A stretch of DNA of 43,563 nt from Elusimicrobiota bacterium (GTDB lineage Bacteria; Elusimicrobiota; Elusimicrobia; UBA1565; UBA9628), in contig JACPFR010000049.1 of assembly GCA_016182905.1 (NCBI GenBank), forward strand, positions 1-43,563, given 5' to 3'. Shown in pieces: positions 1-43,563 of this stretch; position 1 is the first letter of the stretch; every line of letters begins with the position of its first letter. Made by a program: the position numbers and the translations under genes. The notes beneath the pieces are model-generated. The model was given only the letters and a program-made list of their open reading frames with translations, searched no databases and was not told the DNA's origin.

Positions 1-1
1 A

Positions 2-343
2 TGCCGCACGGCGAAGGCGGCCGCCGGGCTGGCTTTAACATCACACGTCGACGACGAGAAACCCTTGTGGGCCGACACCGACGCGAAGGGCCGCGTAACG
101 GCGCTGGGCGCTGACGCCAAGGATAAGAACGCCGTGACTTGCGGCCTTTATTACATGACTCAGAAGGCCGCGACGGCGATGCCTGAAGCCGAACGGCATT
201 CTCGATTAAGGGATTTTTGGCAGGGACTCGTCGCCTCCGGCGAGGTCGTCATGGGCGTGACCCTTTCCAAATCCCTCGACGTCGACCGCCCCGAGGACAT
301 CGCCGCGGCCGAATCATTCCTCACCACGGAGACCAAGCGATGA
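2..343 (+). CDS. Nucleotidyltransferase (NTP_transferase/MobA-like), C-terminal part
   Basis: The 5' end is cut by the window; the frame is open from base 2, giving about 113 residues before the stop. The visible part ends in a stretch reading SLDVDRPEDIAAAESFL, the closing 'D-V-D-x-P-E-D' helix usual in MobA-like and sugar/polyol-phosphate nucleotidyltransferases. A 'TCGLYYM' strand before it fits the same fold. The signature GxGxR loop would lie upstream of the window and cannot be checked. It overlaps the next gene by ATGA. Because the cluster ends with inositol-3-phosphate synthase and a CDP-alcohol phosphatidyltransferase, a CTP:inositol-1-phosphate cytidylyltransferase is a reasonable guess, but other NTP transferases are equally compatible with what is visible. 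Confidence 0.6.
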   Translation, partial: CRTAKAAAGLALTSHVDDEKPLWADTDAKGRVTALGADAKDKNAVTCGLYYMTQKAATAMPEAERHSRLRDFWQGLVASGEVVMGVTLSKSLDVDRPEDIAAAESFLTTETKR

Positions 344-1182
344 AAGCTCTGGGCATCTTACGCGAGACGCAGAACTCCCCCGGCCGCGAGTCGGACGACG
401 CGCTCATCCTCAAGGCCGTGATGGACCAGCTCTCGATCCTCAAGACCGAGGTCACGGTGATGACCCCCGAGGAGTTCGACCGCGCCGACGGCAAGGGCTA
501 CGACCTCATCGTGCCGATGTGCGAGACCTACCCCCGCCTGATGCGCCTCAAGAAGCTCGAGAGCGAGACCGGCGTCGTGACGGTCAACCCCGCCGACTCC
601 GTCCTCGGCTGCTACCGCACGCGCATGCTCGAGTCCTTCGCGAACACGCCCGGCCTCTCCTACCCGCCCACGGTGGTGCGCCGGACGACGCCGGAGGCCA
701 ACCGGACCGCCCCGGATTTCGAGGCGGCGTCCGGCTGGTGGCTCAAGCGCGGCGACGTGCACAACACCTGCGCCTACGACGTGGTCTTCGCCAAGGACTG
801 GGACGAGGCCGAGAAGATCCGCCGCGAGTTCGAGAGCCGCGAGATCAAGGATCTCGCGATCCAGCGCCATACCGACGGCGACCTCATCAAGTTCTACGGC
901 GTCGGCCCCGGGCAGTGGTTCACCTGGTTCTACCACGACCCGTCCACCGCCCGCCGCCTGCCCTTCGAGCTCGAGGACCTCGCCGCCCAGGCCGAGCTCG
1001 CCGCGAAGGCCGTGAAGGTCGAGGTGTTCGGCGGAGACGCCATCGTGACTCCCGACGGAAAGATTTATATCATCGACATCAACAGCTGGCCGAGCTTCGC
1101 GCGCGTGCGCGCCGAAGCCGCGGTCCAGATCGCCCGCCGCCTGCGCCTTCGCCTGCGCCAGGTGGCCGGCAGGAAAGGTTAA
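340..1182 (+). CDS. ATP-grasp (RimK/ITPK-like) family protein
   Basis: A 280-residue protein starting at the ATG in an ATGA overlap with the preceding gene. A longer in-frame start at 217 would lie inside the upstream gene and adds only low-complexity basic sequence. The C-terminal part has the ATP-grasp metal-binding pattern: an acidic strand followed by 'YIIDINSWPSF' near residue 250, comparable to the D-x-N of RimK, D-Ala ligase and inositol polyphosphate 5/6-kinases. A central 'WWLKRGDVHNTCAYDVVF' segment could hold nucleotide-binding lysine contacts. Family members form amide or phosphate bonds using ATP; the substrate here is unknown. The neighbours (aminotransferase, dehydrogenase, inositol genes) suggest a small-molecule ligase or kinase in a head-group pathway. 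Confidence 0.6.
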   Translation: MKALGILRETQNSPGRESDDALILKAVMDQLSILKTEVTVMTPEEFDRADGKGYDLIVPMCETYPRLMRLKKLESETGVVTVNPADSVLGCYRTRMLESFANTPGLSYPPTVVRRTTPEANRTAPDFEAASGWWLKRGDVHNTCAYDVVFAKDWDEAEKIRREFESREIKDLAIQRHTDGDLIKFYGVGPGQWFTWFYHDPSTARRLPFELEDLAAQAELAAKAVKVEVFGGDAIVTPDGKIYIIDINSWPSFARVRAEAAVQIARRLRLRLRQVAGRKG

Positions 1183-1186
1183 GACC

Positions 1187-2530
1187 ATGACGCCTCAAGC
1201 CCTGACGGACGCTCCCTATTCGGCCGGACCCAAGTCGAAGGCCCTGTTCCAGGAGGAGCAGGAGTACATCGCTCCCGGCCTGCAGACGATCGCGCTGTAC
1301 GCCCAGCTCGCCATCGACGGCGGCAGGGGCGCCTCGCTGCGCGACGTGGACGGGAAGGAGTACCTCGATCTCGTCGCCGGCATCGGCGTGGCCTCCCTCG
1401 GCTACGGCCATCCGGACTGGGCCAAGGCCGTCGGCGAGCAGGCCGCGAAGACTGCGGTCGGCTCCTTCACCACGCCGCACCGCGTGAGCTTCCTGCGGAC
1501 CTTGGCGAGCGTGACCCCCAAGGGCCTCACGCGCTGCCAGCTGTACTCCTCCGGCGCCGAGGCCGTCGAGGCCGCGCTGCGCCTCGCTAAGTCCCGAACG
1601 GGCAAGTTCGAGGTCGTGGGTTTCTGGGGCGGCTTCCACGGCAAGACCATGGGCGTGATGGGCCTGCTCAACGACGGCTTCAAGAACAACTACGGCGCGA
1701 TGATGCCGGGCCTGCACCTGTCCCCCTATCCCGACAGCCGGAATTGCCCGTTCGGGACCAAGGGCGAGCACGACTGCGGCGCGCACTCCCTCGACTTCCT
1801 GCGGGAGAAGATCAAGCGCGAGACGACCGGCGCGGTGGCCGCGATCATCATCGAGCCGGTGCAGGGGACGAACGGCAACGTGATCCCGCCGAAGGGCTTC
1901 TTCAAGGGCGTGCAGGACATCGCCAAAGAGATCGGGGCGCTGTTCATCTCCGACGAGATGATCACGGGCTTCGGCCGCACGGGGAAGATGTTCGGGTGCG
2001 ATCATGAGGGGGTCATCCCGGACATGATGACGATCGGGAAAGGCTTCGGGGGCGGGTTCCCGGTGTCGGGCGTGGTGACGAGCACCGAGATCGCGAACTC
2101 GAAACCTTGGTCGAATCCGTCGGGTTCATCCTCCAGCTACGGGGGCAACCCCCTGGCGTCCGCCGCCTGCGATACCACTCTCAAGATTATTCTGCGTGAT
2201 AAGCTCGTCGAGAACGCCGCGACGGTAGGAGCGGCGATGCTCCAGCGCCTCAACGACATCAAGGCCAAGCAGCCTTTGATCGGCTCACTGAGAGGCCGTG
2301 GTTTGATGCTCGGAGTAGACCTCGTCAATCCGAAGGATAAAAAACCCCTCGACAAGAATATCTGTAAGGAGATTTTCGAGGAAGGCCTGAAGCGAGGCGT
2401 TTTGACGATGGCGTACAATCCTTCGCTCAGGATCAATCCTCCTCTGGTGATCACGGAAAAGCAAGCGTTGGACGGTCTCGATCTCATGGCCGAGGCGATG
2501 AATGTCGTCGCGAAGAGGCGAAGCCTCTGA
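1187..2530 (+). CDS. Class III pyridoxal-phosphate aminotransferase
   Basis: A 447-residue protein, a normal length for class III (acetylornithine/4-aminobutyrate type) transaminases. It shows the cofactor-binding pattern in order: 'SSGAEAVEAALRLAK' (phosphate loop), 'GFWGGFHGKTMG', 'IIIEPVQGTNG', the acidic 'FISDEMITGFGRTGK', and the PLP lysine in 'TIGKGFGGGFP' near residue 285. 'GRGLMLGVDL' lies in the C-terminal domain. The ATG lies 4 bases after the ATP-grasp stop. The next gene appears to start inside its stop codon (CTGA). The amino acceptor is unknown; a keto-sugar, keto-inositol or aldehyde made by the adjacent dehydrogenase is possible. The last ~400 bases look slightly less GC-rich by eye, which was not measured. 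Confidence 0.85.
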   Translation: MTPQALTDAPYSAGPKSKALFQEEQEYIAPGLQTIALYAQLAIDGGRGASLRDVDGKEYLDLVAGIGVASLGYGHPDWAKAVGEQAAKTAVGSFTTPHRVSFLRTLASVTPKGLTRCQLYSSGAEAVEAALRLAKSRTGKFEVVGFWGGFHGKTMGVMGLLNDGFKNNYGAMMPGLHLSPYPDSRNCPFGTKGEHDCGAHSLDFLREKIKRETTGAVAAIIIEPVQGTNGNVIPPKGFFKGVQDIAKEIGALFISDEMITGFGRTGKMFGCDHEGVIPDMMTIGKGFGGGFPVSGVVTSTEIANSKPWSNPSGSSSSYGGNPLASAACDTTLKIILRDKLVENAATVGAAMLQRLNDIKAKQPLIGSLRGRGLMLGVDLVNPKDKKPLDKNICKEIFEEGLKRGVLTMAYNPSLRINPPLVITEKQALDGLDLMAEAMNVVAKRRSL

Positions 2531-3513
2531 GCAAGATCCAGTCCGTCGCTCTCGTCGGCTTCGGGGCCATCGCGGAAGGCGCCCACCTGTCGGCTCTGCG
2601 CTCGTGCAATGTCGTCGTGGATGCGGTCGCCGAGCCCTCGACATTGCGCCGCGAAGCGGCGCGCCGTTCGTTGCCGCACGCACGTATCTACGACTCCGTG
2701 GAGCAGCTCCTGTCGGCGGAGAGATCGCTCGACGCCCTCATCGTCTGCTCTCCGCCAAGCTATCACGGAAACGGAATTTTGTCTGGGATTCGCGCCGGCA
2801 TCCACGTCCTCTGTGAAAAGCCCCTGACTTTGGACCCGGAAGTATTCGCCCAGATCCAAACGGAATCCGCTTCGCGGAACGTGTGTGTGTACTCCATCAA
2901 CAACTGGGCCTACTCCCCGCAATGGGCCCGCCTTCTCGAGGTCGTTGCGTCGGGCCGCCTCGGCCCCATCCGCCATGCCGATATCCGCGTGCTTCGCACG
3001 CGTCCGTCGATCTCGGCTTCGCCGAACGACTGGCGCAGAGACCCGGCCATCTCCGGCGGGGGCATCTTCGTGGATCACGGCTGGCACAATCTCTATTTGA
3101 TGCGGCGCCTTCTGGGGGCCGAGGCGTCTATCGTCGACGTCGTCCTTCAACCGAAGGGCTCGGTGGACGACGTTGCGACCGCGTTGTTCACCGCTCCTGG
3201 AGCCTCCGGCACCATGCACCTGTCCTGGCGCGCGGGCGAGCGCTCGAACTCCGCGTTCGTGACCGGCGAAAAAGGCTCCGCCGAGCTCCGCGACGACTCC
3301 CTGACCGTCAAGGCGAACGGCCTCGAGGAGACCACACGCTTCCCCGAGAAGCTCTCCGGCGGATCCGCGCACCCCGAATGGCTCGCCGAGATGTGGCCGG
3401 CCTTCGAGGCCGAGTGCGCCGGGGTCGGGCGAGGGAACAACCTCGCCGAGGCCGCCTTCTGCCTCGCGACCATCCGCGCGGCCTACGCGACGGAGGAGGC
3501 GACGCGTGCCTAA
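2527..3513 (+). CDS. Gfo/Idh/MocA family NAD(P)-dependent oxidoreductase, CTG start
   Basis: About 328 residues. The Rossmann motif reads 'VALVGFGAIAEGAH', and the family's 'EKP' catalytic lysine motif appears as 'LCEKPLTLDP'. The first ATG-like start in frame (GTG or ATG near 2614-2617) would delete the whole nucleotide-binding loop. Upstream in frame there is no ATG, GTG or TTG back to 2461, while a CTG at 2527 overlaps the previous stop as CTGA, with an AAGAGG ribosome-binding site about 8 bases before it. A CTG start is therefore inferred. The enzyme should oxidise or reduce a sugar, inositol or related alcohol; the substrate is unknown. It overlaps the next gene by 8 bases. Confidence 0.75.
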   Translation: MSKIQSVALVGFGAIAEGAHLSALRSCNVVVDAVAEPSTLRREAARRSLPHARIYDSVEQLLSAERSLDALIVCSPPSYHGNGILSGIRAGIHVLCEKPLTLDPEVFAQIQTESASRNVCVYSINNWAYSPQWARLLEVVASGRLGPIRHADIRVLRTRPSISASPNDWRRDPAISGGGIFVDHGWHNLYLMRRLLGAEASIVDVVLQPKGSVDDVATALFTAPGASGTMHLSWRAGERSNSAFVTGEKGSAELRDDSLTVKANGLEETTRFPEKLSGGSAHPEWLAEMWPAFEAECAGVGRGNNLAEAAFCLATIRAAYATEEATRA

Positions 3514-4655
3514 CCCCCCGAACGTCTTCACGCGCGCGATCCTCTGGGCAGCCCATCCCAAGCTGCTGTGGCAGCGTTGCGGCGGCATGTCCGTGCTCGA
3601 ACGCCAGCTGTTCACCGCGGCGCGCGCGGGCCTCGAGTCGGTGTTCGTGACGATCGCCGAGCCCGAGGAGGGCCAGCTCGCACTCCTTCGCCTGCCGCTC
3701 GGCCTCGAGGTGCGCTGGGTGACCAAGGGCGAGGCGGCGCTGAGCGAATGCGAGCCGCCCTATCTCGGCCTTTCCGCCGACCATTTCATCCGGGTCGACA
3801 CCTTGGCCTTCATCGCCCGCCAGGAATTCCCGACCTCGGTCAGCTATGAGGACGCCTCCGCGCTGAGCGTCGTCCAGGTCGTGCTCGCCCGCGATGAGCA
3901 TATCTCGCGCGTCAAGCAACCCCTGCCCGACGGGGCCTGCAAGCGCCTCGAGGCGCCGCTCAACCAGGGCGCGATCGTGGACTGGCTCATGGTCGCCGGC
4001 CCCAAGCCCCAGGACGGCTTCATGGCCCGCCACTTCGACCGCCACCTCTCGCTGGCCGCGAGCCGGGCGCTGCTCGACACCGGGGTCACGCCGAACCAGA
4101 TGACCGTGTTCAGCACGACGCTGGGTCTGATCGGCGCCTCGTTCTTCCTCGGCGACACGCGCCTCCACTACGTGACCGGGGCCATGCTCGTCTGGCTGCA
4201 CTCGGTGCTCGACGGCTGCGACGGCGAGCTCGCGCGCGTGCGCTTCCAGGAAACCCCCCTCGGCTCCGACCTCGACTTCTGGGGCGACAACCTCGTGCAC
4301 CTGGCCTTGTTCACCTGCCTCGGCGTCGGCTTCTGGCTCGACGGGCACCGCCGCACCTTGGCGCTTGCGGCCGTCGCCGACGCGGGCGTGCTCGCCTCGG
4401 CCTGGACCGCGTGGCGGCACCGCCGCGCGCGCCGCGAGAACCGCGGCCCGGAGACCGGCGTCGTGGAGCAGGCCGGCGGCGACGGCTTCGAATCCAAGCT
4501 CTCCCGCATCGAGAACGCGCTCGCCCAGCGGGACTTCATCTACCTGCTCGTGATCCTCGCCTTCGTCGACATGGTCTACGAGTTCCTCTGGGCCGCGGCC
4601 ATCGGCGGCTCGCTCTATTTCATAGTCATGCTGTATCTCAGGAGAGTCAACATCA

Positions 4656-6047
<1,392 letters not shown>

Positions 6048-6064
6048 GCCGCGCGGCGGAGCGC

Positions 6065-6102
6065 AGCCGGGCGGAGGGAAACCTCCGCCCGGCTCTTTTT
6101 TT
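6065..6102 (+). terminator. Intrinsic terminator closing the inositol cluster
   Basis: A perfect 13-bp stem (6065-6077 with 6082-6094) capped by a GAAA tetraloop is followed by seven T residues at 6096-6102. It begins 18 bases after the inositol-3-phosphate synthase stop and separates that cluster from the bamA operon. Confidence 0.95.
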
Positions 6103-6176
6103 CGGAATACGGTTAAAAATGATTGTTTTAAAAGCATTTATTTGTCGCGTCTGAACGCCCCAAGCCGCTCCGATTT

Positions 6177-6185
6177 TGGTAGACT
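6177..6185 (+). promoter_or_regulatory. Extended -10 promoter element of the bamA-lpx operon
   Basis: TGGTAGACT is a TGn-extended -10 with the hexamer TAGACT at 6180-6185. It lies 10 bases before the GTG start of bamA, leaving a leader of only about 3-4 nt. No convincing -35 was seen. Confidence 0.55.
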
Positions 6186-6195
6186 CTCGCGTCCG

Positions 6196-8736
6196 GTGAA
6201 AAGCCTCCTTATAAGTGTTATCGCCGCGGCCGCGCTGTCGTCATCGGCCTGGGGTCAGACGCCGTCCTCCGGGACGCCGCCCGCCTCCGAGCCGCCTTCG
6301 ATCTCCACCGAAACCTCAGCCGCCGCGCCCACCCTCTCGACAGCCTCGGCTGTCGCGCCGGAGATCTCCACAGCCCCAGCCACGTCTTCGACGCTCCCCG
6401 GCCTGGCCACGGACTACGCGACCCCCGCCGTCGGTACGTCCACGGAATCCACCACGGCGGCCGAGCCCCCTCCCGGCGTCGTGCCCCGCCCCTGGGTGAT
6501 CGGCGAGATCAAGGCCGAAGTCCTCAAGAACACCAAGCTCTCCACGATCCGCGGCGCCATCAAGGGCCGCAAAGGCGACCTGTACGACCGGCCCGACCTC
6601 GACAAGGACATCCAGTCCCTGCTCGGCCTGGGCCTGTTCGAGCGCGTCGGGGCCGAGGTCAGCCTGCTCGAGAAGCCCGTCCCCGAGCACTTCCGCAAGG
6701 CCGCGGGCGCCGACCGCCAGATCCTCCTCAACTTCATCGTCAAAGAGAAGCCGGTCATCAAGAAGATCTCCTTCGAGGGCAACAAGAAGCTCTCCCGCGG
6801 CACGCTCTCCGACCTCCTGACCCTCAAGACCAAGGACCCCTACGACCGAGTCAAGCTCGACGAGGACGAGGAGAAGCTGGTCTCGAAGTACCGCGAGAAG
6901 GGCTTCCTCGACGCCGCCGTCGATTACGAGGTCAAGACCGACACGGCCGCGTCCACCGTGGAGCTGGTCTTCAAGGTGGCCGAGGGACCGAAGTCGCGCA
7001 TCGAGCTCGTCGAGCTCGGCGGCGTCGCCGCGTTCAAGCGCAAGGTCCTCCTGAAGCTGATGAAGAACGCCCGCAAGAAGGTCTTCTTCTCGAAGGACCT
7101 TCCCGACGACATCGCCAAGATCGAGGCGCACTACAAGAACAACGGCTTCCTCGACGTCGCCGTCTCCAGCCCCCTCGTCAGCCTCAGCGCCGACAAGACG
7201 CGCATCAACATCGCGCTCGGCGTGACCGAAGGCCGCTCCTACCGCTTCGGCAAGACGACCTTCACGGGACACCTGATCTACACCTCGAGCGAGGTGGCCA
7301 AGACCATCGAGTACCGCGAGGGCAAGGTCTTCAGCCAGGAGAAGTTCGAGGAGACGATCCGAGGCATACAGGAGCTGTACTCCGACCGCGGCCGCCTGCG
7401 CACGCGCATCAATCCCGTCAAGAACTTCAACACGAAGACCGACCGCATGGATGTGGTCTTCGAGATCGTCGAGGGCCCCATCTCCTACATCGGCCACGTG
7501 GACGTGGAGGGCAACAAGGCCACCAAGACCTTCGTCCTGCGCCGCGAGATCGTCATCAAGCCCGGCGACATGTTCCGCTCCTCGCGCGTGCGCCGCAGCA
7601 TCGAGAAGATCCGCAACCTCGGGTTCATCGACGACGTGGACCTCGACCTCCAGCCGACGCCCTCCGACAACGACAAGGTCGACCTGACCTTCGACGTGGC
7701 CGAGGGCAAGCCCGGCGTCCTGACGGCCGGCGCGGCCTACTCCTCGGTGGACGGGCTGATCGGGACTTTGTCCCTCCAGCATCTCAACTTGTTCGGCCGC
7801 GCGCAGAAGGGCTCGATCCAGTGGTCTTTCGGGCGCCGCGTGCAGGACTACTCGATCAGCTGGACGACGCCCTGGGTCGGCGACAGCCCGACGAGCCTCG
7901 GCTTCGACGTCTACAACACCCGCCGCATCAACCCCTTCGACACCTCGCTGTCCGCCTACGTCGAGCGCCGCACCGGAGGCTCGATCCGCCTCGGGCCCCG
8001 GTTCGAGGAGGACAAGTACCAGCTGAACCTGAACTACGGCCTGGCGCGGATCTCGATCGAGAACGTGCAGGACCAGTTCCGGGGCACGCTCACCGAGGGC
8101 ACGAGCATCCAGTCCTCGTTCGGCGCGGAGTTCTCCCGCGACACCCGGGACAGCATCTGGGACCCGGCGCGCGGCACCCGCCACGGCATCGGCGCCCAGC
8201 TGTCCGGCGGCCCGTTCCAGGGAGACATCCATTTCTTCAAGCCGAGCGTCACCAACCAGGGCCACCACACCTTGTTCACCGTCGAGGACTGGCCCTTCGT
8301 GATCTCGGCCTATCACCGCGGCGGCTACGTGACCCAGTTCGGCAAGACCGGCCAGGTGCCCGTCCAGGACCGCTACTTCATAGGCGGCCAGGACTCCCTG
8401 CGCGGGTACTCGCCCTCCGGCGAGGCCGGCTACCCGCAGGGCGGCAAGATCTACAGCGTGGCGAACGTCGAGTTCGGCTTCCCGCTCGCGCGCGAGCGCA
8501 AGAAGACGATCGTCAAGTTCGTCGTCTTCGCCGACGCGGGCGGCGCCTGGGACCGCGTGCGGGACGTCTCCGGCCGCATCGGCTCCGGCACGCGCGACAT
8601 CAAGACCGACGTCGGCTTCGGCCTGCGCTTCGTCACCCCCGCCTTCCCGATCCGTCTCGATTACGGCTATGGCCTCAACCACCGCGGCGGCGAGCGTCTG
8701 TATCAAATCAACTTCGGCCTAGGACCCCTCTTCTAA
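6196..8736 (+). CDS. bamA: Outer-membrane protein assembly factor BamA
   Basis: An 846-residue Omp85-family protein that would insert beta-barrel proteins into the outer membrane. The GTG at 6196 gives a clean signal peptide (VKSLLISVIAAAALSSSAWG); the in-frame TTG at 6142 adds 18 polar residues before it and lies upstream of the -10 element, so it is rejected. A Ser/Ala/Pro/Thr-rich linker of about 70 residues follows, then POTRA repeats from about residue 96 to 505, then the 16-strand-type barrel. The 'RYFIGGQDSLRGYSPSGEAG' segment contains the conserved RG-Y of strand-folding loop L6. The chain ends in phenylalanine (GPLF), the expected beta-signal. The stop overlaps the next start as TAATG. 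Confidence 0.93.
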   Translation: MKSLLISVIAAAALSSSAWGQTPSSGTPPASEPPSISTETSAAAPTLSTASAVAPEISTAPATSSTLPGLATDYATPAVGTSTESTTAAEPPPGVVPRPWVIGEIKAEVLKNTKLSTIRGAIKGRKGDLYDRPDLDKDIQSLLGLGLFERVGAEVSLLEKPVPEHFRKAAGADRQILLNFIVKEKPVIKKISFEGNKKLSRGTLSDLLTLKTKDPYDRVKLDEDEEKLVSKYREKGFLDAAVDYEVKTDTAASTVELVFKVAEGPKSRIELVELGGVAAFKRKVLLKLMKNARKKVFFSKDLPDDIAKIEAHYKNNGFLDVAVSSPLVSLSADKTRINIALGVTEGRSYRFGKTTFTGHLIYTSSEVAKTIEYREGKVFSQEKFEETIRGIQELYSDRGRLRTRINPVKNFNTKTDRMDVVFEIVEGPISYIGHVDVEGNKATKTFVLRREIVIKPGDMFRSSRVRRSIEKIRNLGFIDDVDLDLQPTPSDNDKVDLTFDVAEGKPGVLTAGAAYSSVDGLIGTLSLQHLNLFGRAQKGSIQWSFGRRVQDYSISWTTPWVGDSPTSLGFDVYNTRRINPFDTSLSAYVERRTGGSIRLGPRFEEDKYQLNLNYGLARISIENVQDQFRGTLTEGTSIQSSFGAEFSRDTRDSIWDPARGTRHGIGAQLSGGPFQGDIHFFKPSVTNQGHHTLFTVEDWPFVISAYHRGGYVTQFGKTGQVPVQDRYFIGGQDSLRGYSPSGEAGYPQGGKIYSVANVEFGFPLARERKKTIVKFVVFADAGGAWDRVRDVSGRIGSGTRDIKTDVGFGLRFVTPAFPIRLDYGYGLNHRGGERLYQINFGLGPLF

Positions 8737-9728
8737 TGAAATCGACAAGGCTCTTCGTGTCTTTGTGTCTTTGTGGTTCATTCGTCCTGTCGTCCGTCCC
8801 GGCGCGCGCCATCGAGCTCTCGCTCGAGGAGAACCGCGGCGAGCGCGGCAGCGTGGGCTACGTGGACATGAGACGGCTGTTCACGGCCAGCCCCGACGCC
8901 GCCCGGGCGCGCGAGGGCCTCGAGGAGCTCGTCCGCCAGGCCGAGGAGCGCGTCAACTCGAAGAAGGGCGACCTGCTGCGCCTGCGCCAGGAGCTCAGCA
9001 CGCTTAAGATCGAGCGCGAGGAGCTCGCGAAGTCCACGCCGACCGTCTCCGTCCCCGTGAAGCCCGCGGTCAAGCCGGCCCCGGCGCCCCTGCCCACGCC
9101 GGTCCCCGCCAAGCCGCTGTCGCCGACGCCGGCGCCGAAGCCCGTCGAGACCCCCGTCGCCCCCGTGACCGCCCTGCCGCCCACCGACGGGCCCGCCGCC
9201 TCGACGCAGGCTGCCCCGGCCCCGCTGACGATCAACCTCCCCGGGCTGACCGACGGCCCGCTCAACCTGGAGCGCCCCGGCGCCTCCCCTCTGAACCCGA
9301 CGCGGGACCGCGGCACGCCCCAGCCGCCGCCCGAGCCGGCGCCCGTCGCCGTCGCGACGGCGCCCGCCCCCGCGCCCACGCCTGAGCCGGCGCCCGAGCC
9401 GGCACCCGAGCCCGTCCCCGCCGGGCCCACTTTCGCCCAGCGCCTGCTCGAGATGGACGGCCGGATCGTTGCTTTGCAGGGGGACATCGACCGACTCCAG
9501 TCCGAGCTGGACCGCGAGCGCCTGGGCGCCGAGCGCACCTTGCTCGACGCCGAGGGCCGCAAGACGGACCAGGTGCTCGCGCGCCTGTACCGCGCCATCT
9601 CCGAGGTCGCCCGGCGCGAAGGCGTCAGCGTGGTCGTGGACAAGTCCGCCACCCTCTACGGCCACCCCGCCGTCGACCTGACCGACAAGGTCTTGAAGCA
9701 GCTGCGAGGAGTCGTCCCGGCCCGATGA
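8736..9728 (+). CDS. OmpH/Skp-like periplasmic chaperone with a long proline-rich insert
   Basis: A 330-residue exported protein in the usual place between bamA and lpxD. The signal peptide is MKSTRLFVSLCLCGSFVLSS...ARA. The OmpH start 'VGYVDMRRLFTASPDAARA' is followed by a first coiled-coil stretch to about residue 105. About 130 residues of Pro/Ala/Thr-rich sequence follow, with several P-E-P-A repeats. The second coiled-coil arm and the C-terminal beta segment 'GVSVVVDKSATLYGHPAVDLTDKVLKQL' come last. Canonical Skp is about 160-190 residues with an uninterrupted tentacle, so the insert sits where the two helices of the tentacle should meet. The hydrophobic core of the signal peptide is encoded by a dispersed repeat (8751-8780). 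Confidence 0.85.
   Translation: MKSTRLFVSLCLCGSFVLSSVPARAIELSLEENRGERGSVGYVDMRRLFTASPDAARAREGLEELVRQAEERVNSKKGDLLRLRQELSTLKIEREELAKSTPTVSVPVKPAVKPAPAPLPTPVPAKPLSPTPAPKPVETPVAPVTALPPTDGPAASTQAAPAPLTINLPGLTDGPLNLERPGASPLNPTRDRGTPQPPPEPAPVAVATAPAPAPTPEPAPEPAPEPVPAGPTFAQRLLEMDGRIVALQGDIDRLQSELDRERLGAERTLLDAEGRKTDQVLARLYRAISEVARREGVSVVVDKSATLYGHPAVDLTDKVLKQLRGVVPAR
8751..8780 (+). repeat. Dispersed 'CTTTGTG' repeat copy inside a signal-peptide coding region
   Basis: This 30-base stretch contains CTTCGTGTCTTTGTGTCTTT and matches the arm at 27594-27623 at 28 of 30 positions. It encodes residues 6-15 of the OmpH signal peptide. Confidence 0.7.
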
Positions 9729-10783
9729 AAACCCTCCCCAAACCCCTGACCATAGCCGACGTCGCCTTCATCGTCGGCGGACAAGCCTCGGGCGACCTCT
9801 CCCACACCGTGACCGGCGTCGCCGACCTGGCCGACGCGAGCCCCGCCGACGCCGTTTTCCTCGAGAACCGGAAGTACACGGCCCTCGCCGGGACCGCTCC
9901 CGCGGGCTGCCTGTTCCTGACCCCCGACCTCAAGGACACGCCCTGCGCCGCCAAGGGCAAGGTGATCGTCGACGAGCCCCGGGCCGCCTTCGCGAAGCTC
10001 GTGCGCATGATCGACGAGCACGCCAAGACCAAGATCCTGCCCACCCACAGCCCCAAGTCCTCGATCCACGGCAAGGCCGTCCTCGGCCCCAACGTCTCCG
10101 TCGGCGACTTCGTCGTCATCGAGCGCGGCGCCGCGGTCGGCGAGAACACGGTCGTCATGCCGCAGGTGTACATCGGCGTCAACGCGAAGATCGGCCGCAA
10201 CTGCCTGCTCTATCCCCAGGTCGTCATCCGCGACGAATGCGTCATCGGCGACGGCGTGATCATCCACCCCGGCGCGGTGATCGGGGCCGACGGCTTCGGC
10301 TTTTTGACGGATAAAAAAACCGGCCGCCACACCAAGATCCCCCAAATAGGCAACGTGGTCATCGAGGCGGGCTGCGAGATCGGCGCCAACGTGACGATCG
10401 ACCGCGGCGCGGTCGGCTCGACCGTGGTCAAGGCCGGCACCCAGATCGACAACCTCGTGCAGATCGGGCACAACGCGAAGCTCGGCCGGGACTGCGTCGT
10501 CGTCTCGCAGACCGGCATCGCCGGCTCCACTCACGTCGGCAACAACGTCGTCCTCGCGGGCCAGGCCGGCGTCGCCGGCCACCTGACGATCGGCGACGGC
10601 GCGATCATCACCGCGCAGACGGGCGTGATGAGCGACGTCCCTCCGAAAACCGTCCTGTTCGGCTCGCCCGGCCGCCCGCACCGCGAGGCCTTCAAGCTCC
10701 AGGCGCTGTTCAGCCGCCTCCCCGAACTGTTCGACAAGGTCAAGGAACTCGAAAAGAAGCTCGGCGCGTCCGCCGGCAAATGA
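9725..10783 (+). CDS. lpxD: UDP-3-O-acylglucosamine N-acyltransferase LpxD
   Basis: A 352-residue left-handed beta-helix acyltransferase for the third lipid A step, adding an acyl chain from acyl-ACP to the 2-amino group. The N-terminal uridine-binding domain is followed by many hexapeptide repeats ('IGRNCLLYPQVVIRDECVIG', 'IGANVTIDRGAVG'). The catalytic histidine lies in 'VQIGHNAKLG' near residue 247. 'GADGFGF' is the LpxD-specific loop. A short helical tail closes the chain. It starts in an ATGA overlap with ompH/skp. Confidence 0.95.
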   Translation: MKTLPKPLTIADVAFIVGGQASGDLSHTVTGVADLADASPADAVFLENRKYTALAGTAPAGCLFLTPDLKDTPCAAKGKVIVDEPRAAFAKLVRMIDEHAKTKILPTHSPKSSIHGKAVLGPNVSVGDFVVIERGAAVGENTVVMPQVYIGVNAKIGRNCLLYPQVVIRDECVIGDGVIIHPGAVIGADGFGFLTDKKTGRHTKIPQIGNVVIEAGCEIGANVTIDRGAVGSTVVKAGTQIDNLVQIGHNAKLGRDCVVVSQTGIAGSTHVGNNVVLAGQAGVAGHLTIGDGAIITAQTGVMSDVPPKTVLFGSPGRPHREAFKLQALFSRLPELFDKVKELEKKLGASAGK

Positions 10784-10793
10784 GGTCACCGCT

Positions 10794-11690
10794 ATGATGA
10801 ACAACGATTACCCGCTGCAGATCACGATCGCGAAGGAAGTCGAGCTCGAGGGAGTGGGCCTGCACACCGGCAATAAGTCCAAGATCTCCTTCCGGCCCGC
10901 GCCCGCCAATACCGGCATCCGCTTCTTCCGCTCCGACCTCGCGGGCACGCCGATGATCCCGGCCCGCCTCGACTTCGTGCTGACCACCGTGCGCGGCACC
11001 AACCTGGGGCTCGGCGACGCCAAGGTCCATACCGTCGAGCACGTGCTGTCGGCCTGCACGGGCCTGGGCATCGACAACATCGACATCCTGGTCACGGCCA
11101 ACGAGCCGCCGATCATGGACGGCTCGGCCCTTCCTTTCATCGAGGCCCTCATCCGCGCCGGCCTGAGGACGCTCGACGCGCCGAAGCGCTGGCTGCACCT
11201 GCCGCACGAGGTGACCTACACGGCCAAGGACGGCGCGCGCTACCGGGCGACGCCCTCCGACAAGTTCGAGATCGTCGCGACCTTGATCCACGACCACCCG
11301 TTGATGCCCAAGATGACGATGTCGATGGCCGTCGAGCGGGAGAGCTACCTGGCCGAGGTCGCGCGCGCCCGCACGTTCTGCTTCGAGCATGAGGTCGCCT
11401 ACCTCAAGAGCCAGGGCCTCGCCCAGGGCGGCACGCTCGAGAACGCCATCGTCATCGGCAAGGACCGCTTCCACACGAACGCCGAGGGGCTGCGCTTCCC
11501 CGACGAGTTCGTCCGCCAAAAGATGCTCGATCTCATCGGCGACCTGACCTTGATCGGCCGGCCGCTGTTCAAGATGAAAGTCGAGGCCGAGCGCCTCGGC
11601 CACGCGCACAACGTCGAGTTCGCCAAGCTGCTCGACGCCGCGGCGCGCAAGCTGCGCAAACCCAAGACGCCCGCCATGGAGGCCAAATAA
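10794..11690 (+). CDS. lpxC: UDP-3-O-acyl-N-acetylglucosamine deacetylase LpxC, with altered zinc-ligand position
   Basis: A 298-residue protein of normal length for the committed deacetylation step of lipid A synthesis. Recognisable parts are 'GVGLHTGNKSKI', 'VHTVEHVLSACTGLGIDN' with the catalytic glutamate and first zinc histidine (E82, H83), 'ARTFCFEHEVAYLKSQGLAQGG', 'DEFVRQKMLDLIGDL' and the catalytic 'GHAHN' (H270). In E. coli the second zinc ligand is the histidine of R-H-K-M-L-D. Here that position is glutamine (Q242, codon CAA at 11517-11519), while the third ligand D246 is kept. A second ATG follows at 10797. The gene starts 10 bases after lpxD. Confidence 0.93.
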   Translation: MMNNDYPLQITIAKEVELEGVGLHTGNKSKISFRPAPANTGIRFFRSDLAGTPMIPARLDFVLTTVRGTNLGLGDAKVHTVEHVLSACTGLGIDNIDILVTANEPPIMDGSALPFIEALIRAGLRTLDAPKRWLHLPHEVTYTAKDGARYRATPSDKFEIVATLIHDHPLMPKMTMSMAVERESYLAEVARARTFCFEHEVAYLKSQGLAQGGTLENAIVIGKDRFHTNAEGLRFPDEFVRQKMLDLIGDLTLIGRPLFKMKVEAERLGHAHNVEFAKLLDAAARKLRKPKTPAMEAK

Positions 11691-11691
11691 C

Positions 11692-12177
11692 ATGAGCACC
11701 GAGACCGCCGCGACTCCTTCTCCCTTCGCCGCCCCCGCCGTCCGCTCCCTCGACACCATGGGCGTCAAGAAGGCGATCCCGCACCGGTATCCGTTTTTGC
11801 TGGTCGACAAGATCGACGTCGTCCAGGAAGACAAATACTGCATCGGCACCAAGATGGTGACGGCGAACGAACATTTCTTCGAGGGCCACTTCCCCGGGCA
11901 GCCCGTCATGCCGGGAGTGCTCATCATCGAGTCCATGGCGCAGACCGCCTGCGCGATGCTCCTCTCCAAGGGCGGCTTCGAGAACAAGATCGCCTTCTTC
12001 ATGGGCATCGACGAGGCCAAGTTCCGCGCGCCCGTCCTCCCCGGCTGCGTGCTCAAGCACCATATCGAGATCCTGCGCCTGGGGCGCGCGGGCAAGTTCA
12101 AGGGCGAGGCCTACGTGGACGGCAAGCTCGCCGCGGAAGCGACGATGACGTTCGCCCTCGTCGACAAGGCGGCGTGA
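11692..12177 (+). CDS. fabZ: 3-hydroxyacyl-[acyl-carrier-protein] dehydratase FabZ
   Basis: A 161-residue hot-dog-fold dehydratase of fatty-acid elongation. 'IPHRYPFLLVDKI' contains the catalytic histidine near residue 31, and 'EGHFPGQPVMPGVLIIESMAQTA' contains the substrate tunnel and the catalytic glutamate on the central helix. The N-terminus has about 18 extra Thr/Ala/Pro residues. It begins 2 bases after the lpxC stop codon; FabZ balances 3-hydroxyacyl-ACP use between lipid A and phospholipid, which fits its position between lpxC and lpxA. Confidence 0.95.
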   Translation: MSTETAATPSPFAAPAVRSLDTMGVKKAIPHRYPFLLVDKIDVVQEDKYCIGTKMVTANEHFFEGHFPGQPVMPGVLIIESMAQTACAMLLSKGGFENKIAFFMGIDEAKFRAPVLPGCVLKHHIEILRLGRAGKFKGEAYVDGKLAAEATMTFALVDKAA

Positions 12178-12181
12178 TGCC

Positions 12182-12994
12182 ATGGCCATCCACCCGACGG
12201 CCCTAGTCGACGCCAGCGCCAAGATCGACCCCTCCGCCGAGATCGGCCCTTACGCCATCATCGGACCGGAGACCGTGATCGGCCCGCGCACGAAGGTGGG
12301 CGCGCACGCGGTCGTGGAATACGCGACGCTCGGCGCCGACAACATCCTGCACCCCGGCTGCTACGTCGGCACGCCCCCGCAGGACCTCAAGTACGCGGGC
12401 GAGAAGACCCGCCTCGTGATGGGCGACAAGAACGTCGTCCGCGAGTGCGTGACCATCAACCGCGGCACCGCCCAGGGCGGCGGCCTGACGAAGATCGGCT
12501 CGAACTGCCTGTTCATGGCCTGCTCCCACGTCGCCCACGACTGCGTGGTCGGCAACGGCGTCATCATCGTCAACGCGGTGCTCCTCGCAGGCCACGTGCA
12601 CATCGGGGACATGGCCGTGCTCGGCGGGATGTGCGCGATCCACCAGTTCACGCGCATCGGGCGCCTGGCGATGCTCGGCGGCGGGTCGATGAACGGCCAG
12701 GACGTCCTGCCCTTCGCCAACACCCAGGGCGACCGCGCGACGATGCGCGGCATCAACATGCTCGGCCTCAAGCGCGCGGGCGTGCCTCCCGAGTCGCGGA
12801 CCGCGCTCAAGAACGCCTACAAGACCCTGTTCCTGTCCGGCCTGACCCAGGCCGACGCGCTGGCGCAGCTGAAGTCCGGCGGCAAGCCGGACCCGATCGT
12901 CCAGGAGTGGATCGACTTCATCGAGTCGGCCGGCAAGCGCGGCTACATGCGCCCGGCCGTGGGCGCCGCCGAGCTCGAAGAGGCCGCCGTCTAA
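12182..12994 (+). CDS. lpxA: UDP-N-acetylglucosamine O-acyltransferase LpxA
   Basis: A 270-residue hexapeptide-repeat acyltransferase for the first lipid A step. Diagnostic segments are 'PPQDLKYAGEKTRLVMGDKN', 'RECVTINRGTAQGGGLTKIG' and 'SHVAHDCVVGNG', with the catalytic histidine at about residue 119, followed by 'GGMCAIHQFTRIG'. The helical C-terminal ACP-binding domain starts near residue 195. If the adjacent Gfo/Idh protein is a GnnA-type dehydrogenase, this LpxA might accept an amino sugar instead of UDP-GlcNAc; this cannot be decided by reading the sequence. It starts 4 bases after fabZ. Confidence 0.95.
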   Translation: MAIHPTALVDASAKIDPSAEIGPYAIIGPETVIGPRTKVGAHAVVEYATLGADNILHPGCYVGTPPQDLKYAGEKTRLVMGDKNVVRECVTINRGTAQGGGLTKIGSNCLFMACSHVAHDCVVGNGVIIVNAVLLAGHVHIGDMAVLGGMCAIHQFTRIGRLAMLGGGSMNGQDVLPFANTQGDRATMRGINMLGLKRAGVPPESRTALKNAYKTLFLSGLTQADALAQLKSGGKPDPIVQEWIDFIESAGKRGYMRPAVGAAELEEAAV

Positions 12995-12997
12995 CGC

Positions 12998-13840
12998 ATG
13001 GGAACGGAGCCGCTCGGACTCATCGCCGGCTCCGGCCGATTCCCGTTCCTCGTCGCCGAGGAAGCCAAGCGCCGCGGCGTGCCCGTCGTGGCCCTGGGCA
13101 TACCCGGGGTCACCGACCCCGCGCTCGAGTCCGTGGCCGGGGGCCTCGCCTGGTTCAAGCTCGGCCAGATCGACGCGCCGATCAAGGCGCTCAAGGACCG
13201 GGGCGCCCGCAAGGTCGTCATGGCGGGCAAGGTCCAGCACGTGTCGCTGTTCGGCGGCGTGATGCCGGACTGGCGCGCGGCGAAGGTCCTGCTCGGCCTC
13301 AAGGACAAGCGAACGGACACCATCCTGAAGGCCGTCGTCGACGAGTTCGCCAAGGACGGCCTCGAGTTCATCTCGTCCGCCCATTATCTGGAACACCTGT
13401 TGGCGCCGGACGGGCCGCTGACCAAGAAGACGTTCTCGACGAAGCAACGGAGCGACGCTTCGCTCGGCTGGAAGGCCGCGAAGGCCGTCGCGGGCTTCGA
13501 CATCGGCCAGACGGTGGTCGTTCAGGACGGGGCCGTGGTCGCCGTCGAGGGGATGGAAGGCACGGACGCCTGCGTCGAGCGCGCCGCGACGCTCGCCCGC
13601 ACCTCGGGCCGCGAGCCTTCCCTCGTCGTCGTCAAGGTCGCCAAGCCCCGCCAAGATTTCCGTTTCGACCTGCCCGTCGTCGGCCTCGATTCGCTCGTCC
13701 ATTTCAAGGCGCAGGGCGTGAAGGCCCTGGCCCTCGAGGCCGGCGCGACTCTCGTGTTCGACCGCGCCCGCTTCGCGCTCGACGCGGACGCCGCCGGCAT
13801 CGCCGCGGCGGGCTTTCCCCCGGAGGGACCGATCTCATGA
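12998..13840 (+). CDS. lpxI: UDP-2,3-diacylglucosamine pyrophosphatase LpxI
   Basis: A 280-residue protein of the LpxI (former DUF1009) family, which hydrolyses UDP-2,3-diacylglucosamine to lipid X and replaces LpxH in many bacteria. The N-terminal 'LGLIAGSGRFPFLVAEEAKRRG' and 'KVVMAGKVQH' segments are typical, as are 'DIGQTVVVQDGAVVAVEGMEGTDA' and the C-terminal 'DLPVVGLDSL'. It starts 3 bases after lpxA and overlaps the next gene by ATGA, consistent with the pathway order LpxA-LpxI-LpxB. Confidence 0.93.
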   Translation: MGTEPLGLIAGSGRFPFLVAEEAKRRGVPVVALGIPGVTDPALESVAGGLAWFKLGQIDAPIKALKDRGARKVVMAGKVQHVSLFGGVMPDWRAAKVLLGLKDKRTDTILKAVVDEFAKDGLEFISSAHYLEHLLAPDGPLTKKTFSTKQRSDASLGWKAAKAVAGFDIGQTVVVQDGAVVAVEGMEGTDACVERAATLARTSGREPSLVVVKVAKPRQDFRFDLPVVGLDSLVHFKAQGVKALALEAGATLVFDRARFALDADAAGIAAAGFPPEGPIS

Positions 13841-14880
13841 CCGAATCGTCCAAGATACGCGTCGCCGTCGTCGGCGCGGGCAAGATGGGCACCCATCACG
13901 CGCGCGCGCTGTCGAAGCTCCCCGACGTCGAGCTCGCGGGGGTCTGCGACACCAACGTCTGGAAGGCGCAGCTCGCCGCCTGGCAGTCGAACACCGTCGC
14001 GGTGCGCGACTACAAGGACGTGCTGTCTCGCGTGGACGCGGTGATCGTGGCGGTGCCCACGCCCCTGCACTACGAGGTCGGCAAGGCCGTCCTCGAGGCC
14101 GGCGCGCACTGCCTCATCGAGAAGCCGCTGGCCTCCTCGGTGGACGAGGCCAAAGAGCTGCTCGCGCTGTCCGAGGCCAAGGAGCTGATCCTGCAGGTCG
14201 GCCACATCGAGCGCTTCAACCCCGCCGTGCTCGAGGCCGTCAAGCACATCCGCGACCCCCGATACATCACGGTGGAACGCCTCGGCCCCTACGACCCGCG
14301 CATGAGCCACATCGGCGTGGTCATGGACCTGATGATCCACGACCTCGACATCCTGCTGACCCTCGTGGGCTCCGAGGTCGAGAGCATCGAGGCCCTGGGC
14401 GCCAACCTCCTGTCCGGCCACGAGGACATCGCCAACGTGCGCGTGCGCTTCAAGACCGGCTGCGTGGCCGACCTGACGGCGAGCCGCATCTCGCTGGGCA
14501 AGAGCCGCAAGCTGCGGGCCTTCCAGAAGGACTCCTACATCTCCCTCGACTACGGCAACACCGCGCTCAAGGTCTACCGCAAGAAGACGCCGGTGATCAA
14601 GAGCCTCAAGGACGTCGAGTACCTGAGCCCGAAGCTGTCCTCGACCGACCCTCTGCGCAACGAGCACCAGCACTTCCTCGACTGCATCCGCCACAACCGC
14701 AAGCCCTGGCCGAGCGGCGAGCGCGGCGTCGAGGCCCTGAAGCTCGCCCTCCAGATCTCCGAGGAGCTCGAACGCTACGAGCTGTCGGGCCACGCCGGCT
14801 CGCGCTCCCTCATCCCCAGCTGGGCCCAGGACCTGGGCAAGATCGCCAAATCCGTCGGTAAAGACATATTACGCAGCTGA
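13837..14880 (+). CDS. Gfo/Idh/MocA oxidoreductase in the lipid A operon (GnnA-like candidate)
   Basis: A 347-residue NAD(P)-dependent oxidoreductase. The Rossmann loop reads 'VAVVGAGKMGTHHARAL', the family EKP motif reads 'LIEKPLASS', and 'QVGHIERFNPAV' matches the nucleotide-sugar dehydrogenase branch. It lies exactly between lpxI and lpxB. In Acidithiobacillus ferrooxidans the related GnnA, with the transaminase GnnB, makes UDP-GlcNAc3N so that lipid A carries amide-linked acyl chains at position 3. No DegT-type GnnB lies beside it here; the class III aminotransferase at 1187-2530 is a different family. A GnnA role is thus plausible but unproven. The next gene seems to start inside its stop (CTGA). 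Confidence 0.85.
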   Translation: MTESSKIRVAVVGAGKMGTHHARALSKLPDVELAGVCDTNVWKAQLAAWQSNTVAVRDYKDVLSRVDAVIVAVPTPLHYEVGKAVLEAGAHCLIEKPLASSVDEAKELLALSEAKELILQVGHIERFNPAVLEAVKHIRDPRYITVERLGPYDPRMSHIGVVMDLMIHDLDILLTLVGSEVESIEALGANLLSGHEDIANVRVRFKTGCVADLTASRISLGKSRKLRAFQKDSYISLDYGNTALKVYRKKTPVIKSLKDVEYLSPKLSSTDPLRNEHQHFLDCIRHNRKPWPSGERGVEALKLALQISEELERYELSGHAGSRSLIPSWAQDLGKIAKSVGKDILRS

Positions 14881-15986
14881 CCCGCACGTTCCTCATCGTG
14901 GCGGGGGACCCTTCCGGGGACCTCCACGCCTCGAACCTGATCAAGGCGCTCAAGCGCCTGGATCCGTCCGTCCGCGTCGCCGCGGTCGGCGGCCCGCTGT
15001 GCCGCTCCGTCGCGGACGAGTTCCTCGAGGACCTCACCTCGAAGGGCGTCACCGGCTTCATCGAGCCCGCCCTCAAGATCCCCTTCCTCCTGAAGCTCGC
15101 CTCGCGCCTGAGCGCCTTCATCGAGCGGCGCCGTCCGGCCGCCCTGATCTGCGTGGACTACTACGGCTTCAACCGGCGCATCCTCCCGTACGCCAAGGCG
15201 GCCGGCGTCCCCGCCTTCTATTTCGTCAGCCCGCAGGTGTGGGCCTCCCGTCCGGGGCGGATCAAGGTGCTCAAGCGCCTGGTCGACAGGATGCTGGTCA
15301 TCTTCCCGTTCGAGGAGAAGCTGTACCGCGACGCCGGCGTCCCCGCCGACTTCGTCGGCCACCCGCTGCTCGACCTGATCCCCGAGCCGAGGCCCCGGGA
15401 GGAGGGGACGAACCTCATCGGCCTCCTGCCCGGAAGCCGTTCCTCCGAGATCCGGCGGCATCTGCCCGTCTTCCTCGAGGCCTTCCGCCTGCTGCGCCTG
15501 AAGAACCGCTTCCTGGAGGCCCGCCTGTTCGCCGCCGCCTCGCAGGCCGACTCGGCGTACGGCCGGCTGCCCGACGGCGTCAAGCTCGTGCGCGAGCAGG
15601 ATTATTCCCAGCGAGGACGTCTCGACCTGGCGATCTGCTCCTCGGGCACCGCGACGCTCGAGAACGCGCTGCTGGGCGTCCCCATGGTCGTCGTCTACAA
15701 GCTCTCCTGGCCGACCTACGCGATCGCCCGGGCCTTGGTGAAGGTCAAGCACATCGCCATGGCCAACCTGCTCGCGGGCAGGACCATCGTGCCCGAGCTG
15801 ATCCAGCGCGACGCCACCGCGACGCGCGTCTTCCTCGAGGCGTCGGCCCTGCTCGACGATCCGGTCAAGGCCGCCGCGACGCGCGCCGAGCTGCTCAAGG
15901 TCCGCCGCTCGCTGGGAACCCCCGGCGCCGCCGACCGCGCCGCGGCCGCCGTCCTCGCCGGCGCGGCGAAGGAGGCCGCGCGATGA
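14877..15986 (+). CDS. lpxB: Lipid-A-disaccharide synthase LpxB, CTG start
   Basis: About 369 residues, a GT19 glycosyltransferase joining UDP-2,3-diacylglucosamine and lipid X. The N-terminus reads (L)TRTFLIVAGDPSGDLHASNLI. The in-frame GTG at 14898 falls inside the first beta-strand and would remove 'TRTFLI'. An in-frame stop lies at 14859-14861, and the only reasonable start between is CTG at 14877, overlapping the previous stop as CTGA (ATT at 14868 is a weaker alternative). Other motifs are 'CVDYYGFNRR', 'YFVSPQVWASRPGRIKVL', 'FVGHPLLDL', 'LLPGSRSSEIRRHLP' and 'SSGTATLENALLGVPMVVVYK'. It overlaps the exporter gene by ATGA. Confidence 0.92.
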   Translation: MTRTFLIVAGDPSGDLHASNLIKALKRLDPSVRVAAVGGPLCRSVADEFLEDLTSKGVTGFIEPALKIPFLLKLASRLSAFIERRRPAALICVDYYGFNRRILPYAKAAGVPAFYFVSPQVWASRPGRIKVLKRLVDRMLVIFPFEEKLYRDAGVPADFVGHPLLDLIPEPRPREEGTNLIGLLPGSRSSEIRRHLPVFLEAFRLLRLKNRFLEARLFAAASQADSAYGRLPDGVKLVREQDYSQRGRLDLAICSSGTATLENALLGVPMVVVYKLSWPTYAIARALVKVKHIAMANLLAGRTIVPELIQRDATATRVFLEASALLDDPVKAAATRAELLKVRRSLGTPGAADRAAAAVLAGAAKEAAR

Positions 15987-17725
15987 GCATCCGCCGCCGG
16001 CTGCTGCGCTACGTGAAGCCCTATCTCGGCCGCTTCGGCTGGGCCTGCGTCGCGATGATGGCCGTCTCGGCGGTCAACGGCCTGGGCATCCTCCTGCTCA
16101 AGCCGATCGTCGACGAGGTCTTCATCGCCAAGGACCTGCGCATGCTGGCGCTCGCCGTCGCCGGCGTGCCGCTGCTCGTGGCGCTGAAGGCCGCGGCCTC
16201 GTACGTCCAGAACTACCTGATGAGCTGGATCGGCCAGCGCGTGAGCCAGCAGATCCGCGAGGACCTGTTCCGGCACCTGCACCTCCTGCCGCTCGAGTAC
16301 TACTCCGGCCTGCGCGGCTCGGACGTGCTGTCGCGCGTGACCGGGGACCTGACGCTCGCCCAGAGCGCGCTGACGACCTTGCCCGTCTACCTCATCCGCG
16401 ACAGCCTGACCGTGCTGTTCCTCGTCGCGTCCCTGTTCCGGCTCGACTGGCGCTTCGCCGCGCTGACCATCCTCGGCTCCCCCCTGTCGCTGGCCGCGCT
16501 GCTGGTGCTCTCGCGCAAGATGCGGGAGTCCAGCCGCCAGTCGCAGATCGCCGTCGACCGCCTGCACCACCGCTTCCAGGAGAGCGTGCAGGGCATGATG
16601 ACGGTGAAGGCCTTCAACTACGAGACCGGCGCCACGGAGAAGTTCCAGGAGGAGAACGAGTCCTTCTTCCAGCCGATGATGCGCTACCTGCGCGCCACCG
16701 CGCTGATGAACCCCCTGCTCGAGCTCGGCGCCTCGGTCATGGTCGCCGCCGTGATCTGGTTCGGCGGCCGCGAGGTGATCAGCGGGCGCATGACACCCGG
16801 CGCCTTCTTCGCCTTCATGGGCGCCATGCTCGCCGCCTACGCGCCGATCAAGAACCTCGCGCGCGTCAACGCCGAGGGCCAGCGCGCCTGGGCCTCGGCC
16901 GAGCGGCTGTTCCAGATCCTCGACGAGAAGACGGCGCTGCCCCGCAAGCGCATGCCGGCCTTCAAGCACCTCGCCTCCACCGTCCGCCTCGAGGGCGTCG
17001 GCTTCCGCTACCCCGGCGCGCGAGGCTGGGCCCTGCGCGGGCTCGACCTCGAGATCCCGAAGGGCGCACGCACGGCGATCGTCGGCCCGAACGGCTGCGG
17101 CAAGACGACGATCACCAAGCTCCTGCTGCGCCTGCACGACCCGCTCGAGGGGCGCATCACCTTCGACGGGGTCGACGCCCGCGAGCTCGACGCGTCCTCG
17201 ATCCGCGCCCGCGTCGGGCTTGTCTCCGCCGACGCGGTGCTCTTCAACGACACCGTCTTCCAGAACCTGGCGCTCGGGCGCAAGGTCGTGACGCTCTCCG
17301 AGGTCGAGGCGGCGGTGAAGGCGGTCGGCGCCGAGGAGTTCGTGACCGCGCTGCCCGAGGGCTACCAGACGACGCTCGGCGACTGGGGCTTCTCGCTGTC
17401 CTTCGGCCAACGGCAGAAGCTGGCGATCGCGCGCATGCTCCTCAAGGACCCCGAGATCGTCGTCCTCGACGAGGCGACCGCGCATCTCGACGGCTCCTCC
17501 CGCGAGGAGGTCCTCTCCGTGCTCGGGACCGCGCTCGCCGGACGCACCGTCGTCACGATCGCCCACGACCTCGCCTCGGTCGCTCCGTCGGACAAGATCT
17601 TCGTGCTGAACAACGGGGGCCTGGCCGAGTCCGGCACCCACGCCGAGCTCATGGCGAACCGGGGCCTGTACCGCCGGTTGTTCGAGCTCCAAAGCGCCGC
17701 GCGCGACTCGGCCGAGGCCCCGTGA
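15983..17725 (+). CDS. MsbA-like lipid A exporter, ABC transporter with fused membrane and ATPase domains
   Basis: A 580-residue half-transporter of the MsbA type that would flip lipid A core across the inner membrane. Six hydrophobic segments fill residues ~15-310. The ATPase domain has Walker A 'GPNGCGKTT' near residue 368, a signature loop reading 'LSFGQRQKLAIAR' (canonical LSGGQ with Phe in place of one Gly), Walker B 'IVVLDEATAHLD' near 492, and a switch histidine in 'TIAHDL'. It overlaps lpxB by ATGA and the next gene by GTGA. Position and fold fit MsbA, but the substrate is inferred only from context. Confidence 0.88.
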   Translation: MSIRRRLLRYVKPYLGRFGWACVAMMAVSAVNGLGILLLKPIVDEVFIAKDLRMLALAVAGVPLLVALKAAASYVQNYLMSWIGQRVSQQIREDLFRHLHLLPLEYYSGLRGSDVLSRVTGDLTLAQSALTTLPVYLIRDSLTVLFLVASLFRLDWRFAALTILGSPLSLAALLVLSRKMRESSRQSQIAVDRLHHRFQESVQGMMTVKAFNYETGATEKFQEENESFFQPMMRYLRATALMNPLLELGASVMVAAVIWFGGREVISGRMTPGAFFAFMGAMLAAYAPIKNLARVNAEGQRAWASAERLFQILDEKTALPRKRMPAFKHLASTVRLEGVGFRYPGARGWALRGLDLEIPKGARTAIVGPNGCGKTTITKLLLRLHDPLEGRITFDGVDARELDASSIRARVGLVSADAVLFNDTVFQNLALGRKVVTLSEVEAAVKAVGAEEFVTALPEGYQTTLGDWGFSLSFGQRQKLAIARMLLKDPEIVVLDEATAHLDGSSREEVLSVLGTALAGRTVVTIAHDLASVAPSDKIFVLNNGGLAESGTHAELMANRGLYRRLFELQSAARDSAEAP

Positions 17726-19167
17726 TAGCGAAAGAAGAACTGCTCGCGAGATTCACCGCGTATTCCCCCCACGTGGACCCGACCGCGCTCGAGCTCGCCT
17801 GGGACTTCGCGGAGAAGGTGCACTCCCACCAGGCCCGCGCCTCCGGCGAGCACTACCTGACGCACTGCGTCGCCGTCGCCGAGTCGCTGATCGAGTGGCG
17901 CATGGACCTGCCCTCCGTCTGCGCGGGGCTGCTGCACGACACGATCGAGGACACCGCGACGACGGAGATGCAGCTGCGCGCCGAGTTCGGCGAGGAGATC
18001 GCGATGCTCGTCATGGGCGTCACCAAGCTCGACGCCCTCAAGTTCGAGTCGCGCGACGAGGCGCAGGCCGAGAACTGGCGCAAGATGCTGCTCGCCACCG
18101 CGCAGGACATCCGCGTCATCGTGGTCAAGCTCGCCGACCGCCTGCACAACATGAAGACGCTGAACTTCCTCAAGCGCGAGAAGCAGGAGCGCATCGCCGC
18201 CGAGACGATGGCCCTCTACGCCCCGCTCGCCCACCGCCTGGGCATGTTCAAGCTCAAGGGCGAGCTCGAGGACCTCGCCTTCCGGTACCTCTACCCCGAG
18301 GAGCACCTCGAGCTCTCGCAGAAGGTCGCCGCCCTCGTCGCCGGCAGCGAGAAGAACCTCACAGAGACCCGCGCCGCCATCGAGAAGGTGCTCGCCGGCA
18401 CGAACATCCCCTGCCGCATCCTCGCCCGCAGCAAGACGCTGTGGTCGATCTACGGCAAGATGGGCCGGCAGCAGAAGCCGTTCGAGGAGATCCAGGACGC
18501 CCTCGGCGTGCGCCTGATCACCGACACCGTCGCCAACTGCTACGCGCTGCTCGGCATCATCCACACGAACTTCAAGCCCGTGGCGGGCTCCTTCACCGAC
18601 TACATCTCGACGCCGAAGCTGAACCTGTACCGGTCGCTGCACACGACGATCGTCAGCCCGACCGGGGAGCTCGTCGAGATCCAGATCCGCACCGAGGAGA
18701 TGCATCGCTCCTCCGAGTACGGCATCGCCGCGCACTGGCGCTACAAGACCGGCGAGTCGGCGCGCGACGCGCACATGGAGGAGAAGCTCAACTGGCTGCG
18801 GCAGTGGATGGAGTGGCTCCAGGACTTGAACTCCCCCCGCGAGTTCCTCGACTCCCTCAAGACCGACCTCGAGTTCGACCAGGTCTTCGTCTTCACGCCC
18901 GCCGGCGAGGTGAAGGTCCTGCCCGCGGGCGCCACCCCGCTCGACTTCGCTTTCGCCGTGCACACGCAGGTCGGCATGGCCTGCGTCGGGGCCCAGGTCA
19001 ACAACAAGATGGTCAAGCTCGACATGGCGCTCAAATCCGGCGACATCTGCAAGATCATCACCAAGAAGGGCTCGATGCCGAAGAAGGACTGGCTCAACTA
19101 CGTCAAGACCGCCCGCGCCCGCTCCAAGCTCCGCCACTACCTGAGGGAGCAGGGGATCGTCGCATGA
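17722..19167 (+). CDS. Short RelA/SpoT homologue: HD hydrolase, (p)ppGpp synthetase and TGS domains only
   Basis: A 481-residue protein with a GTG start overlapping the exporter stop. The HD hydrolase domain is intact by eye ('HYLTHCVAVAE', 'GLLHDTIEDT' near residue 72, 'VVKLADRLHNMKTL'). The synthetase domain shows 'SKTLWSIYGKM', 'EIQDALGVRLI', 'YRSLHTTIVSPTGELVEIQIRTEEMH' and 'GIAAHW'. The TGS domain ('VFVFTPAGEVKVLPAGATPLDFAFAVHT') starts near 386. The protein ends soon after it, without the helical, zinc-finger/conserved-cysteine and ACT domains of full-length RSH proteins (~700+ residues). The stop is a normal TGA used in an ATGA overlap, so this is a short form, not an obvious frameshift. 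Confidence 0.88.
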   Translation: MIAKEELLARFTAYSPHVDPTALELAWDFAEKVHSHQARASGEHYLTHCVAVAESLIEWRMDLPSVCAGLLHDTIEDTATTEMQLRAEFGEEIAMLVMGVTKLDALKFESRDEAQAENWRKMLLATAQDIRVIVVKLADRLHNMKTLNFLKREKQERIAAETMALYAPLAHRLGMFKLKGELEDLAFRYLYPEEHLELSQKVAALVAGSEKNLTETRAAIEKVLAGTNIPCRILARSKTLWSIYGKMGRQQKPFEEIQDALGVRLITDTVANCYALLGIIHTNFKPVAGSFTDYISTPKLNLYRSLHTTIVSPTGELVEIQIRTEEMHRSSEYGIAAHWRYKTGESARDAHMEEKLNWLRQWMEWLQDLNSPREFLDSLKTDLEFDQVFVFTPAGEVKVLPAGATPLDFAFAVHTQVGMACVGAQVNNKMVKLDMALKSGDICKIITKKGSMPKKDWLNYVKTARARSKLRHYLREQGIVA

Positions 19168-19631
19168 TGAAACGCGCTCTTCTCGCCGGGCTCATCCTGG
19201 CCGCCGCGGGCTGCTCCCGTCAGGCGGCCCAGAACTACCGCCGCTGCCTGAAGCTGCGCGTCGGCATGACGCGCGAGCAGGTGTTCGCCGCGATGGGACA
19301 GCCCGAGGAGACCTTCCCCTACGTCGAAGGCAAGTCCCTGCCGCACCTGAAGGGCCGCACCGCCTACGAATGGAGCACGCCGGCCTCGATGCCCGCGCCG
19401 AACCGCGTCTCCTTCGAGGACGCTACCGGCAAGGCCGAGAGCATCCGCTGCGGCGACGCCGTCATCACCGCCGCCGTGTTCATCGAGCCGCCCGCTCCCC
19501 CGGAGCCCGCGGTCTCGACGAGCGTGATCTACGGCGTGGACCCGTCCGCCGCCCCGGCCGCGCCGAAGCGCGCCCCGCGCGAGGGCGGCTCGTCGGGCGG
19601 ACGCGCCTCCGGGAAGCCGCTGACCGAATGA
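19164..19631 (+). CDS. BamE/SmpA-like lipoprotein
   Basis: A 155-residue predicted lipoprotein. The signal ends in LAAAGC, with the lipidated Cys near residue 17. The core 'LRVGMTREQVFAAMGQPEETFPYVEG' matches the SmpA/OmlA (BamE) pattern of 'G-M-T-x-x-x-V-x-x-x-x-G-x-P'. A Pro/Ala/Gly/Ser-rich tail follows from about residue 110. A BamE-like part at the end of an operon opened by bamA is suggestive of an outer-membrane assembly role, but the same fold is used by other lipoproteins. It overlaps both neighbours by ATGA. Confidence 0.65.
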   Translation: MMKRALLAGLILAAAGCSRQAAQNYRRCLKLRVGMTREQVFAAMGQPEETFPYVEGKSLPHLKGRTAYEWSTPASMPAPNRVSFEDATGKAESIRCGDAVITAAVFIEPPAPPEPAVSTSVIYGVDPSAAPAAPKRAPREGGSSGGRASGKPLTE

Positions 19632-20134
19632 GGACCGCCGCGCTCGTCGTCCTGGCCGCCGCCCTCGCCGCCTGCGGGAAGACCCCGGAGCCGCCCAAGG
19701 CGCCGACGCCCGCGGCCGTGGGCGCGGAGCTGGCGACGTTCCCCCAGCTCCTGGTCCCGATCTCGACTTCGACCTGGGCGAGCATGCAGGCGGCCGCCGC
19801 CCGCAACGATCCGGACCACGCCAACGCGAACCAGTACCCGCGGCCTTATGCCCACCACGCGGTGCGGATCGACGGCAGGGACGTCCCCGTCATCACGGCC
19901 TACACGGGCGTCTGGCTGGCGCCGGCCCCGGTCCCCCTCCAGCCGATGTCGGTCCAGCAGTACCTGCGCGCCTTCGGCGCGGACGCGGACACGGACCTGG
20001 CGAGCGTGATCGCCCCGAAAGGAACGATCTTTTTCACGCGCGAGCAGCTGCCGGACGTCATCGCCGCGGCCCGGGCCGCGGGCGCCACCTCCGAGGACCT
20101 GCCTTACGGCATCGTCCACGGCGTCGCCCGCTAG
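19628..20134 (+). CDS. Predicted lipoprotein of unknown function
   Basis: A 168-residue protein with a lipoprotein signal (MRTAALVVLAAALAACG, Cys near residue 16) and a short Pro-rich spacer. The rest is a small globular domain with 'PYAHHAVRIDGRDVPVITAYTGVWLAP' and 'GTIFFTREQLPDVIAAARAAG'. It is not recognised as a known family. It is the last gene of the long envelope operon, starting in an ATGA overlap. A convergent minus-strand gene ends 13 bases downstream, and no clear terminator was seen between them. Confidence 0.7.
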   Translation: MRTAALVVLAAALAACGKTPEPPKAPTPAAVGAELATFPQLLVPISTSTWASMQAAAARNDPDHANANQYPRPYAHHAVRIDGRDVPVITAYTGVWLAPAPVPLQPMSVQQYLRAFGADADTDLASVIAPKGTIFFTREQLPDVIAAARAAGATSEDLPYGIVHGVAR

Positions 20135-20147
20135 CGTCCGGAGGCGC

Positions 20148-20639
20148 CTACCATTCGTCCCCGTCGCCGGTCATGCGGGACAGACGGGTCTCGACCGCCT
20201 TCTCGCGCGAGGATTTCTTCTTCGCGATCTTCGCCTTCAGTTCGGCGACGTGCTTCTCCATCCTGGCGAGCATGGACGTCTCCAGGGAGAGCTTCGCGTC
20301 GAACAGCTCGCCGAGCGTCTTGCGCAGCTCGGTCTTCGCGACCGCTTTTTCCGCGTCCGTCCCGTCCCGCCAGTCTATCGAGAGCTCGCGCGCCTTGTTC
20401 TCGAGATCGCGCATCTTGTCGAGCTTCGCCTTCATCTCGGGGTCGCGCTCATGCCTTTCGCGCGGCCCGCCCTCATGCCTCTCGCGCGGGGCGCCTTCGC
20501 GCTCGTCATGATGCGCGCGCTTGCGGACCTCGATCGTCTGCTCGTCGCGGTCGCCATCGTCCTCCGCGCGGATCGCGGGCGAAAGCGCCGCCCAAACGAC
20601 GGCCAGAGCGGCCGCCAACGCCAATCGGGAAAGTTTCAT
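20148..20639 (-). CDS. Small exported charged coiled-coil protein
   Basis: A 163-residue protein starting MKLSRLALAAALAVVWAALS, with a signal peptide likely cut after AIRA. The ATG at 20639 is chosen because an AGGAGG site lies 9 bases upstream and a good promoter precedes it; an upstream in-frame start at 20696 would overlap that promoter. The mature part has an Arg/Glu/His-rich tract with two related 'PRERHE' repeats, then about 100 residues of highly charged helix (Lys/Glu/Ala/Leu) likely to form a coiled coil. The function is unknown; it could be a periplasmic structural or metal/stress-binding protein. Confidence 0.75.
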   Translation of the reverse strand: MKLSRLALAAALAVVWAALSPAIRAEDDGDRDEQTIEVRKRAHHDEREGAPRERHEGGPRERHERDPEMKAKLDKMRDLENKARELSIDWRDGTDAEKAVAKTELRKTLGELFDAKLSLETSMLARMEKHVAELKAKIAKKKSSREKAVETRLSRMTGDGDEW

Positions 20640-20667
20640 GCCGGGATGCCTCCTGATAAGACGTCTA

Positions 20668-20696
20668 AGAGTACCCCCGAAACGACCGGGCGTCAA
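20668..20696 (-). promoter_or_regulatory. Sigma-70-type promoter
   Basis: Reading the minus strand: TTGACG (20696-20691), a 17-base spacer, then TACTCT (20673-20668). The transcript would start near 20661, with a leader of about 22 nt that includes AGGAGG. Confidence 0.65.
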
Positions 20697-20713
20697 TGGC
20701 CGTTACGTCACAA

Positions 20714-22249
20714 TCAGCGGGGAGCGGCGAGGCCGTGGCGCGCCTTTTCGGCCGCGACGGCGGCGGCCGGGGCCTCGCCCCGGGCCAGGGCGTCGGAGAG
20801 GGCCTCTTCGTCCCCCGGGCGGAGCCAACGGTACTCGTTGGCCGCCAGCCACGCGGCCGGAGCCTTCGCCCGGTCGACGAAGAGGAGGGCCTGGGCGTCC
20901 CACCAGACCAGCGCCCAGCGCTCGCGCGGCAGCAAGGTCAGGTACCAGGGCCGCCGCATCTCGCGGCGCGTCCCGTCGGGGTAGAGCCGCACGCCCGTGA
21001 AGCGGTCCGGGAAATTGCGCACGAGCAGGGCCTCGAGCCCCCGGCGCTCGGCGAACTCCGCCATGCGGCCCGGGCCGGTCAGCGCGTCCTGCAGCTCGCC
21101 GAGCTGGCCGTGGAAGAGATAGCGCCCGTCGCCGAACACCTTCCCCCCCGGGCCGAGGCGCCAGCCCAGATAGCCGCCCCATTCGTACATGTTGAACAGG
21201 CGCAGGCCGCCGAGGGCCGCGCGCTCGGAGGCGACGAAGTCGACGGCGCGGCGGGCGACGAACAGGTCCTGATACGGCCGGCCCCACTCGACGACGCGCA
21301 GGGACGCCGCGAACAGGACGGAGAGGACGGCGAGGGACGCGGCCGGCGGGAGCGCGGCGGCGATCAGCGGGACGGCGGCGGCGGGATAGTACACGCTGAA
21401 GCGGGAGGAGTACAGCGACGCCGCCCCGAGGGCCAGCGCGGTGCAGGCCAGGACCGGCTCGGTCCGCCGCGCGCGCCACGCCGCCCAGGCCCCGGCGGCG
21501 ACCGTCGCGCCGAAGGGCCAATGGAACCGGTAGCGCAGCGAGAACGGGCCCCACTCGGCCACGCCGGCGCGCACGGGATCGAGGAGGTGCGTCGCGAACA
21601 CCGCGAGCAGGGACAGGCCGTACGGGTTGAGCAGCACGCCGAGCGCGGCGCCGCACGCCTCCGCGCCGAGGCCGGCCGGGCGCTCCTTGCGGAACAGGCG
21701 CCGGGCCAGCGCCCACGCCGGATACAGCGCGAGGCCGAGGGCGAAGCCCGCGTGCAGGTTCGCCCAGAGCGCGAACGCGGCGAACCCGGCGAGGAAGGAC
21801 GCCTTGCCCGAGGCGAGACGCCGCAGCTGCCAGGCGAAGAGGCCGGCGGAGATCAGGTCGGCGCGCAGGTCGGCCTTGGGAAGGATCGCTGCGGCCCAGA
21901 CCGCCGCGCCCAACGCGCGCTCGAGAGCCGAGGCCTTACGGTCGCGCAGCAGCCCGTCGACGGGCAGGAACGCGAGGACGAGGAGCAGCGCCTTCGCCGT
22001 CCACAGGCCCCAGTCGCCGAGGAGGCCGAAGGGATAGAGCAGGAGCTGGAAGCCCCACTCGAAGTCGATCCAGGGCGCGCCCTCGCGCGTGAAGCTGAAG
22101 GGATCCGCGACGGGCGCCGCGCCGTTCGCCCAGATCCAGCGTCCCGCGGACAGGTGCCACCAGACGTCGGGGCTCAGCACAGGGAGGCATAAAACAATCA
22201 GGGCCAGGGCGTAGGCCCAGGCCCTGATCGAGGACCCTTCCTTGTGCAT
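20714..22249 (-). CDS. Multi-pass membrane protein, GT-C glycosyltransferase-like
   Basis: About 511 residues from the ATG at 22249; a longer frame to 22315 overlaps rpmB and adds non-hydrophobic residues, so it is rejected. The N-terminal loop 'LSPDVWWHLSAGRWIWANG' followed by 'PFSFTREGAPWIDFEWGFQ' matches the acidic first periplasmic loop common in GT-C-type integral membrane proteins. About ten hydrophobic segments follow. The C-terminal soluble domain has 'LFNMYEWGGYLGWRLGPGGKVFGDGRY', also typical of this uncharacterised group. A role in transferring a polyprenyl-linked sugar in the envelope is plausible. It starts 17 bases after rpmB and is probably co-transcribed with it. Confidence 0.75.
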   Translation of the reverse strand: MHKEGSSIRAWAYALALIVLCLPVLSPDVWWHLSAGRWIWANGAAPVADPFSFTREGAPWIDFEWGFQLLLYPFGLLGDWGLWTAKALLLVLAFLPVDGLLRDRKASALERALGAAVWAAAILPKADLRADLISAGLFAWQLRRLASGKASFLAGFAAFALWANLHAGFALGLALYPAWALARRLFRKERPAGLGAEACGAALGVLLNPYGLSLLAVFATHLLDPVRAGVAEWGPFSLRYRFHWPFGATVAAGAWAAWRARRTEPVLACTALALGAASLYSSRFSVYYPAAAVPLIAAALPPAASLAVLSVLFAASLRVVEWGRPYQDLFVARRAVDFVASERAALGGLRLFNMYEWGGYLGWRLGPGGKVFGDGRYLFHGQLGELQDALTGPGRMAEFAERRGLEALLVRNFPDRFTGVRLYPDGTRREMRRPWYLTLLPRERWALVWWDAQALLFVDRAKAPAAWLAANEYRWLRPGDEEALSDALARGEAPAAAVAAEKARHGLAAPR

Positions 22250-22266
22250 GCGAACGAGGAAGGGTA

Positions 22267-22467
22267 TTATCGAGTCGGGCGAACCGCGCGGCCCGACTTG
22301 ATGCAGTCCGTGCACACGTAAACCGTCTGCGTCTTGCCCTCGATCGCGACCTTCTGCCTCTGAAGGTTCGGGCGGAAGATGCGGCGGGTGGCCTTATGCG
22401 AATGGCTGTAGCTGTTGCCGGACTTGGGACCTTTTCCGCAACCGGGAATCTGACATTTGAATGACAT
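22267..22467 (-). CDS. rpmB: 50S ribosomal protein L28
   Basis: A 66-residue L28 of the zinc-binding (C+) type. Two cysteine pairs are visible, 'CQIPGCG' near the start and 'CTDC' near residue 52. 'SYSHSHKATRRIFRPNLQRQKV' is the conserved RNA-binding core. It is divergent from recG with 40 bases between the starts. The stop is TAA in a region that on the minus strand also looks like a -10 (GATAAT) for the downstream membrane-protein gene. Confidence 0.96.
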   Translation of the reverse strand: MSFKCQIPGCGKGPKSGNSYSHSHKATRRIFRPNLQRQKVAIEGKTQTVYVCTDCIKSGRAVRPTR

Positions 22468-22476
22468 TGTGCAAGG

Positions 22477-22506
22477 ATACTAGCAAACCTCGACGGGCCC
22501 TCGCAA
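22477..22506 (-). promoter_or_regulatory. Probable rpmB promoter
   Basis: On the minus strand, TTGCGA (22506-22501), an 18-base spacer and TGC-TAGTAT (hexamer 22482-22477) precede the ATG by 9 bases. It fits a sigma-70 promoter with an extended -10 and a very short leader, and lies in the 40-base gap shared with recG. Confidence 0.45.
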
Positions 22507-22507
22507 G

Positions 22508-24598
22508 GTGAGCGATCAGGGTCTCGGCGCGCCCATCCAGTACCTGAAGGGGGTCGGCCCCCGTCGGGCGGTGCTCTTCGAGCACCTGGGCGTCAGGACC
22601 CTGGGCGACCTGCTCACCCATTATCCCCGCCTCTGGCAGGACCGGCACGAGACGCAGGACCTGAAGGCGCCCCAAGGCGGCCTCATCGTGCTCCGCGGCC
22701 GCGTCCTGCGCGCCTCCAGGCACGGCGCCGGCCCGACCTTGGGCATCTACCGGGCGACCTTGGCCACCGCGCACGGCAAGGTCGAGTGCCTGTGGTTCAA
22801 GCACCTCTCGCGCAGCTATGACGCCTTCGCGTCGCTGAAGGCCGAGGCGTCCGAAGGCGCCGACCTCTGGGTCATCGGCCGCGCCGAGCCGGACCTCACC
22901 GGTGTGCGCGAGATCCGCGTCGACGAGCACTACCCGCTGTCCGACGAGCGCTGGCGGATGCACGCGGGCCGCATCACGCCGATCTACGCGTTGACCGAGG
23001 GCCTGACGCAGCGCTTCGTGCGCGAGGCCGCGCACAAGGCCCTCGAGCTCTCCGCCGACTCCGCGCGCGACGTCGTGCCCGCGGAGCTGACGGCCAAGCG
23101 CCAGCTGCTCGCCGCCTCGCAGGCCCTGCGCGGCATCCACTTCCCGCGCTCGGAGGCCGAGCTCGAGGCCGCGCGCGCGCGCCTCGCCTACGAGGAGCTC
23201 CTGCTGCTCGAGCTGGCCTGGATCCTCAAGCGCCGCCAGACGCGCGGCCTGCTCAAGCGGTTCTCCTACGAGGTCAAGCGGACCTTGCTGACGCCCTTCC
23301 GCGAGAAGGCGGGCTTCGAGTTCACGCGCGCCCAGAAGCGGGTCATCAACGAGATCTTCGATGACATGCGCAAGCCCTATCCGATGACGCGCCTGCTGCA
23401 GGGCGACGTCGGCTCGGGCAAGACGGTCGTCGCGCTGTCCGCCCTCCTTCTGGCCGTGGAGAACGGGGGCCAGGGCGCGCTGATGGCTCCCACGGAGATC
23501 CTCGCCGACCAGCACCGCGCCACCCTCGACCGGTTTTTGAAAGGCCTTCCGGTGAAAGTCGCGTCCTTGACCTCGCGGGTTCCCAAAAAAGAGCGCGAGA
23601 AGATATTGAAGGCGGTACAGGCGGGGGAGATCGACATACTCGTCGGCACCCACGCCCTGCTCGAGAGCGGCATCCAGTTCCCGAAGCTGCGCCTGGCCGT
23701 CATCGACGAGCAGCATCGTTTCGGAGTGCGCCAGCGCACGACCTTGCGCCAAAAAGGGAACCTGATCGATCTTCTCGTCATGACCGCGACGCCGATCCCG
23801 CGCACCTTGGCGCTGTCGCTCTACGGCGACCTCGAGGCCTCGACGATCGACGAGATGCCGCCGGGGCGCACCCCGATCAAGACCTTCTTCTCGCCGGAAG
23901 ACGAGGCCTTCGAGGCCGTCCGCCGCGAGATCAAGGCGGGACGCCAGGCCTACGTGGTCTACCCGATCATCGAAGAGTCGGCGAACCAGGACCTGCAGTC
24001 GGCGAAGGCGGAATACGAACGGATCAAAACGACGATTTTTCCGGCGACGGAAGTGGGACTCATCCACGGCGCCTTATCGGGAAAGGCGAAAAGCGCGGTT
24101 ATGAAGGATTTCTCCGCGGGAAAGACGAAGATACTCGTCGCGACCCAGGTCATCGAGGTCGGCATCGACGTGCCCAACGCGACGGTCATGGTCATCCAGA
24201 ACGCCGACCGCTTCGGCCTGGCGAGCCTGCACCAGCTGCGCGGCCGCATCGGCCGCGGCGGCGCCGAGTCCTACTGCCACCTCGTCGGCGACCCGCGCAC
24301 CGAGCACGCCCGCGCGCGCCTCGACATCATGACCGCCACCTCCGACGGGTTCAAGATCGGCGAGGAGGACCTCAAGCTGCGCGGGCCGGGCGAGCTGCTC
24401 GGCACCGCGCAGAGCGGCGAGCTCGCCCTCGCGGTCGCCGACCTGTTCAAGGACGCGGCGCTGCTCGCCTTCGCCCGCGCCGACGCCGACGAGGTGCTCC
24501 AGGCCGACCCCCGCCTGCAGGCCGCGGGCCACCGCGCCGTCCGCGAGCGCCTCATCGCCCTGTACCAGAGCCGCTGGAACTGGATCGACCTCGCCTAG
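22508..24598 (+). CDS. recG: ATP-dependent DNA helicase RecG
   Basis: A 696-residue helicase that remodels stalled replication forks and Holliday junctions. The N-terminal wedge/OB domain includes 'PIQYLKGVGPRRAVLFEHLGV' and 'LLTHYPRLWQDR'. Helicase motifs in order: 'LLQGDVGSGKTVVAL' (Walker A, ~296), 'MAPTEILADQH', 'DEQHRFGVRQR' (~399, the RecG form of the DEAH-like box), 'MTATPIPRTLALSLYGDL', 'ATQVIEVGIDVPNATVMVI' and 'QLRGRIGRG'. The C-terminal 'FKIGEEDLKLRGPGELLGT' is also characteristic. The start is a GTG. The length is normal. Confidence 0.97.
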   Translation: MSDQGLGAPIQYLKGVGPRRAVLFEHLGVRTLGDLLTHYPRLWQDRHETQDLKAPQGGLIVLRGRVLRASRHGAGPTLGIYRATLATAHGKVECLWFKHLSRSYDAFASLKAEASEGADLWVIGRAEPDLTGVREIRVDEHYPLSDERWRMHAGRITPIYALTEGLTQRFVREAAHKALELSADSARDVVPAELTAKRQLLAASQALRGIHFPRSEAELEAARARLAYEELLLLELAWILKRRQTRGLLKRFSYEVKRTLLTPFREKAGFEFTRAQKRVINEIFDDMRKPYPMTRLLQGDVGSGKTVVALSALLLAVENGGQGALMAPTEILADQHRATLDRFLKGLPVKVASLTSRVPKKEREKILKAVQAGEIDILVGTHALLESGIQFPKLRLAVIDEQHRFGVRQRTTLRQKGNLIDLLVMTATPIPRTLALSLYGDLEASTIDEMPPGRTPIKTFFSPEDEAFEAVRREIKAGRQAYVVYPIIEESANQDLQSAKAEYERIKTTIFPATEVGLIHGALSGKAKSAVMKDFSAGKTKILVATQVIEVGIDVPNATVMVIQNADRFGLASLHQLRGRIGRGGAESYCHLVGDPRTEHARARLDIMTATSDGFKIGEEDLKLRGPGELLGTAQSGELALAVADLFKDAALLAFARADADEVLQADPRLQAAGHRAVRERLIALYQSRWNWIDLA

Positions 24599-24686
24599 CC
24601 GTCGCGATTCCTTGACGCGCCCTCCATGGCCGCAGGGCTCCGGTTCGGATAACCTGTCCCCGTCGCGCATCCCAGGAGGTCAATCG

Positions 24687-25199
24687 ATGTCCAAGCACGC
24701 CCCCGCAGCCCCGCAGACTCCCAAGCACATCCCCGCCGGCTACAACACTCTCACGACCGCTCTCGTGTTCAAGGACGCGAGGAAGGCGATCGCGTTCTAC
24801 AAGAAGGCGTTCGGCGCGCAGGAAAGGACCGTGCTCGACGGCCCGGACGGGACGGTCCTGCACGCCGAGCTCAAGATCGGCGATTCCGTCTTCATGCTCG
24901 GCGAGGAGAACCCCGCCTGGCCCGAGCACAAGTCCGCCGAATCGGGCGGCAACGCGGGCTGCTTCTCCCTGAACCTCTACGTCCCGAACACGGACGCCGC
25001 GTTCAAACAGGCCGTCGCCGCCGGCGCGACCGCCGTCGAGCCGCCGAAGGACGCGTTCTGGGGCGACCGCTACGGCCGCGTCGTCGACCCGTTCGGCTAC
25101 ACTTGGGGGATCCTCACGCACGTCAAGGACGTCCCTCCCGAGCAGATGCAGAAGGCCGCCCTGGAGTTCGCCGACCGGGCCCTCGCCGGCAAGGATTAG
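24687..25199 (+). CDS. VOC-family (PhnB/glyoxalase-like) protein
   Basis: A 170-residue protein preceded by an AGGAGGT site 6 bases before the ATG. It shows the vicinal-oxygen-chelate fold of the PhnB type: 'TTALVFKDARKAIAFYKKAFGA', 'HAELKIGDSVFMLGEE', 'SLNLYVPNTDAAFKQAVAAGA', 'FWGDRYGRVVDPFGYTWGILTH'. Members include metalloenzymes and antibiotic-binding proteins; the substrate cannot be assigned. Metal-ligand candidates are the His of 'HAEL' and the late glutamate or aspartates. It appears to be a single-gene unit. Confidence 0.88.
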   Translation: MSKHAPAAPQTPKHIPAGYNTLTTALVFKDARKAIAFYKKAFGAQERTVLDGPDGTVLHAELKIGDSVFMLGEENPAWPEHKSAESGGNAGCFSLNLYVPNTDAAFKQAVAAGATAVEPPKDAFWGDRYGRVVDPFGYTWGILTHVKDVPPEQMQKAALEFADRALAGKD

Positions 25200-25226
25200 G
25201 GCGCGTTCACCGCAAGTTGGGTGGAA

Positions 25227-25269
25227 AACCTCCGTCGTTCCTGATACATCCTCAGGGACGACGGAGGTT
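25227..25269 (+). promoter_or_regulatory. Hairpin covering the ribosome-binding site of the next gene
   Basis: Arms 25227-25244 and 25252-25269 pair over 18 positions with one G-U wobble and a 7-base loop. The 3' arm contains GGAGG (25263-25267), the Shine-Dalgarno site 6 bases before the ATG at 25274. Folding in RNA would hide the ribosome-binding site. There is no following T-run, so it does not look like a terminator. Confidence 0.65.
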
Positions 25270-25273
25270 GACC

Positions 25274-25567
25274 ATGAACATACGATCGATGGTCGCGGCG
25301 GGCCTCGCGCTGATCGCCGTCTCCCCCCGGCTGATGCCGGCCGCGGAGGATGCCCTGAAGAAGAGCGCGCGCGCCGAGAAGAAAGCGGAGAAGGAGGCGT
25401 CCCGCCTGGAGCGGAAGTGCGCGCACGAGGAAGAGAAGGACCGCAAGCATCCGCGCCGCGACAACAAGTGGGACGAGCTCTGCGCGCCTCCACCTCCCCC
25501 TCCTCCCCCGGTGGTCGTGGAGCCCGAGCCCGCGCCGCCGCCCCAGCAGCCCGTGCCGCCGATGTAG
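25274..25567 (+). CDS. Small exported protein with charged helix and polyproline tail
   Basis: A 97-residue protein with a probable signal peptide (MNIRSMVAAGLALIAVSPRL...A). A Lys/Glu/Arg-rich helical segment of about 40 residues follows, then two cysteines (residues ~48 and 69) that could form a disulfide. A tail with eight consecutive prolines and 'PEPAPPP' repeats ends the chain. No family was recognised. Its ribosome-binding site lies in a long hairpin, suggesting control at translation. Confidence 0.6.
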   Translation: MNIRSMVAAGLALIAVSPRLMPAAEDALKKSARAEKKAEKEASRLERKCAHEEEKDRKHPRRDNKWDELCAPPPPPPPPVVVEPEPAPPPQQPVPPM

Positions 25568-25604
25568 GCTGAAAGGACCCCTGTTTTAGGGCCGAAAGAC
25601 TCAC

Positions 25605-25654
25605 GCCGCGCGGTCTCGATCCGAGTAGACTCTGCACATGAGAGACCGCGCGGC
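25605..25654 (+). promoter_or_regulatory. Promoter and start codon enclosed by a 13-bp perfect inverted repeat
   Basis: The arms GCCGCGCGGTCTC (25605-25617) and GAGACCGCGCGGC (25642-25654) are perfect complements separated by 24 bases. The spacer contains the -10 hexamer TAGACT (25626-25631) and the ATG (25638-25640), 6 bases apart. The left arm lies over the -35 position and the right arm is coding. It could be an operator for a dimeric regulator. Confidence 0.5.
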
Positions 25655-27554
25655 TTTGCTGACGGCGCTCCTCGTCCTGGGGCCCTCCGCCGCCCGGGCC
25701 GGCGTCGTCGCCGGCCTGAGGACGCTCCCCGGCGCGCCCGTCCCCGTGCTCACGCTCTCCGCGCCGCTCGTCCGGCCGACGGTCCTGCCCGTCGGATTGA
25801 TGCCGTCGCTCGCCCCGGCCCTCGCCGTCCCGAGCCCGCTGCTCGCCGCGCCCGCGCTCGCGATGCCGGCGGTCCCCGTCGCCGCCGCTCCCGTCCCAGC
25901 GAGCGCCGTCCGCTCGCTGAACGCGATGGGGGAGGCACTCCCCGCGCTCCGGGCGCCCGCGCTCACCGAGATGTCCCTGCGCGTCTCGGCCGGGGCGGCC
26001 TTCGACGGCGCGGCCCCCGTCCCGGGCGCCGTCGACCCGGCGCCTGCCCCCGCGGTCGACGCCTTCGTCCGCGAGCTGCTCGTCGTGCTGATTAAGGCCG
26101 GCGGCGACCCGACGAAGGCCGAAAAAGAACTCATCGACGTCCTCGCCCGGGCCCACGCGGCGGGTCAGCTCGGCCCGGTCCTGCAGGCGCTCGTCGCCGA
26201 CCCGCGCGTGATCCCGCACCTGCCGCCGATGCCGGCGGAGAAGCGCGCGCTGTACGCGGCCCAGTTCGCCTTCATGGTCGGCGCCGAGCTCGAGGGCGCG
26301 GGCCGCATCCCCGGCACCAAGCCCTTCGAGTCCTGGGACGACATGTCCCGGCGCCAGTCGGCCCGGATCTCCGGGAGCGCCTTCGCCCCGCGCGGCCCCG
26401 GCGAGGCGTCCCTGTTCTCGGAGCCCGGTTTCGTGAAGGAGTACGAGGCCCTGACCGGCGCCGCGTTCGCCGGCGGCAACTCGGCCGTGCCGCTCATCGA
26501 CGGCCCCGCCTCCTTCAAGGTCCGCTTCGGCCTGATGCGCAAGGCGAAGAAGAGCATCCACATCCAAAGCTGGGCCTTCTACGACGACGCCACCGGCAAC
26601 GCCGCCGCCGATCTGCTCATCGCGAAGAAGAAGGAAGGCCTCGACGTGAAGATCATGGTCGACGGCAAGACCACCGCCGCCCACGGCGCCGCCGTGCTGG
26701 CGCGCATGGCCGCGGCGGGCATCGAGATCGTGCTCTTCAACGACGCGGCCCGCAAGTACGACGGCCTTCACACGAAGATCCTGCTGGTCGACGGCGTGCA
26801 CGCGATCGTCGGCGGCATGAACTTCGGCGACGACTACTCGCACATGGGCGCCGGCAAGAAGTGGCGCGACACCGACCTGTACTACCGCGGCCGCGTCGTC
26901 GGCCAGACCGCGCGCTTCATGGCCGCCCTGTGGAACGCGCAGGTCGCCGCGCAGGGCCTGCCGCACGGCTTGATGACCCCGCAGGCCGTCCGCCCCGCCT
27001 CCGGCAAGGCGCGAATGTCCTTCCTCGCCGACGACCCCGAGGGCGAGGCGACCATCATGCTCGCCTACCTGAAGGCCATCTCGGGCGCCTCCCGCGTCAT
27101 CAACATCGAGAACGCCTATCTGATCACGATGCCCCAGCTGCGCGAGGCCCTGCTGGGGGCGCTGCGCCGCGGCGTGAAGGTCAACATCCTGACCAACTCC
27201 GCGGAGAGCATCGACGAGCCGATCGTCATCGCCCCCATCCTCGCGAGCCTGCCCGAGTTGACCGCCGCGGGCGCCGCGGTCGGCCTCAAGCGCGGCGACA
27301 CCGTGCACAGCAAGTTCATGACCGTCGACGGCCTGTTCTCCATCGTCGGCTCCTTCAACCTGCACCCGCGCAGCATCCGCTACGAGTTCGAGCTGATCGT
27401 CGGCGCCCTCGACGCGCGCGTCGCGGCCCGCCTCGACGCCGCCTTCGCCGCCGACATGGCCGCCGCCCTGCCCGTGACCGACCCCGCCGCGCTGGCGATC
27501 CCCGATTCCCCCCTGAACCGGATCGTGCGGCGCTACCTGTACAACCAGCTGTAG
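25638..27554 (+). CDS. Exported phospholipase D/cardiolipin synthase-like protein with Ala/Pro-rich leader
   Basis: A 638-residue protein with two HxKxxxxD motifs of the phospholipase D superfamily: 'HTKILLVDGVHAIVGGMNFGDDY' near residue 378 and 'HSKFMTVDGLFSIVGSFNLHPRS' near 556. This is the order and spacing of a two-motif enzyme such as cardiolipin synthase. The N-terminus is a signal peptide (MRDRAALLTALLVLGPSAARA) followed by about 110 Ala/Pro/Val-rich residues and a helical region, not the two membrane helices of standard cardiolipin synthase. The enzyme probably acts in the periplasm or outside, hydrolysing or transferring phosphatidyl groups. The transcript is predicted to be leaderless. 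Confidence 0.88.
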   Translation: MRDRAALLTALLVLGPSAARAGVVAGLRTLPGAPVPVLTLSAPLVRPTVLPVGLMPSLAPALAVPSPLLAAPALAMPAVPVAAAPVPASAVRSLNAMGEALPALRAPALTEMSLRVSAGAAFDGAAPVPGAVDPAPAPAVDAFVRELLVVLIKAGGDPTKAEKELIDVLARAHAAGQLGPVLQALVADPRVIPHLPPMPAEKRALYAAQFAFMVGAELEGAGRIPGTKPFESWDDMSRRQSARISGSAFAPRGPGEASLFSEPGFVKEYEALTGAAFAGGNSAVPLIDGPASFKVRFGLMRKAKKSIHIQSWAFYDDATGNAAADLLIAKKKEGLDVKIMVDGKTTAAHGAAVLARMAAAGIEIVLFNDAARKYDGLHTKILLVDGVHAIVGGMNFGDDYSHMGAGKKWRDTDLYYRGRVVGQTARFMAALWNAQVAAQGLPHGLMTPQAVRPASGKARMSFLADDPEGEATIMLAYLKAISGASRVINIENAYLITMPQLREALLGALRRGVKVNILTNSAESIDEPIVIAPILASLPELTAAGAAVGLKRGDTVHSKFMTVDGLFSIVGSFNLHPRSIRYEFELIVGALDARVAARLDAAFAADMAAALPVTDPAALAIPDSPLNRIVRRYLYNQL

Positions 27555-27565
27555 AACGGCGGTTC

Positions 27566-27623
27566 AACCACAAAGACACGAAGAGTATTCGTCCTCTTCG
27601 TGACTTCGTGTCTTTGTGGTTCA
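27566..27623. repeat. Inverted pair of 'CTTTGTG' repeats
   Basis: The left arm AACCACAAAGACACGAAG (27566-27583) is the exact complement of CTTCGTGTCTTTGTGGTT (27604-27621), with a 20-base spacer. The right half (27594-27623) matches the copy at 8751-8780 at 28 of 30 bases. It lies 12 bases after the phospholipase D-like stop, so it may also act as a transcript-end hairpin. Confidence 0.75.
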
Positions 27624-27636
27624 ATCCGTTCCCGTC

Positions 27637-27645
27637 TGTTATACT
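27637..27645 (+). promoter_or_regulatory. Extended -10 element
   Basis: TGTTATACT is an extended -10 (hexamer 27640-27645) lying 7 bases before the GTG start at 27653, consistent with a leaderless or near-leaderless mRNA. The -35 region falls in the repeat pair. Confidence 0.6.
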
Positions 27646-27652
27646 CATCCTC

Positions 27653-28525
27653 GTGCTCCGTCTTTTTTTCCTGCTTCTTCTTCCCGCGCCCGTCTTCGCG
27701 CTCGACATCGAGCGCGAGGAGTACGCGATCGTCGGCTGGAACAACGCCTGCTCGGTGGCGGTCGAGCGCTACGCCTATCCCGTCCTCGGCCAGGCCATCC
27801 ACGGCGAGCCGATCACCTCGCGCATCGGGACCCTGGCCATCGTCACCTCCCGGCCCGTCGTCGAGACGCGCTGGGTGTACGAGGCCGACGGCGCCAACAC
27901 CCACGACAAGATCGCCATCGCCGCCTTCCGCCGGAAGCTGCGCAAGGCCGGCTTCGACCGCCGCGGCTTCGACGAGACCATCCGCGACGCCGTGACGGTC
28001 GAGTCGCCGGGCTCGGCCGAGGTGATCCTGTCCACGGCCATCCTCGAGGCGCGCCCCGACTTCTGGCCCGACACGAACGAATGGCGCCTGGGGCACGCCC
28101 ACTACAACCCCCTGGGCACCTGCGCGCTCCTCGTCTACGAGAAGATCGGCGAGCGGGACCGCTACAAGTTCATCCTGACGCGCATCTACAACGCGAACGC
28201 CCGCCCCGAGCGCGGCCGGGCCCACACCACGAACGGGCGCCTGCTGTTCAACTCCGGAGACCTGGCCGGCGCGCTGGCCGAGAGCGAGATCGGCGCCCGG
28301 ACCGCCCCCGAGGTGGGGGGCACCCGCTACCAGCACGCCGCGATGCTGGCGCTCAACGGACGCCTCGACGACTCGATGCGCGAGCTGCTCGCCGCGGCCA
28401 AGCTCGACGACCGCTTCGCCGCCAAGGCCGCCAAGGACGAGGATTTCGACTCCCTGCGCAACCGCCAGGATTTCCAGGAGCTCATCCTCAAGCGGGAGCG
28501 CCCGCCCGACCCAGGCGCCCCCTGA
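27653..28525 (+). CDS. Exported protein of unknown function with TPR-like C-terminus
   Basis: A 290-residue protein. The GTG at 27653 gives a compact signal peptide (VLRLFFLLLLPAPVFA) directly after a promoter; longer in-frame extensions run through the repeat pair and the preceding gene. The mature N-terminal domain ('DIEREEYAIVGWNNACSVAVERYAYP') is not recognised. Residues ~200-260 ('NSGDLAGALAESEIGARTAPEVGGTRYQHAAMLALNGRLDDSMRELLAAAKLDD') read like two tetratricopeptide-type helical pairs. A role in envelope protein interaction is possible. It is followed by the metH leader. Confidence 0.7.
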   Translation: MLRLFFLLLLPAPVFALDIEREEYAIVGWNNACSVAVERYAYPVLGQAIHGEPITSRIGTLAIVTSRPVVETRWVYEADGANTHDKIAIAAFRRKLRKAGFDRRGFDETIRDAVTVESPGSAEVILSTAILEARPDFWPDTNEWRLGHAHYNPLGTCALLVYEKIGERDRYKFILTRIYNANARPERGRAHTTNGRLLFNSGDLAGALAESEIGARTAPEVGGTRYQHAAMLALNGRLDDSMRELLAAAKLDDRFAAKAAKDEDFDSLRNRQDFQELILKRERPPDPGAP

Positions 28526-28555
28526 CGCCCTCTGGCGCCGGGGGCCCCGAAGCGC

Positions 28556-28561
28556 TATAAT
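28556..28561 (+). promoter_or_regulatory. metH -10 element
   Basis: A perfect TATAAT places the transcript start near 28568, immediately before the riboswitch candidate. The -35 is weak. Confidence 0.6.
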
Positions 28562-28568
28562 GACTTCG

Positions 28569-28625
28569 TCGCAGGCGAGGATTTGTGCCCGATTGCCCCG
28601 TGCCTCAACGGGAGCTAAAAAGGCC
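28569..28625 (+). ncRNA. SAM-II riboswitch (metA motif) upstream of metH
   Basis: The conserved SAM-II blocks are present in order: GATTTG (28580-28585), CC and CGATTGC (28590-28596) in the first loop, and AGCTAAAAAGG (28613-28623) in the 3' tail, the last identical to the well-studied metX SAM-II element as remembered. P1 can form between AGGCGAGG and CCCGTGCCT (one A-G mismatch and a G-U). The loop CC and tail GG can form the pseudoknot. SAM-II senses S-adenosylmethionine, the product pathway of MetH, so the context fits. Covariance-model scoring was not run. Confidence 0.82.
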
Positions 28626-28629
28626 CCAG

Positions 28630-28655
28630 AAAACCACGCTCGCGGCGTGGTTTTT
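28630..28655 (+). terminator. Intrinsic-terminator-like hairpin in the metH leader
   Basis: AAAACCACGC pairs with GCGTGGTTTT (10 bp) around a 5-base loop, followed by one more T. It lies 5-6 bases after the riboswitch tail and 16 bases before the likely start codon, so it could be the expression platform. Confidence 0.6.
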
Positions 28656-28671
28656 CGATTTAAGAGGGACA

Positions 28672-31600
28672 TTGAGCCAGGGACGACACCTTTTCACCGA
28701 TCGCGGCCGCGAGGACGAGCTCCGGGAGCTCCTCCACCGCCGCCTGCTCGTGCTCGACGGCGCCATGGGCACCATGCTCCAGGCCCGCGACCTCAAGGCC
28801 GCCGACTTCGGCGGCGAGGCCCTCGAGGGCTGCAACGAGAACCTGGTCCTCACCCGCCCCGACGTGATCCAGTCCGTCCACGAGGCGTACTTCGCCGCCG
28901 GCGCGGACGTCATCGAGACCAACACCTTCGGCTCGATCAGGCACGTGCTGGCTGAATACGGCCTGCAGGACAAGGCCCGCGAGATCAACAAGAAGGCCTG
29001 CGAGCTCGGCCGCGCGGCCGCCGCGAAGCACGCGACGAAGGACAAGCCCCGCTTCGTCGCCGGCTCGCTCGGCCCCGGCACCAAGTCGATCTCGGTCACC
29101 GGCGGCATCACCTACGACGAGGTCCTCGCCGGCTACCGCGAGGCGGCGGCGGGCCTGCTCGAGGGCGGCGCCGACCTGATCCTGCTCGAGACCCAGCAGG
29201 ACACGATCAACATCAAGGCCTCGATCAACGGCGTGCAAACGGCTTTCCGCGACGCCGATCGCTCGATCCCGGTCATCCTCTCCGTCTCCATCGAGACGAT
29301 GGGCACGATGCTGGGCGGCCAGGACATCGCCGCCTTGGCCGACGCCGTCTCCCACTTCGACCTCCTCGCCATCGGCATGAACTGCGCCACCGGCCCGGAC
29401 TTCATGACCGATCATCTTCGCACGCTGTCTTCCCTCACGCGGGCTTTCACGATCTGTTACCCGAACGCCGGCCTGCCCGACGAGAACGGTGTTTACAACG
29501 AGAGCCCCGCGATGGTCGCCAAGAAGGTCGCGCGCTTCGCCGACGAGGGCTGGGTCAACCTGGTCGGCGGCTGCTGCGGCACGACGCCGGAGCACATCCG
29601 CCTGATGGCCGAGGCCGTCGCGGGCAAGCCGCCCCGCCGCGCTCACAAGCCCCGGCGCTCCTCGGTGTCCGGCATGGAGTCGCTCTCCCTCGACGAGGAC
29701 CGCCGCCCGCTGATCGTCGGCGAGCGCACCAACGTCATCGGGTCGCGCAAGTTCAAGGAGCTGATCGTGTCCGGCGACCTCGAGTCCGCCGCCGAGCTCG
29801 CCCGCCATCAGGTCCGCGCCGGCGCCCACGTCATCGACGTCTGCCTGGCCAACCCCGACCGCGACGAGAAGGACGACCTGATCGCGTTCTTCGAGAAGGC
29901 GGTCAAGAAGGTGAAGGTCCCCTTCATGATCGACTCGACCGACGCCAAGGTCATGGAGGAGGCCCTCAAGCGCGCGCCCGGCAAGTGCATCCTCAACTCG
30001 ATCAACCTCGAGGACGGCGAGGAGCGCTTCGAGGCCGTCATCCCCCTCGTCCACCGGTTCGGCGCCGCCCTCGTCGTGGGCACCATCGACGAGGACAAGG
30101 TCATGGGCATGGGCCTGACGCGGGAGCGCAAGCTCGCCATCGCCAAGCGCTCGTTCGACCTTCTCACCACGAAGTACGGGATCGCGCCCGAGGACATCAT
30201 CTTCGACCCCCTCGTCTTCCCCGCCGGCACCGGCGACAAGAACTACTGGGGCTCCGCGGTCGAGACGATCGAGGGCATCAAGCTGATCAAGGCGGCCATG
30301 CCGCGATGCAAGACCGTCTTGGGCATCTCCAACGTGTCCTTCGGTCTTCCGGCCGCCGGCCGCGAGGTCCTCAATTCCGTTTTCCTGCATCACTGCGTCG
30401 AGGCGGGTCTCGACCTCGCCATCGTCAACGCCGAGAAGCTCGCCCGGTACTCCCAGATCCCTGACGTCGAGAAGAAGCTCGCCTGGGACGTGTTGTCCTG
30501 GACCGGCCCCGGCGACCCCAAGCATCCCGCCGGCTTCGACGCCGTCGCGGCCTTCTCCGAGCATTTTCGCCTGATCAAGACCGTCGAGAAGAGCCCCTCG
30601 CAGCGCCTCCTGCTCCCCATCGGCGAGCGCGTGCCGAAGAACGTCGTCGAGGGCTCCCAGGAGGGACTGAAGGCCGACCTCGACGAGCTGCTCAAGACGC
30701 TGAAGCCCCTCGAGATCATCAACGGCCCGCTGATGAAGGGCATGGACGAGGTCGGCCGCCTGTTCGGCGCCAACACGATGATCGTCGCCGAGGTCCTGCA
30801 GTCGGCCGAGGTGATGAAGGCCGCCGTCGCCCACCTCGAGCCGCACATGACCGTCGCCGATTCCGCCACGCGCGCGACCATCCTGCTCGCCACCGTGAAG
30901 GGCGACGTGCACGACATCGGCAAGAACCTCGTGCACATCATTCTTAAGAACAACGGGTATAAGGTCGTGGATCTGGGCATCAAGGTCGCCCCCGAGCAGC
31001 TGCTCGAAGCCGTGAAGAAACATTCACCCGACGCCATCGGCCTCTCCGGTCTTCTCGTCAAGTCCGCGCAGATGATGGTCGTCACCGCCGACGACCTGAC
31101 GGCGGCCGGGATACGCCTTCCCATCCTCGTCGGCGGCGCGGCGCTCTCCCCGCGCTTCGCGGCCAAGCGCATCGCGCCCTCTTACGACGGCCCCGTTTTC
31201 TACGCCAAGGACGCGATGACGGGTCTCTCGCTCGCCAACGACTACTTCGGCGAAAAGAAAGAGGCGCTTCTCGCCAAGAACAAGGAGATCCAGGAATACC
31301 TGCGCGCCGAGACGATCGCCCCCGCCGCCGCCGAGGTCGCGGGCCCCGCGGCGCCCAGGATCGAGATCGTCCACGAGACGCCGCCCGTCCCGCCCGACCT
31401 CAAGCTCCACGCGCTCTCCGACTTCCCCGTCGACGAGATATTCCGATACATCAATCCGATCATGCTGTACGGCAAGCATCTCGGCCTGCGCGGGAACCTC
31501 GAGCAGCACCTCAAGGACAAGAACCCGAAGGCCGTCGAGCTTCATAAAAGAGTCCAGGCGCTGCAGGACGAGATCATGGCCAGGGGCCTCATCAAGCCCA

Positions 31601-32205
31601 GGGCCGTGTTCAAGTTCTTCGCCGTCGAGGCCGCGGGCGACCGCATGAACCTCTTCGAATCGCCTTCGGCGATTTCTCCTTTAGACGGCTTCGACTTCCC
31701 GCGCCAGCCCGCCGGCGACCGCCTGTGCCTGGCCGACTTCATCAAGCCCGCGGGCGGCGACGGGCGAGACTACGCGGCGATGTTCGTCGTCACCTGCGGC
31801 GCCGGCATCCGCGAGCTGTCCGACAAATACCGGGACGAGGGCGAGTACCTCAAGAGCCACGCCCTGCAGTCGATCGCCATCGAGGCCGCCGAGGGCTTCG
31901 CCGAGCTGCTCCACGAGCGGATCCGCCGCATGTGGGGCATCGGCGATCCCGCCGGCCAGAGCATCCGCGAGAAGTTCCAGGGCAAGTACCGCGGCATCCG
32001 CGTCAGCTTCGGCTACCCCGCCTGCCCGAACCTCGAGGACCAGGCCATCCTCTTCAAGCTCCTCGACCCCGAGACCAACTGCGGGGTCCAGCTCACCGAG
32101 GGCTTCATGATGGAGCCCGAGGCCACCGTCTCCGCCCTCGTCTTCCACCACCCGAAGGCGCGCTACTTCTCCGTCGGCCAAAGCGAGGCCGCCGCCGCCT
32201 CATGA
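28672..32205 (+). CDS. metH: Cobalamin-dependent methionine synthase
   Basis: About 1177 residues with all four modules. The homocysteine domain has the zinc cysteines in 'GMNCATG' (~238) and 'GGCCGTT' (~301). The pterin domain starts near '[14 protein letters not shown]'. The cobalamin domain has '[10 protein letters not shown]' (~745), with the cobalt-ligand histidine, and 'GLSGLLVKS'. The activation domain has '[13 protein letters not shown]' near 1107. The frame is open upstream to 28585, but that start lies inside the riboswitch; TTG at 28672, after AAGAGGG, is preferred and gives the usual ~20 residues before '[13 protein letters not shown]'. The site-to-start gap is short (3-4 bases). 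It overlaps the next gene by ATGA. Confidence 0.95.
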
Positions 32206-33254
32206 TCGCGGCGCTCGGGCTCGCGCTCGCGCTGAATGCCTCCGCCCGGACGCCGCAAGCCGTCGTCGCCCGGACCATGGCCCGCGCCGAGAAGCTGGTC
32301 GCGGCGCAGAAGGGAAAAGACGCCTGGGAGCGGCGCGACCTGGATCGTCAGGCCGAAGACCTCTACAAGGACATCAAGCCGCTGGGCTGGAAAGCGGCGC
32401 CCGCCTTGGCCGCCGCCGTCGCCGACCTCAAGCGCCCGGCTAAGGTACGCCTGTTCGCCGTCTCCTTCCTCGCGTTGATCCGAGATCCCGCCGCCTTCCC
32501 TCCGCTCGAGGACATCCTCCTGAACCCGGAGCAGGACCTGACGGTGCGCGCGCTCGCCGCGCAAAGCCTCCCCGGCCAGGGCGCGCCGGACGCCGCCGTG
32601 AGCAGGACGCTGTGCGCGGCGCTCGCGCAGAAGGAGCTGCCGCGCGAGGTGCTCGACGACGTCTTGATGTCGCTCGGCCGCTACGGCTGCCGCGAGCCCG
32701 CGGCGCTCGTTCGCCTGGCGCGCTCGTCCGGCCCGCGCCCCGGCCCGAAGGACCTCCCCGTGGTCGCCGCCGCGCTCGGCGCGCTGGGCCGCTCCCGCGG
32801 CGCCGTCTCCGGCCTGGCCTTGCTCGAACTCATCAGCTGGTTCCCCGCCCGCGGCGACGCGCGCGCCGCCGCGATCAAGGCGCTCGACGCGCGCCGCGCG
32901 GAGGTCGCCGACTGGCTCGCCCCCGAGACCTTGCCCGTCGTCGCCGAGGCCCTGCGCTCCGAGAGCGAGCGCTGGGACACGATGATCCCCCTCGTCCGCC
33001 TCGCCGCGGTCCTCGGCCCCGACGCCGGGCCGGCGCTGGCGCGCCTGTCGGATCATCCCGACGCCGAGGTGCTGGCCGCGGCCGCCGAGGCGATGGTCCT
33101 CTTCAAGCGCGTCGAGGCGATCCCCGCGCTCGAGGCCGTGATCGCGGGCGCGCTGCGCGACCCGCGGTTCTCCCCCAAAGAGGGACGCCCCGACCCCGCG
33201 GTCTCGCTGGCTCGGATCGAGAAGGCCGTCGACGCCCTGCGCCGCGCGCGCTGA
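32202..33254 (+). CDS. Exported HEAT-repeat-like protein
   Basis: A 350-residue protein starting in an ATGA overlap with metH, with a short hydrophobic N-terminus ([15 protein letters not shown]) that may be a signal peptide. The rest is alpha-helical with repeated pairs such as 'PAKVRLFAVSFLALIRDPAAFPPLEDIL', 'LTVRALAAQSLPG' and 'HPDAEVLAAAAEAMVLFKRVEAIPALEAVI', the pattern of HEAT/PBS-lyase-type repeats used as protein-binding scaffolds. No catalytic motif is seen. The link with metH is probably only positional. Confidence 0.7.
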   Translation: MIAALGLALALNASARTPQAVVARTMARAEKLVAAQKGKDAWERRDLDRQAEDLYKDIKPLGWKAAPALAAAVADLKRPAKVRLFAVSFLALIRDPAAFPPLEDILLNPEQDLTVRALAAQSLPGQGAPDAAVSRTLCAALAQKELPREVLDDVLMSLGRYGCREPAALVRLARSSGPRPGPKDLPVVAAALGALGRSRGAVSGLALLELISWFPARGDARAAAIKALDARRAEVADWLAPETLPVVAEALRSESERWDTMIPLVRLAAVLGPDAGPALARLSDHPDAEVLAAAAEAMVLFKRVEAIPALEAVIAGALRDPRFSPKEGRPDPAVSLARIEKAVDALRRAR

Positions 33255-33271
33255 CTGTTTCCGGAAACAGT
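33254..33271. promoter_or_regulatory. 18-bp perfect palindrome (candidate operator)
   Basis: ACTGTTTCCGGAAACAGT is fully self-complementary. It ends 4 bases before the TATACT -10 and covers the -35 to spacer region of the next gene, the usual place for a repressor site. Confidence 0.6.
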
Positions 33272-33275
33272 TCGC

Positions 33276-33281
33276 TATACT
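33276..33281 (+). promoter_or_regulatory. -10 element of a leaderless gene
   Basis: TATACT lies exactly 6 bases before the GTG start at 33288, so transcription should begin at or next to the start codon. No Shine-Dalgarno sequence is possible. Confidence 0.65.
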
Positions 33282-33287
33282 TTTCCC

Positions 33288-33767
33288 GTGCCCGACTACT
33301 TCCCCCTCGTCAAAGGCGCCGTGCGCGAGTACGCGACGGAGAACTCCTCCGGAGCCGGCACCTACGTCGTCGAGGTCCTCGACGTCGAGACCAAAGGCGG
33401 CGTCACGACCGCCAAGGTCCGCCGCACCGTCAAGCTCCCCAAGGAGCCGGAGGTCGTCGCCGAGGTGACCGTGACCTGCGACGCCGCCGGCGTGCGCGCG
33501 GGGACGGACATCGAGTTCAACGCCCCGGTCAAGGTCGGCACCGAGTGGGTCAGCTCTCCGCGCCGGAACTGGATCGAGTCGCTCGACGCGGCCGTCGAGA
33601 CGCCGGCCGGGAAGTTCACGGGCTGCCTGCGCGTGGCCTACCTCATCGCCGAGGGCGACGGCGGCTCCGGCGAGCGCTTCTACGCGCCGGGCGTGGGGCT
33701 CGTGAAGGTCGTCGACAACGACGAAGGCGAGCCGCTGAGCTTCTCGCTCGTCAAGAAGACGCCCTAG
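33288..33767 (+). CDS. Small beta-rich protein of unknown function
   Basis: A 159-residue protein beginning MPDYFPLVKGAVREYATEN. The 'YFPL..G..x.Y' opening occurs in many uncharacterised beta-sandwich proteins that carry it after a signal peptide. Here no signal peptide is visible from the GTG, and the promoter lies right upstream, so a longer start is unlikely. The rest alternates strands ('TYVVEVLDVETKGGVTTAKVRRTVKL', 'GERFYAPGVGLVKVVDND'). Its stop shares the CTAG tetranucleotide with the stop of the convergent gene. It appears to be regulated through the palindrome upstream. Confidence 0.65.
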   Translation: MPDYFPLVKGAVREYATENSSGAGTYVVEVLDVETKGGVTTAKVRRTVKLPKEPEVVAEVTVTCDAAGVRAGTDIEFNAPVKVGTEWVSSPRRNWIESLDAAVETPAGKFTGCLRVAYLIAEGDGGSGERFYAPGVGLVKVVDNDEGEPLSFSLVKKTP

Positions 33768-36700
33768 GGCTTCGCCGGCTCCTTCGCCGCGCCCGCGGGT
33801 ATGCGCTCCACGAAGGCGTCGAGCGCGTCGCCGATCTCCGTCGCCGCGGCCAGGTACGCGGCCTCGTCGCCGCCGTAGGGGTCGGCGATGTCGCCGCCGC
33901 GCTGGGCGTATTCCGCGAGCGAGAACACCTTGCCCTTGGCCTCGGGATGGCGGGCGAGAACCGCCTGCGCCTGCGCGGCGGTCATGGTGAGGATGAGGTT
34001 GGTCCCGGCGACGTCGGCGGCGGTCAGCGTCTGGGCGCGGTGGCCGGAGGCGTCCACGCCTTGCGCTTCGAGCGTGGCCTGCGCCTTGGCGTTCATGCCC
34101 TCGCCGGCCGCGGCGACCGAGAGGCCGCGGGAGACGACCTCGATGTCGGGGCGCCCGCGGCGGGAGAGCTTCTCGCGCGCCAGGTGCGCGGCCATCGGCG
34201 AGCGGCAGGTGTTGCCGGTGCAGACGAACATCAGGCGCTTGGGCTTGGGCGCCTGCGCCGGCTTCATCTCCGAGCCCTGCGGCGGCGCGGGCACGGGCGC
34301 CTGCTTCTCCGCGCCGTTGCTCGTCACCGAGCGCGACTGCAGGATGTAGAGCCTGTTGTCCTCGTCGAAGCCGAACTCGATGTCGAGGGCGTAGCCGAAG
34401 TGGCGCTCGAGCGCCACCGACACGTCGGAGAGCAGCTTGAGCTTCTCCGGAGTCATCGAGCGGCGGCGGCGCCACTCGGGGGGCATCTTCTCCTCGGCGG
34501 TGCCCTTGCCGGTCTTGCCGCGCACGACCGCGAGCTTCTTGTCGGCGACCATCGGGGGCAGGATCTCGAGGCCGGTCTTCTTGGAGAGAACGTACTGGTC
34601 GGGCGCCACGCGGCCGGAGACGACGCCCTCGCCCAGGCCGAAGGCGCCGTTGACGATGACGCGCCCCGAGCTGCCGGAGACCGGGTCCTGCGTGAAGGCC
34701 ACGCCGGAGACGACGGAGTCGACCATCGCCTGGACGACGACCGCCTGGGCGAGGTTGGCCGTCGACAGCCCGCGCGTCTCGCGGTAGAGCAGGGCGCGGG
34801 GGTTCCACAGGGAGGCCCACACGTCCTTGACGTGCTCGAGCAGCTCGGCGGGATCGACGTAGAGGTGCGTGTCGCCGGCGCCGGCGAAGGCGGCCTCGGC
34901 GCCGTCCTCGTCGACGGCCGAGGAGCGCACGGCGAGGAAGACCTTGCCCAGGCGCTGGGCGGCGAGGCCCTCGAGGATCTCCTTGCCCACGCCGGACTGG
35001 GCGGAGAGCGACGCGCCGAGGATGAGCCTGCGCGCCCGCTCCGAGCGCTGCTCGGGCGTCAGGCGCGCGTCGGAGCCCAGGGCCTCGAGGCGCTCGGCGA
35101 TGCCGGATTCCTTTAGGAAGCGGCGGTAGGCGTGGACGGTGAGCGCGATGCCGGGCGGGACCTCGCCGCCGGCGGCGCGCACGACGGAGGCGATCTCGCC
35201 GAGCTTGGCCGCCTTGCCGCCGACCCAGGGCACGTCGACGTCGAGGATGGCGGCCAGCGGAAGCACGGCGGGAGCGGAGGACTCCATGTCGGCGCGGCGC
35301 GAGGCCTCCAGGCGCCTGGCCTGGTCCTCCCATTTGCGGATCATGTCGGGGCTCATGCCGCGGCGGCGGGCCTTGGCGATGGCGGACTTGATGCGCGGCA
35401 GGGCCTCGACGGTGGCGGCCGGGAACAGGCGCGCGTGGGTCTGCAGCTCGCTCATCTCCTCGGCGAGCAGGCGCTCGTGGCGCTCCTTGGCCTCCCCCTT
35501 CAACCCGGCGAGCGCGATCTCGTGGGCGGCGAGCTCGGACTTCGGGCGGCCGAGCTCGACGGCGACGGCGCGCAGGCCGCGCGCGCGGGCCTCGGCCTCG
35601 CGCCAGACGCGCTCGACGGACTCGGTGGACAGCGACTCGGCGACGATCTCGCGGCGCTCCTTGAGGTCCGCGCCGGCGTCGGCGAGCTCGGCGGAGAAGC
35701 GCGCCTCGAGCGTGGCCTGCGCGAGCCTGCCGACGACGTCCTCCGGGCCGGGGATGACGGACAGCGCGTGGGCCAGCGCCTTGACCGCGCGCGGGTCGAC
35801 GAGCGCGCGGGAGAACAGGCCGGAGAGGACCTCGCGGATCAGGACCGCCTTCTGCTCGTGCTGCAGGGCCTGCGCGGCCTGGCGGTGGCGCAGCCACTGC
35901 GCCAGCGGAGCGGAGTCCCCCGAGGCGTCGAAGCGCTCGAGGACGCCGGCGGCGTCGAGCAGGGCGGCGCTGGCCCCCGGCGGGAACACCTCGACGACGC
36001 CGGTCGCGGGGTCCAGGCGCACCACCTCGCCCTCGAGCAGGGCGACGGCGGGCGCGGGCCTGGCCGGACGGGCGATCAGCTCGCCGGCGCGGACCGGGGC
36101 GCCGAGGTCGAAGGTGCTCAAGGACGCCGCGCCGTCCTTCCAATCGACGCCGGGCAGGATCGCGGCCGGTATGCCCATCTCGCGCGTCGTGATCGCGGCG
36201 TGGCTGAGCAGGCCGCCCGAGGTCGTGATCACCGCCTTCGAGGCGCGGATCGCGTCGAGGTCGTCGGGCGTGGTGTAGGGGGCCACGAAGATGAAGCCGC
36301 CCGCGGCCGCCTTCGCCTTGTCGTAGGTCACGCGCGCGAGCAAGGTCCGCCCGTGACCCGGGCTCGCCGCCATGCCCTGGAAGCTGCGTCCGAAGGTCGA
36401 GCGCGAAGGCGCCGGCGCGCGCAGCAGCCGCAGGAAATGACCGGTGCCGGGAGGGCTGTCGGAAGGCTTGAACTTCGCGACGGGATGGCCCTGGGCCCGG
36501 AGCGCGTCGAACAGGGCGTCGGGCGTGACGCCGCGCGGCCGCTCTCCCGGCTCGAGCGTGTGCACCTCGGCGCGCGCCAGGCCGATCTGGCCGCCCTTCG
36601 GGTCGCGCAGGGCGTACACCGTCACCCAGCCGTTCGGGTCGAGGCGGCGCTGGGCCCGCTCGACCGTCAGCGCGCCGAGCGAGCCGATCGTCTCGTATTG

Positions 36701-39040
36701 AAACAGCGACGGGTCGAGCGAGGAGACGACCTCCGCCATGCGCGCCCCGGCGACGCCGCCGGCGTCGAAATCGTCGGCGAGCCGGCCGAGGGGGTCGTAC
36801 CCGGAGTTGCGCACGAGGCGCCCGTCGACGCCCAGGCGCAGCTGTCCCCGGGCGATGGCGGCCTCGATGGGCTCGTTGACGAAGCGGTCGATCGTGCGCT
36901 GGCCGAGGCGCTCCTCGGCGGGTATGGCCGGCAGCCCCAGGGCCGCGAGGTTCTTGTCGAGCGCGGCGCGCAGGATCGCGCGCGGGCGCTTCTCGGTCTC
37001 GTACTTCTTCCAGCCCTCGACCATCGCGTTGTGGTCGTCGTGCACGTAGAACGGCAGGGTCCCTTCGCCGAGCACCGTGTCCACCCAGTCGTCGATGCGC
37101 GCGCCGACCTCCTCGCTCGTCTTGGCGCCCTGCACGAGCATCGGCAGGGCGAAGTCCACGCCGACCGTCGCGTGCAGGGCCTGCACGACGAGGGCGAAGG
37201 TGTCGGTCATCTCGTCGACGGTCTGCGAGGCGTGGTCCTTGTCGATCACCGCGGTCAGGAAGCCGTTCTTCTGGTCGACATGGAAGCCGGCTTTATGAAG
37301 CAGCCTCCCGACGTAATAGAGCCGGGTCTGGTTGTCGTAGCCGGTGCCCCACTCCTGGTAGCGCACGCGGATCATGCCGCCCTCGTCGGGCTGCAGGAAG
37401 CTCGCGTAGATCTCGGCGGAGTGCGCGCCGAGCTTGAAGTGGCCCCAGAACTGGTGGTCCTGCATGATCAGCGAGCCCTTCGGCGTGTCCTTGGAGCGCG
37501 TCATCGCCGCGAGCAGGGCCTTGAAGCCGGGCGAGACGACGCGGCCGTCCTTGACCAGCGGGTGCTCGGAGAGGTCGACGAGGGAGACGGACTTCTCGTC
37601 GGCCCACGAGCCCAGGCGCACGGTCAGGTTCGCCGGCGAGGCGGTGTTGGACTTGCCGACGGCCTCGAGCGCCTGCTGGTGGAGGTAGTTGAGGTACTTG
37701 TGCAGCGCGCGCTTGTCGATCGGCATCACCAGCGCGACCGCGGCGGGCGGCAGGAGGTCGGAATCGGAGAGGCCGCGCACCGCCGCCTCGATCTGGGCGC
37801 CGAGGCGCCGGACCTCGAGCTTGACGCCGAGGGCGTCCGCGGCGCGCGCGTCGTCGCCCTCGCCGAGCGCCGCGTAGGCCTCGGCCATCGCCGTCACGTG
37901 CGCGTGCACCGCGCGCGCGGTCTTGACCGTCATCTTCGACGAGCTCTGCGCGATCAGCTCGAGCGCGGCGAAGTTCGCCTCGATGAGGGAGTTGAAGCTC
38001 GCGAAGCGCGCGCGCAGGGCCTTGGTCTCCTCCGCGTCCTGCCCGCGCTCGAGGCGGACGCTGACCGCCTCGTCGGCGGACTTCGTCACCGTCAGCCCCG
38101 CGGCGGCGGGCGGGGCGTACAGCATCCGGTAGCCGAGGGCCTCGAAGCGCGCGCCGCGCCCGGTGCGGACGAGGAGCTTGTCGCCGGGCAAGGTCTTGAG
38201 CCAGGGCGCCGTCTTCGGCGGCAGGACCGTGAGCGTAGCCGCCTCGGGCTCCGGCTCGCTCTTGACGAACGCCGACTTGACGTCCCCCCACGCCTCGGAC
38301 GCCGCCTCGGCGACCGAGCCCCAGGCGCCTTTGAGCCAGTTCTTCGCCGTCCCGCCTTTCGGAGCGGGCGGCGCCATCTTGAAGGCGGCCTTCGCCGCGC
38401 CCTTTTCCGCCGGAGCCAGGCCCGAGGGCTTCCCCGAGGCCGCGGGAGCGGCCGCGGCGAGCATCCCGGCCGCCTCGCCGCCGGCCTCGTCCTCGGCGCC
38501 GTCGTAGAGTCTCTTGAGGTCGGCGGCCGACGCCTTCGCCCCGCCGACGAGCTTCCCCTCGAGCTCGCCGGCCGACGCGGGAGAGTGGGCGGGGGAGTCG
38601 ATCGCCGGCGGCAGGGGCTTGGCGACGAACGTCTTCATCGGGGTCGCGGCCTTGGCGGGCGCCGCCTGCGGCGCGAGCGAGGCGGCGGGGTCGTCGGGGT
38701 CGGCCCACGACGCCGGCTTGGACGGGTCGTGGCCGATATAACCCGCCGGAGGATTGAGCTCGCTCGGCTTGGCCGCCGCGGCCGCGGGCGCGGCCAACGG
38801 CGCGGCCAGAGGCGCGGGCGCCGCGGCGCCGAGCGTGGGCGCGAGGCCGAGGCCCAAGGCCGGCACGGCCGACACGCCGCCGGGGCCCGCCGCGGGGCCG
38901 CCGACGGTGCCGGCCTGGCCGCCTTGGCCCGTGCCGGTATTGCCCGATTTGGGCAGATTGACGTCCACCGCGAGCGCGGGACGCGCCAGCAGGGCGGATA
39001 AGAGGAAGGCCAGGGCTCCCCGGAGGGGTTTCGGGGCCAT
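33764..39040 (-). CDS. Giant leader-bearing phosphohistidine/ATP-grasp dikinase-like protein fused to a low-molecular-weight tyrosine phosphatase
   Basis: A 1758-residue protein. It has a signal peptide (MAPKPLRGALAFLLSALLARPALA), ~200 Ala/Pro/Gly-rich residues, and an unrecognised region (~230-890). A PEP-utiliser swivel domain follows with the phosphohistidine in 'GGLLSHAAITTREMGIP' (~945), then a charged helical linker. A PPDK/PEP-synthase-type ATP-grasp domain spans ~1262-1590 ('VGGKAAKLGEIA', 'RSSAVDEDGAEAAFAGAGDT', 'FTQDPVSG', 'GLGEGVVSG', 'LYILQSRSV'). At the C-terminus is a phosphatase with the P-loop 'VCTGNTCRSPMAAHLA' (~1605) and 'DPYGGDEAAY'. The PEP-binding barrel is missing, and the order His-then-ATP-grasp resembles glucan water dikinases. 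It likely phosphorylates an unknown acceptor. Its promoter is TACACT-N6-ATG. Confidence 0.85.
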   Translation of the reverse strand: MAPKPLRGALAFLLSALLARPALAVDVNLPKSGNTGTGQGGQAGTVGGPAAGPGGVSAVPALGLGLAPTLGAAAPAPLAAPLAAPAAAAAKPSELNPPAGYIGHDPSKPASWADPDDPAASLAPQAAPAKAATPMKTFVAKPLPPAIDSPAHSPASAGELEGKLVGGAKASAADLKRLYDGAEDEAGGEAAGMLAAAAPAASGKPSGLAPAEKGAAKAAFKMAPPAPKGGTAKNWLKGAWGSVAEAASEAWGDVKSAFVKSEPEPEAATLTVLPPKTAPWLKTLPGDKLLVRTGRGARFEALGYRMLYAPPAAAGLTVTKSADEAVSVRLERGQDAEETKALRARFASFNSLIEANFAALELIAQSSSKMTVKTARAVHAHVTAMAEAYAALGEGDDARAADALGVKLEVRRLGAQIEAAVRGLSDSDLLPPAAVALVMPIDKRALHKYLNYLHQQALEAVGKSNTASPANLTVRLGSWADEKSVSLVDLSEHPLVKDGRVVSPGFKALLAAMTRSKDTPKGSLIMQDHQFWGHFKLGAHSAEIYASFLQPDEGGMIRVRYQEWGTGYDNQTRLYYVGRLLHKAGFHVDQKNGFLTAVIDKDHASQTVDEMTDTFALVVQALHATVGVDFALPMLVQGAKTSEEVGARIDDWVDTVLGEGTLPFYVHDDHNAMVEGWKKYETEKRPRAILRAALDKNLAALGLPAIPAEERLGQRTIDRFVNEPIEAAIARGQLRLGVDGRLVRNSGYDPLGRLADDFDAGGVAGARMAEVVSSLDPSLFQYETIGSLGALTVERAQRRLDPNGWVTVYALRDPKGGQIGLARAEVHTLEPGERPRGVTPDALFDALRAQGHPVAKFKPSDSPPGTGHFLRLLRAPAPSRSTFGRSFQGMAASPGHGRTLLARVTYDKAKAAAGGFIFVAPYTTPDDLDAIRASKAVITTSGGLLSHAAITTREMGIPAAILPGVDWKDGAASLSTFDLGAPVRAGELIARPARPAPAVALLEGEVVRLDPATGVVEVFPPGASAALLDAAGVLERFDASGDSAPLAQWLRHRQAAQALQHEQKAVLIREVLSGLFSRALVDPRAVKALAHALSVIPGPEDVVGRLAQATLEARFSAELADAGADLKERREIVAESLSTESVERVWREAEARARGLRAVAVELGRPKSELAAHEIALAGLKGEAKERHERLLAEEMSELQTHARLFPAATVEALPRIKSAIAKARRRGMSPDMIRKWEDQARRLEASRRADMESSAPAVLPLAAILDVDVPWVGGKAAKLGEIASVVRAAGGEVPPGIALTVHAYRRFLKESGIAERLEALGSDARLTPEQRSERARRLILGASLSAQSGVGKEILEGLAAQRLGKVFLAVRSSAVDEDGAEAAFAGAGDTHLYVDPAELLEHVKDVWASLWNPRALLYRETRGLSTANLAQAVVVQAMVDSVVSGVAFTQDPVSGSSGRVIVNGAFGLGEGVVSGRVAPDQYVLSKKTGLEILPPMVADKKLAVVRGKTGKGTAEEKMPPEWRRRRSMTPEKLKLLSDVSVALERHFGYALDIEFGFDEDNRLYILQSRSVTSNGAEKQAPVPAPPQGSEMKPAQAPKPKRLMFVCTGNTCRSPMAAHLAREKLSRRGRPDIEVVSRGLSVAAAGEGMNAKAQATLEAQGVDASGHRAQTLTAADVAGTNLILTMTAAQAQAVLARHPEAKGKVFSLAEYAQRGGDIADPYGGDEAAYLAAATEIGDALDAFVERIPAGAAKEPAKP

Positions 39041-39046
39041 GCCCCG

Positions 39047-39052
39047 AGTGTA
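39047..39052 (-). promoter_or_regulatory. -10 element of the giant dikinase-like gene
   Basis: On the minus strand TACACT (39052-39047) is 6 bases before the ATG at 39040, indicating a leaderless transcript. The -35 position is weak. Confidence 0.5.
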
Positions 39053-39084
39053 GCCCCCCTTTTTCCTCCGCGCCAGGGGGTACG

Positions 39085-39113
39085 TTGACAGGGGGGCCCC
39101 GGGCCGTTATACT
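39085..39113 (+). promoter_or_regulatory. Consensus sigma-70 promoter of coaD
   Basis: TTGACA (39085-39090), a 17-base GC-rich spacer and TATACT (39108-39113) form a near-perfect promoter. The ATG follows after 6 bases, so the mRNA should start at or beside the start codon. Confidence 0.85.
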
Positions 39114-39119
39114 GCCGGG

Positions 39120-39614
39120 ATGAGCCGAATCGCGGTCTATCCCGGAAGTTTCGATCCCCTCACGCGCGGGCATCTCGACATCATCCAGCGCGCCTCCAAG
39201 ATATTCGACCACGTCATCGTCGCCGTGTCGAACAACGCGTCCAAGCGGAACACGTTCTCCGTCTCCGAGCGCATCGAGATGGTCGAGGAGTCCATCCGCA
39301 ACCTCCCCAACGTGGACTGCGACACCATCTCGGGACTGCTCGTCGACTACATGAAGCACAAGAAGGCGCGCGTCCTCATCCGCGGCCTGCGCGTCGTCTC
39401 CGACATGGACTACGAGTTCCAGCTCGCCTCCTTCAACCGCCGCCTCAACAAGGACGTCGAGACCGTCTTCCTGATGCCCGACGACCAGTACACCTACCTG
39501 GCCTCCTCGATGGTGCGCGAGATCGCGCGCCTGGGCGCCGGCACCGAGCAATTCGTCCCGTCCTTCGTGGCGCGGCGGCGCAAGCTGAAATTTGGCGGCC
39601 CCAAGGTCAAATAG
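39120..39614 (+). CDS. coaD: Pantetheine-phosphate adenylyltransferase (coenzyme A synthesis)
   Basis: A 164-residue enzyme of normal length that transfers AMP from ATP to 4'-phosphopantetheine. The nucleotidyltransferase start 'AVYPGSFDPLTRGHLDII' carries the T/HxGH-type motif. 'VLIRGLRVVSDMDYEFQLASFNRRL' and 'TYLASSMVREIARLG' (the ISSxxxR-like motif) are typical. The C-terminus has a short basic tail. The next gene seems to begin 23 bases before its stop. Confidence 0.96.
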   Translation: MSRIAVYPGSFDPLTRGHLDIIQRASKIFDHVIVAVSNNASKRNTFSVSERIEMVEESIRNLPNVDCDTISGLLVDYMKHKKARVLIRGLRVVSDMDYEFQLASFNRRLNKDVETVFLMPDDQYTYLASSMVREIARLGAGTEQFVPSFVARRRKLKFGGPKVK

Positions 39615-40434
39615 CCTCCTGACGTTGGCCGCGGCGCTGCTGCTCGGCGCCGCGTGCAAGCGCGCGCCCGCCCCGGCCCCCGCCGAGACGCCGGACCTCG
39701 CCCCGCCCGAGCCGTCCTCGTCGCTGATCGCGACCCCGCTCGACTCGGCCACGACCGGCTTCACCAACGAGATGCAGGCCGCCAACCTGACCCGGGAGAC
39801 CTCCGACCTGGGCATCCAGCACATCAGCAAGCACATCGAGGAGGGCCAAGGAGAGGCGGAGCGCCGCGGCCCCCCGCCGCCGCTGTCCGAGGTGGAGAAG
39901 AAGGAGCGCATGGCCCAGCTCAAGGAGATGCGCGAGGAGTTCACGCGCATGCGCCGCGGCATCGACGCCCAGCGCGACAAGACCGTGGCCCTGCCCGGCT
40001 CGACGGCCGCCATCATCAAGGGCCGCGAGTCCGGCGGCATCCTCGGCGCCGTCGAGGACGGCCCCGGGGTGTGGAGCGGCGCCTACGGCGGGGCCGTCGA
40101 GACCGGCGAGCGCGTCGTCGAGAACGCCGCGGCCTGGGCCGAGCTGTGGGGGCGCCTCTCGCGCGAGACCCCGCCGGACGTCGATTTCTCGAAGACCCGC
40201 GTCGCGGCCGTGTTCGTCGGCCCGCGCCCGACCTCGGGCTACCGCGCCAAGCTGATCGGCATCGAGGTCGAGGCGACGCGCTACCTCGTCCGTTGGTACG
40301 AGGAAGGCCCCGGCCAGGGCGAGACCGTCGCGGACGGGGCCACGGCCCCCTTCCTGCTCGTCTCGGTGCCGAAGGACGACAAGGCCATCCGCTGGGATAA
40401 GAAGCGCCGGGCCGAAGGGCCCAAAAGAAACTAG
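39592..40434 (+). CDS. PrcB-domain lipoprotein
   Basis: About 280 residues from a TTG inside coaD (a later TTG at 39625 would truncate the signal). The leader MAAPRSNSLLTLAAALLLGAAC fits a lipoprotein with Cys near residue 22, followed by Pro-rich spacer and a charged helical segment (~75-130). The C-terminal ~110 residues match the PrcB_C pattern: 'GVWSGAYGGAVETGERVVENAAAWAELWGRL', 'PPDVDFSKTRVAAVFVGPRPTSGYRAKLIGIEV', 'APFLLVSVPKDD'. PrcB proteins are accessory parts of surface protease complexes such as dentilisin in treponemes. No PrcA/PrtP is adjacent, but peptidase genes follow. Confidence 0.72.
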   Translation: MAAPRSNSLLTLAAALLLGAACKRAPAPAPAETPDLAPPEPSSSLIATPLDSATTGFTNEMQAANLTRETSDLGIQHISKHIEEGQGEAERRGPPPPLSEVEKKERMAQLKEMREEFTRMRRGIDAQRDKTVALPGSTAAIIKGRESGGILGAVEDGPGVWSGAYGGAVETGERVVENAAAWAELWGRLSRETPPDVDFSKTRVAAVFVGPRPTSGYRAKLIGIEVEATRYLVRWYEEGPGQGETVADGATAPFLLVSVPKDDKAIRWDKKRRAEGPKRN

Positions 40435-40454
40435 GCCTTTAGTCCTTTTTTAGC

Positions 40455-40484
40455 TTGACTCGCTTTCCGGGCCGCGCTTATAAT
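40455..40484 (+). promoter_or_regulatory. Sigma-70 promoter of the carboxypeptidase gene
   Basis: TTGACT (40455-40460), an 18-base spacer and a perfect TATAAT (40479-40484) put the transcript start near 40491. GGGGGCT (40485-40491) and AGCCCCC (40503-40509) form an inverted repeat around this start. Confidence 0.75.
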
Positions 40485-40510
40485 GGGGGCTGTCCCGATT
40501 GGAGCCCCCG

Positions 40511-41806
40511 ATGAGAACACTCGCCGCCATGCTCGTGCTGTGCGCCGGAAGCGCCCTCGCCCTGCCCGACCCGTTCGACGGGAAAGGCGCCAAGGCGCCG
40601 ACCGTCGTGACGGTCAAGGCTCCCGCCTCCGCCATCGGAGAGGCCGACTCCCGCGTCTGGGTCGAGCTCGAGGCCCCGGGCAAGGCCGAGCGTCAGGCCG
40701 CGGTCGACGCCGGCGTCAGCGTCGAGGAGATCAAGCCCGGCTCGGCCGCCGGCTTCGCCACGCCCAAGGCCCTCGAGCGCGCCAAGGCCGCCGGCCTCAA
40801 GGTCCGCACGACGGTCACGCTGCGCCAGCGCTTCGGCGCCCTCGACTTCCCCGAGAAGGACGCGGTCTACCACAACTATAAGGAACTCGAGGCGGACATG
40901 CGCTCGCTGGCCGCGCGCGCGCCGGACGTGGCCTCGGTGATCTCGATCGGCAAGTCCACCCGCGGCCGCGACCTGTGGGCCGTGCGCCTGACCAAGGGCG
41001 CCACGGGGACGCAGCGCAGCAAGAAGCCCGGCATCGTCTTCATGGGCACGCACCACGCGCGCGAGCACCTCTCGACCGAGGTCCCTCTCCTGATCGCCAA
41101 GCACCTCGTCGACAACCGCGCCGACGCGGAGATCGCGCGCCTGCTCGACACCCGCGACGTCTACTTCATCCCCATGGTCAACCCCGACGGCGTCGAGTAC
41201 GACATCGAGGGCGGCAAGTACCACATGCACCGCAAGAACATGGCGAAGAACGCCGACGGCTCGACCGGCGTGGACCTCAACCGCAACTACGCCTGGGGCT
41301 GGGGCGGCGGCGGGGCCTCCCCGAACCCCGACGACGACACATACCGCGGCCCGTCCGCGTTCTCGGAGCCCGAGAGCAGGGCCGTGAAGGCGTTCGTCGA
41401 GGCCCGCCCGAACCTCAAGGTCATGCTGTCCTACCACACCTTCTCCGAGCTGATCCTCTACCCATGGGGCGGCTCCGACGAGCAGATCCCCGATAAGAAG
41501 GCGCTGGCGGCGTTCAAGAACATGGCCGGCGAGATGGCCAAGATGACCGGCTACACCCCCGAGCAGTCGAGCGACCTGTACGTCGCGACTGGGGATACTT
41601 GCGATTGGGCCTGGGGCGAGAAGGGTATCTTCGCCTTCACCTTCGAGCTGACGCCGAAGTCCATGTGGGACGGCGGCTTCTACCCCGGCGCGGGCGTCGT
41701 GCAGCGGGTGCTCCAGGCGAACATCCGCCCCGCCCTCTACCTCATCGACCTGTCCGACGATCCTTATCGCGCCGCCAAGGACGCGGCGGGGATCACCGCC
41801 CGATGA
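40511..41806 (+). CDS. Exported M14 zinc carboxypeptidase
   Basis: A 431-residue secreted metallopeptidase. The ATG at 40511 follows ATTGGAG and starts a signal peptide (MRTLAAMLVLCAGSALA). After a pro-region, the catalytic domain shows the zinc HxxE motif in 'GTHHAREHLSTE' (~182), 'IPMVNPDGVEYD', 'RKNMAKN...DLNRNYAWGWGGGG', the third zinc ligand in 'LSYHTFSELILYPWG' (~309), and the catalytic glutamate in 'FAFTFELTP' (~379). It should remove C-terminal residues from peptides outside the cytoplasm. It overlaps the next gene by ATGA. Confidence 0.93.
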   Translation: MRTLAAMLVLCAGSALALPDPFDGKGAKAPTVVTVKAPASAIGEADSRVWVELEAPGKAERQAAVDAGVSVEEIKPGSAAGFATPKALERAKAAGLKVRTTVTLRQRFGALDFPEKDAVYHNYKELEADMRSLAARAPDVASVISIGKSTRGRDLWAVRLTKGATGTQRSKKPGIVFMGTHHAREHLSTEVPLLIAKHLVDNRADAEIARLLDTRDVYFIPMVNPDGVEYDIEGGKYHMHRKNMAKNADGSTGVDLNRNYAWGWGGGGASPNPDDDTYRGPSAFSEPESRAVKAFVEARPNLKVMLSYHTFSELILYPWGGSDEQIPDKKALAAFKNMAGEMAKMTGYTPEQSSDLYVATGDTCDWAWGEKGIFAFTFELTPKSMWDGGFYPGAGVVQRVLQANIRPALYLIDLSDDPYRAAKDAAGITAR

Positions 41807-42618
41807 AGACCCTTCACGCGCTCCTCGCGGCGGCGGTCCTGGCGTCCCCGGCCTCGGCGCGGTCGCTCGAGGCCCTGCGATTCTCGGCCGACACCGCGCT
41901 CATCCAGGCTTTCCCGGAGGCCATCAACCCCGACCTTCAGGAGCCGCTCGAGCCGGTCCTGCAGCAGCCGCTGCAGCCCATGCTCCTCGCCCCCTCGCGC
42001 GCTCCCGGCGCCGTCGTGGGCGCGGTCACCCTGTCCAAGCTGAAGTCCGCCAACCGCCGCGTCGTCGCGCGCCAGTTCGGCGCGCGCACGCTCGACCTCG
42101 GCATCGCCTCCGACGCCTCGTTCGCGAACAAGCACTTCACCTTCTCGGACGCGAAGGCGACCTCGCTCGCCCCGCTGGGCGACATGAACCGCCTGCGCGG
42201 CGAGGGGATCAACGCGCGCGTCGACGCCAAGACCGTGTACAACTTCAAGGTCATCGTGAACATCTTCAGCCCCGTGCGCGGCAGCACGCTGAAGATGACC
42301 CCGGTCCAGGGCACCGCCGGCCCCGCCCACGACATGAAGACCGGCGCCCTGCTCGACGCGATCAAGGCCAAATCCTTCGTCTTCAAGGCCAAGGGGGTCG
42401 AGCTCTTGCTCTCCTACGACGCCGACGTCCTCCCCGACGGCTCCGGCTTCGCGAACACGAACAGCTTCCTGTTCACCAAGGAGGACGGCCTCTCCTCGAA
42501 GGCCTGGCCCCTCAACGAGTCCAAGCTCCCCCTCGACACGCCCGCGGCCGTCGATCTCGGCGGCCTCAAGCTGACCTTGACCCGCACCTCCGCCGGCGAG
42601 CTCGTCATCCGCGAATAA
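41803..42618 (+). CDS. Exported protein of unknown function
   Basis: A 271-residue protein with a signal peptide (MKTLHALLAAAVLASPASA) followed by a Pro/Gln-rich segment ('LQEPLEPVLQQPLQPMLLAP'). The globular part has 'RTLDLGIASDASFANKHFTFSDAK' and 'GLKLTLTRTSAGELVIRE' and looks beta-rich. No family was recognised. The ATGA overlap with the M14 carboxypeptidase indicates co-expression; an inhibitor, chaperone or surface partner of the peptidase is possible but not shown. Confidence 0.7.
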   Translation: MKTLHALLAAAVLASPASARSLEALRFSADTALIQAFPEAINPDLQEPLEPVLQQPLQPMLLAPSRAPGAVVGAVTLSKLKSANRRVVARQFGARTLDLGIASDASFANKHFTFSDAKATSLAPLGDMNRLRGEGINARVDAKTVYNFKVIVNIFSPVRGSTLKMTPVQGTAGPAHDMKTGALLDAIKAKSFVFKAKGVELLLSYDADVLPDGSGFANTNSFLFTKEDGLSSKAWPLNESKLPLDTPAAVDLGGLKLTLTRTSAGELVIRE

Positions 42619-42623
42619 CGACC

Positions 42624-42679
42624 GGTGTCAGGCCTGTCGATGTTGCATAACTTTATGCAACATCGACAGGCCTGACACC
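42624..42679. repeat. 56-bp perfect palindrome (REP/MITE-like)
   Basis: Two 27-base arms (42624-42650 and 42653-42679) are exact complements around a CT spacer. Each arm contains GTGTCAGGCCTGTCGATG. It lies 5 bases after one stop codon and 29 bases before the next start. T-rich sequence follows, so it may also end transcription. Its right arm supplies CTGACA, a possible -35. Confidence 0.85.
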
Positions 42680-42699
42680 ATTTTCCATTTTTGTATCAT
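42672..42699 (+). promoter_or_regulatory. Possible promoter of the M3 peptidase gene
   Basis: CTGACA (42672-42677), a 16-base spacer and TATCAT (42694-42699) lie 9 bases before the ATG. The -35 is inside the palindrome. Confidence 0.4.
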
Positions 42700-42708
42700 C
42701 AAGCCACT

Positions 42709-43563
42709 ATGAAACAGCTCCTACTGCTCGTCGTCCTGTCGTCCGTCGCGTCGGCGGCCGCGCCGTTCGTGCCCGCCCCGACCTTGCGCTACGCGCCGCA
42801 GCCGCAGGAGCTGCTGGACGACTGCCGCGGGGCCAAGAAGCGCGCCGAGTCGGCGCTCGAGGCCGTCGCGCGCATGCCCGCGAGCGTCCGCACGTTCGAC
42901 AACACTCCCTGGGCCCTCGACCAGATCGGCGCGGACCTGTCCGACCAGACCGCGTCCGACACCTTCCTCAAGTACGTCTCGGTCTCCTCGGCGACGCGCG
43001 AGGCGGGCAACGAGTGCGAGACTCTGCTCGGACAATTCTCCGTCGACATGTACTCCCGCGAGGACCTATACCGAGCCCTGAAGGAGTACGCGGGCAAGGG
43101 CGAGACCCTGACCGGCGAGTCCAAGCGCCTCGTCGACAAGGAGCTGCTCGACTTCAAGCGCTCCGGCCTCGAGCTGCCGAAGGAGAAGCGCCAGGAGGTC
43201 GTCGACCTGCGCAAGAAGCTCGTCGAGCTCGAGGCGACGTTCGGCAAGAACATCAACGAGTACAAGGACTTCGCCTTGTTCGACCTGTCCGAGCTCGACG
43301 GCCTGCCCGAGGACTTCGTCGCGCGCCTCGAGAAGGTCGACGGCAAATACAAGGTGGGTCTCGACTACCCCGACTACTTCCCGTTCATGGAGAACTCCAC
43401 GAACCCGGCCGCGCGCCGCGTCATGGAGGGCAAGTTCAACGACCGCGCCACGCGCCAGAACCTGCCGGTGCTCAAGGAGGTCCTCGCCCTGCGCCTGAAG
43501 GCCGCGCGCCTGCTCGGCTACCCGACCCACGCGAGCTTCGTCCTCGAGGACCGCATGGCGAAG
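42709..43563 (+). CDS. Exported M3-family (thimet oligopeptidase-like) metallopeptidase, N-terminal part
   Basis: The first 285 residues, cut by the window end. A signal peptide (MKQLLLLVVLSSVASA) precedes an all-helical region typical of the M3 N-terminal domain: 'FDNTPWALDQIGADLSDQTASDTFLKYVS', 'LVDKELLDFKRSGLELPKEKRQEVVDLRKKLVELEATFGKN' and 'NRR-type' segment 'FNDRATRQNLPVLKEVLALRLKAARLLGYPTHASFVLEDRMAK'. The HExxH zinc site would lie beyond the window. Most bacterial M3 enzymes are cytoplasmic, so the signal peptide suggests a periplasmic or secreted form, in line with the carboxypeptidase upstream. Confidence 0.87.
   Translation, partial: MKQLLLLVVLSSVASAAAPFVPAPTLRYAPQPQELLDDCRGAKKRAESALEAVARMPASVRTFDNTPWALDQIGADLSDQTASDTFLKYVSVSSATREAGNECETLLGQFSVDMYSREDLYRALKEYAGKGETLTGESKRLVDKELLDFKRSGLELPKEKRQEVVDLRKKLVELEATFGKNINEYKDFALFDLSELDGLPEDFVARLEKVDGKYKVGLDYPDYFPFMENSTNPAARRVMEGKFNDRATRQNLPVLKEVLALRLKAARLLGYPTHASFVLEDRMAK

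Follow-up and report, generated by a model that had tools for sequence, protein, structure and literature searches.

A conserved Elusimicrobiota protein joining a predicted exported dikinase module to a YwlE-like phosphatase domain

In the plant glucan water dikinases (GWD) a substrate-binding part is followed by the phosphohistidine domain and by a C-terminal ATP domain, and the protein described here has the same order. The arginine phosphatase YwlE is a stand-alone cytoplasmic enzyme. Mechanistic precedents for a dikinase module are found in RPH (PMC4844700) and HpeHI (PMC12167813), as well as in the autophosphorylation of VadK (PMC13400623), and the pattern T/SXXGGXXXH has been published for the catalytic histidine (PMC12167813). 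For YwlE of B. subtilis and PtpB of S. aureus, a Thr at position PX5 of the phosphatase P-loop was shown to favour phosphoarginine, and the phosphotyrosine enzymes have Ile at this position (PMC8001253). Giant proteins are enriched in Elusimicrobiota and Omnitrophota (PMC11573180).

The gene studied here lies in a window of 43,563 nucleotides, which is the whole stretch of Elusimicrobiota DNA that was analysed. The catalytic parts of its product are individually known; we found no description of an apparently exported dikinase, a large unassigned domain and an arginine-type phosphatase combined in one chain.

Gene integrity and catalytic domains

The gene occupies positions 33764..39040 of the minus strand and is complete, with an ATG start, 1758 codons and a single terminal stop. 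Orthologs from three other Elusimicrobiota species (L007, L008 and L009), which come from differently named MAGs and show 81-90% nucleotide identity, are also uninterrupted single open reading frames, of 1742-1758 codons, and a further one in a fourth species (L010) is ended by the end of its contig. The original prediction was to fall if the chain proved to be adjacent genes joined by sequence errors. The three full-length single-frame orthologs rule out this artefact, as well as a frameshift, showing that the window gene is real and intact and encodes one conserved bacterial protein chain.

The swivel phosphohistidine domain (H, residues 886-1000, 36041..36385, minus strand) was recognised by its match to PF00391 at residues 915-960 (48 bits, cut-off 23) and was aligned to the central domains of PEPS and PPDK. 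The swivel His of the PEPS/PPDK dikinase superfamily corresponds to His947 (codon 36200..36202, minus strand), in the segment T939-TS-GG-LLS-H947, which agrees with the published pattern. Two positions before the catalytic histidine, where PEPS has a Thr known as its regulatory site, the alignment places Leu945, which makes control by the usual PEPS/PPDK regulatory protein unlikely. A linker of predicted helices (residues 1001-1256, 35273..36040, minus strand; pLDDT mostly 60-88, although the rest of the model is poor) leads to the ATP-grasp domain (K, residues 1257-1590, 34271..35272, minus strand), which matched PF01326 (PPDK_N) at residues 1272-1583 with 256 bits (cut-off 27) and was aligned to 8a8e, 9goj and 2ols. 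Lys1276, Arg1372, Thr1391 and Gln1568 of this domain are the ATP-grasp residues of the superfamily, which active relatives retain. The proposed order, with the histidine before the ATP-grasp domain, was thus confirmed, and the PEP barrel is missing as predicted, since none of the PEP/pyruvate-barrel models of Pfam matched the window protein.

The third enzyme domain (T, residues 1600-1748, 33797..34243, minus strand) has the LMW-PTP fold, as indicated by a PDB match and by a match to PF01451 (LMWPc) at residues 1604-1743 (90 bits, cut-off 23). The CX5R P-loop and the DP acid loop of this superfamily are represented by Cys1607-TGN-Thr1611-C-Arg1613 and by the general acid Asp1720 followed by Pro. 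It had been described as a tyrosine phosphatase, a name that found no support: its best PDB match is YwlE (4pic), and PX5 is Thr1611 in all four orthologs, within the P-loop C-T-G-N-T-C-R, as in enzymes of the YwlE type. Tyrosine specificity as a default was therefore set aside, and from its sequence the domain is better called YwlE-like, of the phosphoarginine type. Elsewhere in this genome there are an LMW-PTP of the Ile type (L069), encoded separately, and a McsA/McsB pair.

The key residues had been expected to be intact, and His947, Lys1276, Arg1372, Thr1391, Gln1568, Cys1607, Arg1613 and Asp1720 are indeed identical in all four full-length copies. The folded domains (N, H, linker, K and T) are under purifying selection, with dN/dS values of 0.12-0.39. 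Sister genera carry split or shortened versions, predicted to be exported, that lack both the catalytic His and the ATP site (GGK, VRSS, LQxR). The lineage that lost the His has lost the ATP site too, suggesting that H and K work together. The fold retained in these genera would also agree with a phosphate-binding structural protein, whose domains are a scaffold and whose catalysis is lost or irrelevant; we give this reading little probability, because every known catalytic residue of the three enzyme domains is invariant in the window group and the only two cysteines of the whole protein, in all four copies, are the pair in the phosphatase P-loop. The three domains would be expected to act as enzymes.

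Predicted signal peptide and probable location

Residues 1-24 (MAPKPLRGALAFLLSALLARPALA; 38969..39040, minus strand) form a predicted Sec signal peptide. The N-terminus, MAPKPLRGALAFLLSALLARPALA followed by VDV, matches the Sec/SPase I pattern of the AxA type according to our own n/h/c-region heuristic and hydropathy, and the segment is kept in the orthologs, in line with the signal peptide of the original prediction. It is the sole TM-like segment found by hydropathy, and there is no stop-transfer segment. A variable Ala/Pro/Gly-rich linker follows (residues 25-284, 38189..38968, minus strand), with low conservation, gaps and dN/dS values of 0.45-0.68. The composition, with 2 Cys in 1758 residues, was counted in favour of export, and in the split relatives signal-like N-termini are found on the N gene and on the H-K gene alike. 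The window protein, which would cross the inner membrane, is thus probably extracytoplasmic; a location outside the cytoplasm had been proposed as a possibility, and the conserved predicted signal peptide supports it.

ATP is not expected outside the cytoplasm, which counts against an exported dikinase and raises the question of where its ATP would come from. This difficulty would disappear if the enzyme were cytoplasmic or faced the cytoplasm from the inner membrane, its N-terminal segment being an anchor or unused, and if it phosphorylated a cytoplasmic small molecule with cytoplasmic ATP, as RPH and HpeHI do. The known dikinases that share its mechanism act on small molecules in the cytoplasm (PMC4844700, PMC12167813), and in some giant relatives the frame also encodes cytosolic-type domains, RecJ being one example. 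However, the conserved AxA-type predicted signal peptide, the signal-like N-termini of both split relatives, the depletion in Cys and the absence of a stop-transfer segment all point the other way, and we consider a cytoplasmic enzyme unlikely.

The ATP problem would also be solved if the protein acted after export in another cell, host or prey, where ATP is present, on proteins or metabolites. Giant proteins of related phyla have been proposed to serve predation or symbiosis (PMC10066038, PMC12057145). Nevertheless, neither a secretion-system gene nor an effector signal was identified beside the window gene, which is flanked by coaD, metH and genes for a carboxypeptidase and for small proteins, and such an effector-like role seems very unlikely. 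The coaD gene is divergent from the window gene, and the downstream neighbour, a DUF3108-like gene, is convergent with it. The L009 locus has two large genes, which by eye look like glyoxylate-cycle enzymes, between coaD and the dikinase gene, whereas L007 and L008 have two genes downstream of theirs. The context was therefore uninformative as to an operon function.

The N domain, its family and a proposed function

The domains listed in the original prediction were all found, but the list passed over what lies between the Ala/Pro tract and the swivel domain, the stretch that defines the family. This N domain (residues 285-885, 36386..38188, minus strand), of about 600 residues, directly precedes the swivel domain in the homologs and is the best-conserved part of the protein. 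It had no Pfam match and no credible match among PDB sequences. Its core (residues 520-670, 37031..37483, minus strand), which runs from IMQDHQFWGHFKLGAHSAEIYASFLQPDEGGMIRVRY to DKDHA, has 92-100% invariant columns and dN/dS values of 0.03-0.07, and has His, Asp and Arg positions in common with distant family members. AlphaFold runs on alignments of four near-identical sequences gave mean pLDDT values of only 47 and 49.

We propose an N-H-K family in which N immediately precedes the swivel domain, an ATP-grasp domain comes next and the motif GG(L/I/V)LSHA(A/G)ITTRE is present; the window protein has all of these features. Other Elusimicrobiota families of this kind keep the order, the His motif and the ATP-site residues, and the K domains of the N-H-K family split from those of PEPS-like and RPH-like proteins with a support of 99/96. 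The module was found in 43 of the 295 Elusimicrobiota genomes, often within open frames of 2,000-12,000 codons (up to 12,027). No N domain was found in plasmids or viral contigs, nor in the RPH-like and PEPS proteins of Elusimicrobiota, and a contig scan for the window gene, with a reach limited to close relatives, returned Elusimicrobiota only. By its domain order and motifs, the window protein is a compact single-module member (1758 aa) of a family mostly found inside giant Elusimicrobiota proteins.

Not every member of the family carries a phosphatase fusion, which weighs against the function proposed below. The LMW-PTP domain is C-terminal and occurs once in the window protein and its three orthologs, lies between H and K in G125, is present as a diverged copy ahead of N in G078, and is repeated five times in tandem with N-H-K in G127. 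The five domains of G127 keep CX5R and have all lost the aligned general-acid Asp, so they may bind rather than hydrolyse.

An intact and conserved chain, domain homology, retained catalytic residues, a recurrent N-H-K order and a recurrent pairing with LMW-PTP are the observations from which we propose an exported AMP-forming dikinase that passes phosphate from ATP to His947 and on to an acceptor on N, with a phosphatase fused in cis; we hold this reading to be moderately probable. K would cleave ATP and phosphorylate His947 of H, which would then turn toward N. Standing where a pyruvate barrel or a rifampin-binding domain would be, N is a candidate site for holding the acceptor, as we infer from its position, and the phosphate would move to it from His947. 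The C-terminal YwlE-type domain would dephosphorylate either the product or the module itself, and kinase and phosphatase in one chain would make a reversible or reset system.

Alternatively, the phosphatase might serve the kinase core only, as a brake on the swivel or on an autophosphorylation site, and the acceptor phosphate would be removed elsewhere or never. Its fusion in cis, with a varying placement around H and K, and the replacement of the PEPS regulatory Thr by Leu945, with the usual regulatory protein unlikely, are in keeping with such a brake; YwlE, however, acts on phosphoarginine, and we regard this role as rather improbable. Within the proposed exported dikinase, a more specific and highly improbable version is a writer-eraser, in which both anhydride bonds of ATP would drive the phosphate of His947 onto guanidino groups and the YwlE-type domain would remove it. 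The targets would be arginines of proteins or peptides outside the cytoplasm, phosphorylated through a high-energy phosphoramidate bond. If this were true, phosphoarginine could be formed by a second route, independent of McsB.

Comparison with known systems

PEPS and PPDK have the same ATP-grasp and swivel His domains, with key residues that align. In the window protein, in contrast, the order is reversed, an N domain is present instead of the barrel, the regulatory Thr is a Leu and a signal peptide is predicted. It is not a phosphoenolpyruvate synthase proper, which has a C-terminal TIM barrel and the order ATP-grasp, His, barrel, and the NCBIfam PEPS models match the shared domains only (289 bits, cut-off 598). 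The small-molecule dikinases of the RPH and HpeHI type also share the ATP-grasp and swivel His domains and differ in the domain for the second substrate. Lys22, Arg117 and Thr136 of RPH (PMC4844700) would correspond to Lys1276, Arg1372 and Thr1391, as read from the PEPS alignments, and the spacing from Arg to Thr is 19 in both proteins. Nevertheless, RPH has the order ATP-grasp, substrate domain, His, whereas in the window protein, predicted to be exported, His comes first; the full-length RPH model NF041857 gave 210 bits against a cut-off of 999. Unlike the substrate domains of the RPH type, the N domain could not be linked by sequence to any PDB chain.

Compared with GWD, the window protein has no glucan-binding domain among its Pfam matches (neither CBM45 nor CBM20), and its swivel domain matches PF00391. 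Its phosphatase shares with the YwlE and PtpB arginine phosphatases the fold family, the DPYGG acid loop and a CX4CR(S/T) P-loop in which PX5 is Thr but, unlike YwlE, it is fused to a dikinase and predicted to be exported. Finally, the giant proteins of Elusimicrobiota and Omnitrophota include, in Elusimicrobiota frames, relatives of the N-H-K module, and the window protein differs from them in being compact, with one module only, which makes this 1758-residue gene a tractable test case for the function of the giant Elusimicrobiota proteins.

Domains and integrity of the gene

The gene at 33764-39040 (-) was a single ORF of 1758 codons, whose product matched the Pfam families PEP-utilizers (residues 915-960), PPDK_N (1272-1583) and LMWPc (1604-1743) well over the curated cut-offs. 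No pyruvate barrel was found in the Pfam search, in agreement with the original observation that the PEP barrel was missing. The NCBIfam models for phosphoenolpyruvate synthase (PEPS), rifampin phosphotransferase (RPH) and PigC matched partially, all far under cut-off. Among solved structures, the kinase core was nearest to PEPS and the C-terminal domain to YwlE. Each of the three full-length orthologs, from other Elusimicrobiota MAGs (L007, L008 and L009), was one ORF, upholding the proposal of one single chain and not joined genes; a fourth (L010), likewise from another MAG, was cut off by the end of its contig. DNA identity to these four orthologs was 81-90%, and the catalytic residues were invariant in all full-length copies. 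The N, swivel, linker, ATP-grasp and phosphatase parts had dN/dS values of about 0.12-0.39; the values fell to 0.03-0.07 in residues 520-670 and rose to 0.45-0.68 in the Ala/Pro linker, and the estimates for the signal-peptide region (25 codons) were too noisy to be used. The protein is real, intact and conserved.

The N-H-K module and its relatives

Residues 285-885 formed a conserved domain (N) that had been passed over previously. Pfam gave nothing for it, even at E = 1, and PDB sequence searches returned no credible match, whether the query was the window protein's own sequence or a profile built from 12 diverse members (best E 0.056 for the profile). In a phylum-wide search, N was present in 43 of 295 Elusimicrobiota genomes; the swivel domain (H) came directly after it in the members examined, followed in the active group by the ATP-grasp domain (K). 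We named this order the N-H-K module, and found no earlier description of it in open-access papers. Structures predicted from shallow alignments were poor, with mean pLDDT values of 47 and 49. In the K-domain tree, the whole N-H-K family stood apart from the phylum's PEPS-like and RPH-like K domains (support 99/96).

N and H-K were on adjacent genes in sister genera (genomes G085 and G165), and an H-K gene was seen in G099 and G113. These relatives, placed beside the window protein on long branches of the K-domain tree, had Pro or Arg instead of the swivel His and lacked the ATP-site motifs GGK, VRSS and LQxR. The exported-looking split N / H-K or lone H-K genes L112, L060, L061 and L062, without catalytic His and ATP site, apparently encode pseudoenzymes that are still maintained. 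Because both sites were lost together, the sequences support a joint function of H and K. Signal-like N-termini, read by eye, were found on both split halves, which argues for export. Another exported-looking protein of the window's own genome (L059:2031-4757 (-), contig C10) had no N domain; its ATP-grasp domain was intact and was preceded by a sequence with only a weak resemblance to a swivel domain (SALSHMVMLSR).

Many N-H-K modules were in very long open frames, of 12,027 codons in G078, 10,270 in G125, 6,078 in G061 and approximately 2,000-8,000 in family f10, several members of which were giants with two modules. An abundance of huge proteins has already been published for Elusimicrobiota (PMC11573180). 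The G078 giant (L045/L046/L072, C12) combined N-H-K with lipases, HEAT and glycosyltransferase, and the G125 giant (L047/L048/L073, C1) combined M20 peptidase, RecJ, N-H-T-K (T, LMW-PTP) and cation efflux, both stringing domains together in a polyprotein-like manner. An unassigned N-terminal domain after the signal peptide, reading roughly (V/I)INIQDLHCxxExQxxI...VxxEGAxG and with no credible Pfam match, was common to giants L046, L053, L054, L064, L056 and L073. The window protein is a compact form of the module used in these function-unassigned giants.

Pairing and specificity of the phosphatase domain

LMW-PTP domains accompanied N-H-K in several arrangements: a single C-terminal domain (window protein and orthologs), five tandem C-terminal domains (G127, same genus; L051:4630-14088, C28), one domain lying between H and K in G125 and, ahead of N, diverged copies in G078 and a G011 giant. 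That LMW-PTP domains recur in such varied positions suggests that they are functionally linked to N-H-K. In all five G127 copies the CX5R motif retained its Cys and Arg, but the residue aligned with the acid Asp was altered; a second N-H-K gene (2104 codons) adjoined this G127 gene.

The window phosphatase domain kept Cys1607, Arg1613 and Asp1720. Thr at the P-loop position PX5 directs YwlE and PtpB to phosphoarginine, and Ile there directs to phosphotyrosine (PMC8001253). The window residue was Thr1611, as in YwlE and PtpB, so the earlier label of tyrosine phosphatase is probably wrong in specificity. Separate LMW-PTPs of the same genome were Thr-type (L067), Ile-type (L069) and arsenate-reductase-like (L068). 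Two Elusimicrobiota genomes had a Thr-type LMW-PTP fused to a part that, judged by eye, resembled an RsmI-type 16S rRNA methyltransferase (L070:1359-2657 (-) and L071). A pair of McsA-like and McsB genes (L065, C25:76386) indicates that a canonical protein-arginine kinase is encoded in the window's own genome; this call relies on the strength of the McsB match itself (E 1e-55) and sets the control aside, since none of the 14 control genomes matched, B. subtilis included if the control set was the earlier one.

Location and proposed chemistry

The N-terminus of the window protein read as a predicted cleavable Sec signal, its sole hydrophobic segment. The only two cysteines were in the phosphatase P-loop in 4/4 full-length copies, as expected of an exported protein needing its cysteine nucleophile, and there were none in BamA and an exported PLD protein, both encoded in the window. 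The G127, G011 and G020 giants began with similar signals and had an even number of TM-like segments, or none, before their modules, which fits a location on the same side as the window module. These features fit the predicted export, but a supply of ATP would not be expected outside the cytoplasm. A signal peptide and Ala/Pro tract also preceded the enzyme part of the cysteine-free, two-domain phospholipase D-like protein at 25638-27554 (+); this design may be common in the lineage.

By analogy with RPH, the small-molecule dikinase HpeHI and VadK (PMC4844700, PMC12167813, PMC13400623), ATP would phosphorylate the His, releasing AMP and Pi, and the phosphate would then pass to an acceptor held in a second-substrate domain, for which N is the only candidate. 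The phosphatase domain may either undo product formation or return the enzyme to its starting state. Whereas PEPS has a regulatory Thr, the window protein has Leu945 at that place, making classical PEPS regulation unlikely.
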